Shown: one piece after another, positions 1 to 64,000 of the stretch
Numbering within the stretch: the stretch's first letter is position 1
Layout: the number at the start of each line of letters is the position of its first letter
Source of the DNA: Chitinophaga sp.
GTDB taxonomy: Bacteria; Bacteroidota; Bacteroidia; Chitinophagales; Chitinophagaceae
NCBI RefSeq assembly: GCF_019236475.1
Contig: NZ_JAFAIX010000012.1
Location: forward strand, 62,001 to 126,000
Reading direction: 5' to 3'
Length of the DNA stretch: 64,000 nucleotides
Program-made: the position numbers and the translations under genes
Notes under the pieces: model-generated
What the model was told of the DNA's origin: nothing
What the model saw: only the letters and a program-made list of their open reading frames with translations
Database searches by the model: none

Positions 1-540
1 TCCTCATCAAAGTGGAAGAAACTATAGCTGTAACCTGTGGCATAATTGATACGGCCGCTCAGGTTAATCCCTATCCCCAATATCTTTTCTCTCGGTACCG
101 GTAAATCAGTGATGAACTGATTTATATGCTGACAGAGTTGTTCTAGTGATTCCTTGTTGTTATCCAGCTTATAAGGCAGATTTTCAACAGTACTAATAAG
201 GTTTTTCTGTAGATCGGATAGCCCTAGGTTCAGGTGGTTCTGTTTAATATCTACGCCAATAAAAAAAGCAGAATCCGGCACCAGACCATATAGATTAGGT
301 TTTCTTCCACCTGTTGATTCCACTTTTCCATAATCTTTTACCAGTCCGTCCTGAATAAGATCGTTCAGCAGGGTGGTTACTTTGGGGGCGCTGAGGTTAA
401 GCTCCTTGCACATATCAGCAATAGTAGCATTGCCGATATTGGCAAAATAGGCCAGGGCAGCCTTTTTTAGGTTGATGTTCTTGTACGCTACTCCGGTGAC
501 ATTTTCACTGTTTAGCTCTTCAAAGAATGTTTTAGACATA
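1..540 (-). CDS. ROK family transcriptional regulator, partial (runs off the left edge)
   Basis: Reverse-strand reading from ATG at 540: MSKTFFEELNSENVTGVAYKNINLKKAALAYFANIGNATIADMCKELNLSAPKVTTLLNDLIQDGLVKDYGKVESTGGRKPNLYGL...GVDIKQNHLNLGLSDL. This is a winged HTH followed by a ROK N-terminal region with the STGGRKP motif. It is not in the ORF track, probably because it is truncated. Confidence 0.88.
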
Positions 541-742
541 ACCGGTTGATTGCTTTTGCGAATTTTATGATCCAATTTAAGCCCCTGAATTTTAATTTTT
601 ATTAAAAAATATACGGCAAAAATCTAATAATTAATGAAAATTTCATCTTTTTGAAAATTATTTTCACAATTACCGTTAATAAAAAAATTATATTAAGTAG
701 TTTCTATAGTTTTTAAATTTATTTATTTACTTTAGTTCTACT

Positions 743-2614
743 ATGAAACATTTATCAACCTTAATCCACGGAACACTGCTATCACTATGCCTTTGCGGTA
801 CCACGGCCTATGCACAGCAATCACAAACTGATATCCTGATCATAGGAGGCGGCGCATCCGGCACCACCGCCGGCATCCAGGCTGCCCGCATGGGCGTTAA
901 AACCACCATTCTGGAAGAAAGTACCTGGCTAGGCGGTATGCTCACCGGCGCCGGAGTATCTGCCATTGATGGCAATAATAACCTTCCCTCCGGCCTCTGG
1001 GGCGAATTCAGAAACAGGCTCAGTCAACACTATGGCAGTCTCGGTGCACTATCTACTGGTTGGGTAAGCTATACTTTATTTGAACCTTCTGTAGGCGATA
1101 GTATCCTGAAAAGTATGGCCGCTGCCGAAAAATCACTTTCCATCCAATACGATGCCCACTGGACAAACGTCAAAAGAGAAAATAATAAATGGATTGTTAC
1201 CTATACTAAAGGAAAACGCTCTCAATCCATTATCGCCAACATTCTGATTGACGCCACCGAACTCGGTGATATCATGGCAACAACTGGCACTGCCTACAGA
1301 ACAGGCATGGATAGTCGTACCGAAACAAAGGAAGACGTAGCTCCACTGGAGGCCAATCATTATATCCAAGCATTGACCTACGTGGTGACACTCAAAGATT
1401 ATGGCACCGGTGCCGATAAAACTATTCCTAAACCAGCGGGATACGATCCAACGCCTTTCCTCTGCTGCTGCAGCGCCTCTAACCCTTATGGCAATAGCAA
1501 CAATGGTAAAATCGACTGCGATAAAATGATGGAGTATGGCAAACTTCCCAATCATAAATATATGATAAACTGGCCGGGATGTGGTAACGACTATCCATTG
1601 AATGTGATAGAAATGACGAGGGAACAAAGAACGGAAGCTTTGAAGAAGGCAAAACTGCATACTCTCCAGTACCTCTATTATTTACAGACAGCACTAGGTT
1701 ATAAACATCTCGGTATTGCAGATGACGAGTATCCCACTCCGGATAAACTTCCATTTATTCCTTACTACCGCGAAGCCCGTAGGCTGAAAGGCATTACCAC
1801 ACTGACTATTAACCATATCTCCAAACCATTCGACCAACAAGAAGCATTTTATCGTACAGGCATTGCCGTTGGTGACTATCCTATCGATCATCACCAAAGC
1901 AAAGACCCTGCTGTGCCGAAAATTGATTTCGGTAAAGCGAAAGTGCCTTCTTACAATATTCCACTGGGATCACTCATTCCTCAGCAAACTTCTTCTTTCA
2001 TCGTTGCGGAAAAAAGTATCAGCGTTACTAATATCGTGAATGGCGCTACCAGACTGCAACCCGTGGTATTGCAACTAGGACAAGCTGCTGGCGCATTGGC
2101 TGCTATCTGCATACATCATAATATACAACCAAAAGATGTACAGGTGAGAGAAGTACAGGATACGCTCCTCCATGCAGGCGTTTACCTGATGCCATACATG
2201 GATGTGAAGCCGGAAGATAAAAGCTTTGCAGCGATTCAACGTATAGGCGCTACCGGTATCATGCGCGGTACAGGCATTGCTTACACATGGGCTAATCAAA
2301 CCTGGTTCTACCCTAAAAGAGCGATCAGTGAATATGAATATGCGGAAGGCCTGAAAACCTACTACCCTACTGTAAGAAAATTAGATCCAACTGGCGAAGA
2401 CCTCACTCCTGAATTCATGGTACAGGCTTTAAAAGCGGCTGGATTGAAAGATATTTCCATTAACAACCTGGCGGAAAACTGGAACAAATTACAAACAGGC
2501 GCCACTTTCAAAGCGAACATGGCTCTGAACAGGGAATTAGCAGCGGTTATCACCGACTACTTCCTCCATCCTTTTGACCAACAGGTAGATTTTAATGGTC
2601 ATCTCCTGAAATAA
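743..2614 (+). CDS. FAD-dependent oxidoreductase (FAD_oxidored-type), secreted/periplasmic
   Basis: Signal peptide MKHLSTLIHGTLLSLCLCGTTAYAQ, then the dinucleotide-binding motif DILIIGGGASGTTAGIQAARMG. Confidence 0.88.
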   Translation: MKHLSTLIHGTLLSLCLCGTTAYAQQSQTDILIIGGGASGTTAGIQAARMGVKTTILEESTWLGGMLTGAGVSAIDGNNNLPSGLWGEFRNRLSQHYGSLGALSTGWVSYTLFEPSVGDSILKSMAAAEKSLSIQYDAHWTNVKRENNKWIVTYTKGKRSQSIIANILIDATELGDIMATTGTAYRTGMDSRTETKEDVAPLEANHYIQALTYVVTLKDYGTGADKTIPKPAGYDPTPFLCCCSASNPYGNSNNGKIDCDKMMEYGKLPNHKYMINWPGCGNDYPLNVIEMTREQRTEALKKAKLHTLQYLYYLQTALGYKHLGIADDEYPTPDKLPFIPYYREARRLKGITTLTINHISKPFDQQEAFYRTGIAVGDYPIDHHQSKDPAVPKIDFGKAKVPSYNIPLGSLIPQQTSSFIVAEKSISVTNIVNGATRLQPVVLQLGQAAGALAAICIHHNIQPKDVQVREVQDTLLHAGVYLMPYMDVKPEDKSFAAIQRIGATGIMRGTGIAYTWANQTWFYPKRAISEYEYAEGLKTYYPTVRKLDPTGEDLTPEFMVQALKAAGLKDISINNLAENWNKLQTGATFKANMALNRELAAVITDYFLHPFDQQVDFNGHLLK

Positions 2615-2619
2615 CACCT

Positions 2620-3312
2620 ATGAAAATACACCTTTCACTCATGGCCTGTGGCATTGTCTTTTCCACGTTATGCAATGCCCAGGTCCATGATACCGCGAAA
2701 GCGGCATTCGATTCCACGTATCACAATTACCTGTATGACTCCAGGTTGGCCTATTTCAAAGGATTGCCGGATACAAAAGATGAAATCATTTTCCTAGGAA
2801 ACAGTATCACTCATTGGGGCGATTGGGCGGAGCTGACAGGAAATTCACATGTGCGTAACCGTGGTATTGCCGGTGATATCAGTTATGGTATCCTGGCTAG
2901 AATGGATGAGGTGCTATCTTCCAAACCAGCAAAAATATTCCTGATGATTGGCGTCAATGATATAGGGCGCAAAATCCCACTGGAATTGACTTTGCAAAAC
3001 TATCGGCGCATACTGGCCATGGTGAAATCAGTATCGCCACACACCCGGCTTTATATTCAGAGTGTGTTGCCCATCAATGAATCGATTATCAACCGAGATT
3101 ATTATACAGGTACTAATGCAGAAATAAGAACAATGAATGCAGCAGTGAAGGCACTGGCTGTTGAGCAACAGATAACATTTATCAACCTATATGATCTGCT
3201 TGCTGATAAAGACGGCCAGATGCCCGCTGCATATACTTATGACGGTATACACCTGACCGCTGCTGCATACATCCGCTGGACCAACTATCTGCGCCAGCAA
3301 CGTTATCTCTGA
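2620..3312 (+). CDS. SGNH/GDSL-type hydrolase (esterase), secreted
   Basis: Signal peptide; block I-like FLGNSITHWGDW, GVNDIG, and C-terminal YDGIHLTAAAY. Confidence 0.85.
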   Translation: MKIHLSLMACGIVFSTLCNAQVHDTAKAAFDSTYHNYLYDSRLAYFKGLPDTKDEIIFLGNSITHWGDWAELTGNSHVRNRGIAGDISYGILARMDEVLSSKPAKIFLMIGVNDIGRKIPLELTLQNYRRILAMVKSVSPHTRLYIQSVLPINESIINRDYYTGTNAEIRTMNAAVKALAVEQQITFINLYDLLADKDGQMPAAYTYDGIHLTAAAYIRWTNYLRQQRYL

Positions 3313-3335
3313 TGCTAACCAATAAAATTACAACC

Positions 3336-4268
3336 ATGAAAATAACAGGTACATTCCTCGATGAAATAAGTCATGATATCCCCCATCAAAACTGGGGTCG
3401 CGCAGAATGGGATGCTGATTTCTCCCACATGAAAGCAATTGGCATCGATACGGTATTCCTTATCCGCAGCGGTTTTCAGCGCTGGCTCACCTACCCTTCC
3501 AAGGTATTGATGAAAGAAGAATCCTGCTATGAGCCTCCGGTAGACCTCGTGAAAATGTTCCTGGAACTGGCAGACAAACACCATATGAAATTTTACTTCG
3601 GTCTGTATGATAGCGGCAAATACTGGTGGAAAGGGGATTTCCAAAAAGAGGTAGACATCAACCTGAAAGTAATTGATGAGGTGTGGAAAACATATGGTCA
3701 TCATAAATCTTTCCAAGGCTGGTACCTGACGCAGGAAGTGAGTCGCAGAACTGGAAAAGTAATTGACCTGTATGCCAAACTGGGAAAGCATTGTAAAGAT
3801 ATTTCGGGGGGACTGCCAACCCTCATTTCTCCATGGATCGATGGAAAAAAGGCCGTGATGGCCGCTTCTGGTTCGTTATCTAAAGAAGATGCTGTGTCTC
3901 TTAAACAGCATGAAGCAGAATGGAGCGAAATATTCGACGGTATCAAAGGTGTAGTGGATGCATGCGCATTCCAGGATGGTCATATTGAATTTTATGAGTT
4001 GCCCGACTTCTTTGCTGTCAACAAAATGATCGCAGATAAATACGGTATCCAATGCTGGACCAATGCCGAATCCTTTGACCGCGATATGCCGATCAAATTC
4101 TTTCCAATCAAATTTGAGAAACTGCGCATGAAGCTAGAAGCCGCTCGCAAAGCGGGTTACGATAAAGCTATTACATTTGAATTTTCACATTTCATGAGCC
4201 CACAATCTGCCTATCTCCAGGCAGGACACCTCTATAACCGCTATAAAGAATACATTAAAACCCTCTGA
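3336..4268 (+). CDS. DUF4434-type TIM-barrel protein (putative glycoside-active)
   Basis: ITGTFLDEISHDIPHQNWGRAEWDADFSHMKAIGIDTVFLIRSG resembles DUF4434 proteins. The ORF opens at 3312; an internal ATG at 3336 is the likelier start. Confidence 0.72.
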   Translation: MKITGTFLDEISHDIPHQNWGRAEWDADFSHMKAIGIDTVFLIRSGFQRWLTYPSKVLMKEESCYEPPVDLVKMFLELADKHHMKFYFGLYDSGKYWWKGDFQKEVDINLKVIDEVWKTYGHHKSFQGWYLTQEVSRRTGKVIDLYAKLGKHCKDISGGLPTLISPWIDGKKAVMAASGSLSKEDAVSLKQHEAEWSEIFDGIKGVVDACAFQDGHIEFYELPDFFAVNKMIADKYGIQCWTNAESFDRDMPIKFFPIKFEKLRMKLEAARKAGYDKAITFEFSHFMSPQSAYLQAGHLYNRYKEYIKTL

Positions 4269-4273
4269 GAACA

Positions 4274-5473
4274 ATGACTGCTGGATTTAAGGAATACGCT
4301 GATTTATATCGGAAGAATTTATTGGAAGACGTCGTACCCTTCTGGATGAAACATTCCCCGGACAATGAGCATGGTGGCTATTTCACTTGCCTAGACCGCG
4401 CCGGAAACGCCTTCGATACGGATAAATTCATCTGGCTACAATGCCGGGAAGTATGGTGTTTTAGTATGCTGTACAATAAGGTGGAGAAAAAACAGGAATG
4501 GCTGGACATGGCCATACAAGGCGCTGAATTTCTCCGCAAACACGGTCGGGATAAAGAGGGCAACTGGTATTTCTCTTTGACCCGTTCCGGAGCCCCTATC
4601 ATCGAGGCTTACAACATTTTCTCGGACTGCTTTGCTGCCATGGCTTTCGGGCAACTGTACCAAGCCACTGGCAACCAAGATTATAGCAAGATTGCATCGG
4701 ATACTTTCTTCAATATCCTGAAAAGACAAGGCAATCCTAAAGGTCGATTTAATAAGGCTTTCCCCGGAACCAGACCTTTGCAAAACTTTGCACTACCGAT
4801 GATCCTATGTAACCTCGTACTAGAAATAGAACCGCTACTAGATAAACAATTAGTTGCAGATACTATCCAGCATGGTGTGCATACGGTAATGGATATATTT
4901 TATCAGCATGACACCGGACTGATCCTGGAAAACACCACGCCAGAAGGCCACTTCTCCGACTCTTTCGACGGTCGTCTCATCAATCCTGGTCATGGCCTGG
5001 AAGCCATGTGGTTTATCATGGACCTGGCTACTCGCACCAACGACCAGGCTCTAATGCATAAAGCGAAGGACATTACACTGAATATCCTGGAATACGGATG
5101 GGATGAGGAATACGGCGGTATCTTCTATTTCCTGGACATCAAAGGCGCGCCCCCTCAGCAACTGGAATGGGACCAAAAACTTTGGTGGGTACACATCGAA
5201 ACAATTATCAGTTTGCTCAAAGGATACCTGCATACCGGCGATCCTAAATGCATGGAATGGTTCAAAAAAGTACATGATTATACCTGGGCCAGATTCCCGG
5301 ACCCTAAATATGGCGAATGGTTTGGTTATCTTAACAGGCAAGGACAACCACTGTTACCATTAAAAGGTGGTAAATGGAAAGGTTGTTTCCACGTTCCGCG
5401 GGGATTGTACCAATGTTGGCAAACGTTGGAAGCCATCGCGGCCAAATATGAAGTTTTATCACCACAATCGTAA
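4274..5473 (+). CDS. AGE family epimerase/isomerase (N-acylglucosamine 2-epimerase-like)
   Basis: FWMKHSPDNEHGGYFTCLDRAG, WLQCREVWCFSMLYN, NPGHGLEAMWF, KGGKWKGCFHVPRGLYQC. Confidence 0.9.
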   Translation: MTAGFKEYADLYRKNLLEDVVPFWMKHSPDNEHGGYFTCLDRAGNAFDTDKFIWLQCREVWCFSMLYNKVEKKQEWLDMAIQGAEFLRKHGRDKEGNWYFSLTRSGAPIIEAYNIFSDCFAAMAFGQLYQATGNQDYSKIASDTFFNILKRQGNPKGRFNKAFPGTRPLQNFALPMILCNLVLEIEPLLDKQLVADTIQHGVHTVMDIFYQHDTGLILENTTPEGHFSDSFDGRLINPGHGLEAMWFIMDLATRTNDQALMHKAKDITLNILEYGWDEEYGGIFYFLDIKGAPPQQLEWDQKLWWVHIETIISLLKGYLHTGDPKCMEWFKKVHDYTWARFPDPKYGEWFGYLNRQGQPLLPLKGGKWKGCFHVPRGLYQCWQTLEAIAAKYEVLSPQS

Positions 5474-5478
5474 TTGCT

Positions 5479-6705
5479 ATGCCAATCATCTCCAACAGTC
5501 TGCAAGACCAGCCTGTCGCAGACACGCGACAGTCCTACACGCCGGCATTAATTTCACTGGCCGTATTGTATTTCATGATGGGATTTATCACCTGTCTAAA
5601 TGATACGCTGGTACCGTTTTTCAAGAAAGGATTCACACTAACATATTCACAATCCAGCCTGGTACAGTTTTACTTTTTCCTCACCTATGGCGTGATGTCT
5701 ATACCTGCAGGAAGAATTGTCATGCAGACGGGATATAAAAAGGGTATGGTATTGGGGTTTGGCATTGCTGCTATCGGTGGACTTCTGTTCTATCCTGCCT
5801 CTGTTTTTCATGAGTATGCATTATTCCTTGCAGCCTTGTTTGTGGTAGCTATAGGCATTGTATTGCTGCAAGTAGCTGCCAATCCATATATCACTGTTTT
5901 AGGGCCTTCCCGTACTGCTTCTGCGCGACTAGCACTCATTCAGGGAATAGGTTCCTTGGGAACTACCGCTGCGCCTTTGTTTGGAGCACATTTTATTTTA
6001 TCCAAACTAGAAGATTCCAGTACTTCCAGTGAGGCGGTACGTTATCCGTATCTGGGAATTGCTGTATTACTGATGTTGATCGCATTTATTGTATCTCGTT
6101 TATCCCTTCCCGTTATACCGGTTTCTGCTGGGGAGAAAGAAAATAGTCGCGGGCTCTTTTCTTACAGGCAGTTGAACTTCGGCATTATCGGCATTTTCAT
6201 GTATGTAGGGGCAGAAGTAGCAGTGGGAACCTTTCTCACCAATTACATTGTAGACCTTTTGCATATTCCTGAGAAAGAAGCGAATAACTATGTAGCGTTA
6301 TATTGGGGATGTATGCTCGTAGGACGATTGCTGGGAGCGGGTTTATTGCGGATGTTGCGTCCGGGGATGCTATTATCTGTTTGTGCAGTGGCGGCAGCCG
6401 CTTTGATATTGATCTCTATCAACAGCACTGGCATGTTGGCAGTACGTTGTATGATAGCGGTAGGGCTTTGTAATGCTATCATGTTTGCCACCATCTTTTC
6501 CTTAGCTGTGAATGGCGTGGGTAAGCATACCACCGCTGCTTCGGGGTTATTGTCCACTGCAATTTGCGGGGGCGCCATCATCTCTTATTTGCAGGGTTTT
6601 GTGAAGGATCATTACGACTGGCATACTGCGTTCATGATACCATTGATCTGCTATTTGTACATATTATTTTACGGCCTGAACGGGCATAAACCTAAAGCCA
6701 TATGA
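5479..6705 (+). CDS. MFS transporter, FucP/GluP/NanT-like sugar permease
   Basis: LYFMMGFITCLNDTLVPFFKKGFTLTYSQSSLVQFYFFLTYG and many hydrophobic segments. Confidence 0.88.
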   Translation: MPIISNSLQDQPVADTRQSYTPALISLAVLYFMMGFITCLNDTLVPFFKKGFTLTYSQSSLVQFYFFLTYGVMSIPAGRIVMQTGYKKGMVLGFGIAAIGGLLFYPASVFHEYALFLAALFVVAIGIVLLQVAANPYITVLGPSRTASARLALIQGIGSLGTTAAPLFGAHFILSKLEDSSTSSEAVRYPYLGIAVLLMLIAFIVSRLSLPVIPVSAGEKENSRGLFSYRQLNFGIIGIFMYVGAEVAVGTFLTNYIVDLLHIPEKEANNYVALYWGCMLVGRLLGAGLLRMLRPGMLLSVCAVAAAALILISINSTGMLAVRCMIAVGLCNAIMFATIFSLAVNGVGKHTTAASGLLSTAICGGAIISYLQGFVKDHYDWHTAFMIPLICYLYILFYGLNGHKPKAI

Positions 6706-7595
6706 AACGTAGGGCATTCCTGAAACAGGGCGGATTGGCAGCAGGTATTTTGTTGTTGCCATCATTTGTCAAGGCTGCGGTAATAGGTGCCCGGAGAAGA
6801 GTCATCTTTGTGCACTTGCAGGGAGGTAATGATGGATTGAATACGGTGATACCGTATGGAGACAGCCGGTACAGCGAATTACGTCCTACCCTTGCCATTC
6901 CGAAGGGGCAACTGTTACGTATAAACGAAAAGTGGGCCTTTCATCCAGCATTACAATCACTGGTACCACTATACGAAAAACAGCAGATGCGCGTGATGCA
7001 GCAAGTTGGGTTTTCCGTTACGGAAAACTCTCATTATCATGCCGCACGCATCTGGCAAACGGGATGTCTGGAAGGGCAAGATTGTAATCACTGGCTTTCA
7101 AAAGATGTTATGGTGCAGGATTACAGCACATTGGATTACCGCGAAGCCTTGCAACGAACCGCCAAGGATATTCACGATGGTACATCTGCCCGTGTATTTC
7201 ATACTGCCCTTGATGGTTTCGATACCCATCAATTTCAGCGGGTCCATCATGACAGGTTGCTGGCCGAGTTCAGTGAAGGAATTTCCGGGCTGGTAAGCGC
7301 ACTCAAAGCCAGTGGGCAGTTTCCCGATACGATGATTGTGGCTTGGTCGGAATTTGGCCGTAGTGTGAAGGAGAATATACGGAAAGGAACCGATCATGGA
7401 GGGGCTGGACAGTTGTATATATTTGGCGCAAACCTGCAACAGGCAGGCATTGAAGATATAAAAGATAGTTTTTGGCAGGAGGATTCGGAGGTCCAGCGTG
7501 ATTTCCGAGGAGTTTATGCCGGAATAGCAGGTTGGTTGGGTATAAGCAGCCGTCTGGCACAAGTGGGTGGGCTGGAAACAGCACGCCTGGTTTAG
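6702..7595 (+). CDS. DUF1501 domain-containing protein, short variant with Tat-like signal
   Basis: MKRRAFLKQGGLAAGILLLPSFVKA; HLQGGNDGLNTVIPYGDSRYSELRPTLAIP; LDGFDTHQ; WSEFGRSVKEN..KGTDHGGAG; ATGA overlap with the MFS gene. Confidence 0.85.
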   Translation: MKRRAFLKQGGLAAGILLLPSFVKAAVIGARRRVIFVHLQGGNDGLNTVIPYGDSRYSELRPTLAIPKGQLLRINEKWAFHPALQSLVPLYEKQQMRVMQQVGFSVTENSHYHAARIWQTGCLEGQDCNHWLSKDVMVQDYSTLDYREALQRTAKDIHDGTSARVFHTALDGFDTHQFQRVHHDRLLAEFSEGISGLVSALKASGQFPDTMIVAWSEFGRSVKENIRKGTDHGGAGQLYIFGANLQQAGIEDIKDSFWQEDSEVQRDFRGVYAGIAGWLGISSRLAQVGGLETARLV

Positions 7596-7655
7596 AAAAA
7601 ATGTAAGTCCCTGTTATGCCCGCATCGTATAGCAGGGATTTCATTTATAATAGAT

Positions 7656-7685
7656 TTTGTTAATTGCTAAAAAAGAATACCTTTG
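7656..7685 (+). promoter_or_regulatory. Bacteroidota-type promoter upstream of tRNA-Leu
   Basis: TTTG (7656-7659), 18 nt spacer, TACCTTTG (7678-7685). Confidence 0.6.
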
Positions 7686-7739
7686 CAGTCCTTTGTTTAC
7701 CGCCAGTAAGCTGAAAAGCTTATGCAGCGTACATCACCC

Positions 7740-7821
7740 GCGGATGTGGTGAAATTGGTAGACACGCCAGACTTAGGATCTGGTGCCGCGAGGCATGGGG
7801 GTTCGAGTCCCTTCATCCGCA
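7740..7821 (+). tRNA. tRNA-Leu (anticodon TAG)
   Basis: GCGGATG...CATCCGC acceptor stem, anticodon loop CTTAGGA within CCAGA..TCTGG, variable arm, GGTTCGAGTCC T-arm. Confidence 0.95.
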
Positions 7822-8048
7822 CTACAAGAACAGCCAGCTATATGCTGGCTGTTTTTATTTAGTTCCCGGATCAAATCCTAAAATGGCCTAATCCCCTGGC
7901 TTTGATGGTCCCAGGCATGGTTAAAGTGTATTTCGTCTCCCTATAGTCCTACTTATAAAATATATTTTTAAACTGATCCTTACAGGGTAAAATTTTAGCG
8001 TTGAATTGCCGGCAATCTTCGATAAACATACTATCTTCGCGCTCTGTT

Positions 8049-8087
8049 ATATTGGGGTAAATTTCATAAATTCGTGAAATTCAATAT
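8049..8087 (+). other. Imperfect hairpin in the tig upstream region
   Basis: ATATTG-GGGTA-AATTTCA-taaattcg-TGAAATT-CAATAT: two perfect stem segments separated by a bulge. Confidence 0.5.
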
Positions 8088-8091
8088 TTTA

Positions 8092-8310
8092 AGCCGAAGG
8101 AAAGAAGACCATCAGGACAGGAAGCAAATGAAAATCTGGCTGGCATCAAGAAAAGAAGAATAGCATAGTGCCAATATGGCAACCTTATCCTGCTATAAGT
8201 CCCCTTTCTTTCTCAGTTTGGGTGTTCGGGTAAAGATTCAATCTCCACTTACCTTTCGGGGCATTCCGGGTAGAAAGTCCGGTTGATGACTGAATGACTT
8301 CATGGCAGAA
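8092..8310 (+). ncRNA. Candidate structured RNA or 5' leader upstream of trigger factor (unidentified)
   Basis: No supported ORF. Nested hairpins: ATAGCA..(TGCCA ATA TGGCA)..TGCTAT, GGTAA..TTACC, CCGG gtagaaagt CCGG; a possible long-range GCCGAAGG / CCTTTCGGGGC pairing. Confidence 0.3.
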
Positions 8311-8364
8311 AAATAAAACAGGAATTATTATTGCGTCTTAAAGAACATTTTATACAATTCAATT

Positions 8365-9744
8365 ATGGCAACCGTTACCAGAGAAAACATTGGTTTATTG
8401 AACGATAAGATCACTGTGAAAGTGAGCAAGGAAGATTACCTTCCTAATTTTGACAAAGCAGTAAAGCAATTCAGCAAGAATGCAAATATCCCAGGCTTCC
8501 GTAAAGGTATGGTGCCTGCAGGAATGGTTAAGAAAATGCACGGTGCCGCAATTTTCAGCGACGAAGTGTTGAAAACTGTGGAAAAAGAACTGATGGGTTA
8601 TATCCAGACTGAGAAACTGGAACTGTTTGGCCAGCCACTGTCTCTGGAAAAAGAGGCTAAAAACCTGGATCCTAACCAACCAGCAGATTACTCTTTCGAT
8701 TTCGAAGTAGGTGTTAAACCAGCTTTCGATGTAACTCCACTGGAGAACAACAAAACTACTCTGACCAAATATAAAGTAACTGTTACCGACGAAATGGTAC
8801 AGGAAGAAATCGAGCGTTTACAACTGAAAGGCGGTAAAATGACCGAACCAGAAACAATTGATTCTGAAGATAACGTTATAAACGTTAAATTCGAAGAATC
8901 AGATGCTGCTGGTAACGTGGTAGCAGGTGGTATCGAAAAAGAAAATGCATTGCTGGTTAAATACTTCACTCCTGCTATTCAGGAACAACTGAAAGGCAAG
9001 AAAGCAGAAGACAGCATTGTATTCCAACTGGCAACTTCCTTCGACGAACAGCGTCTGGGCTGGATCCTGAAAGATCTGGGCTTCGCTGCTGACGATAAAG
9101 AAGCTGCTAAGAAACACTTCAAACTGACCATCACTAAAGTAGGTCTGATTGAAAAAAGAGAACTGAATGAAGAATTCTTCAAAGAAGTTTACCCTGCAGA
9201 AACCATCGCTACAGAAGCTGATTTCCGCGCTAAACTGAAAGAAGAAATCGAAAAGTACTGGAATTCCGAAGCGAAAAACCACATGCACAACGATCTGTTT
9301 GAAGTGCTGGTTCACGAAACGCCAATTGAATTACCAAAAGATTTCCTGAAACGCTGGCTGCAAGTAGGTGGTGAAAAACCTAAATCTGCAGAAGAAGCGG
9401 AAAAAGAATACCCTGGCTTTGACCATCAACTGCGCTGGACTCTGATCAGTGATAAACTGATTCGCGATAATAAACTGGAAGTTTCTTTCGAAGAACTGAA
9501 AGAAAATGCAAAACAAAAAGTGTTGGGCTACTACGGTGGTGCTGCTGTTGACGGTGCTGAGTGGCTGGATAGCTACCTGGATCGTCTGTTACAAGATGAG
9601 AAATTCGTAGACCAGACTTACCGCGAGATGATTACCCAGAAACTGTTCGACTGGGCTGAAGCAAAGGTGACTATTAAAGAAGAGGAAATCAAAGCAGAAG
9701 ATTTTGTTAATTTACCTCATAAACATCACCATCATGAACATTAA
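8365..9744 (+). CDS. tig: Trigger factor (peptidyl-prolyl isomerase chaperone)
   Basis: Trigger-factor N-terminal domain (PGFRKGMVPAGMVKKMHG), immediately upstream of clpP-clpX; ends in a His-rich tail HKHHHHEH. Confidence 0.93.
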   Translation: MATVTRENIGLLNDKITVKVSKEDYLPNFDKAVKQFSKNANIPGFRKGMVPAGMVKKMHGAAIFSDEVLKTVEKELMGYIQTEKLELFGQPLSLEKEAKNLDPNQPADYSFDFEVGVKPAFDVTPLENNKTTLTKYKVTVTDEMVQEEIERLQLKGGKMTEPETIDSEDNVINVKFEESDAAGNVVAGGIEKENALLVKYFTPAIQEQLKGKKAEDSIVFQLATSFDEQRLGWILKDLGFAADDKEAAKKHFKLTITKVGLIEKRELNEEFFKEVYPAETIATEADFRAKLKEEIEKYWNSEAKNHMHNDLFEVLVHETPIELPKDFLKRWLQVGGEKPKSAEEAEKEYPGFDHQLRWTLISDKLIRDNKLEVSFEELKENAKQKVLGYYGGAAVDGAEWLDSYLDRLLQDEKFVDQTYREMITQKLFDWAEAKVTIKEEEIKAEDFVNLPHKHHHHEH

Positions 9745-10435
9745 TAACGAATTCAGAAAATATGCGATCAAGCATCATGGGATCAGCAGCCTGGTAGTGG
9801 ATAGCTATGCAAAAAGCCACCAGATCAACAGTCTGACTCCGTACATTCTCGAGGAACGCCAGATGAACATGACTCAAATGGACGTTTTCTCCCGATTGAT
9901 GGCTGACCGTATTATTTTCCTGGGTGATCCTGTAAACGACTACGTGGCAAACGTTATTACCGCGCAGTTGTTGTTCCTGGAATCATCCGATCGCAACCGT
10001 GATATTCAGATGTATATCAATAGCCCTGGTGGTTCCGTTTATGCCGGCCTGGGTATTTATGATACCATGCAGATTATTTCTCCTGAAGTAGCTACTATCT
10101 GCACCGGTATGGCCGCCTCTTTCGGCGCTGTACTGCTGGTAGCTGGTACTAAAGGAAAACGTACTGCACTGAAACACGCTCGCGTAATGATTCACCAGCC
10201 TCACGGCGGCGCTGAGGGCCAGACTTCAGATATCGAAATCACTGCACGTGAGTTCGTAAAACTGAAGAAAGAACTCAACGAAATCATTGCCGGACACTGC
10301 GGTCAACCAGTGAAAAAAGTGGAAAAAGATTCCGATCGTGATTATTGGATGACTGCTGACGAAGCAAAAGAATACGGCATCATTGATGACGTACTTCAGA
10401 AAAATCCGAAAAAACAGCTGGATACTCCACAGTAA
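9734..10435 (+). CDS. clpP: ATP-dependent Clp protease proteolytic subunit
   Basis: DRIIFLGDPVNDYVANVITAQLLFLE, INSPGGSVYAGLGIYDTMQ, GMAASFGAVLL, MIHQPHGG. ATG at 9734 lies inside the 3' end of tig. Confidence 0.95.
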   Translation: MNINNEFRKYAIKHHGISSLVVDSYAKSHQINSLTPYILEERQMNMTQMDVFSRLMADRIIFLGDPVNDYVANVITAQLLFLESSDRNRDIQMYINSPGGSVYAGLGIYDTMQIISPEVATICTGMAASFGAVLLVAGTKGKRTALKHARVMIHQPHGGAEGQTSDIEITAREFVKLKKELNEIIAGHCGQPVKKVEKDSDRDYWMTADEAKEYGIIDDVLQKNPKKQLDTPQ

Positions 10436-10477
10436 AATTTAATATCATATCAGGGTTTCCTTGATTTAGATTATTTT

Positions 10478-10507
10478 AACAGTCCCGCTACCCGCGGGAC
10501 TGTTTTT
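10478..10507 (+). terminator. Rho-independent terminator after clpP
   Basis: AACAGTCCCGC taccc GCGGGACTGTT followed by T's. Confidence 0.75.
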
Positions 10508-10603
10508 ATTTGATCAGGGCCCGGATTTTTAGTGTAAATTTGTAAGTCCTGTATTAATATCGCAGGTCTAGCCCGGATTCGTCGAAAAATAATTTATTCC
10601 GAA

Positions 10604-11848
10604 ATGAAAGAATCGAAAATTCGTTGTTCCTTCTGCAACCGCTCCAAAGAAGAAGTTCAAATACTCATTGCCGGCGCCGAAGGACACATCTGTGAAAACT
10701 GTGTGGCCAATGCACAGGAAATTATTGACCAGGAGCTATTCGCTCCCGGCAAGAAACCCGTTGCATCCCCAGTTTCTCACTTCGCTCCAAAAGTTTCCAA
10801 ACCAATGGAAATTAAGAAGTTCCTGGATGACTACGTAATCGGTCAGGACGACGCTAAGAAAATCCTCGCCGTTGCTGTATATAACCACTATAAACGCCTG
10901 AATCAGCAGATCGATGAAGATGAAGTGGAAATCGAAAAATCCAATATCATCATGGTAGGTGAAACCGGTACCGGTAAAACCCTCCTCGCTAAATCCATCG
11001 CTAAACTGCTCAACGTTCCTTTCACCATCGTAGATGCAACTGTTTTCACAGAAGCAGGTTACGTAGGTGAAGACGTGGAAAGTATCCTCAGCCGCCTGCT
11101 CCAGGTTTGTAATTACGACGTGGAAGCGGCTGAACGCGGTATCGTATACATCGATGAAATTGATAAAATTGCCCGTAAGAACGATAACCCTTCCATCACC
11201 CGTGATGTAAGTGGCGAAGGCGTTCAACAAGGTCTCCTCAAACTGTTGGAAGGTACGGAAGTACTGGTTCCTCCTCAAGGCGGCCGTAAACATCCGGAGC
11301 AAAAACTGATCAAACTCAATACGCAGAATATTCTCTTTATCTGCGGCGGCGCATTCGACGGCGTAGAAAGAATTATCAGCAAAAGAGTGCAAACACACTC
11401 TATCGGTTTCAACGTTAACAAAGAAAGAGAAGAAGAAAGCAGAAAACAGATCCTTCGCTACATCAACTCCCAGGACCTCAAATCATTCGGTCTTATCCCC
11501 GAATTACTAGGTCGTCTGCCAGTAGTGACCTATCTGAATTCACTGGATCGCGATACACTCAGAGCTATTCTCACCACTCCTAAAAATGCACTCGTTAAAC
11601 AGTACAAAAAACTGTTTAAAGTGGAAAACATTGACCTGGTAGTGGAAGAAGAAGCAATCGACTATATCGTTGATAAAGCAATGGAATACAAACTTGGTGC
11701 TCGTGGCCTTCGCTCTATCTGCGAAGTAGTACTCAGCGATGCCATGTTTGAACTGCCTTCTGCCAATGAAACTACTTTCACATTAACGAAAGAATACGCA
11801 GAGAATAAACTGGAAAAGTCTACCCTGGTCAAACTGAAGGTAGCCTAA
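10604..11848 (+). CDS. clpX: ATP-dependent Clp protease ATP-binding subunit
   Basis: Zn-finger CSFCNRS..CENC, Walker [32 protein letters not shown]. Confidence 0.97.
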
Positions 11849-11881
11849 TAATAATCTACGAAACTTTAAAACCCATCAATT

Positions 11882-12175
11882 ATGCAGGAACTTATTCAGC
11901 AATTACAGGAAAAAGCAGGTCTCACTGCTGAACAGGCAGCTCAGTCGATCGATGTAATCAAAGAATATGTGAAAGGGAAACTGCCTCCATTTATCGCTGG
12001 TACTGTTGACAACTGGTTTGCAGGTATGTCTGGTAAAACGGAAGAAAAAGGCGAAAGTTTAATGGATAAAGCAGGTGACTTCCTGGATAATGCAAAAGAT
12101 ACCGCTGAAGATTGGGCCGAAGCCGCTAAAAACAAGGTGACGGACTTCTTCAACAAAGAAAAAGACAAACACTAA
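11882..12175 (+). CDS. Small conserved hypothetical protein downstream of clpX
   Basis: 97 aa, 33 nt after clpX; helical, charged C-terminus (DKAGDFLDNAKDTAEDWAEAAKNKVTDFF). Confidence 0.7.
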   Translation: MQELIQQLQEKAGLTAEQAAQSIDVIKEYVKGKLPPFIAGTVDNWFAGMSGKTEEKGESLMDKAGDFLDNAKDTAEDWAEAAKNKVTDFFNKEKDKH

Positions 12176-12185
12176 AAAAACATAC

Positions 12186-12218
12186 AACGTCCCGCAATTG
12201 CGGGACGTTTCGTTTTAA
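12186..12218 (+). terminator. Rho-independent terminator
   Basis: AACGTCCCGCAATTGCGGGACGTT followed by a T-rich tract. Confidence 0.75.
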
Positions 12219-12366
12219 TACCTTTCCTGCCCCATATAAATGCCCTTAAATCCCTCCAAAACGGAATCATGACCGTTAAGGCATACACGAACCCAAATCG
12301 CCTTAAATGAGCTTTATTTCCTCTTCCAGAACACGTATCTCCCGAAATCATACCTATAGGCACAAA

Positions 12367-12402
12367 AAAAAGAAACATTTGGTGATGCAAATGTTTCTTT
12401 TC
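12367..12402. terminator. Stem-loop, probable terminator
   Basis: AAAGAAACATTT ggtgatgc AAATGTTTCTTT. Confidence 0.5.
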
Positions 12403-12496
12403 TTAGGAATGCTACTTATTCCAGTAATCAGGTAACGTGGAAATTACAGGTCTTAATGTCTTATTAATCTACATGCTAGCTTTGAATTAACTTTCA

Positions 12497-12525
12497 AAAA
12501 AAGCACCCTGTTAAAGGGTGCTTTT
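12497..12525 (+). terminator. Stem-loop, probable terminator
   Basis: AAAAGCACCCT gttaa AGGGTGCTTTT. Confidence 0.6.
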
Positions 12526-12761
12526 GTAAGCGTAAAAGTGTTTCAAATCTAAGTTTGATTTTGTGTTAAGGTTGATAAACGGTAAAGAGTGATGAATTAA
12601 CCCAAATTTAACGTTCCTTTTGCAATAAACTATAACACAAAAGGGGTAATGTTTCATTTATTTGTCAAAAAAGATGAACGGTTTGTAGTTAAGATTTTTT
12701 TACATTAAAAAAATTTCGCACTCTTAAATCCAATCAAAACCAACACGGTTACCTCATATAC

Positions 12762-13901
12762 TTATCTTAAAGCCTCTCTTGCTATCACGATTTTCTGTAT
12801 CTCGGAGGTCCCCTCTCCTATAGTGCATAATTTTGCGTCACGATAAAATTTCTCCACCGGAAAGTCTTTCGTATAGCCATAACCGCCAAAAATCTGTACG
12901 GCGTCATTAGCTACTCTTACGGCTACCTCAGAGGCATAATACTTGGCCATAGCCGCCTGCTGGGTCATTTTCACCTTCCTGTTTTTCATATCTGCAGCCT
13001 GGAGCGTTAGTAACTCTGCAGCTTCTATTTCAGTAGCCATATCTGCCAGCTTAAAGGATACGCCCTGGAAACTGGAAATAGGCTGATCAAATTGATGTCT
13101 TTCTTTTGAATACTTAATCGCTGCATCCCTGGCCCCTTTGGCGATGCCCAAGGATAAAGCGGCAATGGAGATACGACCACCATCCAATACTTTCATAGAC
13201 TGAATAAAGCCGTCTCCTACTTGGCCTAGCACATTGGCAGCCGGAACGCGACAGTTATTAAAAATCATTTCTGCGGTTTCGGAGGCACGCATTCCCAGCT
13301 TGTTCTCCTTCTTACCACCGCTGAAGCCTGGTGTTCCCTTTTCCACTACAAAGGCAGTCATACCATGACTATCCCTCACATCGCCGGTGCGGGCTATCAC
13401 TACGGCTATATCACAGCTTTTACCATGGGTAATCCAGCATTTGGTACCGTCAATAATCCAGTCGTCCCCATCTTTTTTGGCAACACATTTCATGTTCATG
13501 GCATCGGAACCAGTATTGGGCTCTGTAAGGCCCCAAGCGCCGATCCATTCTGCTGTAGCCAGTTTAGGCAGCCAGCGTTGTTTTTGTTCTTCATTTCCGA
13601 ATTGCAGGATATGACCAGTGCACAAGGAGTTATGTGCGGCTACGCTCAATCCGATGGCGCCGCAAAAACGTGCAATTTCACTGACAACAGTTACATATTC
13701 TAGGTATCCAAGTCCGCTACCGCCATATTGTTCTGGCACTAATACTCCCATCAGGCCCAGTTTTCCCAGCTCTTTGAATAAGGACACCGGGAATTCCTGG
13801 CTTTCATCCCATTCCATAACATGGGGAAGAATCGCCTTTTTACCAAAATCCCGGATAGTTTGTGCGATCTGTTGTTGTTCTTCAGTGGGCTCAAAATTCA
13901 T
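12762..13901 (-). CDS. Acyl-CoA dehydrogenase
   Basis: [71 protein letters not shown]. Confidence 0.95.
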
Positions 13902-13942
13902 AACGGGTGTGTGTTTAAGGATGTATCTTTATTGAATGTGAT

Positions 13943-14824
13943 TCACAGCTTGATGTAATGTTCAATTTTACGATAAATAATCTCATCCACCAACGGCAGG
14001 CTATGCAATTCACTCACCTCCTTGAAACCCGCATGGGCACTACGATACGCAACAATCATATGGGCCAGTTTATAACGTATGTATGGATGGGATGCCAAAG
14101 TTTTTTCATCTGTGAGATTTAGGTCAATAATTTTTAGAGAACTATCACCGATCTTCAGAAAAGCTTTGATTTTATTGAATACTGTGTCGGGAAGTCCATA
14201 TGTTTCGGCCACCTGCTCTACACAGTAAAAACCGCCCAATTTCTCTCGAAAGCCACAAATCCGACGCGCATAGCCAGGTCCTATACCCGGAAGCCCCTGC
14301 CATTGTAGGGTGTCGGCGGTGTTGATGTCCAGTTGGCGCAACTGCTTCTCCGATCGACGTATATTCGTATGAGTTAGTTTCGATTTATCAGGAATCCTTA
14401 CAAATGGAATCAATCGCTCTAGTAACGCAGGCGGTACGGCATAGATCTTCCTGATATCCTCTGGGGATCGGAATTTACCGCCTTTCTCCACATACTTTAT
14501 GACCCCTGCGGCGGCCCTGGCAGGCAATCCTAACTGCTGCCATTTTTCCACGGTCATCCGGTTGGGATCAAAGTAAAAGCATTCCGACGGTAGTGCTATT
14601 GCAGCCTTCGCAGTCCGATCGGTGGTGATCTCCTCTCGGAAAGAGGCCTCAAACGCCATTACGGCCCGCCGAAAGGCTGCAGTATCTACCTTATCGCCAG
14701 GGTAGAACCGCAACGCCAAACGGGGACTTAGTGTATATAGCAATGCTAGTATAGTAAGTGCTGTGATACCAATACGCTCTTTCCTTGAGAACTCCGCAAA
14801 CTGCCGGATTAGGAACTTCCACAT
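13943..14824 (-). CDS. Helix-hairpin-helix (ComEA-like) protein with N-terminal TM segment
   Basis: LDINTADTLQWQGLPGIGPGYARRICGFREKLGGFYCVEQVAETYGL. Confidence 0.85.
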   Translation of the reverse strand: MWKFLIRQFAEFSRKERIGITALTILALLYTLSPRLALRFYPGDKVDTAAFRRAVMAFEASFREEITTDRTAKAAIALPSECFYFDPNRMTVEKWQQLGLPARAAAGVIKYVEKGGKFRSPEDIRKIYAVPPALLERLIPFVRIPDKSKLTHTNIRRSEKQLRQLDINTADTLQWQGLPGIGPGYARRICGFREKLGGFYCVEQVAETYGLPDTVFNKIKAFLKIGDSSLKIIDLNLTDEKTLASHPYIRYKLAHMIVAYRSAHAGFKEVSELHSLPLVDEIIYRKIEHYIKL

Positions 14825-14902
14825 GGGTTAACAAATTTTTGGAAGGTCAAAATTAGCCTGTCCAATTGGGGCATTCCTTTATTAGATGTTAACAACAATA
14901 AA

Positions 14903-14926
14903 AAAACCGGCGTTTGCCGGTTTTAA
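14903..14926 (-). terminator. Terminator-like hairpin downstream of the 14923-15684 gene
   Basis: AAAACCGGC gttt GCCGGTTTT, flanked by A/T runs. Confidence 0.6.
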
Positions 14927-15684
14927 ATTTCTAGTGTGAGTCCATCGTAGGCGAGCGCCATTCCATCCGGCAACTCCCGCGATACTTCCTCATGTAACCC
15001 AAGCTGGTGACTAATATGCGTAAAGTAAACCTGTGGAATATCCAGTTCCTTACCTAGTGCAATCGCCTCTTCCAAGGTGAAATGGGAAATATGCTTTTCC
15101 TTACGAAGTGCATTCACAACTAATATCTTCGATCCCCTGATTTTGTCTTTTTCTTCAGGGGCAATAAAATTTGCGTCGGTGATATAGGTGAAATCATGTA
15201 TCCGGAAACCAGTTACCGGCATTTTATAGTGCATTACCTGTATAGGCGTAATCGTTAGGCCATTGACGCCGAAAGGCAGATCATCAATGGCTTTCAGATT
15301 AATCTCCGGGATACCGGGATATTTATAATCTGCAAAAGCATAAGCAAATTCACGCATGATTACATTCTGGCTGAAATCGGTCGCATAAATATCGATCGAA
15401 CTTTGCTGGAAGTAATTAAAAGCGCGGATATCATCCATTCCGGCGATGTGGTCTTTATGGGAATGGGTAATCAGTACTGCTTCCAGGTGTTTTACCTTTT
15501 CCCTAAGCATCTGGTAGCGGAAATCAGGAGTGGTATCCACTACGATATTACCTGCCGTGGAGGAAATTAAGATGCTGCTACGCAGACGCGTGTCTTTCGG
15601 GTCTGCAGAGGTACATACTTCGCAGCCGCAGGCAATTACAGGCACTCCTTGAGATGTTCCGGTTCCGAGAAAAGTTACTTTCAT
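14923..15684 (-). CDS. MBL-fold metallo-hydrolase (PhnP-like)
   Basis: MKVTFLGTGTSQGVPVIACGCEVC, ITHSHKDHIAGMDDIR. Confidence 0.88.
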   Translation of the reverse strand: MKVTFLGTGTSQGVPVIACGCEVCTSADPKDTRLRSSILISSTAGNIVVDTTPDFRYQMLREKVKHLEAVLITHSHKDHIAGMDDIRAFNYFQQSSIDIYATDFSQNVIMREFAYAFADYKYPGIPEINLKAIDDLPFGVNGLTITPIQVMHYKMPVTGFRIHDFTYITDANFIAPEEKDKIRGSKILVVNALRKEKHISHFTLEEAIALGKELDIPQVYFTHISHQLGLHEEVSRELPDGMALAYDGLTLEI

Positions 15685-15696
15685 GCCGTTTTTTAT

Positions 15697-16017
15697 TTAT
15701 TCTGCTTCTTCTGTTCCTGTTGAAATCTCCCCTTCTTCGGCATCCGGCACAGGTTTGCTGTTGATGATCTGTTTATAAAGTTTGTGGGATTCAGCGGTGA
15801 GTAGGTCTTCATCCAGGGGCAGGGTGGTCAGGATATCCACCAGTGTATTAATTCTGCCTTCCAGGTTCAGAAACTTGTTGATAACCACTACCTTTTTATG
15901 TTCCAGTATACAGTAACCTGAGGTGAAGGTGCCTTTTTCGAAGCGCAGCACATATTTTGCGTCTTCGAAAATTTTTTCCAGCTTGTTCAGGTTGTTAGGT
16001 GTGACTTTAAGATTCAT
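15697..16017 (-). CDS. Conserved hypothetical protein
   Basis: 106 aa ORF between the MBL hydrolase and porX genes, same strand, tight spacing. Confidence 0.7.
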   Translation of the reverse strand: MNLKVTPNNLNKLEKIFEDAKYVLRFEKGTFTSGYCILEHKKVVVINKFLNLEGRINTLVDILTTLPLDEDLLTAESHKLYKQIINSKPVPDAEEGEISTGTEEAE

Positions 16018-16041
16018 ACTACAAAAATAATTAAAACCCGC

Positions 16042-17595
16042 CTATTTCGTGACCATGCGCACTACAGGCACAATCATTTCCTCCAGGGAAATACCGCCGT
16101 GTTGGAAGGTATTCCGATAATAGTTCACAAAGTAGTTGTAATTATTAGGGTAGCAGAGATAGCCGTCTTCCTTAGCAAAAATATACGAGGAATTCACGTT
16201 CGGCCTAGGCAGACCGGCTTCCTTAGGATCTCGGAATGCCAGTACTTCCTTGGGATCATAGTTCAGGTTGCGGCCATGTTTATAGCGCAAATTGGTAGTA
16301 GTTTGTTTATCCCCGATTACTTTCACAGGTGTTTTCACACGCACGCTTCCGTGATCAGTGGCTATTATCAGGTTAATTTTTTTATCGCTCAAACGCTTCA
16401 GGGCCTGGTGTAGCGGAGAATGTTCAAACCAACTGGCAGTGATAGAACGATAGGAAGTTTCATCTCCCGCCAGTTCTTTCAGCACTTCCATTTCCGTACG
16501 GGCATGGCTGAGCATATCCACGAAGTTGTACACAATAATACTCAGCGGGTAATCCATGAGATTATGAATATTACTCAGCATTTGCTGGGCATCGGCATGA
16601 TTGACCACTTTCGTATAGGAAAAGCGGGGATCCATGCGGAGGCGCTGCAATTGAGCGGCAAAGAACTTTTCCTCATAGAGGTTTTTCCCGCCTTCTTCAT
16701 CATCGTTTTTCCATTCTTCTGGAAATTTATGTTCAATATCGATGGGCAGCATGCCGGCAAAAATGGCATTCCTGCTGTATTGCGTGCTGGTAGGCAGAAT
16801 GCTGAAAAAAGTATCCTCTTCCAAGAGGCGGAATGATTCTTGGAAAATGGGCAAAATCGCTTTCCATTGGTCGTAGCGGAGATTGTCGATTAGTAGGAAA
16901 ACGTTAGGGAGATGCGGGTCTAGCATGGGCACCACTTTATCTTTGAAAAGCGTGTGGGACATGATAGGGGCATCTTGGGCCTTTGGATGCAGCCAGCTAC
17001 TGTAATTCCGACTGATATACTTAGAGAATTCTGTATTTGCTTCCGCCTTCTGGGTATTAAAAACTTCCAGCATTTCCGGGCTGTCGGTTTTAGACATTTC
17101 CATTTCCCAGTAAACGAGTTTTTTATAGATATCCATCCACTCGTTATGATCTGGGTTGGAGTTTAGCGCCATAAATAGGCTACGGAATTCTTGCTGGTAG
17201 GCGCTTGTGGTTTTTTCCGCCACAAGACGTTTGTTATCAATTATTTTTTTGAGAGACAAGAGTACCTGGTTCGGATTGACCGGCTTGATAAGATAGTCCG
17301 TGATCTGGGCGCCAATGGCGTCATCCATCACATTTTCCGCTTCATTTTTGGTAATCATGACCACTGGAATCTGTTGGTCAATTTCTTTGATTTTTCCCAG
17401 GGTTTCCAGGCCAGTAATACCGGGCATGGACTCATCGAGGAGCACCACGTCTACCACTTGTTCCTTTAGGAATTCCAGGGCGTCGTAGCCGTTGGTCAGT
17501 GCGGAAACCTTATAACCTTTACTTTCAAGAAAGATTATCTGGGATTTCAGCGAATCAATTTCGTCATCTACCCAAAGTATATTTATCTGGCTCAT
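16042..17595 (-). CDS. porX: Response regulator with PglZ domain, PorX-like (type IX secretion regulator)
   Basis: N-terminal receiver INILWVDDEIDSLK..VVLLDESMPGITGLETL; C-terminal alkaline-phosphatase-like/PglZ VFLLIDNLRYDQW, IIATDHGSVRV. Confidence 0.92.
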   Translation of the reverse strand: MSQINILWVDDEIDSLKSQIIFLESKGYKVSALTNGYDALEFLKEQVVDVVLLDESMPGITGLETLGKIKEIDQQIPVVMITKNEAENVMDDAIGAQITDYLIKPVNPNQVLLSLKKIIDNKRLVAEKTTSAYQQEFRSLFMALNSNPDHNEWMDIYKKLVYWEMEMSKTDSPEMLEVFNTQKAEANTEFSKYISRNYSSWLHPKAQDAPIMSHTLFKDKVVPMLDPHLPNVFLLIDNLRYDQWKAILPIFQESFRLLEEDTFFSILPTSTQYSRNAIFAGMLPIDIEHKFPEEWKNDDEEGGKNLYEEKFFAAQLQRLRMDPRFSYTKVVNHADAQQMLSNIHNLMDYPLSIIVYNFVDMLSHARTEMEVLKELAGDETSYRSITASWFEHSPLHQALKRLSDKKINLIIATDHGSVRVKTPVKVIGDKQTTTNLRYKHGRNLNYDPKEVLAFRDPKEAGLPRPNVNSSYIFAKEDGYLCYPNNYNYFVNYYRNTFQHGGISLEEMIVPVVRMVTK

Positions 17596-17907
17596 AGTTA
17601 GTATTAAATCGTCTTAAAAACAGAAAATTAACCCATTTTTTCGTCAAAAATCATTCTCCTGGAGGCCTACTTTTGAAATTATATGTTAAAAACTTAACGG
17701 AAAGTTTAAATGAATTGGCTAAAAATAGGGGCGGTGCGTAAAGTTATTTACCTTCGCAAATACAAATTTAGTAGGGGTATTTTCCCATAAATACGTCATA
17801 ATAAGTAAAAAAATTACATATAATTAATTCCTGGTGTAGTTTTGTAATTACCATGGATGAATGGGTGTGACAACATCGTTTGGATAGAATATGAATAAAT
17901 AACTGCA

Positions 17908-19152
17908 ATGACCGAAAGCAAGCGAAAAATTGTTAATGATCCGGTGTATGGCTTTATTACCATAGATCACCCGCTGATTCTTAACCTCATTTCCCATCCA
18001 TACTATCAGCGACTGCGTAGGATTCATCAGATGGCGTTAGCGCATTTGGTTTATCCCGGAGCCGTACACACGCGATTTCACCATTCCCTGGGCGCTTATC
18101 ATTTGATGTCTGGCGCATTACAGGAATTGAAAAGCAAGGGGATAGAAATTACCCCGGAGGAGGAAGTAGCCTCCAAAATGGCGATCCTGTTGCACGATAT
18201 TGGCCATGGCCCTTATTCCCATGCCCTTGAAAACGGTATTATTGAAGGCGTATCCCATGAAGCCATTTCCCAATGGCTGATGGAAGCCCTCAATAAGGAA
18301 ATGGACGGTCAGCTTTCCCTTACCCTGGATATTTTCAATGGCAGATATCATAAAAAATTCCTGCACCAATTGGTTTCCAGTCAGTTGGATGTAGATAGGA
18401 TGGATTACCTTAACCGAGACAGCTTTTTTACAGGCGTTTCTGAAGGGGTCATTGGTTACGACCGGATTATCAAGATGTTAACCGTTCACCACGGGGAACT
18501 GATGGTAGAGGAGAAAGGAATTTATTCCATAGAGAAATTCATCATAGCACGCCGCCTGATGTATTGGCAGGTTTACCTGCATAAAACGGTGCTCAGTGCG
18601 GAAAATATGCTGGTAAAGATCCTGGTACGGGCGAAAAGACTGGCTCAGGCTGGAGAACAATTGTTCTGTAGCCCTGCCCTGGAGTATTTCCTGTACAATG
18701 CCATTACCAAGGACAATTTTGAACAAGATCCGGAATGCCTGAAGCGATTTTGCATGCTGGATGATTATGATATCCTGGGCGCCATAAAAGTATGGAGTAC
18801 GCATAAAGACCCGGTGTTATCGTTATTATGTACTTGGTTGACTAACCGCCAGTTATTCAAGGTGGTACTCAGCCATGAACCATTTGACGAAAGTGCGCTC
18901 GATTTACTCCGCAAGCAGGTAGCTGCGAAGTGGAATATTTCTGGCCCTGATCTTGATTACTTTGTATTCTCAGACGCTGCCACGTTGCGGGCATATAATA
19001 TAAACGACGAAAAAATCAATATCCTGTTTAAAGACGGAACTGTAAAAGACATTTCCTCGATCGACAATGCACTGATTAGCCATACCCTGGCTATACCGGT
19101 AAAAAAATTCTACATTTGTCATCCAAAAATTCAGGCTAACGGGGTCATATAA
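17908..19152 (+). CDS. HD domain-containing phosphohydrolase
   Basis: RLRRIHQMALAHLVYPGAVHTRFHHSLGAYHL, ILLHDIGHGPYSHALE. Confidence 0.92.
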   Translation: MTESKRKIVNDPVYGFITIDHPLILNLISHPYYQRLRRIHQMALAHLVYPGAVHTRFHHSLGAYHLMSGALQELKSKGIEITPEEEVASKMAILLHDIGHGPYSHALENGIIEGVSHEAISQWLMEALNKEMDGQLSLTLDIFNGRYHKKFLHQLVSSQLDVDRMDYLNRDSFFTGVSEGVIGYDRIIKMLTVHHGELMVEEKGIYSIEKFIIARRLMYWQVYLHKTVLSAENMLVKILVRAKRLAQAGEQLFCSPALEYFLYNAITKDNFEQDPECLKRFCMLDDYDILGAIKVWSTHKDPVLSLLCTWLTNRQLFKVVLSHEPFDESALDLLRKQVAAKWNISGPDLDYFVFSDAATLRAYNINDEKINILFKDGTVKDISSIDNALISHTLAIPVKKFYICHPKIQANGVI

Positions 19153-19221
19153 GGCACTAAAACATATAAAAATCTGTTTATATAAGCTGAAGTGGCCTGA
19201 AAAACTATACAATTTTAAACT

Positions 19222-20271
19222 ATGCAGTTTAGCGCATTACAATTAGCTACCATGTTGGATGGGAAGCTGGAGGGGAATCCGGATGTGAAAGTGAGCAACA
19301 TCGCCAAAATAGAAGAAGCAGGTGATGGCATGCTTAGCTTCATAGCGAACCCAAAGTATGAAGAATTCCTCTATACTACCCAAGCCTCTATTATACTGGT
19401 AAATGAAAGCCTGGTGATAGAACGCCCGGTGAAGCCTACCCTGATCCGGGTAAAAGATGCTTACAGTAGCATGGCGCTGCTGCTGGAAAAATACCGCTAC
19501 ATGACCGGTAACAAAACCGGCATTCAGCAACCGTCCTATATACCTAAGTCCGTAAAGCTCGGTGAAAATGTGTACGTGGGTGCTTTCGCCTATTTGGGTG
19601 AAAATGTGGTGTTGGGCAATAACGTAAAAATATATCCAGGCGTTTACCTGGGCGATAATGTTATTGTAAATGATGATTCTGTTCTCTATCCAGGTGTAAA
19701 AGTATACGACAACTGTGTAGTAGGTAGCAGAGTAATGCTTCACGCTGGTTGCGTTATCGGTGGCGACGGCTTCGGCTTCGCTCCTCAACCAGATGGCGCC
19801 TATAAAAAAGTACCTCAGATCGGTAACGTAGTCATCCATGACGATGTGGAAATCGGTGCAAATACCACCATCGACCGCGCTACCATGGGCTCTACCATTA
19901 TCCAGAAAGGGGTTAAACTGGACAACCTGATCCAGATCGCGCATAATGTGGATATCGGAAAAAATACTGTTATCGCGGCACAGACCGGCGTTTCCGGTAG
20001 TACAAAAATTGGACAGAACTGCATTATCGGCGGACAGGTAGGCATCGTTGGCCACATCCACCTGGCAGATGGTACTAAAATCAACGCCCAGAGCGGATTG
20101 TCAAAATCTATCACCATCCCTAATAGCTCTCTGACAGGTTCTCCAGCTTATGACTATAAAAGTTCGCTGAAAAGTCAGGCAATTTTTAGAAATTTGCCGG
20201 ACCTTGAAAAAAGAGTGAAAGAATTGGAGGAAATGGTAAAACAACTGCTGCAAGAAAAAGCAGGAGTTTAA
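19222..20271 (+). CDS. lpxD: UDP-3-O-(3-hydroxyacyl)glucosamine N-acyltransferase
   Basis: Left-handed beta-helix hexapeptides, [23 protein letters not shown]; lpxD-lpxC-lpxA cluster. Confidence 0.95.
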
Positions 20272-20311
20272 TTATTGAATTGAAGGAGAAACAGTTATAC
20301 ATTAGATAATT

Positions 20312-21730
20312 ATGATGGAAAATCAACAGTTGGAGAATCAACATACACTGAAAGGCGAAATCAGCATTTCAGGTGTTGGTTTACACACTGGAGCCAGTGT
20401 GAATATCACCCTTAAGCCGGCGTCACCAGGCTTTGGGATCAAATTTCAACGTGTAGACCTGCCAAACCAGCCCGTTGTGAAAGCAGATGTGGACTATGTA
20501 GTCGATACTGCAAGAGGCACAACCCTGGAACATAACGGCGCACGGGTTAGTACGATAGAACACCTCCTGGCTGCCCTCGTTGGTACCGGTGTGGACAACG
20601 TACTGATTGAACTGGATGGACCCGAAATTCCTATTATGGACGGTAGTTCCATGCCATTTATTGAAGCCATCGAAAAAACTGGTATTCAGGATCAGGATGC
20701 TAAAAAAATCTACTATTCCATTGATACGAACATCACTTACTATGATGAACAGAAGAAAGTGGAAATGGTAGCGCTCCCTGCTATCAATTACAGCATTACC
20801 TGTCTGATCGATTTCAACAGCCCAGTGCTGGGTACACAGCATGCGAAAATGAAAGGACTGGAGCAATTCCGCGATGATATCGCATCTTCCCGTACTTTCT
20901 GCTTCCTGCACGAGCTGGAATACCTCCTCAACAACAACCTGATCAAAGGTGGTGATATCAATAACGCTATCGTTGTGGTAGACCGTGCGGTAAATGAAGA
21001 CGACATGGCCCGTCTGGCCAAAGCCTTCAACCGTGAAACCATGTCTGTTCAGCGTGAAGGTATCCTCAATAATATCGAGCTGCGTTTCCCTAACGAACCA
21101 GCCCGCCACAAACTCCTTGACGTAGTAGGCGATCTGGCCCTGATTGGTTATCCTATCAAGGCGCATATCATCGCTAACCGCCCAGGACACGCTTCTAACG
21201 TGGAATTTGCACGTAAGATCAAAGCGTACATTAAAAAGAACAAACATAACCAGGGTGTTCCTGTTTATGATCCAATGCAGCCCCCTATCTTTGATATACT
21301 GCGCATCGAAAGAACACTGCCTCACAGGTATCCTTTCCTGCTGGTAGATAAAATCATTGAACTGGGTGAAGAACAAGTAGTAGGTATCAAAAACGTTACC
21401 TTCAACGAACACTTCTTCCAGGGCCACTTCCCGGGCAACCCTGTAATGCCAGGCGTTCTCCAACTGGAAGCCCTCGCCCAGGTAGGCGGTATCCTCGCGC
21501 TTAACCGCGTGCCGGATCCACAAAACTACGATACCTACTTCCTGAAAATTGACAATTGTAAGTTCAAACAGAAAGTAGTTCCCGGAGATACCATGATCCT
21601 GAAAATGGAATTGCTGAGTCCCATCAGAAGAGGTTTAGTCGAAATGCGCGGAACAGTATTCATCGGCAATAAGGTTGCTACCGAAGCTGATATGATAGCA
21701 CAAATTATTAAAACAAGAGAGAGCAAATAA
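20312..21730 (+). CDS. lpxC/fabZ: Bifunctional UDP-3-O-acyl-GlcNAc deacetylase / 3-hydroxyacyl-ACP dehydratase (LpxC-FabZ)
   Basis: LpxC: TLKGEISISGVGLHTG, STIEHLLAALVGTGVDNV; FabZ: RIERTLPHRYPFLLVDKI, HFPGNPVMPGVLQLEALAQ. Confidence 0.96.
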   Translation: MMENQQLENQHTLKGEISISGVGLHTGASVNITLKPASPGFGIKFQRVDLPNQPVVKADVDYVVDTARGTTLEHNGARVSTIEHLLAALVGTGVDNVLIELDGPEIPIMDGSSMPFIEAIEKTGIQDQDAKKIYYSIDTNITYYDEQKKVEMVALPAINYSITCLIDFNSPVLGTQHAKMKGLEQFRDDIASSRTFCFLHELEYLLNNNLIKGGDINNAIVVVDRAVNEDDMARLAKAFNRETMSVQREGILNNIELRFPNEPARHKLLDVVGDLALIGYPIKAHIIANRPGHASNVEFARKIKAYIKKNKHNQGVPVYDPMQPPIFDILRIERTLPHRYPFLLVDKIIELGEEQVVGIKNVTFNEHFFQGHFPGNPVMPGVLQLEALAQVGGILALNRVPDPQNYDTYFLKIDNCKFKQKVVPGDTMILKMELLSPIRRGLVEMRGTVFIGNKVATEADMIAQIIKTRESK

Positions 21731-21735
21731 CAGCA

Positions 21736-22536
21736 ATGATCCACCCGCTTACATACATACATCCGGATGCTAAAGTAGCTCCTAATGTAAAAATTGATCC
21801 GTTTACTGTAATTCACAAAAACGTTGAGATAGGTGAAGGTACCTGGATAGGCTCCAACGTTACTATCATGGAAGGGGCTCGTATCGGCAACAACTGTCGT
21901 ATATTCCCTGGCGCCGTTATTTCTGCCATCCCACAGGATTTAAAATATGCGGGTGAAGAAACTACCGTGGAAATCGGTAATAACACCACTATTCGCGAAT
22001 TTGTTACCATCAACCGTGGTACCAGAGACAAATGGAAAACCGTTATTGGTAACAACTGCCTGATCATGGCCTACAGCCATATCGCGCACGATTGCGAAGT
22101 AGGTAACTATTGCGTCTTCTCCAACAACACCACCCTCGCAGGTCATATCACCGTGGGCGACCACGTGGTACTCGCCGGTATGGTGGCTGTACAACAGTTC
22201 TGTAAAATCGGTGACCACGCCTTCGTTACAGGCGGCTCCCTCGTACGTAAGGATGTTCCTCCTTTCGTGAAAGCAGCCCGCGAACCACTGTCATACGTTG
22301 GTGTAAACTCCGTAGGACTGAAAAGAAGAGGCTTCTCTCTTGATAAAATCAATCATATCCTGGATATCTACAGGGTTATCTTCGTAAAGGGCTTCAAACT
22401 GTCCAAGGCTATCAGCATCATTGAAGCAGAATTCCCTGCTACAGATGAAAGAGACGAAATTCTCTCCTTCATCCGTGAATCTGGCCGTGGTATTATGAGA
22501 GGTTATACTTCCCGCTCCAATGACGATATCTCTTAG
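21736..22536 (+). CDS. lpxA: Acyl-ACP--UDP-N-acetylglucosamine O-acyltransferase
   Basis: IHPLTYIHPDAKVAPNVKIDPFTVIH; TINRGT; MAYSHIAHDCEVGN. Confidence 0.95.
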   Translation: MIHPLTYIHPDAKVAPNVKIDPFTVIHKNVEIGEGTWIGSNVTIMEGARIGNNCRIFPGAVISAIPQDLKYAGEETTVEIGNNTTIREFVTINRGTRDKWKTVIGNNCLIMAYSHIAHDCEVGNYCVFSNNTTLAGHITVGDHVVLAGMVAVQQFCKIGDHAFVTGGSLVRKDVPPFVKAAREPLSYVGVNSVGLKRRGFSLDKINHILDIYRVIFVKGFKLSKAISIIEAEFPATDERDEILSFIRESGRGIMRGYTSRSNDDIS

Positions 22537-23137
22537 TCAAACCGGAAAGCGCTTTAACTACGACTGGATTTTCCGTCGGGTTGATCTCACCTTTCTGGAT
22601 GGAGAAAGATATGCCATACTTGGTCCTAACGGATCTGGTAAATCCACTCTATTACAGGTTATCAGCGGTGCTATTCAACAAAATGAAGGCACTGTTTCAT
22701 ACAGCACACCGGAAGGATCCATCGACATCGATGAGTTCTTCCGGTACTGTGCTATTGCCGCCCCATACCTGGAACTCATCGAAGAGCTCACCCTCGCCGA
22801 AACCATGGAGTTCCACCTACAATTCAAAAACTTCCTGCCAGGTATTACGGCTAAGAAAGCAATGGAATTAGTAGGACTGGAAAAGGCAGCCAACAAACAA
22901 ATACGCCACTTCTCCTCTGGTATGAAACAACGTACCAAACTAGCCCTGGCCATCTTCTCAGACGTTCCTGTGCTCTTCCTCGATGAGCCCTGCACCAACC
23001 TGGATGCTGCGGGAACAGCCCTTTATCAGCAGTTGATCACTGATTTTGGCGGTAATCGCCTCATCATCGTTAGCTCTAATGATGAAAGGGAATATTTCAT
23101 GTGTCCAAATCATATCCGTATCAGCGATTACAAATAA
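22520..23137 (+). CDS. ABC transporter ATP-binding protein
   Basis: Walker A GPNGSGKSTLL, signature HFSSGMKQRTKLALA, Walker B VLFLDEPCTNLD; overlaps lpxA by 17 nt. Confidence 0.92.
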   Translation: MTISLSQTGKRFNYDWIFRRVDLTFLDGERYAILGPNGSGKSTLLQVISGAIQQNEGTVSYSTPEGSIDIDEFFRYCAIAAPYLELIEELTLAETMEFHLQFKNFLPGITAKKAMELVGLEKAANKQIRHFSSGMKQRTKLALAIFSDVPVLFLDEPCTNLDAAGTALYQQLITDFGGNRLIIVSSNDEREYFMCPNHIRISDYK

Positions 23138-23205
23138 CACTTTCGGGCACTGCACGCATTCAGCATTTATTATATCTTCGTTTCTTACAAAAGCTGAATA
23201 CTAGC

Positions 23206-24501
23206 ATGCAAACTGCCAATAAAAAAGTGATTAATGGCTGGGCCATGTACGACTGGGCCAACTCTGTGTACAACCTCGTTATCACTACTACCTTCTTCCC
23301 TATCTACTTTCTTGCTGTGACAAAAGAAAAAGTTTCCTTCCTGGGAATGAATTTTGTCAATTCTGCACTCTACAATTACACCATGGCGGCGGCTTTCCTT
23401 CTGGTGGCAATCGCGTCTCCCATCTTATCCTCTATAGCAGATACCAGGGGGAACAAAAAGAATTTCCTGGTATTCTTTACCCTCCTGGGTTCCATCTCCT
23501 GCAGCGCTTTGTATTTCTTCAACGATACAAATCTTGCCTGGGGCGTTGTGTTCTTTATGCTAGCCACCATGGGCTATTGCGGAGGACTTGTATTCTATAA
23601 TTCCTATCTCCCGGAAATAGCTGCGCCAGAAGACCAGGACAGCGTAAGCGCCAAAGGTTTTGCAATGGGCTATATCGGTAGCGTAATCCTTCAACTGATC
23701 GGGTTTGCACTGGTTATCCTCAAACCATTCGGATTGGAAGGCGCAAAACCAGTACAGATCACGTTTCTGATGGTAGGTATCTGGTGGCTCGGATTTGCAC
23801 AGATTACCTTCCGCACCCTTCCCGTTTCAAAAGGAGCAGCAAAACATACTGGAAACGCATTGACAGAAGGCTTTACGGAACTGAAAAAAGTATACGCACA
23901 GGTAAAATTAATGCCGATACTGAAACGCTTCCTGAGAGGATTTTTCTTCTATAGCATGGGCGTACAAACCGTAATGTTAGCGGCCACCATCTTCGGTAGC
24001 AAAGTATTGAAACTGCCTGATTCCAACCTGATTGCGACAGTGGTTATTATCCAGGTGGTGGCAATTCTAGGCGCATGGGGCATGGCCAAACTATCAGGCA
24101 TATACGGAAATTTGCGTGTAATCATTTCCGTTATTGTGGTATGGATTATGATTTGTGTTGCAGGATATATGATGCAAACTGCAATGCACTTCTATTTACT
24201 GGCTACAGCAGTAGGTCTGGTAATGGGTGGTATACAATCGCTCAGTCGCTCTACTTATGCCAAGCTCATGCCCGAAACGAAAGATACAGCCTCCTTCTTC
24301 AGCTATTACGACGTAACAGAGAAGCTCTCCATTGTGATTGGAATGTTTTCTTTTGCTTATATAGACGACATTACCAATAACCTCCGTAATTCCGTATTGG
24401 CGCTGGTGGTATTCTTTGTGATCGGCCTGATCTGGGTGGTGTCTGCTTTACTGAAACAGAATCAATTAGAACAGGAAACACTAACTTCGGTAAAAGCTTA
24501 G
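23206..24501 (+). CDS. MFS transporter (UMF1/Atg22-like)
   Basis: NKKVINGWAMYDWANSVYNLVITTTFFPIYF; ORF opens upstream at 23101, internal ATG at 23206 preferred. Confidence 0.88.
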   Translation: MQTANKKVINGWAMYDWANSVYNLVITTTFFPIYFLAVTKEKVSFLGMNFVNSALYNYTMAAAFLLVAIASPILSSIADTRGNKKNFLVFFTLLGSISCSALYFFNDTNLAWGVVFFMLATMGYCGGLVFYNSYLPEIAAPEDQDSVSAKGFAMGYIGSVILQLIGFALVILKPFGLEGAKPVQITFLMVGIWWLGFAQITFRTLPVSKGAAKHTGNALTEGFTELKKVYAQVKLMPILKRFLRGFFFYSMGVQTVMLAATIFGSKVLKLPDSNLIATVVIIQVVAILGAWGMAKLSGIYGNLRVIISVIVVWIMICVAGYMMQTAMHFYLLATAVGLVMGGIQSLSRSTYAKLMPETKDTASFFSYYDVTEKLSIVIGMFSFAYIDDITNNLRNSVLALVVFFVIGLIWVVSALLKQNQLEQETLTSVKA

Positions 24502-24503
24502 CG

Positions 24504-25343
24504 ATGAAATTATACACCATTGAAACAGGTTTTTTTAAGCTGGATGGCGGTGCCATGTTTGGCGTAGTACCTAAAACCATTTGGAATAAACTCAACCCTG
24601 CAGATGAAAATAATCTCTGCTCCTGGGCCATGAGATGCCTCCTGATCGAAGACGGCAAACGCCTCATCCTCGTAGATAACGGTATTGGCGATAAACAAGA
24701 TCCTAAATTCTTCAGTCACTATTACCTACATGGTACAGATACACTCGATAAATCCTTGGCAGTGCACGGCTTTCACCGGGATGATATCACCGATGTATTC
24801 CTCACCCACCTTCATTTTGATCACTGCGGTGGCAGTATCATAAAAGAAGGAGACAAACTAGTTCCTGCATTTAAGAATGCTATTTACTGGAGTAATGAGG
24901 ATCACTGGAAATGGGCAACACAGCCTAATGACAGAGAAAAAGCCTCTTTCCTGAAAGAGAATATTCTCCCCATCCAGGAAAGCGGTCAACTGAAATTTGT
25001 ATCCCATCAGGAAGGAGTAGCCTTTACAGACCATATGAAGATCCGTTTTGTAAATGGACATACAGATGCCATGATGTTGCCGCAGTTGCAATACAAGGGT
25101 CATAACATTGTGTATATGGCCGATCTATTGCCTTCTATGGGCCATATTCCGCTGCCTTATGTAATGGCCTATGATATGTTCCCACTCACGACATTAAACG
25201 AGAAAAAGAGCTTTTTAAAAGAAGCTATTGACAATCAATATATCCTGTTCTTTGAACATGATCCGGTAACAGAATGCTGTACGTTGGTGCAAACAGAGAA
25301 GGGAATAAGACCAGGTGAAACTTTCAAACTGAGCAGCCTGTAA
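24504..25343 (+). CDS. MBL-fold metallo-hydrolase
   Basis: VFLTHLHFDHCGGSI, FVNGHTDAMM, YMADLLPSMGHIP. Confidence 0.9.
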   Translation: MKLYTIETGFFKLDGGAMFGVVPKTIWNKLNPADENNLCSWAMRCLLIEDGKRLILVDNGIGDKQDPKFFSHYYLHGTDTLDKSLAVHGFHRDDITDVFLTHLHFDHCGGSIIKEGDKLVPAFKNAIYWSNEDHWKWATQPNDREKASFLKENILPIQESGQLKFVSHQEGVAFTDHMKIRFVNGHTDAMMLPQLQYKGHNIVYMADLLPSMGHIPLPYVMAYDMFPLTTLNEKKSFLKEAIDNQYILFFEHDPVTECCTLVQTEKGIRPGETFKLSSL

Positions 25344-25362
25344 AGTCTGTCAGTGATAACAT

Positions 25363-25400
25363 AATAAAAAAAGCAGGCCTTCCCGCCTGCTTTTTTTATT
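25363..25400. terminator. Rho-independent terminator (bidirectional-looking)
   Basis: AATAAAAAAAGCAGGC cttccc GCCTGCTTTTTTTATT. Confidence 0.8.
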
Positions 25401-25480
25401 GCCCGCGAGCCAAAACATCCCACCGGAGGCGCACTTTTGAAACCATCTCTTTTTTGTTATCTTTAAGAAAATCCAACACC

Positions 25481-27040
25481 ATGTCCAATAAAGATGCATT
25501 TTTCGATAGCATTAAGAAAGGATATACCTTCAAAGGTGAGCATTTCAAACTAGGCTGTGCAATGCTGGATGGTGAAGTAGTGACTGGAGCAGATGTATTC
25601 CTTCCTTTAAAAACCATGAACCGCCATGGTCTTATCGCCGGTGCCACAGGTACTGGTAAAACCAAAACCTTGCAGGTCATTGCCGAAGGACTCAGCGATG
25701 CCAGTGTGCCCGTTCTGCTGATGGATATAAAAGGAGATCTCAGTGGGATAGCTGCTGCGGGTACAGATAATCCCAAAATCCAGGAAAGGTACCAGAAAAT
25801 TGGCGGTACCTGGAGTCCTGCTGCATACCCCGCGGAACTGCTCTCTCTCAGCCAGGAAAAAGGCGTTCGCCTGCGAGCTACTACCAGCGAATTTGGTCCT
25901 ATCCTGCTGTCTAAAATTCTGGAACTAAACGATACACAAGCGGGCGTTGTAGCCATGCTTTTCAAATATTGTGACGATAATAAACTGCCTTTACTGGACC
26001 TGAAAGACTTTAAGAAAGTTCTCCAATACGCCAGTGATGAAGGGAAAGCAGATATAGAGAAAGAATACGGGAAGATTTCCACTACCACCACCGGTACCAT
26101 TCTTCGCAAAGTCATAGAACTGGAACAACAAGGGGCCGCGCTCTTCTTCGGTGAAAAATCCTTCGAAGTGGACGACTTGATGCGCATCAGCGATGATGGT
26201 CGTGGTATGATATCTATACTTCGTGTAAACGATATCCAAGACAGGCCCAAACTGTTCTCTACCTTCATGCTTAGCCTGCTGGCGGAACTCTATTCCACCA
26301 TGCCGGAAGAAGGAGATCTAGACAAACCCAAACTGGTCATGTTCATAGATGAGGCGCACCTTATCTTCAATGAAGCCAGTGATGCGCTGCTGAAGCAAAT
26401 CGATACCATCATTAAATTGATTCGTTCTAAAGGAGTAGGTATTTTCTTTTGTACCCAAAACCCGATGGATGTTCCAGCCTCTGTTCTGGGGCAACTGGGA
26501 TTGAAGGTACAGCATGCGCTACGCGCGTTCACAGCGAATGACCGCAAAGCCATCAAACAAACTGCTGAAAACTACCCTACTTCCGAATTCTATAAAACAG
26601 ATGAACTGCTGACGCAAATCGGCATCGGTGAGGCATTGATCACTTGCCTGGATGAAAAGGGGATCCCAACTCCCCTGGCGGCTACCATGCTGGTAACGCC
26701 ACGTTCCCGCATGGATGTATTGACAGATACCGAAATCGATGCACTGGTCAACAATTCCAAGCTGGTTAAAAAATACGCCGAAACCATCGATAACGAAAGT
26801 GCCTACGAAATCCTGACTGCCAAGCTACAGGAAGCAGCAGATAAAACCGCTGCACAAACCACTACTTCAGGAGGCAATAAACCGAAAGAGGAGAAATCAG
26901 TGCTGGACCAGGTGTTAGAGAGTCCTGTGGCCAAACAGGCCGTTCGCACAGCTACCAATACTGCCACTAATATCATCACCAGGAGCATACTCGGTATACT
27001 CGGTCTCGGTGGCAAAAGCAATAAGAAAGGCTGGTTCTAA
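25481..27040 (+). CDS. HerA/YjgR-like DUF853 ATPase
   Basis: LIAGATGTGKTKTLQVIAEGLSDASVPVLLMDIKGDLSG; LVMFIDEAHLIF; FFCTQNPMDVPASVLGQLGLKVQHALRAFTANDRKA. Confidence 0.92.
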   Translation: MSNKDAFFDSIKKGYTFKGEHFKLGCAMLDGEVVTGADVFLPLKTMNRHGLIAGATGTGKTKTLQVIAEGLSDASVPVLLMDIKGDLSGIAAAGTDNPKIQERYQKIGGTWSPAAYPAELLSLSQEKGVRLRATTSEFGPILLSKILELNDTQAGVVAMLFKYCDDNKLPLLDLKDFKKVLQYASDEGKADIEKEYGKISTTTTGTILRKVIELEQQGAALFFGEKSFEVDDLMRISDDGRGMISILRVNDIQDRPKLFSTFMLSLLAELYSTMPEEGDLDKPKLVMFIDEAHLIFNEASDALLKQIDTIIKLIRSKGVGIFFCTQNPMDVPASVLGQLGLKVQHALRAFTANDRKAIKQTAENYPTSEFYKTDELLTQIGIGEALITCLDEKGIPTPLAATMLVTPRSRMDVLTDTEIDALVNNSKLVKKYAETIDNESAYEILTAKLQEAADKTAAQTTTSGGNKPKEEKSVLDQVLESPVAKQAVRTATNTATNIITRSILGILGLGGKSNKKGWF

Positions 27041-27080
27041 TTATTCTATCGACAATTGACATAAACAGTTATAGCGAACT

Positions 27081-28130
27081 ATGAGCAAAGTTATTAAGAC
27101 AGGCATTTGTTCCTTTGGCATGTCCGGACAGATCTTCCATGCACCGTTCATTCATGTACATCCAAACTTCGAATTCACTGCTGTAGTGGAAAGAAGCAAA
27201 CACCTAGCGGCAGCAAAATATCCAGGCGTTAAAGTTTACGCCAGTGTAGACGATATGGTTAAAGATCCTTCATTAGATCTGATTGTGGTGAATACGCCCA
27301 ATTATACCCACTACGACTATGCTAAAACAGCCCTTGATGCTGGTAAACATGTGATTGTTGAAAAACCTTTCACTGTACATAACCAAGAAGCACAGGAACT
27401 GATTGAACTAGCCGCCTCCAAAGGATTACTATTAAGCGTTTACCATAACCGTCGCTTTGATAGTGATTATAAAGTGGTGAAAAAAGTGATTGAATCTGGC
27501 GTATTGGGCGATGTACTTGAATTTGAAGTGCATTACGATCGCTTTAAAGAGGAACTGAGCTACAAGAAACATAAGGAAGGAAACCTACCTGGAACTGGCG
27601 CACTGTACGATCTTGGCTCCCATTTGATAGATCAGGCACTGACTATATTTGGTATGCCGAGAAAGTTATGGGCAGACATACGTATTATTCGCAAGGATTC
27701 TCTTGTAGATGACTATTTTGAACTGGTGCTGTATTACGATTTTCTGCGGGTAAGGCTGAAGTCAAGCTACCTGGTAAGAGAAGCGCTGCCTGCCTATCAA
27801 GTACATGGCCGTATCGGCTCCTTTATCAAATCGAAATCTGATATCCAGGAAGCACAGTTGCAACGCGGCCTAATGCCGAATAGTCCGGATTGGGGAGCAG
27901 AAGCGCCACACGAATGGGGTTTACTCCATACTACCATCAATGATAAAACAGTGAAAGAGTTTGTACCAGGCGGAAATGGGAATTACATGGATTACTACAA
28001 CGGCATCTATGAAGCCCTGGCCAATGGCGCTCCAAACCCAGTTGCACCACAGGATGGCGCCAATGTAGTTAAGATTATTGAAGCTGCTTTTGAAAGTAGC
28101 AATTCCGGTAAAGTAGTTCCAGTAATATAA
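27081..28130 (+). CDS. Gfo/Idh/MocA family oxidoreductase
   Basis: VVNTPNYTHYDYAKTALDAGKHVIVEKPFTVHNQEAQELIELA; LYDLGSHLIDQAL. Confidence 0.93.
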   Translation: MSKVIKTGICSFGMSGQIFHAPFIHVHPNFEFTAVVERSKHLAAAKYPGVKVYASVDDMVKDPSLDLIVVNTPNYTHYDYAKTALDAGKHVIVEKPFTVHNQEAQELIELAASKGLLLSVYHNRRFDSDYKVVKKVIESGVLGDVLEFEVHYDRFKEELSYKKHKEGNLPGTGALYDLGSHLIDQALTIFGMPRKLWADIRIIRKDSLVDDYFELVLYYDFLRVRLKSSYLVREALPAYQVHGRIGSFIKSKSDIQEAQLQRGLMPNSPDWGAEAPHEWGLLHTTINDKTVKEFVPGGNGNYMDYYNGIYEALANGAPNPVAPQDGANVVKIIEAAFESSNSGKVVPVI

Positions 28131-28163
28131 CATACTAAAATAACTACATCTTCTTATTTTTTT

Positions 28164-28192
28164 GTTGCCCCTGCCCGCTGGGCAGGGGCAAC
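28164..28192. repeat. GC-rich intergenic hairpin (CCTGCC-cgctg-GGCAGG type), solo copy
   Basis: GTTGCCCCTGCC cgctg GGCAGGGGCAAC perfect 12-bp stem; same core as 39284-39310 and 55877-55909. Confidence 0.75.
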
Positions 28193-28216
28193 AGACATTT
28201 GGTACACCCTTTTATT

Positions 28217-30115
28217 TTATGATTTTATCAGTCGTCCTGACTCATCTCTCTTTATCAATCCTTCGCCTTCTAGGAATTTCAATACCTCCATAATATGCTG
28301 CCGGCTCACATCTCCTAGTTGTGTTTCCACTGCTGCAACCGTTACCGGCTGTGACAAAAGGGATATAACGTGATCGGATATACGTTTAAAAGCAGCAGTA
28401 TCCAGGGCCGCAGATTTCTTCTTCAAGCAGGTATCACAAACGCCGCATGGCGGGGTATTTGATTCTCCGAAATAGGCGGTCAACTGTTGCGTTCGGCAGG
28501 ACTCACTGTTATGCACATATGAAAATACAGCTTCCAGTCGGTCAGTATATACCTTCCGTCTTACTTCTACTCTGGCCATATTGATGCGCAGGTTTGCTGC
28601 AGACACACGCTCTTGCAAGAAGCAGAGCTGTGGCTCATCTCTGCGAGGGGCATATTTGATGATCCCGAATTGGTGAAGCTGTTGCATCATCGACTGAATC
28701 TCGTCTTCCTCTATCAACAACATACGACTGATCTGCTTTTCATACACAGGTACGGGGGTATCAAAGATTCCTTCATATGTCCGTAATAGGGTCTGAATCA
28801 GCTCTGCTAGTGCGGGATAGGCATCTTCAAACTCATACAAGGTCGCTTTATTCGTAACGAACTCCGCTCTGGATGGCAACAGTACACTTTCACTCACCTG
28901 CAAGATTCCTTCCTGTTCCATCAATCGGATGGCACTGTAGGCAATCGTTAGATTCAATTGAAAGACACGTGCAAAATCATTGATATCGAAATCAAAGTAC
29001 ATCCCTTCCGCAGCGCCCACTGGCACTTGCAGGTAGTTAACGATGCATTGATATACTTCCTTGATCTGCTCCAAAGTAGGAAATTGCAACGCAATACGCT
29101 CCCTCATTTCCACCAGTTCATCCTCATTATACAGCAGTACTGCATAAGCTTTTTCCTCGTCCCTGCCTGCTCTTCCGGCCTCTTGATAGTAGGCTTCCAA
29201 ACTGTCTGGCAGGTCATAATGCACCACGATTCGTACATCTGGCTTATCGATACCCATGCCAAATGCATTGGTACATACCATGACACGGGTGTCGTTATTG
29301 ATCCAAGCTTCCTGTCGTAATCCACGTTCCGTCTGTGGCAAACCAGCATGGTAGTAGCTGGCCGGTATTCCTTGGGCTTGCAGCAGTGTGGCTATTTCCC
29401 GGGTACGTTTACGGTTACGGCAATATACAATGCCGCAGCCCGGAACACGCTCCAGGATATGTTTTACTTTATCAACTTTAGTCGTTTCTTCCAGTACACT
29501 GTAAGAGAGATTTGCGCGGGCAAAGCTTTTACGGAAGACGCGGGCCTCCTTCATCAGGAGCTTATCGCAGATGTCTGTCTGTACTTTGGGAGTAGCAGAG
29601 GCGGTAAGTGCCAACACTGGTGCATCTGGGAAATAACTGCGTATATCCGCAATCTGAAGATAAGCAGGACGGAAATCATACCCCCATTGAGAGATACAAT
29701 GCGCCTCATCTACTGCAATCAGATTGACTTGTAGGCCATCGCAGTAAGTCTGGAAAAGTTTGCTTTGGAGTCTTTCAGGGGAAACATAAAGGAATTTGCA
29801 TCCCCCTCGGCGAGCCGCTTCCATGGCGCGTTCTACATCCTTGTAGTGCATGCCGGAGTAAATGCAGTAAGCACTGATACCACGGCGTTTCAGGTTCGCT
29901 ACCTGATCCTTCATCAATGCAATGAGTGGCGTGATAACCAAGCACAGACCAGGCAACATCATAGCAGGAACTTGGAAACAGATAGATTTACCGCCGCCAG
30001 TAGGCAGCAATGCCAGTGTATCCTGCTTTGCCAGTACAGCCTTTACAATGTCTTCTTGTAATGGCCGGAACTGATCATATCCCCAATATTGCTTAAGTAT
30101 CTCTACAGGCTCCAA
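28217..30115 (-). CDS. recQ: ATP-dependent DNA helicase RecQ family
   Basis: FRPLQEDIVKAVLAKQDTLALLPTGGGKSICFQVP, VDEAHCISQWGYDFRP, LTASATPKVQTDI, RAGRDEEKAYAVLLY. Confidence 0.93.
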   Translation of the reverse strand: MEPVEILKQYWGYDQFRPLQEDIVKAVLAKQDTLALLPTGGGKSICFQVPAMMLPGLCLVITPLIALMKDQVANLKRRGISAYCIYSGMHYKDVERAMEAARRGGCKFLYVSPERLQSKLFQTYCDGLQVNLIAVDEAHCISQWGYDFRPAYLQIADIRSYFPDAPVLALTASATPKVQTDICDKLLMKEARVFRKSFARANLSYSVLEETTKVDKVKHILERVPGCGIVYCRNRKRTREIATLLQAQGIPASYYHAGLPQTERGLRQEAWINNDTRVMVCTNAFGMGIDKPDVRIVVHYDLPDSLEAYYQEAGRAGRDEEKAYAVLLYNEDELVEMRERIALQFPTLEQIKEVYQCIVNYLQVPVGAAEGMYFDFDINDFARVFQLNLTIAYSAIRLMEQEGILQVSESVLLPSRAEFVTNKATLYEFEDAYPALAELIQTLLRTYEGIFDTPVPVYEKQISRMLLIEEDEIQSMMQQLHQFGIIKYAPRRDEPQLCFLQERVSAANLRINMARVEVRRKVYTDRLEAVFSYVHNSESCRTQQLTAYFGESNTPPCGVCDTCLKKKSAALDTAAFKRISDHVISLLSQPVTVAAVETQLGDVSRQHIMEVLKFLEGEGLIKRDESGRLIKS

Positions 30116-30147
30116 ATTGTTCTGATGTTAACCAGCGCAATTTACCA

Positions 30148-32256
30148 TTAATTGGCGACTCTTTTGTAGCGCAGTCGTACGGAGTTAACGGCCAGTACAA
30201 CATCTGAAATGCCCATCACGCCAGCACCTACGATAGGATTCAGGAATCCTAGGGCTGCCACCGGAATGGCCACTACATTGTAGATAAAGGCCCAGAAGAG
30301 GTTTTGTTTGATGGTGAGATAAGTATGCTTACCCAGGCCCAGCGCCAATGGCAAGGCGCCTAAGTGATTGTTCAACAGTACTACATTGGCACTTTGCATG
30401 GCCACTTGAGTGGCATCGCTGAGAGAGATACCAATAGTGGCTTTAGACAGTGCTGGCGCATCGTTGATACCATCTCCTACCATCGCTGTAGGAGCGGTGG
30501 ACATAAGGTCTGATATCTTCCGCAATTTCTGCTCCGGACTCTGTTCTGCATAAATTTCTGTAATACCTACTTGGGCGGCCAGTTCCTCACATTTCCGCTG
30601 CGTATCGCCACTGAGCAAAATTGGCTTGATACCCATTTTCACCAATGCCGCTATCACAGTAGGCGCTTCAGGACGAATTTCATCTATGAAATCAATCCAG
30701 CCCAGCAGTTGCCCATTTTTCAGGAGATAGAGATTATGAGTATCGTCTTTAGCGGCATCTCCTGCCATGCGGAAAGAACCCAATTGCCATTCATTGCCAG
30801 CTTTATCTGCCGCACGCATGCCTAATCCTTTATGCTCGCGAACCTGTGTCAGCGTTACTTCTCCGGCTGATTTCCATGCACCTGCAATAGAACGTGCAAT
30901 AGGGTGAGATGAATACTTTTCCAGGCTGTACACGATCTGGCGGAATTCCTGGTCGGTCATCTGTTCAAAATGATATTTACCGATGCTGAGTTTACCAGTG
31001 GTCAGGGTTCCTGTTTTATCGAATACAATCTGGCGGATATCCTTGAACAGTTCTAATGTATGTCCACCTTTAATGAGAATACCATTTTTGGCGGCACGGC
31101 CCAAGCCAACCATCACCGCAGCCGGTGTGGCCAATCCCATGGCACAAGGGCAGGAAATCACCATCACCGCAATACTTCGCATCATAGCAGTTGCCAGGGA
31201 AGTATGGCCGATAAAATACCAGCCGAGGAAAGTAAGTATAGCGATAGTTAGGACTGTTGGTACGAAGATGGCACTGATACGGTCTGCCAGTCGCTGCATA
31301 GGCGGCTTATCATTCTGGGCCTGTTTTACGAGGTCGATAATGTAAGACAACACGGTATCTTTACCAGTAGCCGTAATAAATATTTTGATGCTGCCTTCTT
31401 CCAGGATGGTACCACCGATAACTTTATCCTTTTCGCTTTTGGAAACTGGTGCACTTTCTCCTGTTATCATGGATTCGTTTACGTGACCGGAACCCCAGTA
31501 AACAGTACCATCCATCGGGATTTTATCGCCGGTGTTTACCAGTACACAGTCGCCTGTTTTCAGGGTACGGTTATCCACTTCGTGGATGTGTTCATGGCCG
31601 TTTTTCTCCAGATGTATGAGTCGCGCAGTGGTAATTTGCATTTTAGCCAGGTCTGCTATAGCCGAGGTGGTTTGCTTCACTGATTTTTCTTCCATGAGAT
31701 TGCCCAGGAAGACGAGGGTCAAAATGGCTGCGGAGGTTTCATAAAACAAATAGTTATGATCCCCGTAAACGATAGTACCTACGAGGCTATAAACAAAGGC
31801 AGCCGTGGCTCCTAATACTACCAGTACATCCATATTGGCCACTCCATTGAGTAGAGAGCGGACAGCACTTCTGCCGAAATGCCACATACCTACGGCATAT
31901 ACAGGTAGCGCAAGACTAAACTGTACCCATGGATTATGCAGCCATGGCCAATTTACCCACATATGTAATAACAGTGGGGAGGTAAATATCAGGCAGAAAA
32001 AGAATTTAAAAGTAAGGGTATTGTAAGGGGATACCGGGGCTGGAGCTTCATCGGGTAATACCACACGAAAGCCCATCTGGTTAATACCTTCCAGTATGTC
32101 AGCAGAATTTGCGCCTGTAGGAAGTTGAAAGCTCACTTCCTCTGTAGCAAAGCTGACATTTACCTCCTGCATTCCTTTTTTCTCCAGGTACTTAGAAACG
32201 CTTAATGCACAATTTGTGCAGTGCATTCCTTCTACCTTGCAACTAATTGGTGTCAT
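30148..32256 (-). CDS. Heavy-metal (copper-type) translocating P-type ATPase
   Basis: N-terminal HMA CKVEGMHCTNCALSV, VISCPCAMGLATP, FDKTGTLTTG, MVGDGINDAPALS; start moved to ATG at 32256. Confidence 0.94.
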   Translation of the reverse strand: MTPISCKVEGMHCTNCALSVSKYLEKKGMQEVNVSFATEEVSFQLPTGANSADILEGINQMGFRVVLPDEAPAPVSPYNTLTFKFFFCLIFTSPLLLHMWVNWPWLHNPWVQFSLALPVYAVGMWHFGRSAVRSLLNGVANMDVLVVLGATAAFVYSLVGTIVYGDHNYLFYETSAAILTLVFLGNLMEEKSVKQTTSAIADLAKMQITTARLIHLEKNGHEHIHEVDNRTLKTGDCVLVNTGDKIPMDGTVYWGSGHVNESMITGESAPVSKSEKDKVIGGTILEEGSIKIFITATGKDTVLSYIIDLVKQAQNDKPPMQRLADRISAIFVPTVLTIAILTFLGWYFIGHTSLATAMMRSIAVMVISCPCAMGLATPAAVMVGLGRAAKNGILIKGGHTLELFKDIRQIVFDKTGTLTTGKLSIGKYHFEQMTDQEFRQIVYSLEKYSSHPIARSIAGAWKSAGEVTLTQVREHKGLGMRAADKAGNEWQLGSFRMAGDAAKDDTHNLYLLKNGQLLGWIDFIDEIRPEAPTVIAALVKMGIKPILLSGDTQRKCEELAAQVGITEIYAEQSPEQKLRKISDLMSTAPTAMVGDGINDAPALSKATIGISLSDATQVAMQSANVVLLNNHLGALPLALGLGKHTYLTIKQNLFWAFIYNVVAIPVAALGFLNPIVGAGVMGISDVVLAVNSVRLRYKRVAN

Positions 32257-32435
32257 TGTATTCGAATTAATACAAAGGTACCTAGCAAACTTTTCCGGGA
32301 AGAAAATATTAATGCAACTCCGCATCAAAATAATTCTATCTAATTAAATATCAAATATTTAAAAATAAATATTTTCAATATTCAAGAGTATTCTGAGAAT
32401 CGTATCAAATCCCCGAAAATGCGATAAATTTGTTG

Positions 32436-32873
32436 ATGCAATGGACATTTTCACTGGAAGAATTACCGGAAATAGCGAAGGATTTCTGGAAGCAGTATGG
32501 CAGTAAGAAGGTATTTACCCTAGAAGGCCCGATGGGCGCAGGAAAAACAACACTTGTAAAAGCGTTATGTGCCGCTGCTGGCGTGGAAGACACTACAGCG
32601 AGTCCTACATTTTCCATTATAAATGAATACAATTACCGGGATCAAGAGGGGAAAATACGACGTATATACCACCTCGACTTATACCGCTTACGGGATGAGG
32701 AGGAGGCGATTACTGCCGGTGTGGAAGACACCATCTACCAGGATGCCATCAGCTTTGTGGAATGGCCCCAAGTAATAGCAGCAATACTGCCAGACGATAC
32801 CATCCATCTGGAGTTATCCGTCTTACCCGACCAAAAAAGGCAATTGGCCGAGGCGGGCACACGAAACAAATAA
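32436..32873 (+). CDS. tsaE: tRNA threonylcarbamoyladenosine biosynthesis ATPase TsaE
   Basis: LEGPMGAGKTTLVKALC, TASPTFSIINEY, HLDLYRL, SFVEWPQV. Confidence 0.92.
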   Translation: MQWTFSLEELPEIAKDFWKQYGSKKVFTLEGPMGAGKTTLVKALCAAAGVEDTTASPTFSIINEYNYRDQEGKIRRIYHLDLYRLRDEEEAITAGVEDTIYQDAISFVEWPQVIAAILPDDTIHLELSVLPDQKRQLAEAGTRNK

Positions 32874-32917
32874 TGTATCTTTGATAGTACCTTTAAACAC
32901 AGAATAATACTGACCGT

Positions 32918-34135
32918 ATGGAGCAAAGGCAAAAACCTGTCGTGAGTGCTGGCTTTACCTATTCACCACTGGAAGAAACGCTGGATATACCTACAAAAAA
33001 CTCCCGTTTATTCATCGGTATCCCTAAAGAATCTTCTTTCCAGGAGAACCGTATTGCCCTCACCCCAGACGCAGTAAGCATTCTGGCCGCCCACGGACAT
33101 CATATCGTGGTAGAGCACAAAGCAGGAGATGCTTCTCACTACTACGACACTGATTACTCCGAGGCAGGTGCCGAAATCGTATACGACCGTAAGGAAGTAT
33201 TTAAGGCAGAAATTATTCTCAAATCAGCTCCCCTCACCGATGAGGAAATTGAGCTACTGCACCCTCACCAGATCATCATCTCCCCTATCCATCTGGCCGC
33301 TCTGAAAGCTTACCAGGTGCAAAAAATGATGGATAAACGTATCACCTTGCTCTCATTTGAAAACCTCAAAGACGACGCAGGCACTTATCCAATTGTACGT
33401 GCTATGAGTGAAATTGCCGGCGGCGCAGTCATGCTGATTGCCGCGCAATATCTCAGCAACGACAACAAAGGAAAAGGGATTCTACTGGGTGGTATTACTG
33501 GTATCCCTCCTACCAAAGTAGTGATCATAGGCGCTGGTATTGTTGGGGAATTTGCTGCCAGAACAGCGCTGGCACTGGGTGCATCGGTAAAAGTATTCGA
33601 TAATAACATCTATAAACTGAAACGCCTCCAGAATAATATCGGAGTACGTGTATTCACTTCCGTTATCCAGCCTAAAGTACTGGCAGAGCAACTGCGCAAC
33701 GCCGATGTGGCTGTGGGCGCCCTCTCCAGTCAAAGTGGCCGTACACCTATTGTGGTAACAGAGTCTATGGTTAGCAATATGAAAGCCGGTTCTGTTATAG
33801 TAGATGTAAGTATAGACCGAGGCGGATGCTTCGAAACATCAGAGATTACTACCCACGAAAGTCCGGTGTTCAAAAAATATGATGTGGTGCATTACTGCGT
33901 ACCTAATATTCCATCCGGGTTTGCACGCACTGCTTCTGAAGCTATTTCCAATGTATTGATGCCACTGTTGATAGAAGCGGCCGATGATGGCGGGTTCGAA
34001 AACCTGGTGTGGATAAAACGTGGTGTGAGAAATGGTATCTACCTCTATAAAGGAGCCCTGACCAATTACCACCTGAGTGAGAAATTTAAACTGAAATATA
34101 CAGACCTGGAACTGCTGTTGGCGGTGAAAGGATAA
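32918..34135 (+). CDS. ald: Alanine dehydrogenase
   Basis: GIPKESSFQENRIALTPDAV, GITGIPPTKVVIIGAGIVGEFAARTALALGASVKVFDNN. Confidence 0.9.
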   Translation: MEQRQKPVVSAGFTYSPLEETLDIPTKNSRLFIGIPKESSFQENRIALTPDAVSILAAHGHHIVVEHKAGDASHYYDTDYSEAGAEIVYDRKEVFKAEIILKSAPLTDEEIELLHPHQIIISPIHLAALKAYQVQKMMDKRITLLSFENLKDDAGTYPIVRAMSEIAGGAVMLIAAQYLSNDNKGKGILLGGITGIPPTKVVIIGAGIVGEFAARTALALGASVKVFDNNIYKLKRLQNNIGVRVFTSVIQPKVLAEQLRNADVAVGALSSQSGRTPIVVTESMVSNMKAGSVIVDVSIDRGGCFETSEITTHESPVFKKYDVVHYCVPNIPSGFARTASEAISNVLMPLLIEAADDGGFENLVWIKRGVRNGIYLYKGALTNYHLSEKFKLKYTDLELLLAVKG

Positions 34136-34144
34136 CTAATATTA

Positions 34145-34182
34145 TAAAAAAATCCCCGGTCGCAACGACCGGGGATTTTTTT
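34145..34182. terminator. Bidirectional terminator between convergent ald and uppP
   Basis: AAAAAATCCCCGGTCG caa CGACCGGGGATTTTTT. Confidence 0.85.
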
Positions 34183-34981
34183 ATATCTCTAATTTGTATC
34201 CCATCAACAGGGCTACAATGATTATCAACCCTACTACTATTCTGTAATAGCCCCAGATCTTGAAGCCGTGTTTCTTCAATGAATCGATAAAGAACTTAAT
34301 AGCCAGCATAGCCACTACGAATGCTACTATATTCCCTACCAACAGCAGTTTCAAGTTCTCAGGATGTGCCATCAGCAATTCTCTTCCTTTCAGCAGTTTA
34401 TAACCAGTAGCAGCCGCCATAGTAGGTACTGCTAGGAAGAAGGAGAATTCAGCAGCAACGTTCCTAGTCAGCTTCTGCTGCATACCACCAATAATGGAGG
34501 CCGCGCTACGGCTAACACCTGGAATCATTGCAAGACATTGGTAAAAACCGATGCGCAATGCCTTAAATATGTTAATCTTTTCGTCTGAATCAATGGTTGG
34601 ATTTTGGAACCATTTATCCACAAACAAGAGGATAATACCTCCAAGGAAGAGCGTAATACCAACCGTCATTGGGCTTTCCAGCAGCATATCAATTTTATCT
34701 GCGAACAGGTAACCGAGAATCAGTGCAGGAATCACCGCTACGATCAGTTTCAGGTAGAAATTCATCCTGTTCTTGTCGAACACAAAGAATTTTTTCCAAT
34801 ACAGCACTACTACCGCGAGGATGGCGCCGAGCTGGATAACCACCTCAAACAGTTTGGTAAACTCGTCCTTGCTGATACCCAGCAAGGAGCTTACGATAAT
34901 CATGTGACCGGTGGAAGAAACAGGCAGAAATTCCGTCAAACCTTCTACTATCGCGATAATAATCGCTTGAAAAAAAGTCAT
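34181..34981 (-). CDS. uppP: Undecaprenyl-diphosphate phosphatase
   Basis: AIIIAIVEGLTEFLPVSSTGHMII, PGVSRSAASIIGGM. Confidence 0.95.
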   Translation of the reverse strand: MTFFQAIIIAIVEGLTEFLPVSSTGHMIIVSSLLGISKDEFTKLFEVVIQLGAILAVVVLYWKKFFVFDKNRMNFYLKLIVAVIPALILGYLFADKIDMLLESPMTVGITLFLGGIILLFVDKWFQNPTIDSDEKINIFKALRIGFYQCLAMIPGVSRSAASIIGGMQQKLTRNVAAEFSFFLAVPTMAAATGYKLLKGRELLMAHPENLKLLLVGNIVAFVVAMLAIKFFIDSLKKHGFKIWGYYRIVVGLIIIVALLMGYKLEI

Positions 34982-35062
34982 GGAGAAACTATATGGTTAA
35001 AAGTGAAAAAAATAGCGATGAGTATTGGTCATCGCTATGGGGAATAATAATATTATCGAATC

Positions 35063-35347
35063 TTACGCCTGTTGTTTAGGACGGCGCATGATGGCATATA
35101 CTTCGATCAGCAGACCACCCACGATCACAATAGGCGCCAGGGTGATACGGCGAAAGCTGTAAACTTCACTTGCATTGAAGGTATTAGGGTCAGTGCTTTT
35201 GCCACCCAGCATCAGCAGGAAGCCAACAATTATCACGATAATACCTATCAGCATGATGCGATAGTTTTCTTTAGGGAAAATCTGAAAGTCCTTCACCTCT
35301 TCTTGAGCAGGTTTGGATGCTGTAGGTTTTACGCTTGGATTAGCCAT
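35063..35347 (-). CDS. DUF3098 domain-containing membrane protein
   Basis: FPKENYRIMLIGIIVIIVGFLLMLGG...VYSFRRITLAPIVIVGGLLIEVYAIM. Confidence 0.85.
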   Translation of the reverse strand: MANPSVKPTASKPAQEEVKDFQIFPKENYRIMLIGIIVIIVGFLLMLGGKSTDPNTFNASEVYSFRRITLAPIVIVGGLLIEVYAIMRRPKQQA

Positions 35348-35375
35348 TGTATGAAATTAATATCTGAAATTAAGA

Positions 35376-36248
35376 TTAATAAAGATCATCCAGTTTGAGA
35401 CGCAGGTACTTCATAACGGAGCGGTGCGTACTGAAAAGGGAAATAGCGATCCCCATTACAATCATTCCTAGGAACAGCGCACCGATCATCAGGTTATCTC
35501 TCATACCATTCAGCTCAGGCAGTACTTTGTCTGCAAAAGACATCATAGCAAACAGACCGGCAATAGCAATTACGGCACTGAGCGCCCCATTGATGATACT
35601 GCGCAGATCGAATGGTTTGGCAATAAACCAACGGGTAGCTCCCACCATCTGCATGGTTTTAATGAGGAACCTGTTGCTGAACATCGCCAGTCGGATAGTA
35701 TTATCGATCAGGAATACTACTGCTAGGCACAGCACACCGCTAATAATCAGAACGATCATACCAATACGCTGTACGTTCTCATTCAGTTTGTTTACCAGGA
35801 TACGCTGGTAGGAAATCTCCCGAACAATACTTTGCTGGGTGAGATTATTCTCGATTACCTTCAAACTATCGGCATTTACATAGTTGGCGTTGGCCTTAAT
35901 GTTAATGCTGGCGTACAAAGGATTATATTCAAGTAGGTTAATGAAATCCTCCCCGAACTCTTTTTTGAATCTTTCGGCAGCCATTTCCTTTGAAACGTAT
36001 TCAATGGATTTGACATATGGCTTTGCTGCAATGGAATCGCGCAGGGCAGTGGCCTGGTTCTCCTTCACATTATCTCTCAGAATAACCTGAACTTCAATAC
36101 TTTCCTTGAAGTACTTACTCAGCTTATTCGCATGTATCACCACCAATCCGAGGGTTCCCAGCAGGAATAGTACCAGGGCCACTCCGATAATGGAGTACAG
36201 GTAAGATGGTTTCGACTTCTTTGCTGATGATCTTCCTGGTTGCGCCAT
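35376..36248 (-). CDS. ftsX: Cell division ABC transporter permease FtsX-like
   Basis: ~290 aa, N-terminal TM then IEVQVILRDNV... ; NTIRLAMFSNRFLIKTMQMVGATRWFIAKPF. Confidence 0.88.
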   Translation of the reverse strand: MAQPGRSSAKKSKPSYLYSIIGVALVLFLLGTLGLVVIHANKLSKYFKESIEVQVILRDNVKENQATALRDSIAAKPYVKSIEYVSKEMAAERFKKEFGEDFINLLEYNPLYASINIKANANYVNADSLKVIENNLTQQSIVREISYQRILVNKLNENVQRIGMIVLIISGVLCLAVVFLIDNTIRLAMFSNRFLIKTMQMVGATRWFIAKPFDLRSIINGALSAVIAIAGLFAMMSFADKVLPELNGMRDNLMIGALFLGMIVMGIAISLFSTHRSVMKYLRLKLDDLY

Positions 36249-36500
36249 TAATCTGTAGTTTATCGGCGAAAATAATAAAAATTAGTAGTTATGTGTTTAA
36301 TTTTGCCAGCCAAATCATTCTGGCATTTCCGGCGGCAATATAAAAAGTTGTAAGGGTTCAACATTGTTGTATTAATGAATTTAACATTATTTTGCTAAAC
36401 TGGCTCTTCTGCCGGCATAACATATAATAATATTTTGATAACGTGGTTAGGGCTGGATGTATTGTATATCCGCTTGTTAACCACTCAGCTGCAACCATAT

Positions 36501-39266
36501 ATGGAGTACAATTTCAGGGCAATTGAAAAGAAATGGCAGGAACAATGGGTAAATTCCCATGCCTACCGCGTAAAAAACGACAGCACTAAGCCCAAATGTT
36601 ATGTGCTGGACATGTTCCCTTATCCTTCCGGGGCGGGCCTACACGTAGGTCATCCGCTGGGATACATCTCTACGGATATATATGCACGTTATAAAAGACT
36701 AAAAGGCTATAACGTTCTTCATACCATGGGATACGATGCTTTTGGCCTTCCTGCGGAACAATATGCCCTGGAAACAGGTCAACATCCCGCTGTGACCACT
36801 GCCCATAACATCAAAACATTCCGTGAACAACTGGATAATATCGGCTTCTGCTACGATTGGTCCAGGGAAATCAACACTAGCGATCCAGCTTATTACAAAT
36901 GGACGCAATGGATTTTCCTGCAATTGTTCGATAGCTGGTATAACCGCCGTACCGAAAAAGCGGAGGCTATCAGCGAACTGGTGAAAATCTTCGAAAAAGA
37001 AGGTAATAGCCAGCATCCTTGTCCAGGCGACCGTCAGATCCAGTTCACCGCAGCACAATGGAAAGGCTATACGGAAGCAGAACAGCGTGATATCCTCATG
37101 CAATACCGCCTGGCTTTCCTGGCTTATGCAGAGGTAAACTGGTGCGCTGCCCTCGGTACCGTACTCGCCAATGACGAGGTAATTAACGGTGTCAGCGAAC
37201 GCGGCGGATACCCTGTTGTGAAAAAGAAAATGCGCCAATGGTTCCTCCGTATCACTGAATATGCTAACCGCCTCCTGGAAGGACTGGAAACAGTAGAATT
37301 CAGCGATGCTATGAAGGAGATGCAACGTAACTGGATAGGTAAGAGCCAGGGCGCAGAAATCAAATTCAACATCAAGAACTCCGACGAGCAAATCGAAGTA
37401 TATACCACCCGCCCGGATACCATTTTCGGTGTGGACTTCATGGTAATCGCCCCTGAACATGAGCTGGTAAAGAAAATCACCACTCCTGAACAGCAGGCTG
37501 CCATTGACGCCTACCTGGAGTATGTACAGAGTCGCTCTGAAAGAGAGCGTATGTCGGAGGTAAAACAAATTACCGGTTGCTTTACTGGCGCTTATGCTAT
37601 TAATCCGCTGGATGGTCGCGAAGTACCCGTTTGGATTGCTGAATATGTACTGGCTGGTTATGGCACAGGTGCTATCATGGCGGTTCCATGTGGCGATCAA
37701 CGCGATTTCAACTTTGCACGCCACTTTAACCTGCCTATCACCAATATCATCGGAGATGCTTTCACTGGTGAAGAAGCCAATCCTACCAAGGATGCTATTC
37801 TCCAGAACAGCAATTTCCTGGATGGCATTGATATGCGCAAAGGTGCTGATATGGTGATCAGCAAACTGGAAGAAATGGGCATCGGCCGCCGCCAGATCAA
37901 CTATAAAATGCGTGATGCAGGGTTTAGCCGTCAGCGTTATTGGGGTGAACCATTCCCTATTATCTATAAGGATGGTATCCCTTACGCAGTAGAGGAGAAA
38001 GACCTCCCGGTAGAACTCCCACATATAGAAAACTATAAACCAGGGCCTGAAGGGGAAGGTCCGCTGGCCAATATTACCGACTGGGTAAATATTGCTCCAG
38101 GCGTAAAACGCGAAACTAACACCATGCCTGGTTATGCTGGCAGTAGCTGGTATTTCCTCCGCTATATGGACCCGCACAATACACAAACCTTCGCCGACCG
38201 CCAGATCTCTGATTACTGGAACCAGGTGGATGTATATGTGGGTGGTACCGAACATGCCGTAGGTCACTTGCTTTATTCCCGTATGTGGACAAAAGTGCTC
38301 TATGATCTGGGCCATATCGGTTTCCATGAACCTTTCAGAAAGCTGATCAACCAAGGTATGATTCAGGGTTCTTCCCGCTTCGTTTACCGCGTGCGAGGCA
38401 CAAATGAATTCGTGTCCTATGGCCTGAAAGACCAATATGAAACAGATGCCCTGCATGTGGATGTGAACATTGTGGATGGTGTAGTACTGGATGTGGAGAA
38501 ATTCAAGGCATGGAGAAATGAATACGCAGATGCTACTTTCATCCTGGAAAATGACCAGTATATCTGTGGCCAGGAAGTAGAGAAAATGAGTAAACGTCTC
38601 TTCAATACCGTGAACCCGAACGATCTCGTAAGCAGATACGGTGCTGATACTTTCCGCATGTACGAAATGTTCCTTGGTCCGGTGGAACAGTCAAAACCAT
38701 GGGATACCAAAGGTATTGAAGGGGTACACCGCTTCCTGAAAAAGCTCTGGCGCCTATTTGCCGATGAGCAGAAAGGGCTGGTCGTGACGAGCGATAATCC
38801 TACTCCTGAAGAGCTGAAGGTATTGCACACAGCTATCAACAAAATTGATAATGCTACTAATAGCTTCTCTTTCAATACAGCGGTGAGTGCCTTCATGATC
38901 TGTGTGAACGACCTCACTACGCTGCATTGCCATAAACGCAATATCCTGGAATCTGTGCTGATCCTGCTGACGCCTTATGCGCCTCATATTGCGGAAGAGC
39001 TGTGGCAGTTGATCGGTTTCAATGAAAGCATCCTCAATGCGCCTTATCCGGTGTACAAGGAGGAATATACCAAAGAAAGCGACTTCACTTATCCAATCGC
39101 GATCAATGGTAAAACCAAAACAGAAATGAGCCTCCCGCTGGATATGGACGAAGCTGGCCTCCAGGCCGCTGTTCTGGCCAACGAGCAGGTACAGAAATAT
39201 CTGGATGGCAAACCACTGCGTAAAGTCATTATCGTTAAAGGAAGAATGATTAACCTGGTAGTTTAA
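36501..39266 (+). CDS. leuS: Leucyl-tRNA synthetase
   Basis: MFPYPSGAGLHVGHPLGY (HIGH region), EKMSKRLFNTVNP (KMSKS), class I editing domain; ATG at 36501 preferred over the upstream ORF opening at 36435. Confidence 0.97.
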   Translation: MEYNFRAIEKKWQEQWVNSHAYRVKNDSTKPKCYVLDMFPYPSGAGLHVGHPLGYISTDIYARYKRLKGYNVLHTMGYDAFGLPAEQYALETGQHPAVTTAHNIKTFREQLDNIGFCYDWSREINTSDPAYYKWTQWIFLQLFDSWYNRRTEKAEAISELVKIFEKEGNSQHPCPGDRQIQFTAAQWKGYTEAEQRDILMQYRLAFLAYAEVNWCAALGTVLANDEVINGVSERGGYPVVKKKMRQWFLRITEYANRLLEGLETVEFSDAMKEMQRNWIGKSQGAEIKFNIKNSDEQIEVYTTRPDTIFGVDFMVIAPEHELVKKITTPEQQAAIDAYLEYVQSRSERERMSEVKQITGCFTGAYAINPLDGREVPVWIAEYVLAGYGTGAIMAVPCGDQRDFNFARHFNLPITNIIGDAFTGEEANPTKDAILQNSNFLDGIDMRKGADMVISKLEEMGIGRRQINYKMRDAGFSRQRYWGEPFPIIYKDGIPYAVEEKDLPVELPHIENYKPGPEGEGPLANITDWVNIAPGVKRETNTMPGYAGSSWYFLRYMDPHNTQTFADRQISDYWNQVDVYVGGTEHAVGHLLYSRMWTKVLYDLGHIGFHEPFRKLINQGMIQGSSRFVYRVRGTNEFVSYGLKDQYETDALHVDVNIVDGVVLDVEKFKAWRNEYADATFILENDQYICGQEVEKMSKRLFNTVNPNDLVSRYGADTFRMYEMFLGPVEQSKPWDTKGIEGVHRFLKKLWRLFADEQKGLVVTSDNPTPEELKVLHTAINKIDNATNSFSFNTAVSAFMICVNDLTTLHCHKRNILESVLILLTPYAPHIAEELWQLIGFNESILNAPYPVYKEEYTKESDFTYPIAINGKTKTEMSLPLDMDEAGLQAAVLANEQVQKYLDGKPLRKVIIVKGRMINLVV

Positions 39267-39280
39267 TAGTCATAACAAAA

Positions 39281-39360
39281 CTGTCGTCCCTGCCCGCTGG
39301 GCAGGGACGACGAAAAAGTTAAAAAGGGGAAGTGACTGCAACGTCACTTCCCCTTTTTGA
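39281..39360 (-). repeat. Composite two-hairpin intergenic repeat, inverted copy
   Basis: TCGTCCCTGCC cgctg GGCAGGGACGA (39284-39310), linker CGAAAAAGTT, AAAAAGGGGAAGTGAC tgcaac GTCACTTCCCCTTTTT (39321-39358). Confidence 0.8.
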
Positions 39361-39413
39361 TGCAACCACTTTTCTTTTGCATGCAATAAAAGCAGTATAT
39401 TTAATAGCCCATC

Positions 39414-40115
39414 ATGGGCGTCCCTACTATGCTGCAGGATATTTTACGCAAATACCAGGATACCTTTCAACCGGTTATCCAACTCCTGGACCCCGCAGAA
39501 CCACTGCTGGCCATGGATTTTACTCGAAATAACGCTACCCTCACTCCTGCTATTCTCCAGGATATAGACCTTTTCTGCCGATATATTGACCATACGTTGG
39601 CAGATAATGGTTACAGGTTAGGCATAGGCGGATACGGTGAACACCGTACCATTTATGCGGTGAGCTCACATTTTGACGCCGGTGAGGAACCCCGGCGTCT
39701 ACACCTTGGCATTGATGTATGGGGCATCTCCGGTACGCCTGTTTTTGCGCCCTTAAATGGCCATGTACATAGTTTCCGCTTCAATGACCACTTCGGCGAC
39801 TATGGCGCTACCATTATCCTGCAACATCAACTGGATGGTTATACCTTTTACACCTTATACGGCCACCTCAGTATTTCCAACCTTAAAGGCCTATACGAAA
39901 ATATGCCTGTCACCGCCGGCCAACAATTGGCCTGGTTCGGACAACCCGCTGAAAACGGCGGATGGCCTCCACACCTGCATTTCCAGATTATTGAAGACAT
40001 CCAAGCATTTCGGGGAGATTTTCCTGGTGTATGCCGTTTCAGCGAAAAGGAAAAATATCTCCGTAACTGCCCCGACCCAGATCTTATTATGCAATTGAAC
40101 CAGCATATACGTTAA
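39414..40115 (+). CDS. Peptidase M23-like (LytM) domain protein without obvious signal peptide
   Basis: LHLGIDVWGISGTPVFAPLNGHVHSF, TFYTLYGHLS, PPHLHFQI. Confidence 0.87.
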   Translation: MGVPTMLQDILRKYQDTFQPVIQLLDPAEPLLAMDFTRNNATLTPAILQDIDLFCRYIDHTLADNGYRLGIGGYGEHRTIYAVSSHFDAGEEPRRLHLGIDVWGISGTPVFAPLNGHVHSFRFNDHFGDYGATIILQHQLDGYTFYTLYGHLSISNLKGLYENMPVTAGQQLAWFGQPAENGGWPPHLHFQIIEDIQAFRGDFPGVCRFSEKEKYLRNCPDPDLIMQLNQHIR

Positions 40116-40195
40116 GTACATGTAAAGTCTTACACCAACGGTGTTTCCATACCAGTTCTATTTATTATTTTGGGGGCAGCTAAATCGATTAACTA

Positions 40196-41047
40196 ATGAA
40201 AAAAGCCGTTACCCTCTTCCTGTTGTTACTAGCAGGCGTGACTACATTTGCGCAGGCGCCTTTACATGTAATGACCTTTAACATCAGGATGAATACCCCA
40301 AACGACAGCCTGAATGCATGGCCACTCAGAAAAGATAAATTGGCCTCCACTGTGCAATTCTACAATATTAACATACTGGGTGTACAAGAAGCCCTGGACG
40401 ATCAAATGCAGGATCTTCGCCAGTTATTACCAGGATACAAATCTATTGGTGTGGGTCGTGATGATGGAAAAACAAAAGGAGAATATTCCGCTATTTTCTA
40501 TGATCCATCCCGACTCCAATTACTTGATCAGCAAACATTCTGGCTGTCTGAAACGCCGGCTGTGCCTGGTAGTAAAGGTTGGGATGCCGCCATTACGCGT
40601 ATTGTTACCTGGGGAAAATTCAAGGATAAACAAACCGGTAAAGTGTTCTATCATTTCAATACTCACTTCGATCATATGGGTAAAATCGCAAGAAGAGAAA
40701 GTGCAAAGTTATTACTGCAAAAAGTACATGATATCGCAGGAAAAATACCCGCTATCGTTACCGGAGATTTCAATGCCACTCCTGATGATGAACCAATTCG
40801 TGTAGTCACTGACGTTAATAACACCTTACATCTGACAGATAGCAAGGCTATTTGTAAAACGCCACACTTCGGTCCTGTAGGCACTTTCAACGGATGGGAA
40901 GCTGGAGAAACAGAACCTGCTCCGATTGATTACATTTTCTTGAAAGGGAATTTCGAAGTACTGAAACATGCCACCATTTCAGAGACATGGGGCGGTAGAT
41001 ATGCTTCAGATCACTTTTCTGTATTTTCTGTAATTAATATCAAATAA
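40196..41047 (+). CDS. Secreted endonuclease/exonuclease/phosphatase family protein
   Basis: Signal peptide; LHVMTFNIRMNTPNDSLNAW, GVQEAL, GDFNATPDDEPIR, SDHFSVFSV. Confidence 0.92.
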   Translation: MKKAVTLFLLLLAGVTTFAQAPLHVMTFNIRMNTPNDSLNAWPLRKDKLASTVQFYNINILGVQEALDDQMQDLRQLLPGYKSIGVGRDDGKTKGEYSAIFYDPSRLQLLDQQTFWLSETPAVPGSKGWDAAITRIVTWGKFKDKQTGKVFYHFNTHFDHMGKIARRESAKLLLQKVHDIAGKIPAIVTGDFNATPDDEPIRVVTDVNNTLHLTDSKAICKTPHFGPVGTFNGWEAGETEPAPIDYIFLKGNFEVLKHATISETWGGRYASDHFSVFSVINIK

Positions 41048-41053
41048 AATAAT

Positions 41054-41105
41054 GGAGGTTGTTTCAAAGGACATTCATCATTGTCGTACCAATGAAACAA
41101 CCTCC
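41054..41105. terminator. Long inverted repeat between convergent genes
   Basis: GGAGGTTGTTTCA ..26 nt.. TGAAACAACCTCC (13-bp perfect arms). Confidence 0.6.
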
Positions 41106-41120
41106 TTGCATTATGAATTA

Positions 41121-41876
41121 TTAGTCGTGCGTATGTTCAACTGACATACTGCTTTCAACAGCTCCGGCAAGCTTGTCGTGTAAGTTGGAATTCATATCTA
41201 TATTGATCACCAGTTTTCCGGAATCGAAGGAACCGGTGAAATCTCCGATCTGCAGTTTGCTCAACGCCAAGTCCATATTCACCTGGAGTTTCCCTTTCCA
41301 TATTACGCTGCTGTCACTTACAACAACGTCTTTACCTTGGGCTTTCAGTTCAATCACTCCTGACAACTGGATATCCATAGGGATCGTTTTTCCATCCCAA
41401 GTCAAGCGACCTTTTAAAATAACAGCAGGATCTTTTTTATCTCCTTTTACTTGAGCAAATACTTTTACTTGTTGATAAGTACCCACTGGCACTTTGATAG
41501 CGCCCAATGCACCTGGTACTTTCAGCAGATCGATATATCTGTCTGTAGTGAGTTTGAAGGATACTTGATCTTTTCCTCTTTTCGCTTCAAAGCGAATTTC
41601 TTTCAATCTGGCAGCAGCGGTATCCCAGGTAATGTCGAAGCGGCCTGAGCTGGCTTTAGCCATGGACGCATCTCCTGTAACAGCGGCCAGTCTGCCCGTT
41701 GCGTCGGCGGAAAGAGCGGTAGTACTACTAACATTTTCGAATTCGTAGTTAACACTCGCCGCATTTTTTTCATCCAGTTTTGGTTGATCGGATTGTGTCA
41801 TGTCTTTGCTGCAAGCGGCGAACATCGTCGTGAAAAGGCCTGCTACAGCTAGCAAATAAAGATGTCTGGTTCTCAT
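41121..41876 (-). CDS. Hypothetical lipoprotein
   Basis: SPII signal MRTRHLYLLAVAGLFTTMFAACSKD; no family recognised. Confidence 0.8.
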   Translation of the reverse strand: MRTRHLYLLAVAGLFTTMFAACSKDMTQSDQPKLDEKNAASVNYEFENVSSTTALSADATGRLAAVTGDASMAKASSGRFDITWDTAAARLKEIRFEAKRGKDQVSFKLTTDRYIDLLKVPGALGAIKVPVGTYQQVKVFAQVKGDKKDPAVILKGRLTWDGKTIPMDIQLSGVIELKAQGKDVVVSDSSVIWKGKLQVNMDLALSKLQIGDFTGSFDSGKLVINIDMNSNLHDKLAGAVESSMSVEHTHD

Positions 41877-41971
41877 TTGATATGGTTTTAATAAAATCTT
41901 AAGTGGTTAACAGCAGTAAAAATAAAGAAGAAATTCGGAAAAAAAATAGCAACATAATTAATTTAAAAAGA

Positions 41972-42004
41972 AATATCCGATAACGTTAGACGTTATCGGA
42001 TATT
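41972..42004 (-). terminator. Perfect hairpin downstream of the M28 peptidase gene
   Basis: AATATCCGATAACGT tag ACGTTATCGGATATT (15 bp). Confidence 0.65.
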
Positions 42005-42019
42005 CATATGAAACGCAGT

Positions 42020-43381
42020 CTACTCCTGAGTTTGCTTAATTCGTGTAGGCGTATCCGTGCCATTCACAATACTCACGGAACTGGTCGCGATCGCTTGAAT
42101 AATGGCGGTAATATTAGACATATCCAGTGTACTTACTTCATCTCCTACGGTATGATAGTACTTATCTTTATCAATCTGCGTAGTAGAAATAGTATGAGCA
42201 GGCACTCCCAAACGAGCCAGGGTAGCGTTATCTGAGCGATAGAATAAATTTTGCTCCGGATAAGGATCAGGATAAAATTTAAACGTAGAACCGTTCAAGT
42301 TATTCTGCAGAATTTTTCCAAAATCAGATTTTTCATACCCTGTAATGAATGCACTGTTTCTTCCGAATTTGGATTCCTTACCAATCATTTCGATATTAAA
42401 CATCGCTACAACCTTGTTGGGATCTAACTTGCGGGAGAAATACTGGGAACCATGTCCACCACTTTCTTCACCAGTGAATGCAACGAAGATGATAGATCGT
42501 GTTGGTTTCTTTCCATTGAAATAATTGGCTAATTCAATAACTGCGGTGGTTCCGGAAGCATCATCATCCGCACCATTTGCAATAGAGTCTTTTGCGTTAG
42601 CGCTAGGTATTACACCCAGGTGATCATAGTGCGCGCTGAATACTACATACTCATTAGGTTTTGTAGTACCGCGAATCATCCCTACAATATTTACAAAAGG
42701 AGTTTCCTTGATAATTCTTTGTGCTTTTATCTCCCAATTATCTGTTGCTGCTACTGGTTCATTCTCCAGTATTACCGCCATACTGTACGGTGTTTCCAGC
42801 GGTTCCACATTATCAATATCAGCAGGGTCATTATAGAACTTTTCTGACACGCCCATTTTTACATACGACTGATATTTGCTGAGTGATGAATCCAGCCACA
42901 ATACAGTGTTCTGTTTCAGTTTACCAACACTCCGCATCATGCCGAATAATTGGGATGGGGTCTTAACATGCATCTCCCGAATAGTAGCAGTATCTTTTTT
43001 CCAGTCGATATTTCTGCCTTTACCAACGATAATCACTTCCAAATTTTTTGGGGTGCCGTTGATGGTAATAGAAGAGCTGTTTTCGATAAGCTGATATTTT
43101 TTAAATTCTTGTCGGTAAGTCGTGTTACCTTCCAGTGGCAGGAGTTTCGCTTTCCCAAACTCATCTTCAATAAATTTAGCGGCTTTTAATGCGCCTGGGG
43201 TTCCGGGTTGACGGCCCATCATGTCGTCATCGGCGAGGGTAGAAACGATGCGTTTCACTTCTTTTTCTTTGATAACCTGTGCATAGGCGCTATAACCGGA
43301 TAAAGCACAAGTAAGCAGGAGTAAGATTGATTTTTTCATGCGTAGAGCGTGTTTTCTTTGTTGGCTGAGGTTTTGCAGCAA
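42020..43381 (-). CDS. M28 family metallopeptidase, secreted
   Basis: VVFSAHYDHLGVIP, NGADDDASGTTAVIELANYF, FVAFTGEESGGHGSQYF. Confidence 0.92.
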   Translation of the reverse strand: MLQNLSQQRKHALRMKKSILLLLTCALSGYSAYAQVIKEKEVKRIVSTLADDDMMGRQPGTPGALKAAKFIEDEFGKAKLLPLEGNTTYRQEFKKYQLIENSSSITINGTPKNLEVIIVGKGRNIDWKKDTATIREMHVKTPSQLFGMMRSVGKLKQNTVLWLDSSLSKYQSYVKMGVSEKFYNDPADIDNVEPLETPYSMAVILENEPVAATDNWEIKAQRIIKETPFVNIVGMIRGTTKPNEYVVFSAHYDHLGVIPSANAKDSIANGADDDASGTTAVIELANYFNGKKPTRSIIFVAFTGEESGGHGSQYFSRKLDPNKVVAMFNIEMIGKESKFGRNSAFITGYEKSDFGKILQNNLNGSTFKFYPDPYPEQNLFYRSDNATLARLGVPAHTISTTQIDKDKYYHTVGDEVSTLDMSNITAIIQAIATSSVSIVNGTDTPTRIKQTQE

Positions 43382-43462
43382 GTGAAATTACCACTTTCCA
43401 ATTGATTCCAGTAACCCATAATTTTCCAAGCGCTTTTCAGTACTTTTGGGTTCATCGAAGAT

Positions 43463-44491
43463 ATGTCCAATCAACATTTAAGACCAGACGAGAACAGGCT
43501 CAGTGCCGCTGAGAAAGAGTTCGAAAATAGTATTCGTCCGCGGGAGATCATTGATTTCTCGGGGCAGGATCAGATTATCGAAAACCTGAAGGTCTTCATC
43601 AAGGCAGCAAAAATGCGTGGTGAAGCCCTGGACCATGTACTATTTCACGGCCCTCCCGGCCTGGGAAAAACGACCCTTTCCCGCATCGTTGCGAATGAAA
43701 TGGGTGTAAACATCAAGGAAACTTCCGGACCAGTGATTGAAAAACCTGGGGACTTGGCGGGATTGCTCACCAACTTGGAAGAGCGGGATGTGCTTTTTAT
43801 TGATGAGATACACCGACTCAGCACCGTAGTGGAAGAGTATTTATATTCCGCTATGGAGGATTACCGTATCGATATTATGATTGATTCGGGGCCTAGTGCC
43901 AGGTCTATTCAATTGAACCTGATGCCGTTTACGCTGATAGGCGCCACTACTCGTTCTGGGCTGTTAACCGCTCCTTTATTATCTCGTTTTGGTATTAAAT
44001 CCAGGCTAGAATACTATACAGCAGGCACTTTACAGAAAATCATCTGGAGAGCAGCCGGATTATTGAATACGAAAATTACTTCTGACGCTGCCGGGGAGAT
44101 AGCCAGGCGTTCCAGGGGAACGCCTCGTATTGCAAATGGATTGCTGCGCAGGGTAAGGGATTTTGCCCAAGTAATGGGAAATGGTACTATTGATCTAGAA
44201 ATTGCGCAATTCAGTCTGAAAGCCCTGAATGTAGATGAATACGGCCTGGATGAAATGGATAATCGCATTCTGCAAGTGATCATAGAGAACTTCAAAGGTG
44301 GTCCGGTAGGTATTACCACTATTGCTACGGCTGTAGGGGAAGAAGCGGGTACGCTGGAAGAAGTATATGAGCCATTCCTTATACAAGAGGGCTTTATCAA
44401 ACGTACTCCCCGAGGAAGGGAAGTAACCGAGAAAGCATATACGCATTTAGGGAAGACACCATTCCGTACTGGTGGCAATTTACTTTTCTGA
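43463..44491 (+). CDS. ruvB: Holliday junction branch migration DNA helicase RuvB
   Basis: [67 protein letters not shown]. Confidence 0.97.
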
Positions 44492-44500
44492 GTATAACAA

Positions 44501-44579
44501 CAAGAGACTATATAAAACAAAAGAAGTGACGTCTGCGACGTCACTTCTTTTGTTTTATCTTTTTCGACAGGCAGGAGAG
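44501..44579 (+). repeat. Composite intergenic repeat, copy lacking the GC-rich second hairpin
   Basis: AGAGACTATAT leader, AAAACAAAAGAAGTGACGTC tgc GACGTCACTTCTTTTGTTTT (20-bp perfect stem), TATCTTTTTCG then ACAGGCAGGAGAG. Confidence 0.78.
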
Positions 44580-44581
44580 TC

Positions 44582-45289
44582 CTACTCTTTCACTACCAGG
44601 CGGAAGCCATTTCCGTGAATATTGACAATTTCAATATTAGAATCGTCTTTCAGGTATTTGCGCAATTTGGCGATATATACGTCCATACTGCGACCATTGA
44701 AGTAAGTATCGCTGCCCCAGATCTTCTTCAGCGCTAGCTCTCTTGGGAGCAGGTCATTCTTATGTTCACAGAGCATATGCAGCAATTCATTTTCCTTCGG
44801 TGATAAAGTATGAGAATCGCCATTGCGCGTCAAAGTACGCAGCCTGGAATTGAATTCATAAGAGCCAATTTTAAACTCATGTTGTTCTTCTTCCTTGCTA
44901 TGTAGTTCCTGGTTGCGTTTGAGGATAGCTTTGATCTTCAGCAGCAACAGTTCACTATCGAATGGTTTGGAGATATAATCGTCGGCGCCCAGTTTATAAC
45001 CTTGGATGATATCTTCCTTCATGGTTTTAGCGGAGAGGAAGAACAGGGGGATATCCGGATCTACATCACGGATTTCTTCGGCCAGTTTGAAACCATCCAT
45101 ATTGGGCATCATGATGTCCAGCAGGCAGATGTCAAATTTTTCACGACGGAAGGCCGCCAGCGCCAGGATGCCGTCCCTGCAGAGCTCCACATCATAATCG
45201 TTCAGCTCCAGGTAGTTTTTCAATACCATACCCAGGTTGGTATCATCCTCTGCCAGTAATATTTTCGGTTTACGTTCTTCCATAATCAT
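44582..45289 (-). CDS. OmpR-family response regulator, RprY-like
   Basis: PKILLAEDDTNLGMVLKNYL, CLLDIMMPNMDGFKLAEEI, GADDYISKPFDSELLL; C-terminal winged helix FNGRSMDVYIAKLRKYLKDD. Confidence 0.93.
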   Translation of the reverse strand: MIMEERKPKILLAEDDTNLGMVLKNYLELNDYDVELCRDGILALAAFRREKFDICLLDIMMPNMDGFKLAEEIRDVDPDIPLFFLSAKTMKEDIIQGYKLGADDYISKPFDSELLLLKIKAILKRNQELHSKEEEQHEFKIGSYEFNSRLRTLTRNGDSHTLSPKENELLHMLCEHKNDLLPRELALKKIWGSDTYFNGRSMDVYIAKLRKYLKDDSNIEIVNIHGNGFRLVVKE

Positions 45290-45426
45290 AAAGGGTTGAT
45301 TATAACAAATATAAAGTTTTTCTGCGGAGCGAAAGGTCGTAAAAATCCTGACGCGGAGTCCGAAAAAAATTGTTAAAACTGCGCTCAGCGCGCTGTTATA
45401 ACGCAGATATATACACGAAAGTTCTG

Positions 45427-46218
45427 TTAGCGCTCTTTGATAAGGGAAGTAAGCGGATGGCGCAGATTGCCGTAGTTTATCATGTCTACCACTACGCTAC
45501 CAACAGAAATAGGGCTTTCTATACGCAAAGGGATCTTATTGCCATCGTCGCTCACCCAAACAGTCATTTTCTCACCACCTTCAAATACATTCCCCTTGAT
45601 CAGCAAGGGTTTGAACTTAATGGCCCGGAAAGTACCGAATTTGGTCTTGATGTTTTCTTTCCCCAGATATCTCACGTAGATATTGTACACTTGGTCATCT
45701 AGGAACATCGCAAAGGGGATTTTATCGCCTTCATTGTATTTGGAGAAATCGATATTCCTAGCGTAATAGATGGAACTGATAACATCCTGTACACATGGAG
45801 GAACCGTAAAAGTACCGTTAGTACTGATGGCTTGGTGAGCGGCCTGGTTGAAAACAACGTTATTGTAGATTTTATACCCGCCTTCATTCACATTGCGAAG
45901 GAACTTCAGCGGCTGTAATGTAGCCGTGTCTATAAAAGTTTCATAACGATCCCGCACTTTAAAGAACCAGTCATAAGCCTTATAGGTTTTACCTTCCCCT
46001 ACGATATGGAAAACATCGCGGTTGGCAAATCTCTCCAGGCTACAGTTAAAGGTAGCTTCGCCGGCACCAATGAACATTTTTCCGAGGGCATAGAATACTT
46101 TCAGGGTGATCGTTTCACCGGCTTTAAAACTGCTATTGCGGATAGAGCAGAAGTCGGTCTGCGCTTGAGTGGGGCGTATACAGGTTAAGCTAATGATGAT
46201 GAGTAACAAATACCGCAT
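45427..46218 (-). CDS. DUF3108 domain-containing secreted protein
   Basis: Signal peptide; FKAGETITLKVFYALGKMFIGAGEATF; VWVSDDGNKIPLRIESPISVGSVVVDM. Confidence 0.85.
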   Translation of the reverse strand: MRYLLLIIISLTCIRPTQAQTDFCSIRNSSFKAGETITLKVFYALGKMFIGAGEATFNCSLERFANRDVFHIVGEGKTYKAYDWFFKVRDRYETFIDTATLQPLKFLRNVNEGGYKIYNNVVFNQAAHQAISTNGTFTVPPCVQDVISSIYYARNIDFSKYNEGDKIPFAMFLDDQVYNIYVRYLGKENIKTKFGTFRAIKFKPLLIKGNVFEGGEKMTVWVSDDGNKIPLRIESPISVGSVVVDMINYGNLRHPLTSLIKER

Positions 46219-46227
46219 TGCAAGAGT

Positions 46228-47280
46228 CTATTTTTCCTTAATTATTTTAACTCCCAGCAGGAGCACTGTTCCAGCGATAGCAGGGAGAAAGAGGTTGATT
46301 AACCAAATTCCGCCTGTGGCTGCAAGGATAGCTACTTCGTTGGAACTGAGCAAACCGAGGAAGAAGATACTTACTTTTCCGCGAACTCCAAGTTCAGCAA
46401 TGGCAATAGTCGGAACAACAGCCATTACAAGGTAAATCACACTGTTGAGCAGGAAGGCCTGCCACCACAAAAACTCCACACCTAATGCGTCCAGCAAAAT
46501 CAAATACTGTGCCGAGAAGACCAGGTAACGGAAGGCTGAAAGCAGCAACAGATAACGCAATTGGCTAGGGGAATATCCCACAATAATCTGAACAAAAATG
46601 CTGAGTTTGCGCAACCATCTCACTTTCTTAAATACAGCCAGAATTAACCTTAGCCGAAAATATAACAATATCGTCAGGGCACAAATAATTACCAACACCC
46701 CCAGCACAAAATCCCCCCAAAAATCGGGGTTCAGATACCTGGAACCATCTCTGGGAGCGAGGTTATGAATATAGTAAAACAAGCCAATTAACCCAAAGAT
46801 AACAGTTACTATCAACTGGCTGAAACTCCCCACAATGGTGGCGGCTATGGCTTTTAACTTGTTATGGTTCTGGAGATAAAGTACCCTTCCACCGTATTCG
46901 CCTATACGATTAGGCGTATTGATAGAGATGGAAACGCCTGAAAGAATGGCGCTGAAAGCCTTGATAAAAGAGATTTTTTCCAAGGGGCGCACCAACATCT
47001 GCCACTTACGGGCCTCAAATCCCCAGTTAAAAAACATCAATACTACTACTAGAAAAATACCCGTCCAGCCTTTCTGGTGCAGGGATTCGCGCATCTGCCG
47101 GAATGATTCGTCCAAGTTATCCCGGTGGGTTACCTGTGCATAAATAGAATAGCCTAACCAGATGAAAAGGGTTATACCTAATGCGTAATTGAGAATTATT
47201 TTGGTATTTTTGTTCAGATTAATAAGTTTTGGCAAAAATAACCTGTGGTTGGCAAACAAATCGAAAATAATTCTGGGCAT
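46228..47280 (-). CDS. Lysylphosphatidylglycerol synthase TM-region / UPF0104 family membrane protein
   Basis: ARKWQMLVRPLEKISFIKAFSAILSGVSISINTPNRIGEYGGRVLYL; polytopic. Confidence 0.85.
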   Translation of the reverse strand: MPRIIFDLFANHRLFLPKLINLNKNTKIILNYALGITLFIWLGYSIYAQVTHRDNLDESFRQMRESLHQKGWTGIFLVVVLMFFNWGFEARKWQMLVRPLEKISFIKAFSAILSGVSISINTPNRIGEYGGRVLYLQNHNKLKAIAATIVGSFSQLIVTVIFGLIGLFYYIHNLAPRDGSRYLNPDFWGDFVLGVLVIICALTILLYFRLRLILAVFKKVRWLRKLSIFVQIIVGYSPSQLRYLLLLSAFRYLVFSAQYLILLDALGVEFLWWQAFLLNSVIYLVMAVVPTIAIAELGVRGKVSIFFLGLLSSNEVAILAATGGIWLINLFLPAIAGTVLLLGVKIIKEK

Positions 47281-47809
47281 TGACCCTGGAACCCTTGTAA
47301 TGGGCTATGGCCTTATCTTGGCTGAAGGGAAAAAAGTCAGTCTTATTGAGATGGATGTGCTAAAATTGTCAAAGCATAAAGATCACTATGAGCGCTTACA
47401 ATTGATACATGCTAGTGTTGGAGACCTCATTAAAGCCCATAAACCAGATTGTTTTGCAATTGAAGCTCCGTTTTTCGGGAAGAACGTTCAGAGTATGTTG
47501 AAGCTGGGTCGAGCCCAGGGAGTAGCCATCGCTACAGCCATGCACGCAGGACTTCCCGTTACAGAGTATTCCCCCAAAAAAGTTAAACAATCCGTTACGG
47601 GTAATGGTAATGCTGATAAAGAACAGGTTTGGCTAATGTTACAACGTATCCTGAAAATCACCAGCCGTCCTGATTACTTTGATGCAACAGATGCCCTAGC
47701 AGTCGCAGTATGTCATTTCTATCAGGAAAGCAATCCACTGGCAGGCCTCACGAAGTCAAAAGGTTGGGAACAATTTCTACAGCAACACCCCGAAAGAATC
47801 GTTCGTTAG
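47249..47809 (+). CDS. ruvC: Crossover junction endodeoxyribonuclease RuvC
   Basis: KIILGIDPGTLVMGYGLI, FAIEAPFFGKNVQSMLKLGRAQGVAIA, YFDATDALAVAVCH. Start uncertain: TTG at 47249 or ATG at 47189. Confidence 0.92.
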   Translation: MANKSKIILGIDPGTLVMGYGLILAEGKKVSLIEMDVLKLSKHKDHYERLQLIHASVGDLIKAHKPDCFAIEAPFFGKNVQSMLKLGRAQGVAIATAMHAGLPVTEYSPKKVKQSVTGNGNADKEQVWLMLQRILKITSRPDYFDATDALAVAVCHFYQESNPLAGLTKSKGWEQFLQQHPERIVR

Positions 47810-47914
47810 AAAAGCATATTTCATAAATTCCAAAATTGTAGTTACTTTGTTGCAAATCGGTCATTGCTAAAAACATCGCCACTTAGCCATGATCCCAGCC
47901 TTATCAGGTTGTCT

Positions 47915-47983
47915 ATGAAAAAGTACTATCCGCTGTTACGCTTCGGCTGTGCAGCTGCAATTGTTATAATAATCAGCATCTAG
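47915..47983 (+). CDS. Possible micro-ORF (22 aa hydrophobic peptide) just upstream of a response regulator
   Basis: ATG..TAG reading MKKYYPLLRFGCAAAIVIIISI; stop is 5 nt before the next ATG (47989). Confidence 0.3.
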   Translation: MKKYYPLLRFGCAAAIVIIISI

Positions 47984-47988
47984 GAGAT

Positions 47989-48687
47989 ATGAAAGCGAGA
48001 ATCTTATTAGTGGAAGACGATCAGTACATCGGCGCAGCAACTAAGAAAAGATTGGAGGAGGCAGGGTATGATGTTGTGCACAGTATTGACGGCCAGGCCG
48101 CCTGGGAACAGTTCCAGTCCCGCACATTCGATATCTGCCTGCTGGATGTTGTAATGCCCAAGAAAGACGGGCTTGCACTTGCTGAACAGATTAGGAGAGT
48201 AAACGACCATGTCCCTATTTTGTTTCTGACCTCCAAAAACGAGAAAGAAGACAGAATTAAGGGCCTTCGCACTGGTGCAGATGACTACATCAGCAAACCA
48301 TTCAGCATGCAGGAATTGATCCTGCGCATTGAAGTATTCCTGAAAAGAACCAGGAATCAAACTGTCGAAAAATCAAATACTTTCCACATTGGCAAACTGA
48401 CATTCGATTACGAAGACCTCAGATTGTACACCGCGGAAGGTGACATTTCTATTTCTCTAACACAAAAAGAAGCGGAATTACTCCTCTATCTCTGCAATAA
48501 TCCCAATAAGACCTTAAAGAGAGAGGATATTCTGGCCAATGTGTGGGGAAAGGACGACTATTTCCTGGGTCGTAGCATGGACGTGTTCATCACAAAACTC
48601 AGGAAACACTTTAAGTCCGACCCTCACATCAGACTCGAAACCCTGCACGGTGTAGGCTTCCGCTTCAATGTACCCACGTCTAAATAA
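47989..48687 (+). CDS. OmpR-family DNA-binding response regulator
   Basis: ARILLVEDDQYIGAATKKRLEEAGY, CLLDVVMPKKDGLALAEQI, GADDYISKPFSMQELI; FLGRSMDVFITKLRKHF. Confidence 0.94.
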   Translation: MKARILLVEDDQYIGAATKKRLEEAGYDVVHSIDGQAAWEQFQSRTFDICLLDVVMPKKDGLALAEQIRRVNDHVPILFLTSKNEKEDRIKGLRTGADDYISKPFSMQELILRIEVFLKRTRNQTVEKSNTFHIGKLTFDYEDLRLYTAEGDISISLTQKEAELLLYLCNNPNKTLKREDILANVWGKDDYFLGRSMDVFITKLRKHFKSDPHIRLETLHGVGFRFNVPTSK

Positions 48688-48689
48688 AA

Positions 48690-49079
48690 TTACAGTCGAG
48701 CCGTAATCGCCTGCTGTATCTCTTCAAATTCCGCAGGTGATAGCTTCAGTTTACTCCTGGAAAAATTCATATCATCTGCAGAATTGATAGGTATCAGATG
48801 CATATGCGCATGCGGTACTTCCAAACCTACCACACTCACCCCTATACGATTACAAGGAATCACTGATTCAATGGCATGTGCAATCGGCTTGGCAAATAAC
48901 AGCCACTCCTGCAACAAGTCGTCCGATACATCGAAAAACTTGTCCGTCTCCACTTTAGGGATCACCAACGTATGCCCCTTTACCAACGGAAATATATCCA
49001 GAAAGGCGTAAAAATGATCATTCTCTGCAATCTTATAGCTGGGTATCTCCCCACGGATTATTTTGGAAAAGATGGTCAT
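48690..49079 (-). CDS. HIT family protein
   Basis: TIFSKIIRGEIPSYKIAEND, LVIPKVE, VPHAHMHLIPI (HIT motif). Confidence 0.94.
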   Translation of the reverse strand: MTIFSKIIRGEIPSYKIAENDHFYAFLDIFPLVKGHTLVIPKVETDKFFDVSDDLLQEWLLFAKPIAHAIESVIPCNRIGVSVVGLEVPHAHMHLIPINSADDMNFSRSKLKLSPAEFEEIQQAITARL

Positions 49080-49106
49080 ATGGTTTCGTTATTAGCCAAT
49101 AAAAAA

Positions 49107-49128
49107 GGGTCTTGCTATCGCAAGACCC
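49107..49128. terminator. Hairpin between HIT gene and greA
   Basis: GGGTCTTG ctatcg CAAGACCC. Confidence 0.6.
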
Positions 49129-49155
49129 CGTAAATATCGTTAAAAACCGCCATGC

Positions 49156-49629
49156 TTATGCGGAGATATCTTCAATTTTGAATTTTATTTGACCATTAGG
49201 CGCCTGTACCTCTGCAATGTCTCCAACCTGTTTGCCCAGCAGACCTTTCCCAATTGGGGAAGTAACGGAAATTTTTCCGGCCTTCAGGTCTGCTTCAGTC
49301 TCTGAAACCAGTTGATATGTAACGGTTTTTTTGTTAGCTACATTTGTGATTGTCACTTTACACAAAATTGAGACTTTGGAAGTGTCAATAGAATCGGCCT
49401 CCACAATGCGTGCTGTCGCAATCGCATTCTCCAACACAGCAATCTTAGCTTCGTGTAACCCCTGTGCTTCCTTGGCGGCATCATATTCGGCATTCTCCTT
49501 CAAGTCACCCTTTTCCCTTGCTTCCGCAATGGCCTTTGCGATCTCTGAACGTCCTTTGGTTTTAAGTACGTTCAGCTCGTTTCTCATCTGATCAAGAGTT
49601 TCTTTAGTAACGTAATTTACGCCAGACAT
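49156..49629 (-). CDS. greA: Transcription elongation factor GreA
   Basis: YVTKETLDQMRNELNVLKTKGRSEIAKAIAEAREKGDLKENAEYDAAKEAQG; SPIGKGLLGKQVGD. Confidence 0.96.
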   Translation of the reverse strand: MSGVNYVTKETLDQMRNELNVLKTKGRSEIAKAIAEAREKGDLKENAEYDAAKEAQGLHEAKIAVLENAIATARIVEADSIDTSKVSILCKVTITNVANKKTVTYQLVSETEADLKAGKISVTSPIGKGLLGKQVGDIAEVQAPNGQIKFKIEDISA

Positions 49630-49812
49630 AACCTGCTGTATTTTATTGGTTATAAGAAAAAAAAATCAACGCCTCCACTTGCATGGAAGCGTTGTTTTTC
49701 TGGTTTACAGCAAATATACTGAAAATTCTTTAAGAAAAATAATTTACCTTTTCGATACAAATATATTGAAAATCAACTATTTATATCAAATTACCACAAC
49801 CGTTGCAGTTGC

Positions 49813-50742
49813 TTACAAAATGTTCAGCTTTTCCAATACTACCCGTGGCATACGAATACTCGCTTCATGCGAATAACCCGCTATATGAGGCGTTACTACC
49901 ACATTCGGCGCAGCCAGGAAAAATGCTAACTGCTCCTTCTCTTCTGCTGTATAGGTATCCAGCTTTTCATTCTCTAATACATCCAAACATGCTCCCTGCA
50001 CCCGGCCATCCTGTAAGGCGGCCATCAGATCAGCATTATTCACCAACTTCCCACGCGCCGTATTCATAAACCATATCGGACGCGCAAATGAACGAAAGAA
50101 GGCACTGTTAGCAATATGACGCGTTTCATCTGTCAGCGGTAAATGCAAACTCACAATATCCGCATCACGGAAGATCTCTTCCAGACTCACTTCTTTTACT
50201 GCCGCAGTACCAAAACCTTTATGGTACTTGTCATATGCAATAATATTCACACCAAAACCTGCCAGCTTTTTCGCGAAGGTACTTCCAGTATGCCCATAAC
50301 CAATAATAGCTACGGTCTTACCTCCTAGCTCCCAGGCGCGGTTTCCATCCCGCTCCCAGATGCCCTTACGCAGCTCCAGGTTACTTTTTAATATATTATG
50401 CATTAATGCCAACAACATCCCTACTGCCTGCTCTCCTACCGGATCACGGTTACCTTCCGGACTGCTGACACAATGAATCCCTTTGCTTTCTGCATAGGCA
50501 ACATCGATCAGTTCCATACCGGAGCCTAACCGACCTATCCACTGCAAATTGCGGGCATGATCAATTATTTGTTTGTCGACACGGATTCTCGTGGTTACAA
50601 TAAGACCTACACAGGCTGGAATCTCGGCATGGACTTCTTCATATGTAATTGCCGGCAGATATACAGGCTCAAATCCTTTGGCCTCCAGTTGATCAATCAG
50701 GTAGGGATGAACTTTCGCGGTAATTAATACTTTCCTGCTCAT
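49813..50742 (-). CDS. D-2-hydroxyacid dehydrogenase (NAD-binding)
   Basis: GGKTVAIIGYGHTGSTFAKKLAGFGVNIIAYD, SLHLPLTDETRHIAN, FMNTARGKLV, VVTPHIAGYS. Confidence 0.92.
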   Translation of the reverse strand: MSRKVLITAKVHPYLIDQLEAKGFEPVYLPAITYEEVHAEIPACVGLIVTTRIRVDKQIIDHARNLQWIGRLGSGMELIDVAYAESKGIHCVSSPEGNRDPVGEQAVGMLLALMHNILKSNLELRKGIWERDGNRAWELGGKTVAIIGYGHTGSTFAKKLAGFGVNIIAYDKYHKGFGTAAVKEVSLEEIFRDADIVSLHLPLTDETRHIANSAFFRSFARPIWFMNTARGKLVNNADLMAALQDGRVQGACLDVLENEKLDTYTAEEKEQLAFFLAAPNVVVTPHIAGYSHEASIRMPRVVLEKLNIL

Positions 50743-51491
50743 ATCATCTTATGTGATAAGGCTGCAAAATCCGCTACAGTAAGCTCTTCTGCGCGCTTAC
50801 TGAATATAGGGTCTTGCAGTGTTTCTTTGGTAAATAGCGGTTTAAGCGGATTCCTCAACTGCTTCCGACGCTGCCCAAATGCGGTTTTTACCAACACCCG
50901 GAATTTACGCTCTGAAGCCACATCCGCTGGTTGCTCCAGGCGAGTGAGACGGATAACGGCCGACTTCACCTTCGGCGGCGGATTGAAGCAGTTTTCATGC
51001 ACTTCAAACAAGTATTCAATCTTGTAATAAGCCTGCAACAATACACTGAGGATACCATAATCCTTATTCCCATGAGACGCTGCCAATCGGAGGGCAACCT
51101 CTTTCTGGAACATACCCACAATTACATCTACATGCTGGCGCCAATCCAACACTTTGAACATAATCTGGGAGGAAATATTATAAGGGAAATTACCTATCAA
51201 GCGGAAAGGTCCTTCAAAAGGCAACTCTGCATCCAAGATGCTCACATTGATCAACTTCCCCTTAATGTCTGGGTAAGTCTTCTCTAAATACTGCACCTTC
51301 TCAGTGTCCAGCTCAATAGCTTTAAAGTGTATGCCGGGAATCTGTAGCAGATACTTGGTAATGGCTCCCCCACCGGGGCCCACTTCCAGCACCTGCTGGC
51401 CTTCTATTACAGGTAAGGACTCAACTATTTTCCTGCAGATGTTCTCGTCAGTCAGGAAATGCTGACCCAATGATTTCTTTAGTGTATACAT
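50739..51491 (-). CDS. rsmA: 16S rRNA (adenine(1518)-N(6)/adenine(1519)-N(6))-dimethyltransferase
   Basis: KKSLGQHFLTDENICRKIV, VLEVGPGGGAITKYLL, LIGNFPYNISSQIMFKVL; 4-nt overlap with the dehydrogenase gene. Confidence 0.95.
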   Translation of the reverse strand: MYTLKKSLGQHFLTDENICRKIVESLPVIEGQQVLEVGPGGGAITKYLLQIPGIHFKAIELDTEKVQYLEKTYPDIKGKLINVSILDAELPFEGPFRLIGNFPYNISSQIMFKVLDWRQHVDVIVGMFQKEVALRLAASHGNKDYGILSVLLQAYYKIEYLFEVHENCFNPPPKVKSAVIRLTRLEQPADVASERKFRVLVKTAFGQRRKQLRNPLKPLFTKETLQDPIFSKRAEELTVADFAALSHKMI

Positions 51492-51584
51492 GACTGAACC
51501 TCAAAGATAGCTAAAAGCTCGTTATCAGGGTTCATAAAACCTGATGACTGAAAGCTTACGGGTTTCTCTTATCTTTGTCCATTA

Positions 51585-52661
51585 TTGACGCTTAACAGCA
51601 TGAGTACTCCCAACATGAACAAACCGGTAATTGGCATCACTGTAGGTGATATAAACAGTATTGGCGCAGAAATCATTATCAAAACCTTTCTGGACAACAG
51701 AATGATGGAATTCTGTACGCCAGTTATCTTCGCGTCCAATAAAACCATCAACTTCTACCGAAAGCTGATGAATGAAAACAATTTCAATTACCAGTCTATT
51801 AAAGACTTTACCCGCCTGAACCATAAACAGGTAAACGTCTATAACTGCTGGGAAGAAGAAGTACAGATTACTCCTGGTGTGCTAAATGAAGTCGGTGGCA
51901 AATACGCTGCCCGCGCCCTCGAAGTAGCGATCCAATGCCTGAAAGATGGTTACATCGCCGGACTGGTAACAGCTCCTATCCATAAGAATAATATCCAAAG
52001 CGAAAAATTCAACTATACTGGCCATACACCATACCTCCGCGATGCCTTTGGCGCGAAGGATGTACTGATGTTTATGACTGCCGATAACATGCGTGTTGGT
52101 CTATTGACAGAACATGTGCCTATCGCGGAAGTACCAAAATATATAACCAAAGAAAATATCCTGGCCAAGCTAGCAATGATGAAAGACAGCCTGATCAAGG
52201 ATTTTGGTATCGACAAACCTAGAATCGCGGTACTAGGATTAAACCCTCACGCCGGCGACGATGGCCTGATCGGCATGGAGGAAATCAATGTAATCGCTCC
52301 TGCTATCAAACAGGCGAACAACAGCGGTATCCTGGCTTTCGGCCCATATAGCGCTGATGCTTTCTTTGCGCGTGAAATGTATGCGCAGTTTGATGGCGTA
52401 CTCGCTATGTATCACGATCAGGGTCTCATTCCATTCAAATCCCTCGCCAGTGGCGAAGGTATCAACTATACTGCGGGTCTTTCTATTGTTAGGACTTCTC
52501 CAGATCATGGCACCGCCTTCGATATCGCCGGTAAGAATATTGCTGATCCAGGCTCCTTCAGACAGGCCATCTTCACCTGCCTGGACATCCTGGAACAACG
52601 CGAACGCTATGCCGACAACACGAGAAATCCACTGAAGAAAATGGAACTCGCGTCTGAATAA
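51585..52661 (+). CDS. pdxA: 4-hydroxythreonine-4-phosphate dehydrogenase
   Basis: PVIGITVGDINSIGAEIIIKTF, VTAPIHKNNIQ, GHTPYLRD, GLNPHAGDDGLIG, MYHDQGLIPFK. Confidence 0.95.
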   Translation: MTLNSMSTPNMNKPVIGITVGDINSIGAEIIIKTFLDNRMMEFCTPVIFASNKTINFYRKLMNENNFNYQSIKDFTRLNHKQVNVYNCWEEEVQITPGVLNEVGGKYAARALEVAIQCLKDGYIAGLVTAPIHKNNIQSEKFNYTGHTPYLRDAFGAKDVLMFMTADNMRVGLLTEHVPIAEVPKYITKENILAKLAMMKDSLIKDFGIDKPRIAVLGLNPHAGDDGLIGMEEINVIAPAIKQANNSGILAFGPYSADAFFAREMYAQFDGVLAMYHDQGLIPFKSLASGEGINYTAGLSIVRTSPDHGTAFDIAGKNIADPGSFRQAIFTCLDILEQRERYADNTRNPLKKMELASE

Positions 52662-52683
52662 ATCATTTATGCACTTACATAAC

Positions 52684-52718
52684 AAATCCCGTCCAACATA
52701 CGCTGGACGGGATTTTTT
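52684..52718. terminator. Terminator after pdxA
   Basis: AAATCCCGTCCA acatacgc TGGACGGGATTTTTTT. Confidence 0.8.
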
Positions 52719-52742
52719 TATTATCAACCTTAAAACAAATAG

Positions 52743-53396
52743 TTATTTACCCTGCGCTTTTTCTAACAGTGAGCGGGTATAAGCCTCTCCCCATTTAGGA
52801 TCCAGCGTACCTGCAGGTTTGAAAGCAGCGAATTTCTGTAATGCCAGTTCAAAGGTAGTTTTAGCTTTTTCTTTGCTACCACCAAACTGTTCTGGAGTAA
52901 AGAGCAAAGATTGTCCTTGCAGTAAGTATACACGCGGATTCTCAGGGTTAAATGATTTTGCTTCTTCTAATGCTGCTGCGGCTATTGGTCCGTATTGCTG
53001 GCCACGTGTCATAGGGTCCACTTTCAGTCTTGCTGTTGCTACCAGTGATTTGATACAAGCGATTTCAGAGTTCTTAGGACTCATCTGTTCTGCTTTGGTA
53101 AGATCAGCTTCCGCTTGATCTGCCAGTCCATCCACTTTGTTTCTGTCCATGGTCATCAGGGCATTCATCACATTGCAATAAGCGGCGTAATAGTAAGGTT
53201 GCCACTGTGTCTTTTCTGCATCCGCAATACGTTCAAACAGGGCAGCTTTCTCTGTCATCGCTGCTGGGGTGAAGGCTGCACTGGTTTCCAGTTCAGCAAT
53301 ATTTTTGCTCATTACTTGCTCATATTGTGCACTTTGAGCCATAGTAGCGGAATATAATCCGGCAATCATCAGAAAAGATAAAAAGAAGCGTTTCAT
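52743..53396 (-). CDS. Secreted TPR-like hypothetical protein
   Basis: Signal peptide MKRFFLSFLMIAGLYSATMAQ; helical repeat region with SFNPENPRVYLLQGQSLLFTPEQFGGSKEKAKTTFELALQKF. Confidence 0.8.
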   Translation of the reverse strand: MKRFFLSFLMIAGLYSATMAQSAQYEQVMSKNIAELETSAAFTPAAMTEKAALFERIADAEKTQWQPYYYAAYCNVMNALMTMDRNKVDGLADQAEADLTKAEQMSPKNSEIACIKSLVATARLKVDPMTRGQQYGPIAAAALEEAKSFNPENPRVYLLQGQSLLFTPEQFGGSKEKAKTTFELALQKFAAFKPAGTLDPKWGEAYTRSLLEKAQGK

Positions 53397-53420
53397 ATTG
53401 TATTGATTTAAAGGAGAGAT

Positions 53421-55631
53421 TTAAAGATTATTAATAACATCCTGACGTCTGTCTATACCGAAGTTCATAAACATTCCCAGGTAAATAAAGCGGGGTACAT
53501 TCGGTGTAATCTCTGACCGGCGCATGCCATCGGTACTATAACGATAGCCAAATACCTGTTTGTTGCCAAGTACATTCGTTACTTGGAATACAATGACAGT
53601 AAATGCCTTACGGATAGAGGTCAGATAGCTAATGCTGGCGCCTACTGAATTATAGGTGATCGTTCTATCAGTCATGAACTTATCCACAGGCTGATTAGGA
53701 TTGTAGTAAGGTCTTCCGCTTGCAAAGCTGTACGTCAAACCCACATTCGTACTCAGTTTGGTGATCATATATTTCGTTACCAAACTGGCAGTATGATTCG
53801 CCGCAAAATCTGGCTGTACTTTGTAGGGATAATTCAGATAGTTGCGTTTGGTATCCAGGTAAGAATAAGACACCCAGTAATCCAAGCCTTTTATGGTTCT
53901 ACGGTCTCTCCAGAACAATTCAAATCCCTGCGCATAGCCGTTACCGTTATTGCTGTAATCAGGTACCGTTTTCACCAGATTTTTGTACTGCTTATAGTAT
54001 AATTCTGTGCGGAAGGTATAATCATTACTCATCACCTGGTAAGTAGCAATGTAATGGGTGGCTTTCATATATTCCAGCGACCTGTCGTAGCGAATGTACT
54101 GTGGTTCTGGCTTCTGATAATAATCGCCGTAAGCGATGGACACTTGGCTATGAACACCCGTTCTATATCCCAGGTATGCCCTGGGCGCAAAATTCATCTT
54201 ACCGAGTACGGAAGAATATTCCGCACGACCACCAAATCTACCTACCAGGCTACGAGTAAAGAAGATATCTGTTTCAGCGAAAGCAGCAGCATAGTTATCG
54301 GCATAATTCAAATTATATTGGTTAAAAGCAGACCTTTCAGCAACATACTGATATTCGCCACCAAAGCGCAGTGCAGAGTAAAGTCCCAATCCTTTGGTCA
54401 GCATCACTTTCATTTGTGTAAGGTCAGAACCTATGCCAATATTGGATTCCAGCGGATACTTCGGCAACGTGTCTGTCTTAATTCTGTCTTTATTGGTACT
54501 GAAAGATGCGCCTGCAAAGAGTTTCCAGTCGTGACCCAGGCTTTCTTTGTAAGTCAGGTTTGTGTAGACATTGTTATTTCGAACCTGATAAGACTCTTTA
54601 TTCCCCGGATATTCCAGGCTGTTATAGGAAAAGCCCATATTACTCCAGTTGGCATAACCGTAGAATTTCAGCATGCCGGTTTTAGAGGTTTTGAGACGGA
54701 AATTCGCAGAAGTACCGATGATTTCTGGTCCGAGGTTCACCTCCTGCTTAGGTTTCACTACGTTGAAATAAGGAGCCAAGTTGGTATAGTCTGCCTCCAG
54801 ACCGAAAGAAGACTTTTTATCCTTTGCCAAGCTTTCTAGGCCGCCACTGGCGCCGATCACAGAAACGCCCACAGAAGAAGAAGACCGGGTAGGTAGATCA
54901 TTAGACTCCAGGATCAAGGCAGAAGAAAGACCTTGTCCGTATTGAGCGGAGTAGCCACCACTGCTGAAAGTAGTTCCTTTAAACAGGAATGGGGAGAAAC
55001 GTCCGCGTCCTGGCATATCTGGTAAACCGCTGTAGAAAGGGTTTCTTACCAGCATCCCATCAATCACCGTTTGTGTTTCGTAGCCTGTACCACCGCGTAC
55101 AAAGAGACCTTCGCGGTCGTTGGTTTGCTGTGTACCTGGCAACGTTTTGATCGCATTTACGATATCGGCGCCTGCACCTGCAGTAGTCACAATATCCAAT
55201 GGTTTCAATACCGTATTCTTCTTTTCGTCGCTGGCTTCAAAGCTACCTGCTGAGATAGTTACCACTTTCAGGGCATTGGCCGCGCTTTTCATCACTATGT
55301 TCAACTGTTGATCCGTTGCAGTATTGACTTTCATTTCCATTGGCTGATAACCATTCAGCGTAGCAAAGAGTGTCAGTTCGCCGGTATTTGAGGGAGAGAA
55401 GGAGAAAGTACCATCCGCTTGCGTAACGGCTCCGTCGTAGGAGTCTTTAATGGCAATGTTTACACCTGCCAGCGGATGTTTTTTTGTATCGGTGACTTTA
55501 CCGGAAATGCGGACTTGTGCAGACAGCAACGCCGGAAAGAGAATAGTTAAGATTAGAAGTCGGTTGAATAAAAACATATCTATAGGGGATGATTTACATG
55601 TCAAAAGTAGAGTGGTTTGCAACCACGGCAA
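53421..55631 (-). CDS. TonB-dependent receptor with carboxypeptidase-regulatory-like domain
   Basis: VRISGKVTDTKKHPLAGVNIAIKDSYDGAVTQADGTFSF; plug VTTAGAGADIVNAIKTLPGTQQTNDREGLFVRGGTGYETQTVIDGMLV; beta-barrel C-terminus. Confidence 0.93.
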   Translation of the reverse strand: MPWLQTTLLLTCKSSPIDMFLFNRLLILTILFPALLSAQVRISGKVTDTKKHPLAGVNIAIKDSYDGAVTQADGTFSFSPSNTGELTLFATLNGYQPMEMKVNTATDQQLNIVMKSAANALKVVTISAGSFEASDEKKNTVLKPLDIVTTAGAGADIVNAIKTLPGTQQTNDREGLFVRGGTGYETQTVIDGMLVRNPFYSGLPDMPGRGRFSPFLFKGTTFSSGGYSAQYGQGLSSALILESNDLPTRSSSSVGVSVIGASGGLESLAKDKKSSFGLEADYTNLAPYFNVVKPKQEVNLGPEIIGTSANFRLKTSKTGMLKFYGYANWSNMGFSYNSLEYPGNKESYQVRNNNVYTNLTYKESLGHDWKLFAGASFSTNKDRIKTDTLPKYPLESNIGIGSDLTQMKVMLTKGLGLYSALRFGGEYQYVAERSAFNQYNLNYADNYAAAFAETDIFFTRSLVGRFGGRAEYSSVLGKMNFAPRAYLGYRTGVHSQVSIAYGDYYQKPEPQYIRYDRSLEYMKATHYIATYQVMSNDYTFRTELYYKQYKNLVKTVPDYSNNGNGYAQGFELFWRDRRTIKGLDYWVSYSYLDTKRNYLNYPYKVQPDFAANHTASLVTKYMITKLSTNVGLTYSFASGRPYYNPNQPVDKFMTDRTITYNSVGASISYLTSIRKAFTVIVFQVTNVLGNKQVFGYRYSTDGMRRSEITPNVPRFIYLGMFMNFGIDRRQDVINNL

Positions 55632-55811
55632 AAGAACAAGGGAGATATTCGGTCAAATTGACCGGAAAATCAGGGCACTTTACCGATGCTGCCTTTACCA
55701 GCCTACATTTCGAGCGAAACGTGTCTCCCTAAAACTGAAAAAAACTGGGTAATAAAAGCCGATGGAGTATCGGTGAAATTTCCGAAAAAAGGGGTTAGAA
55801 AGGCGCTATAA

Positions 55812-55913
55812 ACAGAAGAGACTGTATCAAAAACAGAAAGAGACGTCCGCGACGTCTCTTTCTGTTTTTATCTTTTTCGTCATTCCTGCCCTGCGGGCAG
55901 GAACGACAGGAGA
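55812..55913 (+). repeat. Composite two-hairpin intergenic repeat, full copy
   Basis: AGAAGAGACTGTATC leader, AAAAACAGAAAGAGACGTC cgc GACGTCTCTTTCTGTTTTT (19-bp perfect stem), ATCTTTTTCGTCA, TTCCTGCCC tgc GGGCAGGAA, CGACAGGAGAG. Confidence 0.82.
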
Positions 55914-55924
55914 GTTGTTGAAGA

Positions 55925-57502
55925 TTATGCAAATCTAGCTTTCAGTTCATTTGCCAGGGCAACCATTTTCTTCAGACCGTCTTCAGGCAGATTACCTTTT
56001 TTGAACTCGGTCAATACATCTGGCAGGCGAACTTCCATTTCGTTATGGAAAGCTTCTTCGAATGCTTTCACTTGTTTAACAGGAACTTCACGCAGCAGAC
56101 CGTTGGTACCCAGGTAGATGATAGCCACTTGTTTTTCCACTGGCAGTGGAGAGAACTGAGGCTGTTTCAGGATTTCCACGTTACGCTGACCTTTGTCGAT
56201 AACGGCTTTGGTAGCAGCATCGAGGTCACCACCGAATTTGGAGAAGGCTTCCATCTCACGATATTGTGCCTGGTCCAGTTTCAGGGTACCGGATACTTTC
56301 TTCATGGATTTGATCTGAGCGTTACCACCCACGCGGCTTACAGAGATACCTACGTTGATCGCAGGACGGATACCGGCGTTGAACAGGTTACCTTCCAGGA
56401 AGATCTGACCATCGGTGATGGAGATTACGTTGGTAGGGATATAAGCAGATACGTCAGAAGCTTGTGTTTCGATGATAGGCAATGCTGTCAGGGAACCACC
56501 ACCTTTAACCAGGTGTTTGATAGATTCTGGCAGGTCGTTCATCTGGCGAGCGATCTCATCTTTGTTGATGATTTTCGCAGCGCGCTCGAGCAAACGGCTA
56601 TGCAGGTAGAATACGTCACCTGGATAAGCTTCACGGCCTGGAGGACGTTTCAGCAGCAGGGACACCTCACGGTAAGCAACCGCCTGTTTAGACAGATCAT
56701 CATAAACGATCAGTGCAGGACGACCGCTATCACGGAAGAACTCACCAATTGCAGCACCAGCGAATGGAGCATAGAACTGCAGTGGAGCAGGATCAGAAGC
56801 GTTAGCAGCTACGATAGTAGTGTAAGCCATAGCGCCTGCTTCCTGTAAAGTTTTCATTACACCAGCAACGGTAGATGCTTTCTGACCGATTGCTACGTAA
56901 ATGCAATATACTGGTTTGCCAGCTTCGAAGAATTCTTTCTGGTTGATGATGGTATCGATACAGATAGCAGTTTTACCTGTCTGACGGTCACCGATCACCA
57001 ACTCACGTTGACCACGACCGATAGGAATCATAGCGTCGATCGCTTTAACACCTGTCTGCAGTGGTTCTTTTACTGGTTCACGGAACAGAACGCCTGGTGC
57101 TTTACGCTCCAGTGGCATTTCGTACAGTTCGCCAGTGATAGGGCCTTTACCATCGATTGGTTCACCCAATGTATTTACAACGCGACCAATCATACCTTCA
57201 CCTACGTTGATAGATGCGATCTGTTTAGTACGGCGTACTTTATCACCTTCTTTAATGCCTGTTGATTCACCCATCAATACCACACCTACGTTATCCTCTT
57301 CCAGGTTCAGTGCAATTGCTCTAACGCCATTGCTGAACTCAACCAGTTCACCGTAACCAACGTTACCCAAACCGTAAATGCGGGCGATACCATCACCCAC
57401 TTGCAGTACTGTACCTACCTCTTCCAGGCTGGCGTCAGCATTGAAGTTGCTTAACTGCTGGCGTAATATCGCCGAAATTTCATCAGGTTTAATACCAACC
57501 AT
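55925..57502 (-). CDS. atpA: ATP synthase F1 subunit alpha
   Basis: [75 protein letters not shown]. Confidence 0.98.
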
Positions 57503-57584
57503 AATTATGATTTTTAAAAAGAGTCGTTAGAGTAAATTAAAGTAACGACAACAGCTTTGCGTGTACGCAGCGGCTGCTGTATTT

Positions 57585-58142
57585 TTAACGTATCTCAGAT
57601 ACGTAAATATTCTTATTGAATTGTTGTTTCAGATTCTTCAGTTCATTTGCAACAGAAGCATCGTACAACTGATCCTGTGCTTCCAGCACGAAACCACCGA
57701 TCAGCTCAGGATTTACCTTAGCTTCCAGTTGAACTTGCTGGTTACCGTTAGCTACTTTCTGTTGGATCATGTCCAGTGTAGCTTGTTCCATAGGAACGGC
57801 GGTAGTAATTTTTACAGTTTTAATGTTTTTGATCACATTATACTGTTTGCCAAATTCCACGGCAATCTCAGGCAGGAAACTTTCGCGGCCTTTGGTCACC
57901 AGTAATTTGATGAACAACTGCGTGGTTAAATTCACACGGCTATTCAGAACGGCGTCGAGGATTTTCTGCTTAGCATCAGCCTTGATGATCGGGCTTTTGA
58001 GCAGCAGTACCACGTCGCGGTTTGATTTCATCACCTGTTGTAAAAACAGCATATCGGTATGCACTTCTTCCAGTTGATTCTTTTCGAGAACCAGGTCTAT
58101 CAATGATTTTGCATATCGGGATGCTAAACGGGGATTCTGCAT
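57585..58142 (-). CDS. atpH: ATP synthase F1 subunit delta
   Basis: NPRLASRYAKSLIDLVLEKNQLEEVHTDM; ELIGGFVLEAQDQLYDASVANELKNLKQQF. Confidence 0.93.
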   Translation of the reverse strand: MQNPRLASRYAKSLIDLVLEKNQLEEVHTDMLFLQQVMKSNRDVVLLLKSPIIKADAKQKILDAVLNSRVNLTTQLFIKLLVTKGRESFLPEIAVEFGKQYNVIKNIKTVKITTAVPMEQATLDMIQQKVANGNQQVQLEAKVNPELIGGFVLEAQDQLYDASVANELKNLKQQFNKNIYVSEIR

Positions 58143-58200
58143 ATTGCTTATCGCTTTAGCTTTTCACCAACTTGTTTAGAGCGGGTGTAGAGTCAGATTC

Positions 58201-58695
58201 TTAATTCAGTTTGATTTCCTGTGCCAGTTGTTTTACGTAACCTTCTTGTGCTGATTTATCAGACAATTCTTTTCTCAGTACTTTTTCAGCTACTTCGATA
58301 ACGAGGTTACCTACCTGGTTTTTCACATCCGTTAACGCAGCCATTTTCTGGTTTTCGATAGCGGTGTAAGCTTCAGAGATGATCTTTTTAGCTTCAGCCT
58401 GAGCTTGTGCTTTAGCTTCGCTGATGATCTGATCTTTAGCTTCTTTAGCTTCTTTCAGGATTTTGCTTCTTTCAGCTTTTGCTTCAGCCAACACGTGTTC
58501 GTGTTCTGCTTTCATCTGCGCCATTTCTTCTTTCACTCTTTCAGCAGAAGCGATAGAATCAGCAATGGAACCTTCCCTTTCTTTCAGAACTGCCAGGATT
58601 GGAGTCCATGCGAATTTCTTTAGGACAAGGAATACAATAACAAAGATGACAAAAGAGATAATAAATAAGCCGACCGCTGGTATCAACAGATCCAT
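58201..58695 (-). CDS. atpF: ATP synthase F0 subunit B
   Basis: N-terminal TM then long charged coiled coil KKFAWTPILAVLKEREGSIADSIASAERVKEEMAQ. Confidence 0.95.
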   Translation of the reverse strand: MDLLIPAVGLFIISFVIFVIVFLVLKKFAWTPILAVLKEREGSIADSIASAERVKEEMAQMKAEHEHVLAEAKAERSKILKEAKEAKDQIISEAKAQAQAEAKKIISEAYTAIENQKMAALTDVKNQVGNLVIEVAEKVLRKELSDKSAQEGYVKQLAQEIKLN

Positions 58696-58777
58696 ATTAC
58701 GAGGATTTAATTAGTTTTTGATTGGAAAGATTACTGCATCCTTTGCCCTGTGCTCCAGATGCAGTAAAGAGTTTGGC

Positions 58778-59083
<306 letters not shown>

Positions 59084-59087
59084 TTAA

Positions 59088-60266
59088 TTAGTGATGTGCA
59101 GCGTGTGCATCATCGTGATCATGTCCGCCTTCCATCGCTTGACCGATAAATACTGCAGTCAGCGTAGCGAAGATGAACGCCTGGATAAAGGCAACCAGTA
59201 ATTCCAACATCATCATTACGATGTTGAATACGATGGTGATAGGCAGGAAGCCATAACCAGCAACTGGTTTCAGACCGCCAAATATAAATACCAGGGAAAT
59301 GATACTCAGAATGATAATGTGACCTGCCAAGATGTTGGCGAAAAGTCGGATAGCCAGTGAAACAGGCTTAGTGAACACACCAATCAGCTCTACCGGCGCC
59401 AGGATAATTTTCACACCACCAGGTACTGGAGGGTTGAAGATGTGACCCCAGAAATGCTTGTTGGTGCTGATCATGATCGCAACGAAGGAGATGATAGCCA
59501 GTGCTCCAGTTACTGCGATGTTACCAGTTACGTTAGCAGAACCTGGCAACAGCCCCATCAGGTTGAGGATGAGGATAAAGAAGAAAATAGTCAGAATGAA
59601 TGGAGTGTATTTCTCAGCAGCTTTGCCAGGAATGTTTGGCTTTACCACTTCGTCTCTCATGAAGATAATCACCGGCTCTACTACGCTCTGGAAACCTTTA
59701 GGCGCTTTCTTGCTACCACGGGTTTTGTAAGCTTTCGCTACGTTCAGCATCATCCAAACCAGCAGGATAGCTGCAATGATCATGGAAGTGATGTTCTTGG
59801 TGATAGAGAAATCATAGATTTTAGCACCAGTAGGATTGTGCTGCTCATCTACCGCGATGATAGTGCCAGTAGGAAATTTATCCTGAGCCAGACCTTTCTC
59901 TTCACGGTAATGCTCTGTTACGATCATGTATCCGTCTACCGCCTCATGACCATGATGGAAAGCAGAAGACATAAATGCAGAAGTTCCCTTTGCTGGATTG
60001 TAGATGATCACAGGCAATGGAATAGATATAGGCTGTTCACCCCAATCCATAAAGTGCCAGTCATGGGCATCCTTTACGTGTCCAAGAATTACTTCTTTTG
60101 CATCGAAGCCCTTTTTCGCTTCTTTCTTCTCTTCGGTATGATGAGCAGTAGCATGCTCGCCACCTTCATTATTTACCGCTGCAGAAGCAGAATTACCAAA
60201 ACTGTGAAGGACTAACGCCATCACAAGTGCTACCATACTATGTTTGAACCGACTGAATGAAATCAC
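59088..60266 (-). CDS. atpB: ATP synthase F0 subunit A (with N-terminal periplasmic extension)
   Basis: PVSLAIRLFANILAGHIIILSI; LLVAFIQAFIFATLTAVFIGQAM; His-rich N- and C-terminal regions. Confidence 0.95.
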   Translation of the reverse strand: MISFSRFKHSMVALVMALVLHSFGNSASAAVNNEGGEHATAHHTEEKKEAKKGFDAKEVILGHVKDAHDWHFMDWGEQPISIPLPVIIYNPAKGTSAFMSSAFHHGHEAVDGYMIVTEHYREEKGLAQDKFPTGTIIAVDEQHNPTGAKIYDFSITKNITSMIIAAILLVWMMLNVAKAYKTRGSKKAPKGFQSVVEPVIIFMRDEVVKPNIPGKAAEKYTPFILTIFFFILILNLMGLLPGSANVTGNIAVTGALAIISFVAIMISTNKHFWGHIFNPPVPGGVKIILAPVELIGVFTKPVSLAIRLFANILAGHIIILSIISLVFIFGGLKPVAGYGFLPITIVFNIVMMMLELLVAFIQAFIFATLTAVFIGQAMEGGHDHDDAHAAHH

Positions 60267-60464
60267 CGTTTTCTGAAATTTTGCGCAAAGATAAACGTTT
60301 TTATCTCAAAAATTCAGCGATGATGAAAAAAAAGGAGGGTATATTATAATGTTATTGATAGACAGATGGTTATAACTTAAATTGTATTGCATTTTTTAGG
60401 GAGATAACAGCCATTTTTTCAGCTACTTATGCACAAAAAGTTATATTTATTTTTTCATCATGTA

Positions 60465-62228
60465 TTACCCAGCCGCGGAGGCGTTAAACTGCATGCTATG
60501 CAGCTTGTAATAAAAGCCCTCCAACTTCAGTAATTCTTCATGACTTCCCATCTCCTTAATCTCGCCTTTATCCAGCACAATGATCTTATCCGCCTCGCTA
60601 ATGGTAGACAGCCTGTGCGCGATGATAATGGCCGTCCGATCAGCAATCAGCTTATCAATGGCATCTTGAATCAGCATTTCAGACTCTGTATCAACGGAAG
60701 AGGTGGCTTCATCCAGGATCAGGATAGCCGGATTGTACAACAGTGCCCGCACAAAGGAAATCAACTGACGCTGCCCCAAAGACAAGGTACTTCCCCTTTC
60801 CATTACCTGGTAATCATAACCGCCAGGCAGTTGCATAATAAAGTCATGAATACCAATTAGTTTGGAAGCAGACACGACCTCCTCCCTACTAATGGCGCTA
60901 TTGTGTAAAGTGATATTATCGTAAATCGACCCGGCAAACAGGAACACATCCTGCAATACCACCCCAATTCGGCTACGTAGGGCATGCAGCGAGTAATCTG
61001 GTAACGCTATCCCGTCTATCTTGATGCTTCCCTGTTGGATCTCATACAAGCGGTTTAAAATGCTGATTATAGTGGTTTTGCCAGACCCGGTATGCCCGAC
61101 GATTGCCACGGTATCTCCTGGCTTCGCATCGAAGGTGATATCTTTCAGGACATATCGGTCATCTACGTAAGCAAAGGAAACATGATCAAAAGAAATAGCC
61201 CCTTTCATGTCTTTTGCAGATGCTGTGCCATGATCAGGGATATAATCCTCATTATCAAGGATTTTGAACACACGTTCACTGGCCACCATTCCCATTTGAA
61301 GGGTATTGAACTTATCTGCCAGCATACGCAGTGGGCGAAATAACATGTTGAGGTACATGATAAAGGCAATCATCACCCCTTGTGTTACTTCGTAATTCAG
61401 CACTTTATTAGCGCCCCACCATACCATCAATCCCAAGGATATGGCCAGGATAATTTCCACTACAGGAAAGAACACAGAATAGGCAAAAATGGCATCGATA
61501 TTCGCATTCCGGTGATCCTTGTTGATCTGGCGGAAACGGGCCAATTCTCTCTTTTCAGCGGTAAATGCCTGCACTACCACCATTCCGGTGATATGCTCCT
61601 GTACAAACGCATTCAGCGCCGATACGGCATTACGTACCCGGTAAAATGATTTATTCACACTTTCCTTAAAGATGAAAGTAGCAATGATCAGGATAGGGAA
61701 AGGAGAAAGGCTGACTAACGTGAGACGCCAGTCCTCCATAAACATCACCACCAAAATGGCAATGATCATCAGTAGGTCTGCTACGATACTGATAATCCCC
61801 TCAGAGAAAACATCATTAATCGCCTCAATATCATTGATGGTACGGGTTGTAAGGGTACCAATAGGGGTTTTATCGAAGAAGGCGAGATTAAGATGCACGA
61901 TTTTCTTGTAAACCGTTACTCTTAAATCCTTTACGACCGACTGTCCCAGCCAGTTGGTCAGGTATGAAAAGAAAAACCTTACTACCGTTTCTAACAGTAG
62001 TAAGGCTATCTGTATAATCGTTACCGTAACCAGCATGCGTGTCAACTGGTTAGCGATATATTTATCGACGGTTACCTGTATCAGGTATGGGCGCAGCGGC
62101 GATATCACCGCCAACACCACTGTCAGGAACATGGAAACATAGAAGGACCGTTTGTACGGTGCAGCAAATGAGAATATACGTCTCAATAAACTAAAATCGA
62201 ATACCTTCTTTACTGCCAGATTTTCCAC
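60465..62228 (-). CDS. ABC transporter ATP-binding protein/permease (exporter type)
   Basis: TM domain, IVGHTGSGKTTIISILNRLY, STLSLGQRQLISFVRALLYNPAILILDEATSSVD. Confidence 0.94.
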   Translation of the reverse strand: MENLAVKKVFDFSLLRRIFSFAAPYKRSFYVSMFLTVVLAVISPLRPYLIQVTVDKYIANQLTRMLVTVTIIQIALLLLETVVRFFFSYLTNWLGQSVVKDLRVTVYKKIVHLNLAFFDKTPIGTLTTRTINDIEAINDVFSEGIISIVADLLMIIAILVVMFMEDWRLTLVSLSPFPILIIATFIFKESVNKSFYRVRNAVSALNAFVQEHITGMVVVQAFTAEKRELARFRQINKDHRNANIDAIFAYSVFFPVVEIILAISLGLMVWWGANKVLNYEVTQGVMIAFIMYLNMLFRPLRMLADKFNTLQMGMVASERVFKILDNEDYIPDHGTASAKDMKGAISFDHVSFAYVDDRYVLKDITFDAKPGDTVAIVGHTGSGKTTIISILNRLYEIQQGSIKIDGIALPDYSLHALRSRIGVVLQDVFLFAGSIYDNITLHNSAISREEVVSASKLIGIHDFIMQLPGGYDYQVMERGSTLSLGQRQLISFVRALLYNPAILILDEATSSVDTESEMLIQDAIDKLIADRTAIIIAHRLSTISEADKIIVLDKGEIKEMGSHEELLKLEGFYYKLHSMQFNASAAG

Positions 62229-62250
62229 GTTCGTTGATCTAATGTTTAAG

Positions 62251-64000
62251 CTATGATTTCTTTTCGTCTTTCATGATCTGCCTGTAAGCTTTGATGAAAA
62301 TAGCTCCCAGGTTTTTATGCGGAGGTACGTAATCGCTGAACAGTTCTTTGTTACGGGCATCTCCTGCAAATTTCTTGGCCAACTGTGCCCACATTACCAC
62401 CCAGTCTACATTTTTACCACTTCTGATCACATCTTCCAGGCTGCGAATGATCGGTTCATTTACGAAGCGGGTACCTACCTGTTTGGAGGAAATGATATGC
62501 GCTTCAGGCGCTTTTTCCAGTACCACGGCCAGGTTGTGATAACCACCGCAAGAACCCAGAATCACAATTTTCGCAGAGCTCTGTAAGTTGTCGAGGGTTG
62601 TATTCACATGGTAGCTGTGACCACGATGTATAAAGATACTAGGATGTATGTCATTTTCATCCAAGTAATCAGACAATTTTGCAATAGCTTCTTTATCATC
62701 TGGTTCATCCAGAGGCAAATTCGCGAATATAGTAGTCGGTTTCCCTTTCAATGAACTGATCTGTACCCAATATTTGTTTTTCTGCACTTTCCATTCTCCC
62801 GCAGGGAAATTGGTCATGAAGCTAGCGAAGGACTCCTGCCCGTCTTTATCTCCGTAGAAGAATACTTGCTGGAATACGCGGCCACTGTCGCTTTCCAGGC
62901 TGTTGTATGCCACATAGTTAATTGGAGGCAATGAGAATTTCGCAGCCATATCGGTGGCTTTGGAGGAATCGTTTTCGTTTACAGATTCTGTTTCGAACAG
63001 ACTGCTCAGCAACTGATAGATCACGGTACCTCTGCGGTCATTATGTTTTCTTACATAACCCAGGTTTTTACGTACTTCTGCACGGAGGAAATCCAACAGT
63101 TTAGGATCGCGGATACTTCCAAAGGAGTTGGCCACATCCACTGCGTCTTCCAGGTCTTCTGTTTTCTCCAGGTTCTGTACATATTTCTGCATCAGGTAGT
63201 TGGAGTTCTCTGGCGCCATGGACTTCAAGAAGTTGTCCAAGGTATTGAAACCAGCCGCCATGGCAATGAATTTCTTGAAACGATCGAAATTCACCATCAT
63301 GAGTAAACTATCGCCACGAGGAGGTTTCATACGAGCCATCATTTGGTCGTATAAACCGGCGTTGTTATGATTGGTATAACTGGAGGTATACAGCTCTTCC
63401 TGGCCATTCACGATCAGGTAATAGAGTTCTTCTGGGGTGAAGTCGTTCACGATGCGGAAACGCACAGGAGCCGATTCTTCGTGGAGGTCATTTACTTCGC
63501 GGATATACAGCAGTGATTTAGCCTGCATGTTTTCCATCATGGCCTTCATCCCGATAGGCGTTTTCCCTTCGGCCTTCATTTTCTGCATCGCGATCATGGA
63601 TTTCACCATCTGGCGATAGTAAGAACGGTCGGTTTCAGTGACTTTCTCCAGTTTCTCCAGGGTAGTAGTGCCATTCAGGATTTCATCAATGAAAGGCAGG
63701 ATACGGGTACTCTGTGAAGAACGGCCTATCTGTACAATGGTTTGAACAATTGGATCAGGATTCCTACGGATGGCACTAGCCATTGGCGTGTAGGAGGTAG
63801 CATAGGTTAATACCTGGTTAGGGTATTTACGGGCTACTGCCGCCACGATGGAGTCTGTACCAGGATAGTCCAGATACTGTGTCAGTTTAGGCATAATGTC
63901 TTCTAGGTGACTGAAGGCATATTTACCAAATACAATTCCTCTGGCATCATTATAACCGGGGTTATCCTTGAATACTTCAATGAGTTTTAAAGTGCCTTCA
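62251..64000 (-). CDS. Large hypothetical protein with putative clan CD (CHAT/caspase-like) C-terminal domain, partial (runs off the right edge)
   Basis: ORF listed from ATG 63894, but the frame stays open upstream (GTLKLIEVFKDNPGYNDARGIVFGKYAFSHLEDI-MPKLTQ). C-terminal motifs IFIHRGHSYHVNTTLDNLQSSAKIVILGSCGGYHNL. Confidence 0.75.
   Translation of the reverse strand, partial: EGTLKLIEVFKDNPGYNDARGIVFGKYAFSHLEDIMPKLTQYLDYPGTDSIVAAVARKYPNQVLTYATSYTPMASAIRRNPDPIVQTIVQIGRSSQSTRILPFIDEILNGTTTLEKLEKVTETDRSYYRQMVKSMIAMQKMKAEGKTPIGMKAMMENMQAKSLLYIREVNDLHEESAPVRFRIVNDFTPEELYYLIVNGQEELYTSSYTNHNNAGLYDQMMARMKPPRGDSLLMMVNFDRFKKFIAMAAGFNTLDNFLKSMAPENSNYLMQKYVQNLEKTEDLEDAVDVANSFGSIRDPKLLDFLRAEVRKNLGYVRKHNDRRGTVIYQLLSSLFETESVNENDSSKATDMAAKFSLPPINYVAYNSLESDSGRVFQQVFFYGDKDGQESFASFMTNFPAGEWKVQKNKYWVQISSLKGKPTTIFANLPLDEPDDKEAIAKLSDYLDENDIHPSIFIHRGHSYHVNTTLDNLQSSAKIVILGSCGGYHNLAVVLEKAPEAHIISSKQVGTRFVNEPIIRSLEDVIRSGKNVDWVVMWAQLAKKFAGDARNKELFSDYVPPHKNLGAIFIKAYRQIMKDEKKS

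Follow-up and report, generated by a model that had tools for sequence, protein, structure and literature searches.

What is the two-hairpin element that lies just downstream of atpA in the 64,000-nucleotide stretch of Chitinophaga sp. DNA analysed here (the window): one copy of a dispersed repeat, or one terminator among many unrelated ones? The preliminary description, made from the window alone, favoured a structured, mobile or dispersed REP/MITE-like family over independent terminators. Leader, hairpin 1, linker, hairpin 2 and tail were all located in the modular order it proposed, and the recurrences that it listed (39.3 kb inverted, 44.5 kb partial, 28.2 kb solo) were recovered, all four loci being matched by a covariance model (CM).

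55812-55913, + strand: full composite copy between atpA (stop side, atpA on the - strand) and a TonB-receptor-like gene; CM 94 bits, E=1.1e-23
55814-55828, + strand: leader AGAGACTGTATC; family consensus AGCTGTATCAAAA
55829-55869, no strand: hairpin 1, 19-bp perfect stem, loop CGC, apex GACGTC-CGC-GACGTC, A-tract/T-tract
55870-55878, + strand: linker ATCTTTTTCG / ATCTTTTTC, conserved among copies
55879-55907, no strand: hairpin 2, GC-rich CCTGCCC-TGC-GGGCAGG, outer stem compensated
55908-55924, + strand: tail AGGAGAGTT (after hairpin 2: ACAGGAGAG), shortened in this copy; consensus GGCAGGAGAGTTTTGCCTT
55925-57502, - strand: atpA, the host gene (Pfam ATP-synt_ab); AtpA is 99% identical in C. 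dinghuensis
39273-39375, - strand: second full copy, after leuS; CM 84.6 bits, E=4e-21
44498-44578, + strand: copy lacking hairpin 2, with ruvB and a response regulator gene converging on it; CM 64 bits, E=2e-15
28163-28193, + strand: solo hairpin 2 between convergent genes; CM 54.9 bits, E=7e-13 for the match at 28121-28202

A large dispersed family of composite repeats

The element is a real, large and lineage-specific dispersed repeat that is REP-like. A covariance model built from 17 copies recovered at least 150 copies from the Chitinophaga genome of 6.48 Mb, the weakest of the 150 scored matches having E=3e-11, which makes the family far larger than first noted; the matches were ranked by this structure model, and such a ranking might give copies with good pairing an advantage. 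Genome-wide, the hairpin-1 apex GACGTCNNNGACGTC was counted 89 times against 3 for its reversed control, and the hairpin-2 core CTGCCCNNNGGGCAG 112 times against none. Together with the covariance matches at E<=3e-11, these counts exclude chance. The own-genome statistics given below were derived from the 0.68 Mb around 140 of the at least 150 copies, which were extracted with their flanks.

The homologous unit spans about 120 bp, from the leader (AGCTGTATCAAAA) through hairpin 1, a T-rich linker and the GC-rich hairpin 2 to the tail (GGCAGGAGAGTTTTGCCTT), some copies ending in ..CATTT. In the family, hairpin 1 is long, A/T-flanked and topped by the apex GACGTC-TGC-GACGTC; hairpin 2 has a stem of 12.6 bp on average, a loop mostly of 3 nt and the tail ACAG. 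The leader is found with at most two mismatches in 53/140 copies (flank control, 0/140) and the tail with at most five in 36/140 (control, 0). The linker is conserved throughout the family, beyond the window loci at which its conservation was first seen. The proposal that the stems vary in a compensatory manner also held, with both-side changes in 20 of 25 pairs (316 cells vs 68 in shuffles). No pair of a third hairpin in the tail rose more than 0.07 above expectation. A few copies carry additional tandem hairpin-2/tail units; decayed units of this kind (ACAGGTACGAGCGTTTGTCTT-like) lie downstream of the element at C2:268965-269072 and C4:114803-114908 of the source genome (G000), which suggests local amplification.

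In the window, both the atpA and the leuS copies place hairpin 2 before hairpin 1 in the direction of transcription, so that hairpin 2 is the first part of the 55812-55913 copy to be transcribed from atpA. The single A-C mismatch of this hairpin 2 on the plus strand corresponds to a G-U pair once atpA is transcribed; in the atpA transcript the element has a predicted RNA fold of -55.1 kcal/mol (z=-8.1). No curated Rfam model matches the element; a tRNA gene at 7740-7821, the sole Rfam match of the window, is alone in reaching its gathering score. A search of one literature collection for work on Chitinophaga repeats found nothing.

Placement at gene ends and predicted termination

The copies are placed at the ends of genes. 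By simple ORF calls, the 140 copies divide into 77 with convergent neighbours, 55 with tandem neighbours, a single one with divergent neighbours and 7 that overlap ORF calls. Background intergenic regions of at least 100 bp in the same stretches comprise 81 convergent, 113 tandem and 44 divergent sites; these stretches were chosen for holding elements, which inflates their convergent share. Divergent sites are thus almost avoided (Fisher p=2e-8). Copies lie a median of 30 bp past the stop codon, and in tandem pairs, by the same ORF calls, hairpin 2 is transcribed ahead of hairpin 1 in 46 of 55 cases (46:9, p=4e-7), a strong orientation bias relative to the genes.

Hairpin 1 has the shape of an intrinsic terminator, a strong hairpin followed by a T-run shortly past a stop codon. 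In all 140 copies one flank of hairpin 1 holds a T-run of 4 or more, and in 90% the opposite flank holds an A-run of 4 or more; bordered in this way by an A-tract and a T-tract, hairpin 1 would terminate both ways. The atpA 3' site carries a plain intrinsic terminator in 29/29 other Chitinophaga species, at a median of 21 nt past the stop, and among the Chitinophaga species compared the composite occurs at atpA in this species only. Similarly, an ortholog alignment places a plain terminator hairpin at exactly the position of the leuS copy in C. dinghuensis. Post-stop placement, avoidance of divergent sites and the plain terminator at atpA in 29/29 species make it most likely that hairpin 1 is an intrinsic terminator working in both directions and that a dispersed REP-like repeat carries it. 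The opposition to "independent terminators" in the preliminary description was therefore a false choice: hairpin 1 is terminator-shaped in both directions, sits about 30 bp past stops and takes the position of the plain atpA terminator. The window also holds a good comparator for plain terminators, a 20-bp perfect, A/T-flanked hairpin at 34143-34185 (TATAAAAAAATCCCCGGTCG-CAA-...), where convergent ORFs end.

Could the copies be look-alike terminators that evolved independently by convergence? In favour of this, the stem of hairpin 1 is individual to each copy, as it would be in unrelated terminators. However, leader, linker, hairpin 2 and tail, all outside the terminator, are conserved among copies, and the apex and hairpin-2 core are at about chance level in other Chitinophaga. 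Conservation of the unpaired flanks refutes convergent origin, which we regard as hardly credible; given the same homology on both sides of the terminator, it is unlikely that the family dispersed through an RNA copy that stops at the U-run. A role as terminator does not by itself account for the conservation of the GACGTC apex.

If hairpin 1 is a terminator of this dispersed family, the mRNA of most tandem genes would close with the GC-rich hairpin 2, from which a short A-rich stretch leads to the long hairpin 1 and then a U-run. Transcription would stop at hairpin 1 in either direction, and hairpin 2 may have a role at the RNA level, perhaps that of shielding the 3' end from exonucleases. 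E. coli REPs have been proposed to act in this way.

Hypervariable, perfectly paired hairpin-1 stems

The hypervariable and perfectly paired stem of hairpin 1 is the oddest feature of the family and merits specialist attention. The 119 copies whose loop is 3 nt long have 115 different 18-nt arms. In 102 distinct aligned copies, each of the six inner variable pairs takes 3 or 4 Watson-Crick types, with 209 double-sided changes and, in 612 cells, no one-sided change, no G-U pair and no mismatched or unpaired position; such cells do occur in the conserved apex and in hairpin 2. A hairpin-search count over stem positions 7-15 gave 3 non-Watson-Crick cells in 1260. Plain terminators have 9 of 329 interior pairs non-Watson-Crick (p=8e-5 vs hairpin-1 stems), in a small sample of 39 hairpins, 29 of them from one locus.

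The stems also vary independently of the rest of the element (Mantel r=-0.02): copies with 84%-identical tails share stem identity of 0.51 vs 0.50 expected (p=0.39). When pairs were picked by the whole 3' half, stem identity was slightly higher (0.57-0.61 vs 0.50), and one pair, C5:84969 and C10:447535, is 89% identical across the element, stem included; these pairs indicate that stems are at least sometimes copied along with the element. At 12 sites with a GACGTC-type hairpin in both the source genome and C. dinghuensis, stem identity ranges from 0.22 to 1.0, with a mean of 0.58 vs 0.52 for random pairs (p=0.10). The stem of the ruvB copy in the window is the same in C. dinghuensis, identical over 20 bases of arm.

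The loops argue for template switching. With the element read in one orientation, hairpin-1 loops are TGC in 91 copies and GCA in 10, and of the 12 loops that share no position with TGC, 10 are its reverse complement GCA (p=3e-13). Hairpin-2 loops are GCT in 34 copies and AGC in 19. Where templates are switched between inverted repeats, homogenised arms and inverted spacers are the two known products (PMC8604942), and such switching would be the likeliest process behind both the stem pairing and the loop flips. Hairpin-1 stems would diversify in place after insertion, while the polymerase, by switching templates from one arm to the other, would hold the two arms the same and at times invert the loop. 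Quasipalindrome template-switch hotspots (PMC8604942, PMC7202029) likewise have identical arms and inverted spacers; they reflect a mutational process at scattered sites, whereas here the pattern runs across a whole repeat family.

Alternatively, the stems may be kept paired by RNA-level selection on terminator strength alone, through stepwise compensatory mutation with no correction of the arms at the DNA level. Plain terminators likewise have long, mostly paired stems, and a mismatch is costliest in mid-stem. Nevertheless, such selection tolerates G-U pairs, of which there are none in the 612 inner cells, while plain terminators have 9/329 non-Watson-Crick pairs, albeit in a small sample, and it would not predict loop inversions. 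We consider this explanation possible, if somewhat unlikely. A mobile terminator whose stem is actively rewritten, a conserved frame receiving a new perfect palindrome at or soon after insertion by fold-back or template-switch synthesis that outpaces change in the other parts, strikes us as a doubtful proposition.

The element might instead have inserted into the loops of resident terminators, each stem then being the old local terminator, which would account for unique stems decoupled from the frame. This is very improbable, because the ancestral atpA terminator stem of near relatives reads AAAAGGCYCTCCG vs AAAAACAGAAAGA here, leader and linker outside the stem are also conserved, and the stems match their local flanks no better than other flanks. 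The lack of any excess match to local flanks also tells against stems copied from neighbouring DNA. We consider it probable that the element as a whole is a non-coding repeat of about 120 bp, dispersed and specific to its lineage, which bears a predicted terminator, spread as DNA and has its stems diversified in place via template switching.

Distribution, putative mobility and related repeats

The family is largely restricted to this one species. The hairpin-2 core occurs 112 times here, 5 times in C. dinghuensis and at most 4 times in any other of 79 Chitinophaga genomes, and across 60 species the covariance model gave strong matches in the source genome and C. dinghuensis (G135) only. This sister species holds tens of related hairpins, with about a dozen full composites (the element is present in NZ_QLMA01000005.1, for instance) and many copies of hairpin 1 only; some of its hairpin 2 copies adjoin hairpins with other apices. 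A collection-wide GTDB pattern scan, from which the source genome was left out, returned C. dinghuensis and two other genomes (L235, L236), whose matches we took, on inspection, to be due to chance. In a genome of another genus (G085), 4 apex matches compare with 5 in the reversed control, no excess. A second composite, with the apex GGTCGAAACC-TGC-GGTTTCGACC or near it followed by a GC hairpin, was seen in C. dinghuensis (G135, L181 and the ortholog of G000 C2:231075), which may have a sister family of composites.

Comparison of 20 ortholog sites in C. dinghuensis, where flanks have about 85% nucleotide identity, gave by our own classification 8 GACGTC-type hairpins, 9 plain terminators, 1 different composite and 2 sites with neither. 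About half of the copies compared are thus absent from the sister species, usually with a plain terminator in their place. The older terminator still adjoins the element at two sites (C2:268965 and C2:474703), and a resident plain terminator may have been directly replaced by the element, or made redundant and then lost. The ends of the element are worn and the intergenic DNA of C. dinghuensis has diverged. Three further sites in this species drew our attention. The ortholog of G000 C3:139845-139948, on G135 C2, has an array of CGCAAAGGACGCAAAGAGGCAAAGG-type repeats in the composite's place. The ortholog of G000 C3:348628 has leader- and tail-like flanks (GAGACTACATATACTTAAAAA ... ATCAGGCAGGAGC) that enclose an unrelated terminator hairpin of 19 bp, as though one hairpin had taken the place of another within the frame. 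At the site of G000 C2:438187, G135 C3 has gained an ORF of about 1.4 kb at ~56550-58200 (a 1.5-kb gene gain), with a 23-bp perfect leader-like hairpin containing GGCTGTATCG at its edge; as a lead, this hairpin came to nothing.

From one genome per species, we infer that the element is mobile and disperses as DNA, because leader and tail flank the terminator on both sides and because the 89%-identical pair C5:84969/C10:447535 has a near-random right flank (identity 0.39; random, 0.36; the AT-rich left flank, 0.57). Copies would spread through an activity acting in trans and take over from resident terminators. The description as REP/MITE-like stood in part: at least 150 homologous copies make the family structured, dispersed and REP-like, and the terminal inverted repeats of a MITE were not seen, the left consensus AGAAGCTGTATC and the right consensus TTTTGCCTTCATTT not being inverted repeats by inspection. 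BrickBuilt of Porphyromonas gingivalis (PMC4596501) is a MITE from the same phylum, Bacteroidota, and similarly a non-coding intergenic repeat with leader and tail; unlike such MITEs, the element lacks terminal inverted repeats, has far more copies and carries a terminator hairpin.

A RAYT-mobilised, GTAG-tagged REP family, or an IS200/IS605-derived miniature with left- and right-end hairpins, would fit the two hairpins, the 3'-end placement and the REP-like copy number, and RAYT-associated REPs and BIMEs are likewise dispersed extragenic palindromes with a 3'-end bias and a composite layout. Yet the suggested RAYT-like partner did not emerge: the Y1 transposase family PF01797 had no match above the Pfam cut-off in either carrier genome (best E 0.06 in the source genome, 0.04 in C. 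dinghuensis), while positive-control genomes matched. A GTAG tag is missing from the consensus around either hairpin, and a search for an IS with the leader as its terminal repeat was negative, the 22 leader matches being mostly copies of the element. Mobilisation of this type seems to us quite improbable.

The DUS/USS terminators of Neisseria and Pasteurellaceae (PMC1852404) raise another comparison, as they too hold a species-specific sequence within many intrinsic terminators, and an uptake-signal-like motif might here have been paired into terminators. In this family, however, the motif makes up only the apex, the second hairpin and the flanks are conserved too, and beyond the elements there is no excess of GACGTC, TTGACGTC or CTGCCC (GACGTC, 32 observed vs 30 expected in 659 kb). 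Having no such excess, these motifs refute the uptake-signal reading, to which we give next to no weight.

The nearest named group is that of the CGTC-tagged REPs (CGTC-1 to CGTC-4, including Neisseria dRS3 and Rickettsia RPE-4/6), which are short GC-rich palindromes of high copy number near gene 3' ends and are also without a known enzyme (PMC3733652). Like them, the family here has no dedicated transposase and a convergent or unidirectional 3'-end placement, and hairpin 2 of the 55.9-kb copy reads CGTCATTCC, as in a CGTC-REP. However, the CGTC tag (CGTC or TGTC/CCTC) is unpaired in those REPs, whereas here CGTC stands ahead of hairpin 2 and usually pairs with GACG on its far side; their stem of 8-9 bp, loop of 4-5 nt and CCA-like tail contrast with a stem of 12-13 bp, a loop of 3 and the tail ACAG; and they have no obligate terminator hairpin alongside, as the element here does.

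RepRanger separates REPs from terminators explicitly by the T-run (PMC12306157), and because surveys make this split, a family that is both would be overlooked: repeat surveys that use it would miss a REP and a terminator joined in one dispersed family. The roughly 140 palindromes of this one genome also form a natural data set on how the arms of bacterial inverted repeats stay identical amid sequence change. If confirmed, our reading would mean that, in one lineage, a repeat family takes over termination at a sizeable number of gene ends while sister species retain the older terminators.

Follow-up and report, generated by a model that had tools for sequence, protein, structure and literature searches.

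An undescribed protein family of Chitinophagales and Azospirillum: exported, with two domains and an invariant His-Cys pair

A gene at the edge of the window (the whole stretch of 64,000 nucleotides of Chitinophaga sp. DNA analyzed here) encodes a member of a protein family that is real, undescribed, and spread over two phyla. Its members are exported and have two domains, a helical region followed by an alpha/beta domain that carries an invariant His-Cys pair. Although almost all of the Chitinophagaceae genomes sampled contain it, the family lacks both a name and a domain model, and no relative has a solved structure. We favor a function as a cysteine hydrolase, most probably a peptidase, that is exported, probably to the periplasm, and belongs to an undescribed clan-CD-like family, although we regard the scales as standing about level on whether this assignment is right.

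Gene structure and protein domains

The window truncates the gene, whose open reading frame ends 452 bases past the window edge, corresponding to window position 64452; the complete frame of 733 amino acids was obtained from the genome (L002:2252-4453:-). The C-terminal peptide in which a preliminary description of this locus had seen a putative clan CD dyad is indeed encoded on the minus strand (window:62539-62634:-, FIHRGHSYHVNTTLDNLQSSAKIVILGSCGGY), and counting back from the stop codon places Cys635 and His612 on exactly the codons proposed for the dyad (Table 1). The N terminus of the protein, MRKILIMFLLAVCSSSWVHAQ, resembles a Sec signal peptide, and signal-peptide-like N termini are also found in relatives, including some of the Azospirillum homologues. 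Since many close relatives lack any N-terminal Cys and end this segment in HAQ, the Chitinophaga proteins are unlikely to be lipoproteins. Within the helical N-terminal domain, the alignment revealed six invariant residues: N321, H324, R331, F332, T356, and S357.

Table 1. Window coordinates of the gene, its predicted domains and conserved residues, and the adjoining exporter gene
Feature	Position	Strand	Basis
MsbA-like ABC exporter	60465..62228	-	Pfam PF00664 and PF00005; best NCBIfam model MsbA, below its cut-off
Gene portion within the window (residues 152-733 and stop codon)	62251..64000	-	ORF reading
Helical N-terminal domain (residues 152-499 of about 29-505)	62956..64000	-	AlphaFold2 model, alignment
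C-terminal alpha/beta His-Cys domain (residues 500-733)	62254..62955	-	AlphaFold2 model, alignments
His612, candidate catalytic base, in HRGHS	62617..62619	-	180/184 relatives
His609, second His of HRGHS, invariant	62626..62628	-	184/184 relatives
Cys635, candidate nucleophile, in GSCGG	62548..62550	-	184/184 relatives; kept in Azospirillum homologues
D535-K-D537, acidic D-x-D-G motif just past strand 1	62842..62850	-	D535 181/182, D537 179/182; invariant with Azospirillum added
Asn665, near-invariant, past the last strand	62458..62460	-	183/184 relatives; kept in Azospirillum
Trp684 and Trp688, W-x-x-x-W motif	62389..62403	-	W684 184/184, W688 183/184

Distribution and conservation of the family

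All 60 Chitinophaga genomes examined, the source of the window among them, have a copy; in one fragmented assembly the gene lies in two pieces. An order-wide sample showed the gene in 33 of the 34 listed genomes of the same family (Chitinophagaceae), and homologues in several other families of Chitinophagales; an even sample of 396 genomes from the whole phylum gave credible matches in Chitinophagaceae only. Weak extra matches in other Bacteroidota and in two of the order-level genomes were rejected as histidyl-tRNA synthetases or short spurious frames. Outside the phylum, tblastn of plasmid records, from which alone the occurrence in Pseudomonadota is known, identified homologues in four species or strains of Azospirillum (Alphaproteobacteria). 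These proteins, annotated as "hypothetical protein," share about 25% identity over residues 320-728 (best E 3e-28) and retain HRGHSYH, GSCGG, D-x-D-G, N665, and both Trp residues, as well as part of the helical-domain motif RFRI...LYTSS. No related gene was found in a phage search.

Across 184 distinct C-terminal domains, C635, H609, R610, G611, S613, G633, G636, W684, Y708, P711, and N714 are invariant, and H612 is replaced in only four of them (by Leu in three and by Tyr in one). In a 24-sequence alignment that includes the Azospirillum homologues, F532, D535, D537, G538, P580, HRGHS, G633, C635, G636, N665, W684, W688, Y708, and P711 are invariant, whereas K657 and Q658 vary once these homologues are added. 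This degree of conservation among homologous domains argues that the His-Cys pattern is not due to chance, and both residues singled out in the preliminary description proved to be conserved. By sequence invariance alone, the putative base could be either H609 or H612. We prefer H612, because it follows a Gly and precedes a Ser, like the His in the gingipain G-H-G, and because it is the one missing from degenerate-looking paralogues.

In other Chitinophagales families, one copy of about 700 amino acids usually accompanies one of about 1000-1150 amino acids, and the two are often adjacent. Some Chitinophagales carry long (about 1000 amino acids) tandem paralogues in which His612 is gone (HRGLS or HRGYS) and Cys is retained. 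His612 is lacking in L098:4178-7189:-, L100:1-2769:+, L289, and L295. Both of those read over their whole length proved to be long paralogues, and three of the group also have CNRN in place of the SKQ motif. As the dyad is intact in the neighboring short copy, where this was read, the arrangement suggests a pair of one active and one inactive protein. Separately, two homologues are broken across several frames (L083:5953-8161 and L087:5881-8129); they come from one complete Chitinophaga chromosome (CP079103.1) and one metagenome-assembled genome, and may be assembly errors or pseudogenes.

Predicted structure

The full-length AlphaFold2 model, computed for the C. dinghuensis copy (97% identical) from 38 sequences (mean pLDDT 84.8), consists of an all-helical region (residues 29-505) followed by an alpha/beta domain, which bears out the helical upstream part anticipated from the sequence. 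The C-terminal domain modeled alone from the window sequence (residues 500-733) reached a pLDDT of 90 and a pTM of 0.89. Its first half comprises a strand (526-532), a helix (536-546), three strands (554-558, 562-567, and 573-578), and a helix (585-599), and its second half a strand (606-610, HRGH), a helix (613-621), a strand (629-632, followed by GSCGG), a helix (638-647), a strand (652-656), and then helices. Thus, the model places His609 and His612 at the end of strand 606-610 and Cys635 just past strand 629-632, with a single helix between the two strands. This is the strand-to-strand layout that had been claimed for HRGHS and GSCGG, with 23 residues from His612 to Cys635, and a His strand, a helix, and a Cys strand in this succession are the defining arrangement of clan CD (PMC4357240). 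The C-terminal ends of the presumed-parallel strands contain nine of the 15 invariant residues (p = 4e-5 for random placement, a value that assumes independent residues and applies to a zone picked with the model already known), and this gathering fits a single active site, as expected. D535 and D537 are located between strand 1 and the start of helix 1 in the model.

In the clan CD core, the strands are ordered 2-1-3-4, with the His past strand 3 and the Cys past strand 4; the C11 family has extra strands 3-4, which resemble the strand meander in our model (PMC4357240). The P1-binding Asp is found on helix 1 in RgpB (Asp163), MALT1 (Asp365), and TbMCA2 (Asp95) (PMC4357240), and D535 and D537 lie near these positions. 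The His-Cys spacing of the present family falls short of that in most of the clan CD enzymes reviewed (42-49 residues in caspase-7, PmC11, and MARTX-CPD as judged from residue numbers; PMC4357240), which speaks against the clan CD assignment.

Searches against known families and folds

When the protein, 20 aligned relatives, and the Azospirillum proteins were compared by sequence with Pfam, NCBIfam, PADLOC, and PDB, only chance-level matches were returned, in line with the earlier remark that no protease family could be named for this gene; a literature search found no description of the family either. Specifically, none of the 1 + 20 + 4 proteins reached the Pfam cut-off for CHAT (PF12770), C14, C11 and C25 gave no Pfam match above cut-off, and HMM-HMM comparison placed no clan CD family at significant probability. 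CHAT received an HHalign probability of only 3-4%, with C635 aligned on the CHAT catalytic Cys. Its score was reached by one of 60 column shuffles and, after the Azospirillum sequences had been added, by none of 80, making CHAT the sole family profile that stands above (nearly) all shuffles. The C14 profile was marginal (4 of 80 shuffles), and those of C25, C11, and GATase were at shuffle level; the C14 and PfpI alignments were rejected because they do not place Cys on Cys. In the same kind of HMM-HMM comparison, the known clan CD families, too, mostly missed each other, C14 and CHAT being the only match, and the lack of a profile match is therefore weak evidence against clan CD.

Foldseek was uninformative for the full-length model. 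For the C-terminal domain, the 50 best PDB matches were mostly small GTPases, at a TM of 0.38 or less, and no caspase, gingipain, C11, or CHAT structure was among them, so that the fold comparison suggested in the preliminary description did not turn out in favor of clan CD. The best 50 matches in the viral library were again mostly small GTPases and included one named clan CD protein, a C11 clostripain relative (TM 0.40, E 0.023), and no match among the best PDB and viral matches listed exceeded a TM of about 0.40. The small GTPases superposed poorly, and we rejected a small-GTPase identity because the P-loop is absent: G-D-x-D-G-x-x-S stands past strand 1 instead of the Walker A motif GxxxxGK[ST]. 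Since the cores of GTPases and caspases share a Rossmann-like character and resemble each other in connectivity, the GTPase matches are not decisive. Taken together, a His-then-Cys pair ending two consecutive strands joined by one helix stands from the original proposal, whereas membership in clan CD is not established.

Gene neighborhood

The ABC exporter mentioned in the preliminary description lies 22 bases downstream, a gap that makes cotranscription with the target gene probable. It directly follows the gene in 48 of 50 Chitinophaga loci and in 11 of 19 other loci, with ATP synthase genes past it. Divergently upstream, a PhoB-like response regulator and a histidine kinase are present in 50 of 50 Chitinophaga loci, and in other Chitinophagaceae or similar genomes the response regulator occurs in 14 and the histidine kinase in 13 of 19 loci. 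The exporter and the two-component proteins were named by Pfam and NCBIfam matches, none of which reached an equivalog cut-off. The two-component pair persists in the loci that lack the exporter (L196, L198, L202, and L203), so its link to the gene is the tighter one. In the stretches scored from other Chitinophagales families, neither a two-component nor an exporter neighbor was found. In 21 of 50 Chitinophaga loci, a gene for a DUF1003 protein (L002:4646-5377:+ here) separates the target gene from that of the response regulator. The Azospirillum homologues (L362-L365) are located on large plasmids; three of the four have ethanolamine ammonia-lyase genes (eutBC) and a LysE transporter nearby, and the A. 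thermophilum homologue lies beside ISAs1 transposases.

Proposed function and alternative explanations

What the analysis shows directly is the residues themselves, how well they are kept in two phyla, the domain organization of the model, and the surrounding genes; catalysis, clan, specificity, localization, and biological role are inferred from these. If the protein is a clan-CD-like hydrolase, the Sec signal peptide would export it, and the alpha-helical domain of about 475 residues may serve as a scaffold, substrate clamp, or regulator. Cys635, ending one strand, would act as the nucleophile and His612, ending the neighboring strand, as the general base. The D535-K-D537 motif is a candidate S1 pocket or metal site; in the former case, D535 and D537, past strand 1, would line the pocket and favor Arg or Lys at P1, as predicted from their position at the start of helix 1, like that of the P1-binding Asp in RgpB, MALT1, and TbMCA2. 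We infer this "possibly trypsin-like" preference purely by analogy. The protein may further have an envelope-maintenance or signaling role tied to the neighboring two-component system and exporter. It is tempting to combine these elements into a new group of clan-CD-like peptidases, exported and specific for Arg/Lys, that join a helical scaffold to a catalytic domain like separase or TPR-CHAT but work in the periplasm. Found in almost all Chitinophagaceae and also in Azospirillum, these enzymes would process envelope proteins and would either be controlled by a dedicated two-component system or act upstream of it; in this full form, the proposal is tentative and, to us, doubtful. A caspase-like protease would come with a defined substrate prediction, Arg or Lys at P1, and, because a two-component system and an MsbA-like exporter adjoin the gene, with a genetic handle on envelope proteolysis in Chitinophagales.

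Alternatively, Cys635 might serve a Rossmann-like cysteine enzyme outside clan CD, with an amidotransferase/PfpI-like nucleophile elbow or as an acyltransferase or ligase. The absence of clan CD folds from the top Foldseek matches is compatible with this idea, as are the G-x-C-x-G motif, whose small residues on both flanks resemble the nucleophile elbow of glutamine amidotransferases, and a local PfpI profile match about as weak as that of C14. However, the GATase profile did not rise above shuffles and the PfpI alignment misplaces the Cys. Moreover, glutamine amidotransferases and PfpI need a conserved His past the nucleophile, and neither the 184-domain nor the 24-sequence alignment contains an invariant His downstream of C635, on which ground we rejected the amidotransferase assignment and consider this class of enzymes as a whole unlikely.

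The remaining explanations dispense with a catalytic Cys, and even jointly we judge a metal-centered or noncatalytic role to be rather improbable. D535-x-D537-G could bind metal in a metal-dependent enzyme or metal-binding protein, leaving Cys and His as ligands or structural residues: the motif directly follows strand 1, is conserved about as well as the dyad, and is reminiscent of HAD motif I or of an EF-hand loop, and one member gave a weak EF-hand_7 match (E 0.089). Yet no HAD family was matched or appeared among the top Foldseek matches, HAD motifs III and IV were not seen, with K657 lost in Azospirillum, and position 1 of the supposed EF-hand loop is Tyr or Phe rather than Asp, which leaves this idea with very little probability. 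Hardly easier to credit is a noncatalytic, GTPase-like or binding domain that serves the neighboring two-component system as a scaffold or sensor in the periplasm. Small GTPases are indeed the best Foldseek matches, His612 is lost in some long paralogues, and the two-component synteny is conserved; but the Walker A motif is missing past strand 1, GTP is not expected in the periplasm, and it is difficult to see why a strand-end Cys and His should be invariant in two phyla if no chemistry depended on them.

Comparison with known systems

Among established clan CD families, C11 clostripain (PmC11) likewise has additional strands separating helices 1 and 2, and His and Cys on consecutive strands (PMC4357240). 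The viral C11 relative aligns across the whole C-terminal domain, its TM being one of the two highest listed, but the C11 profile gave no match and the N-terminal part differs. The C25 gingipains and PorU are, like the present family, exported proteins of Bacteroidota with G-H-[G/S] around the His, and gingipains have an Asp near helix 1, as in RgpB Asp163 (PMC4357240). However, a type IX sorting domain was not seen at the C terminus of this protein, and its C25 profile score is that of shuffles. The same genome encodes true CHAT and C25 (PorU/gingipain-type) proteins elsewhere (G000:C5:94740-95528 and G000:C3:188076-189182), from which this family is separate. CHAT proteins (PF12770; TPR-CHAT/Csx29, with a separase-like architecture) likewise combine a helical N-terminal scaffold with a C-terminal His-Cys domain and have two conserved His residues ahead of the Cys, arranged as H-x-x-x-H, whereas here they form HRGHS, 23 residues from the Cys. 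Because of its signal peptide, the present family is exported while CHAT is cytosolic, and should it prove to be a caspase-like protease, the family would represent an exported counterpart of the separase/TPR-CHAT design.
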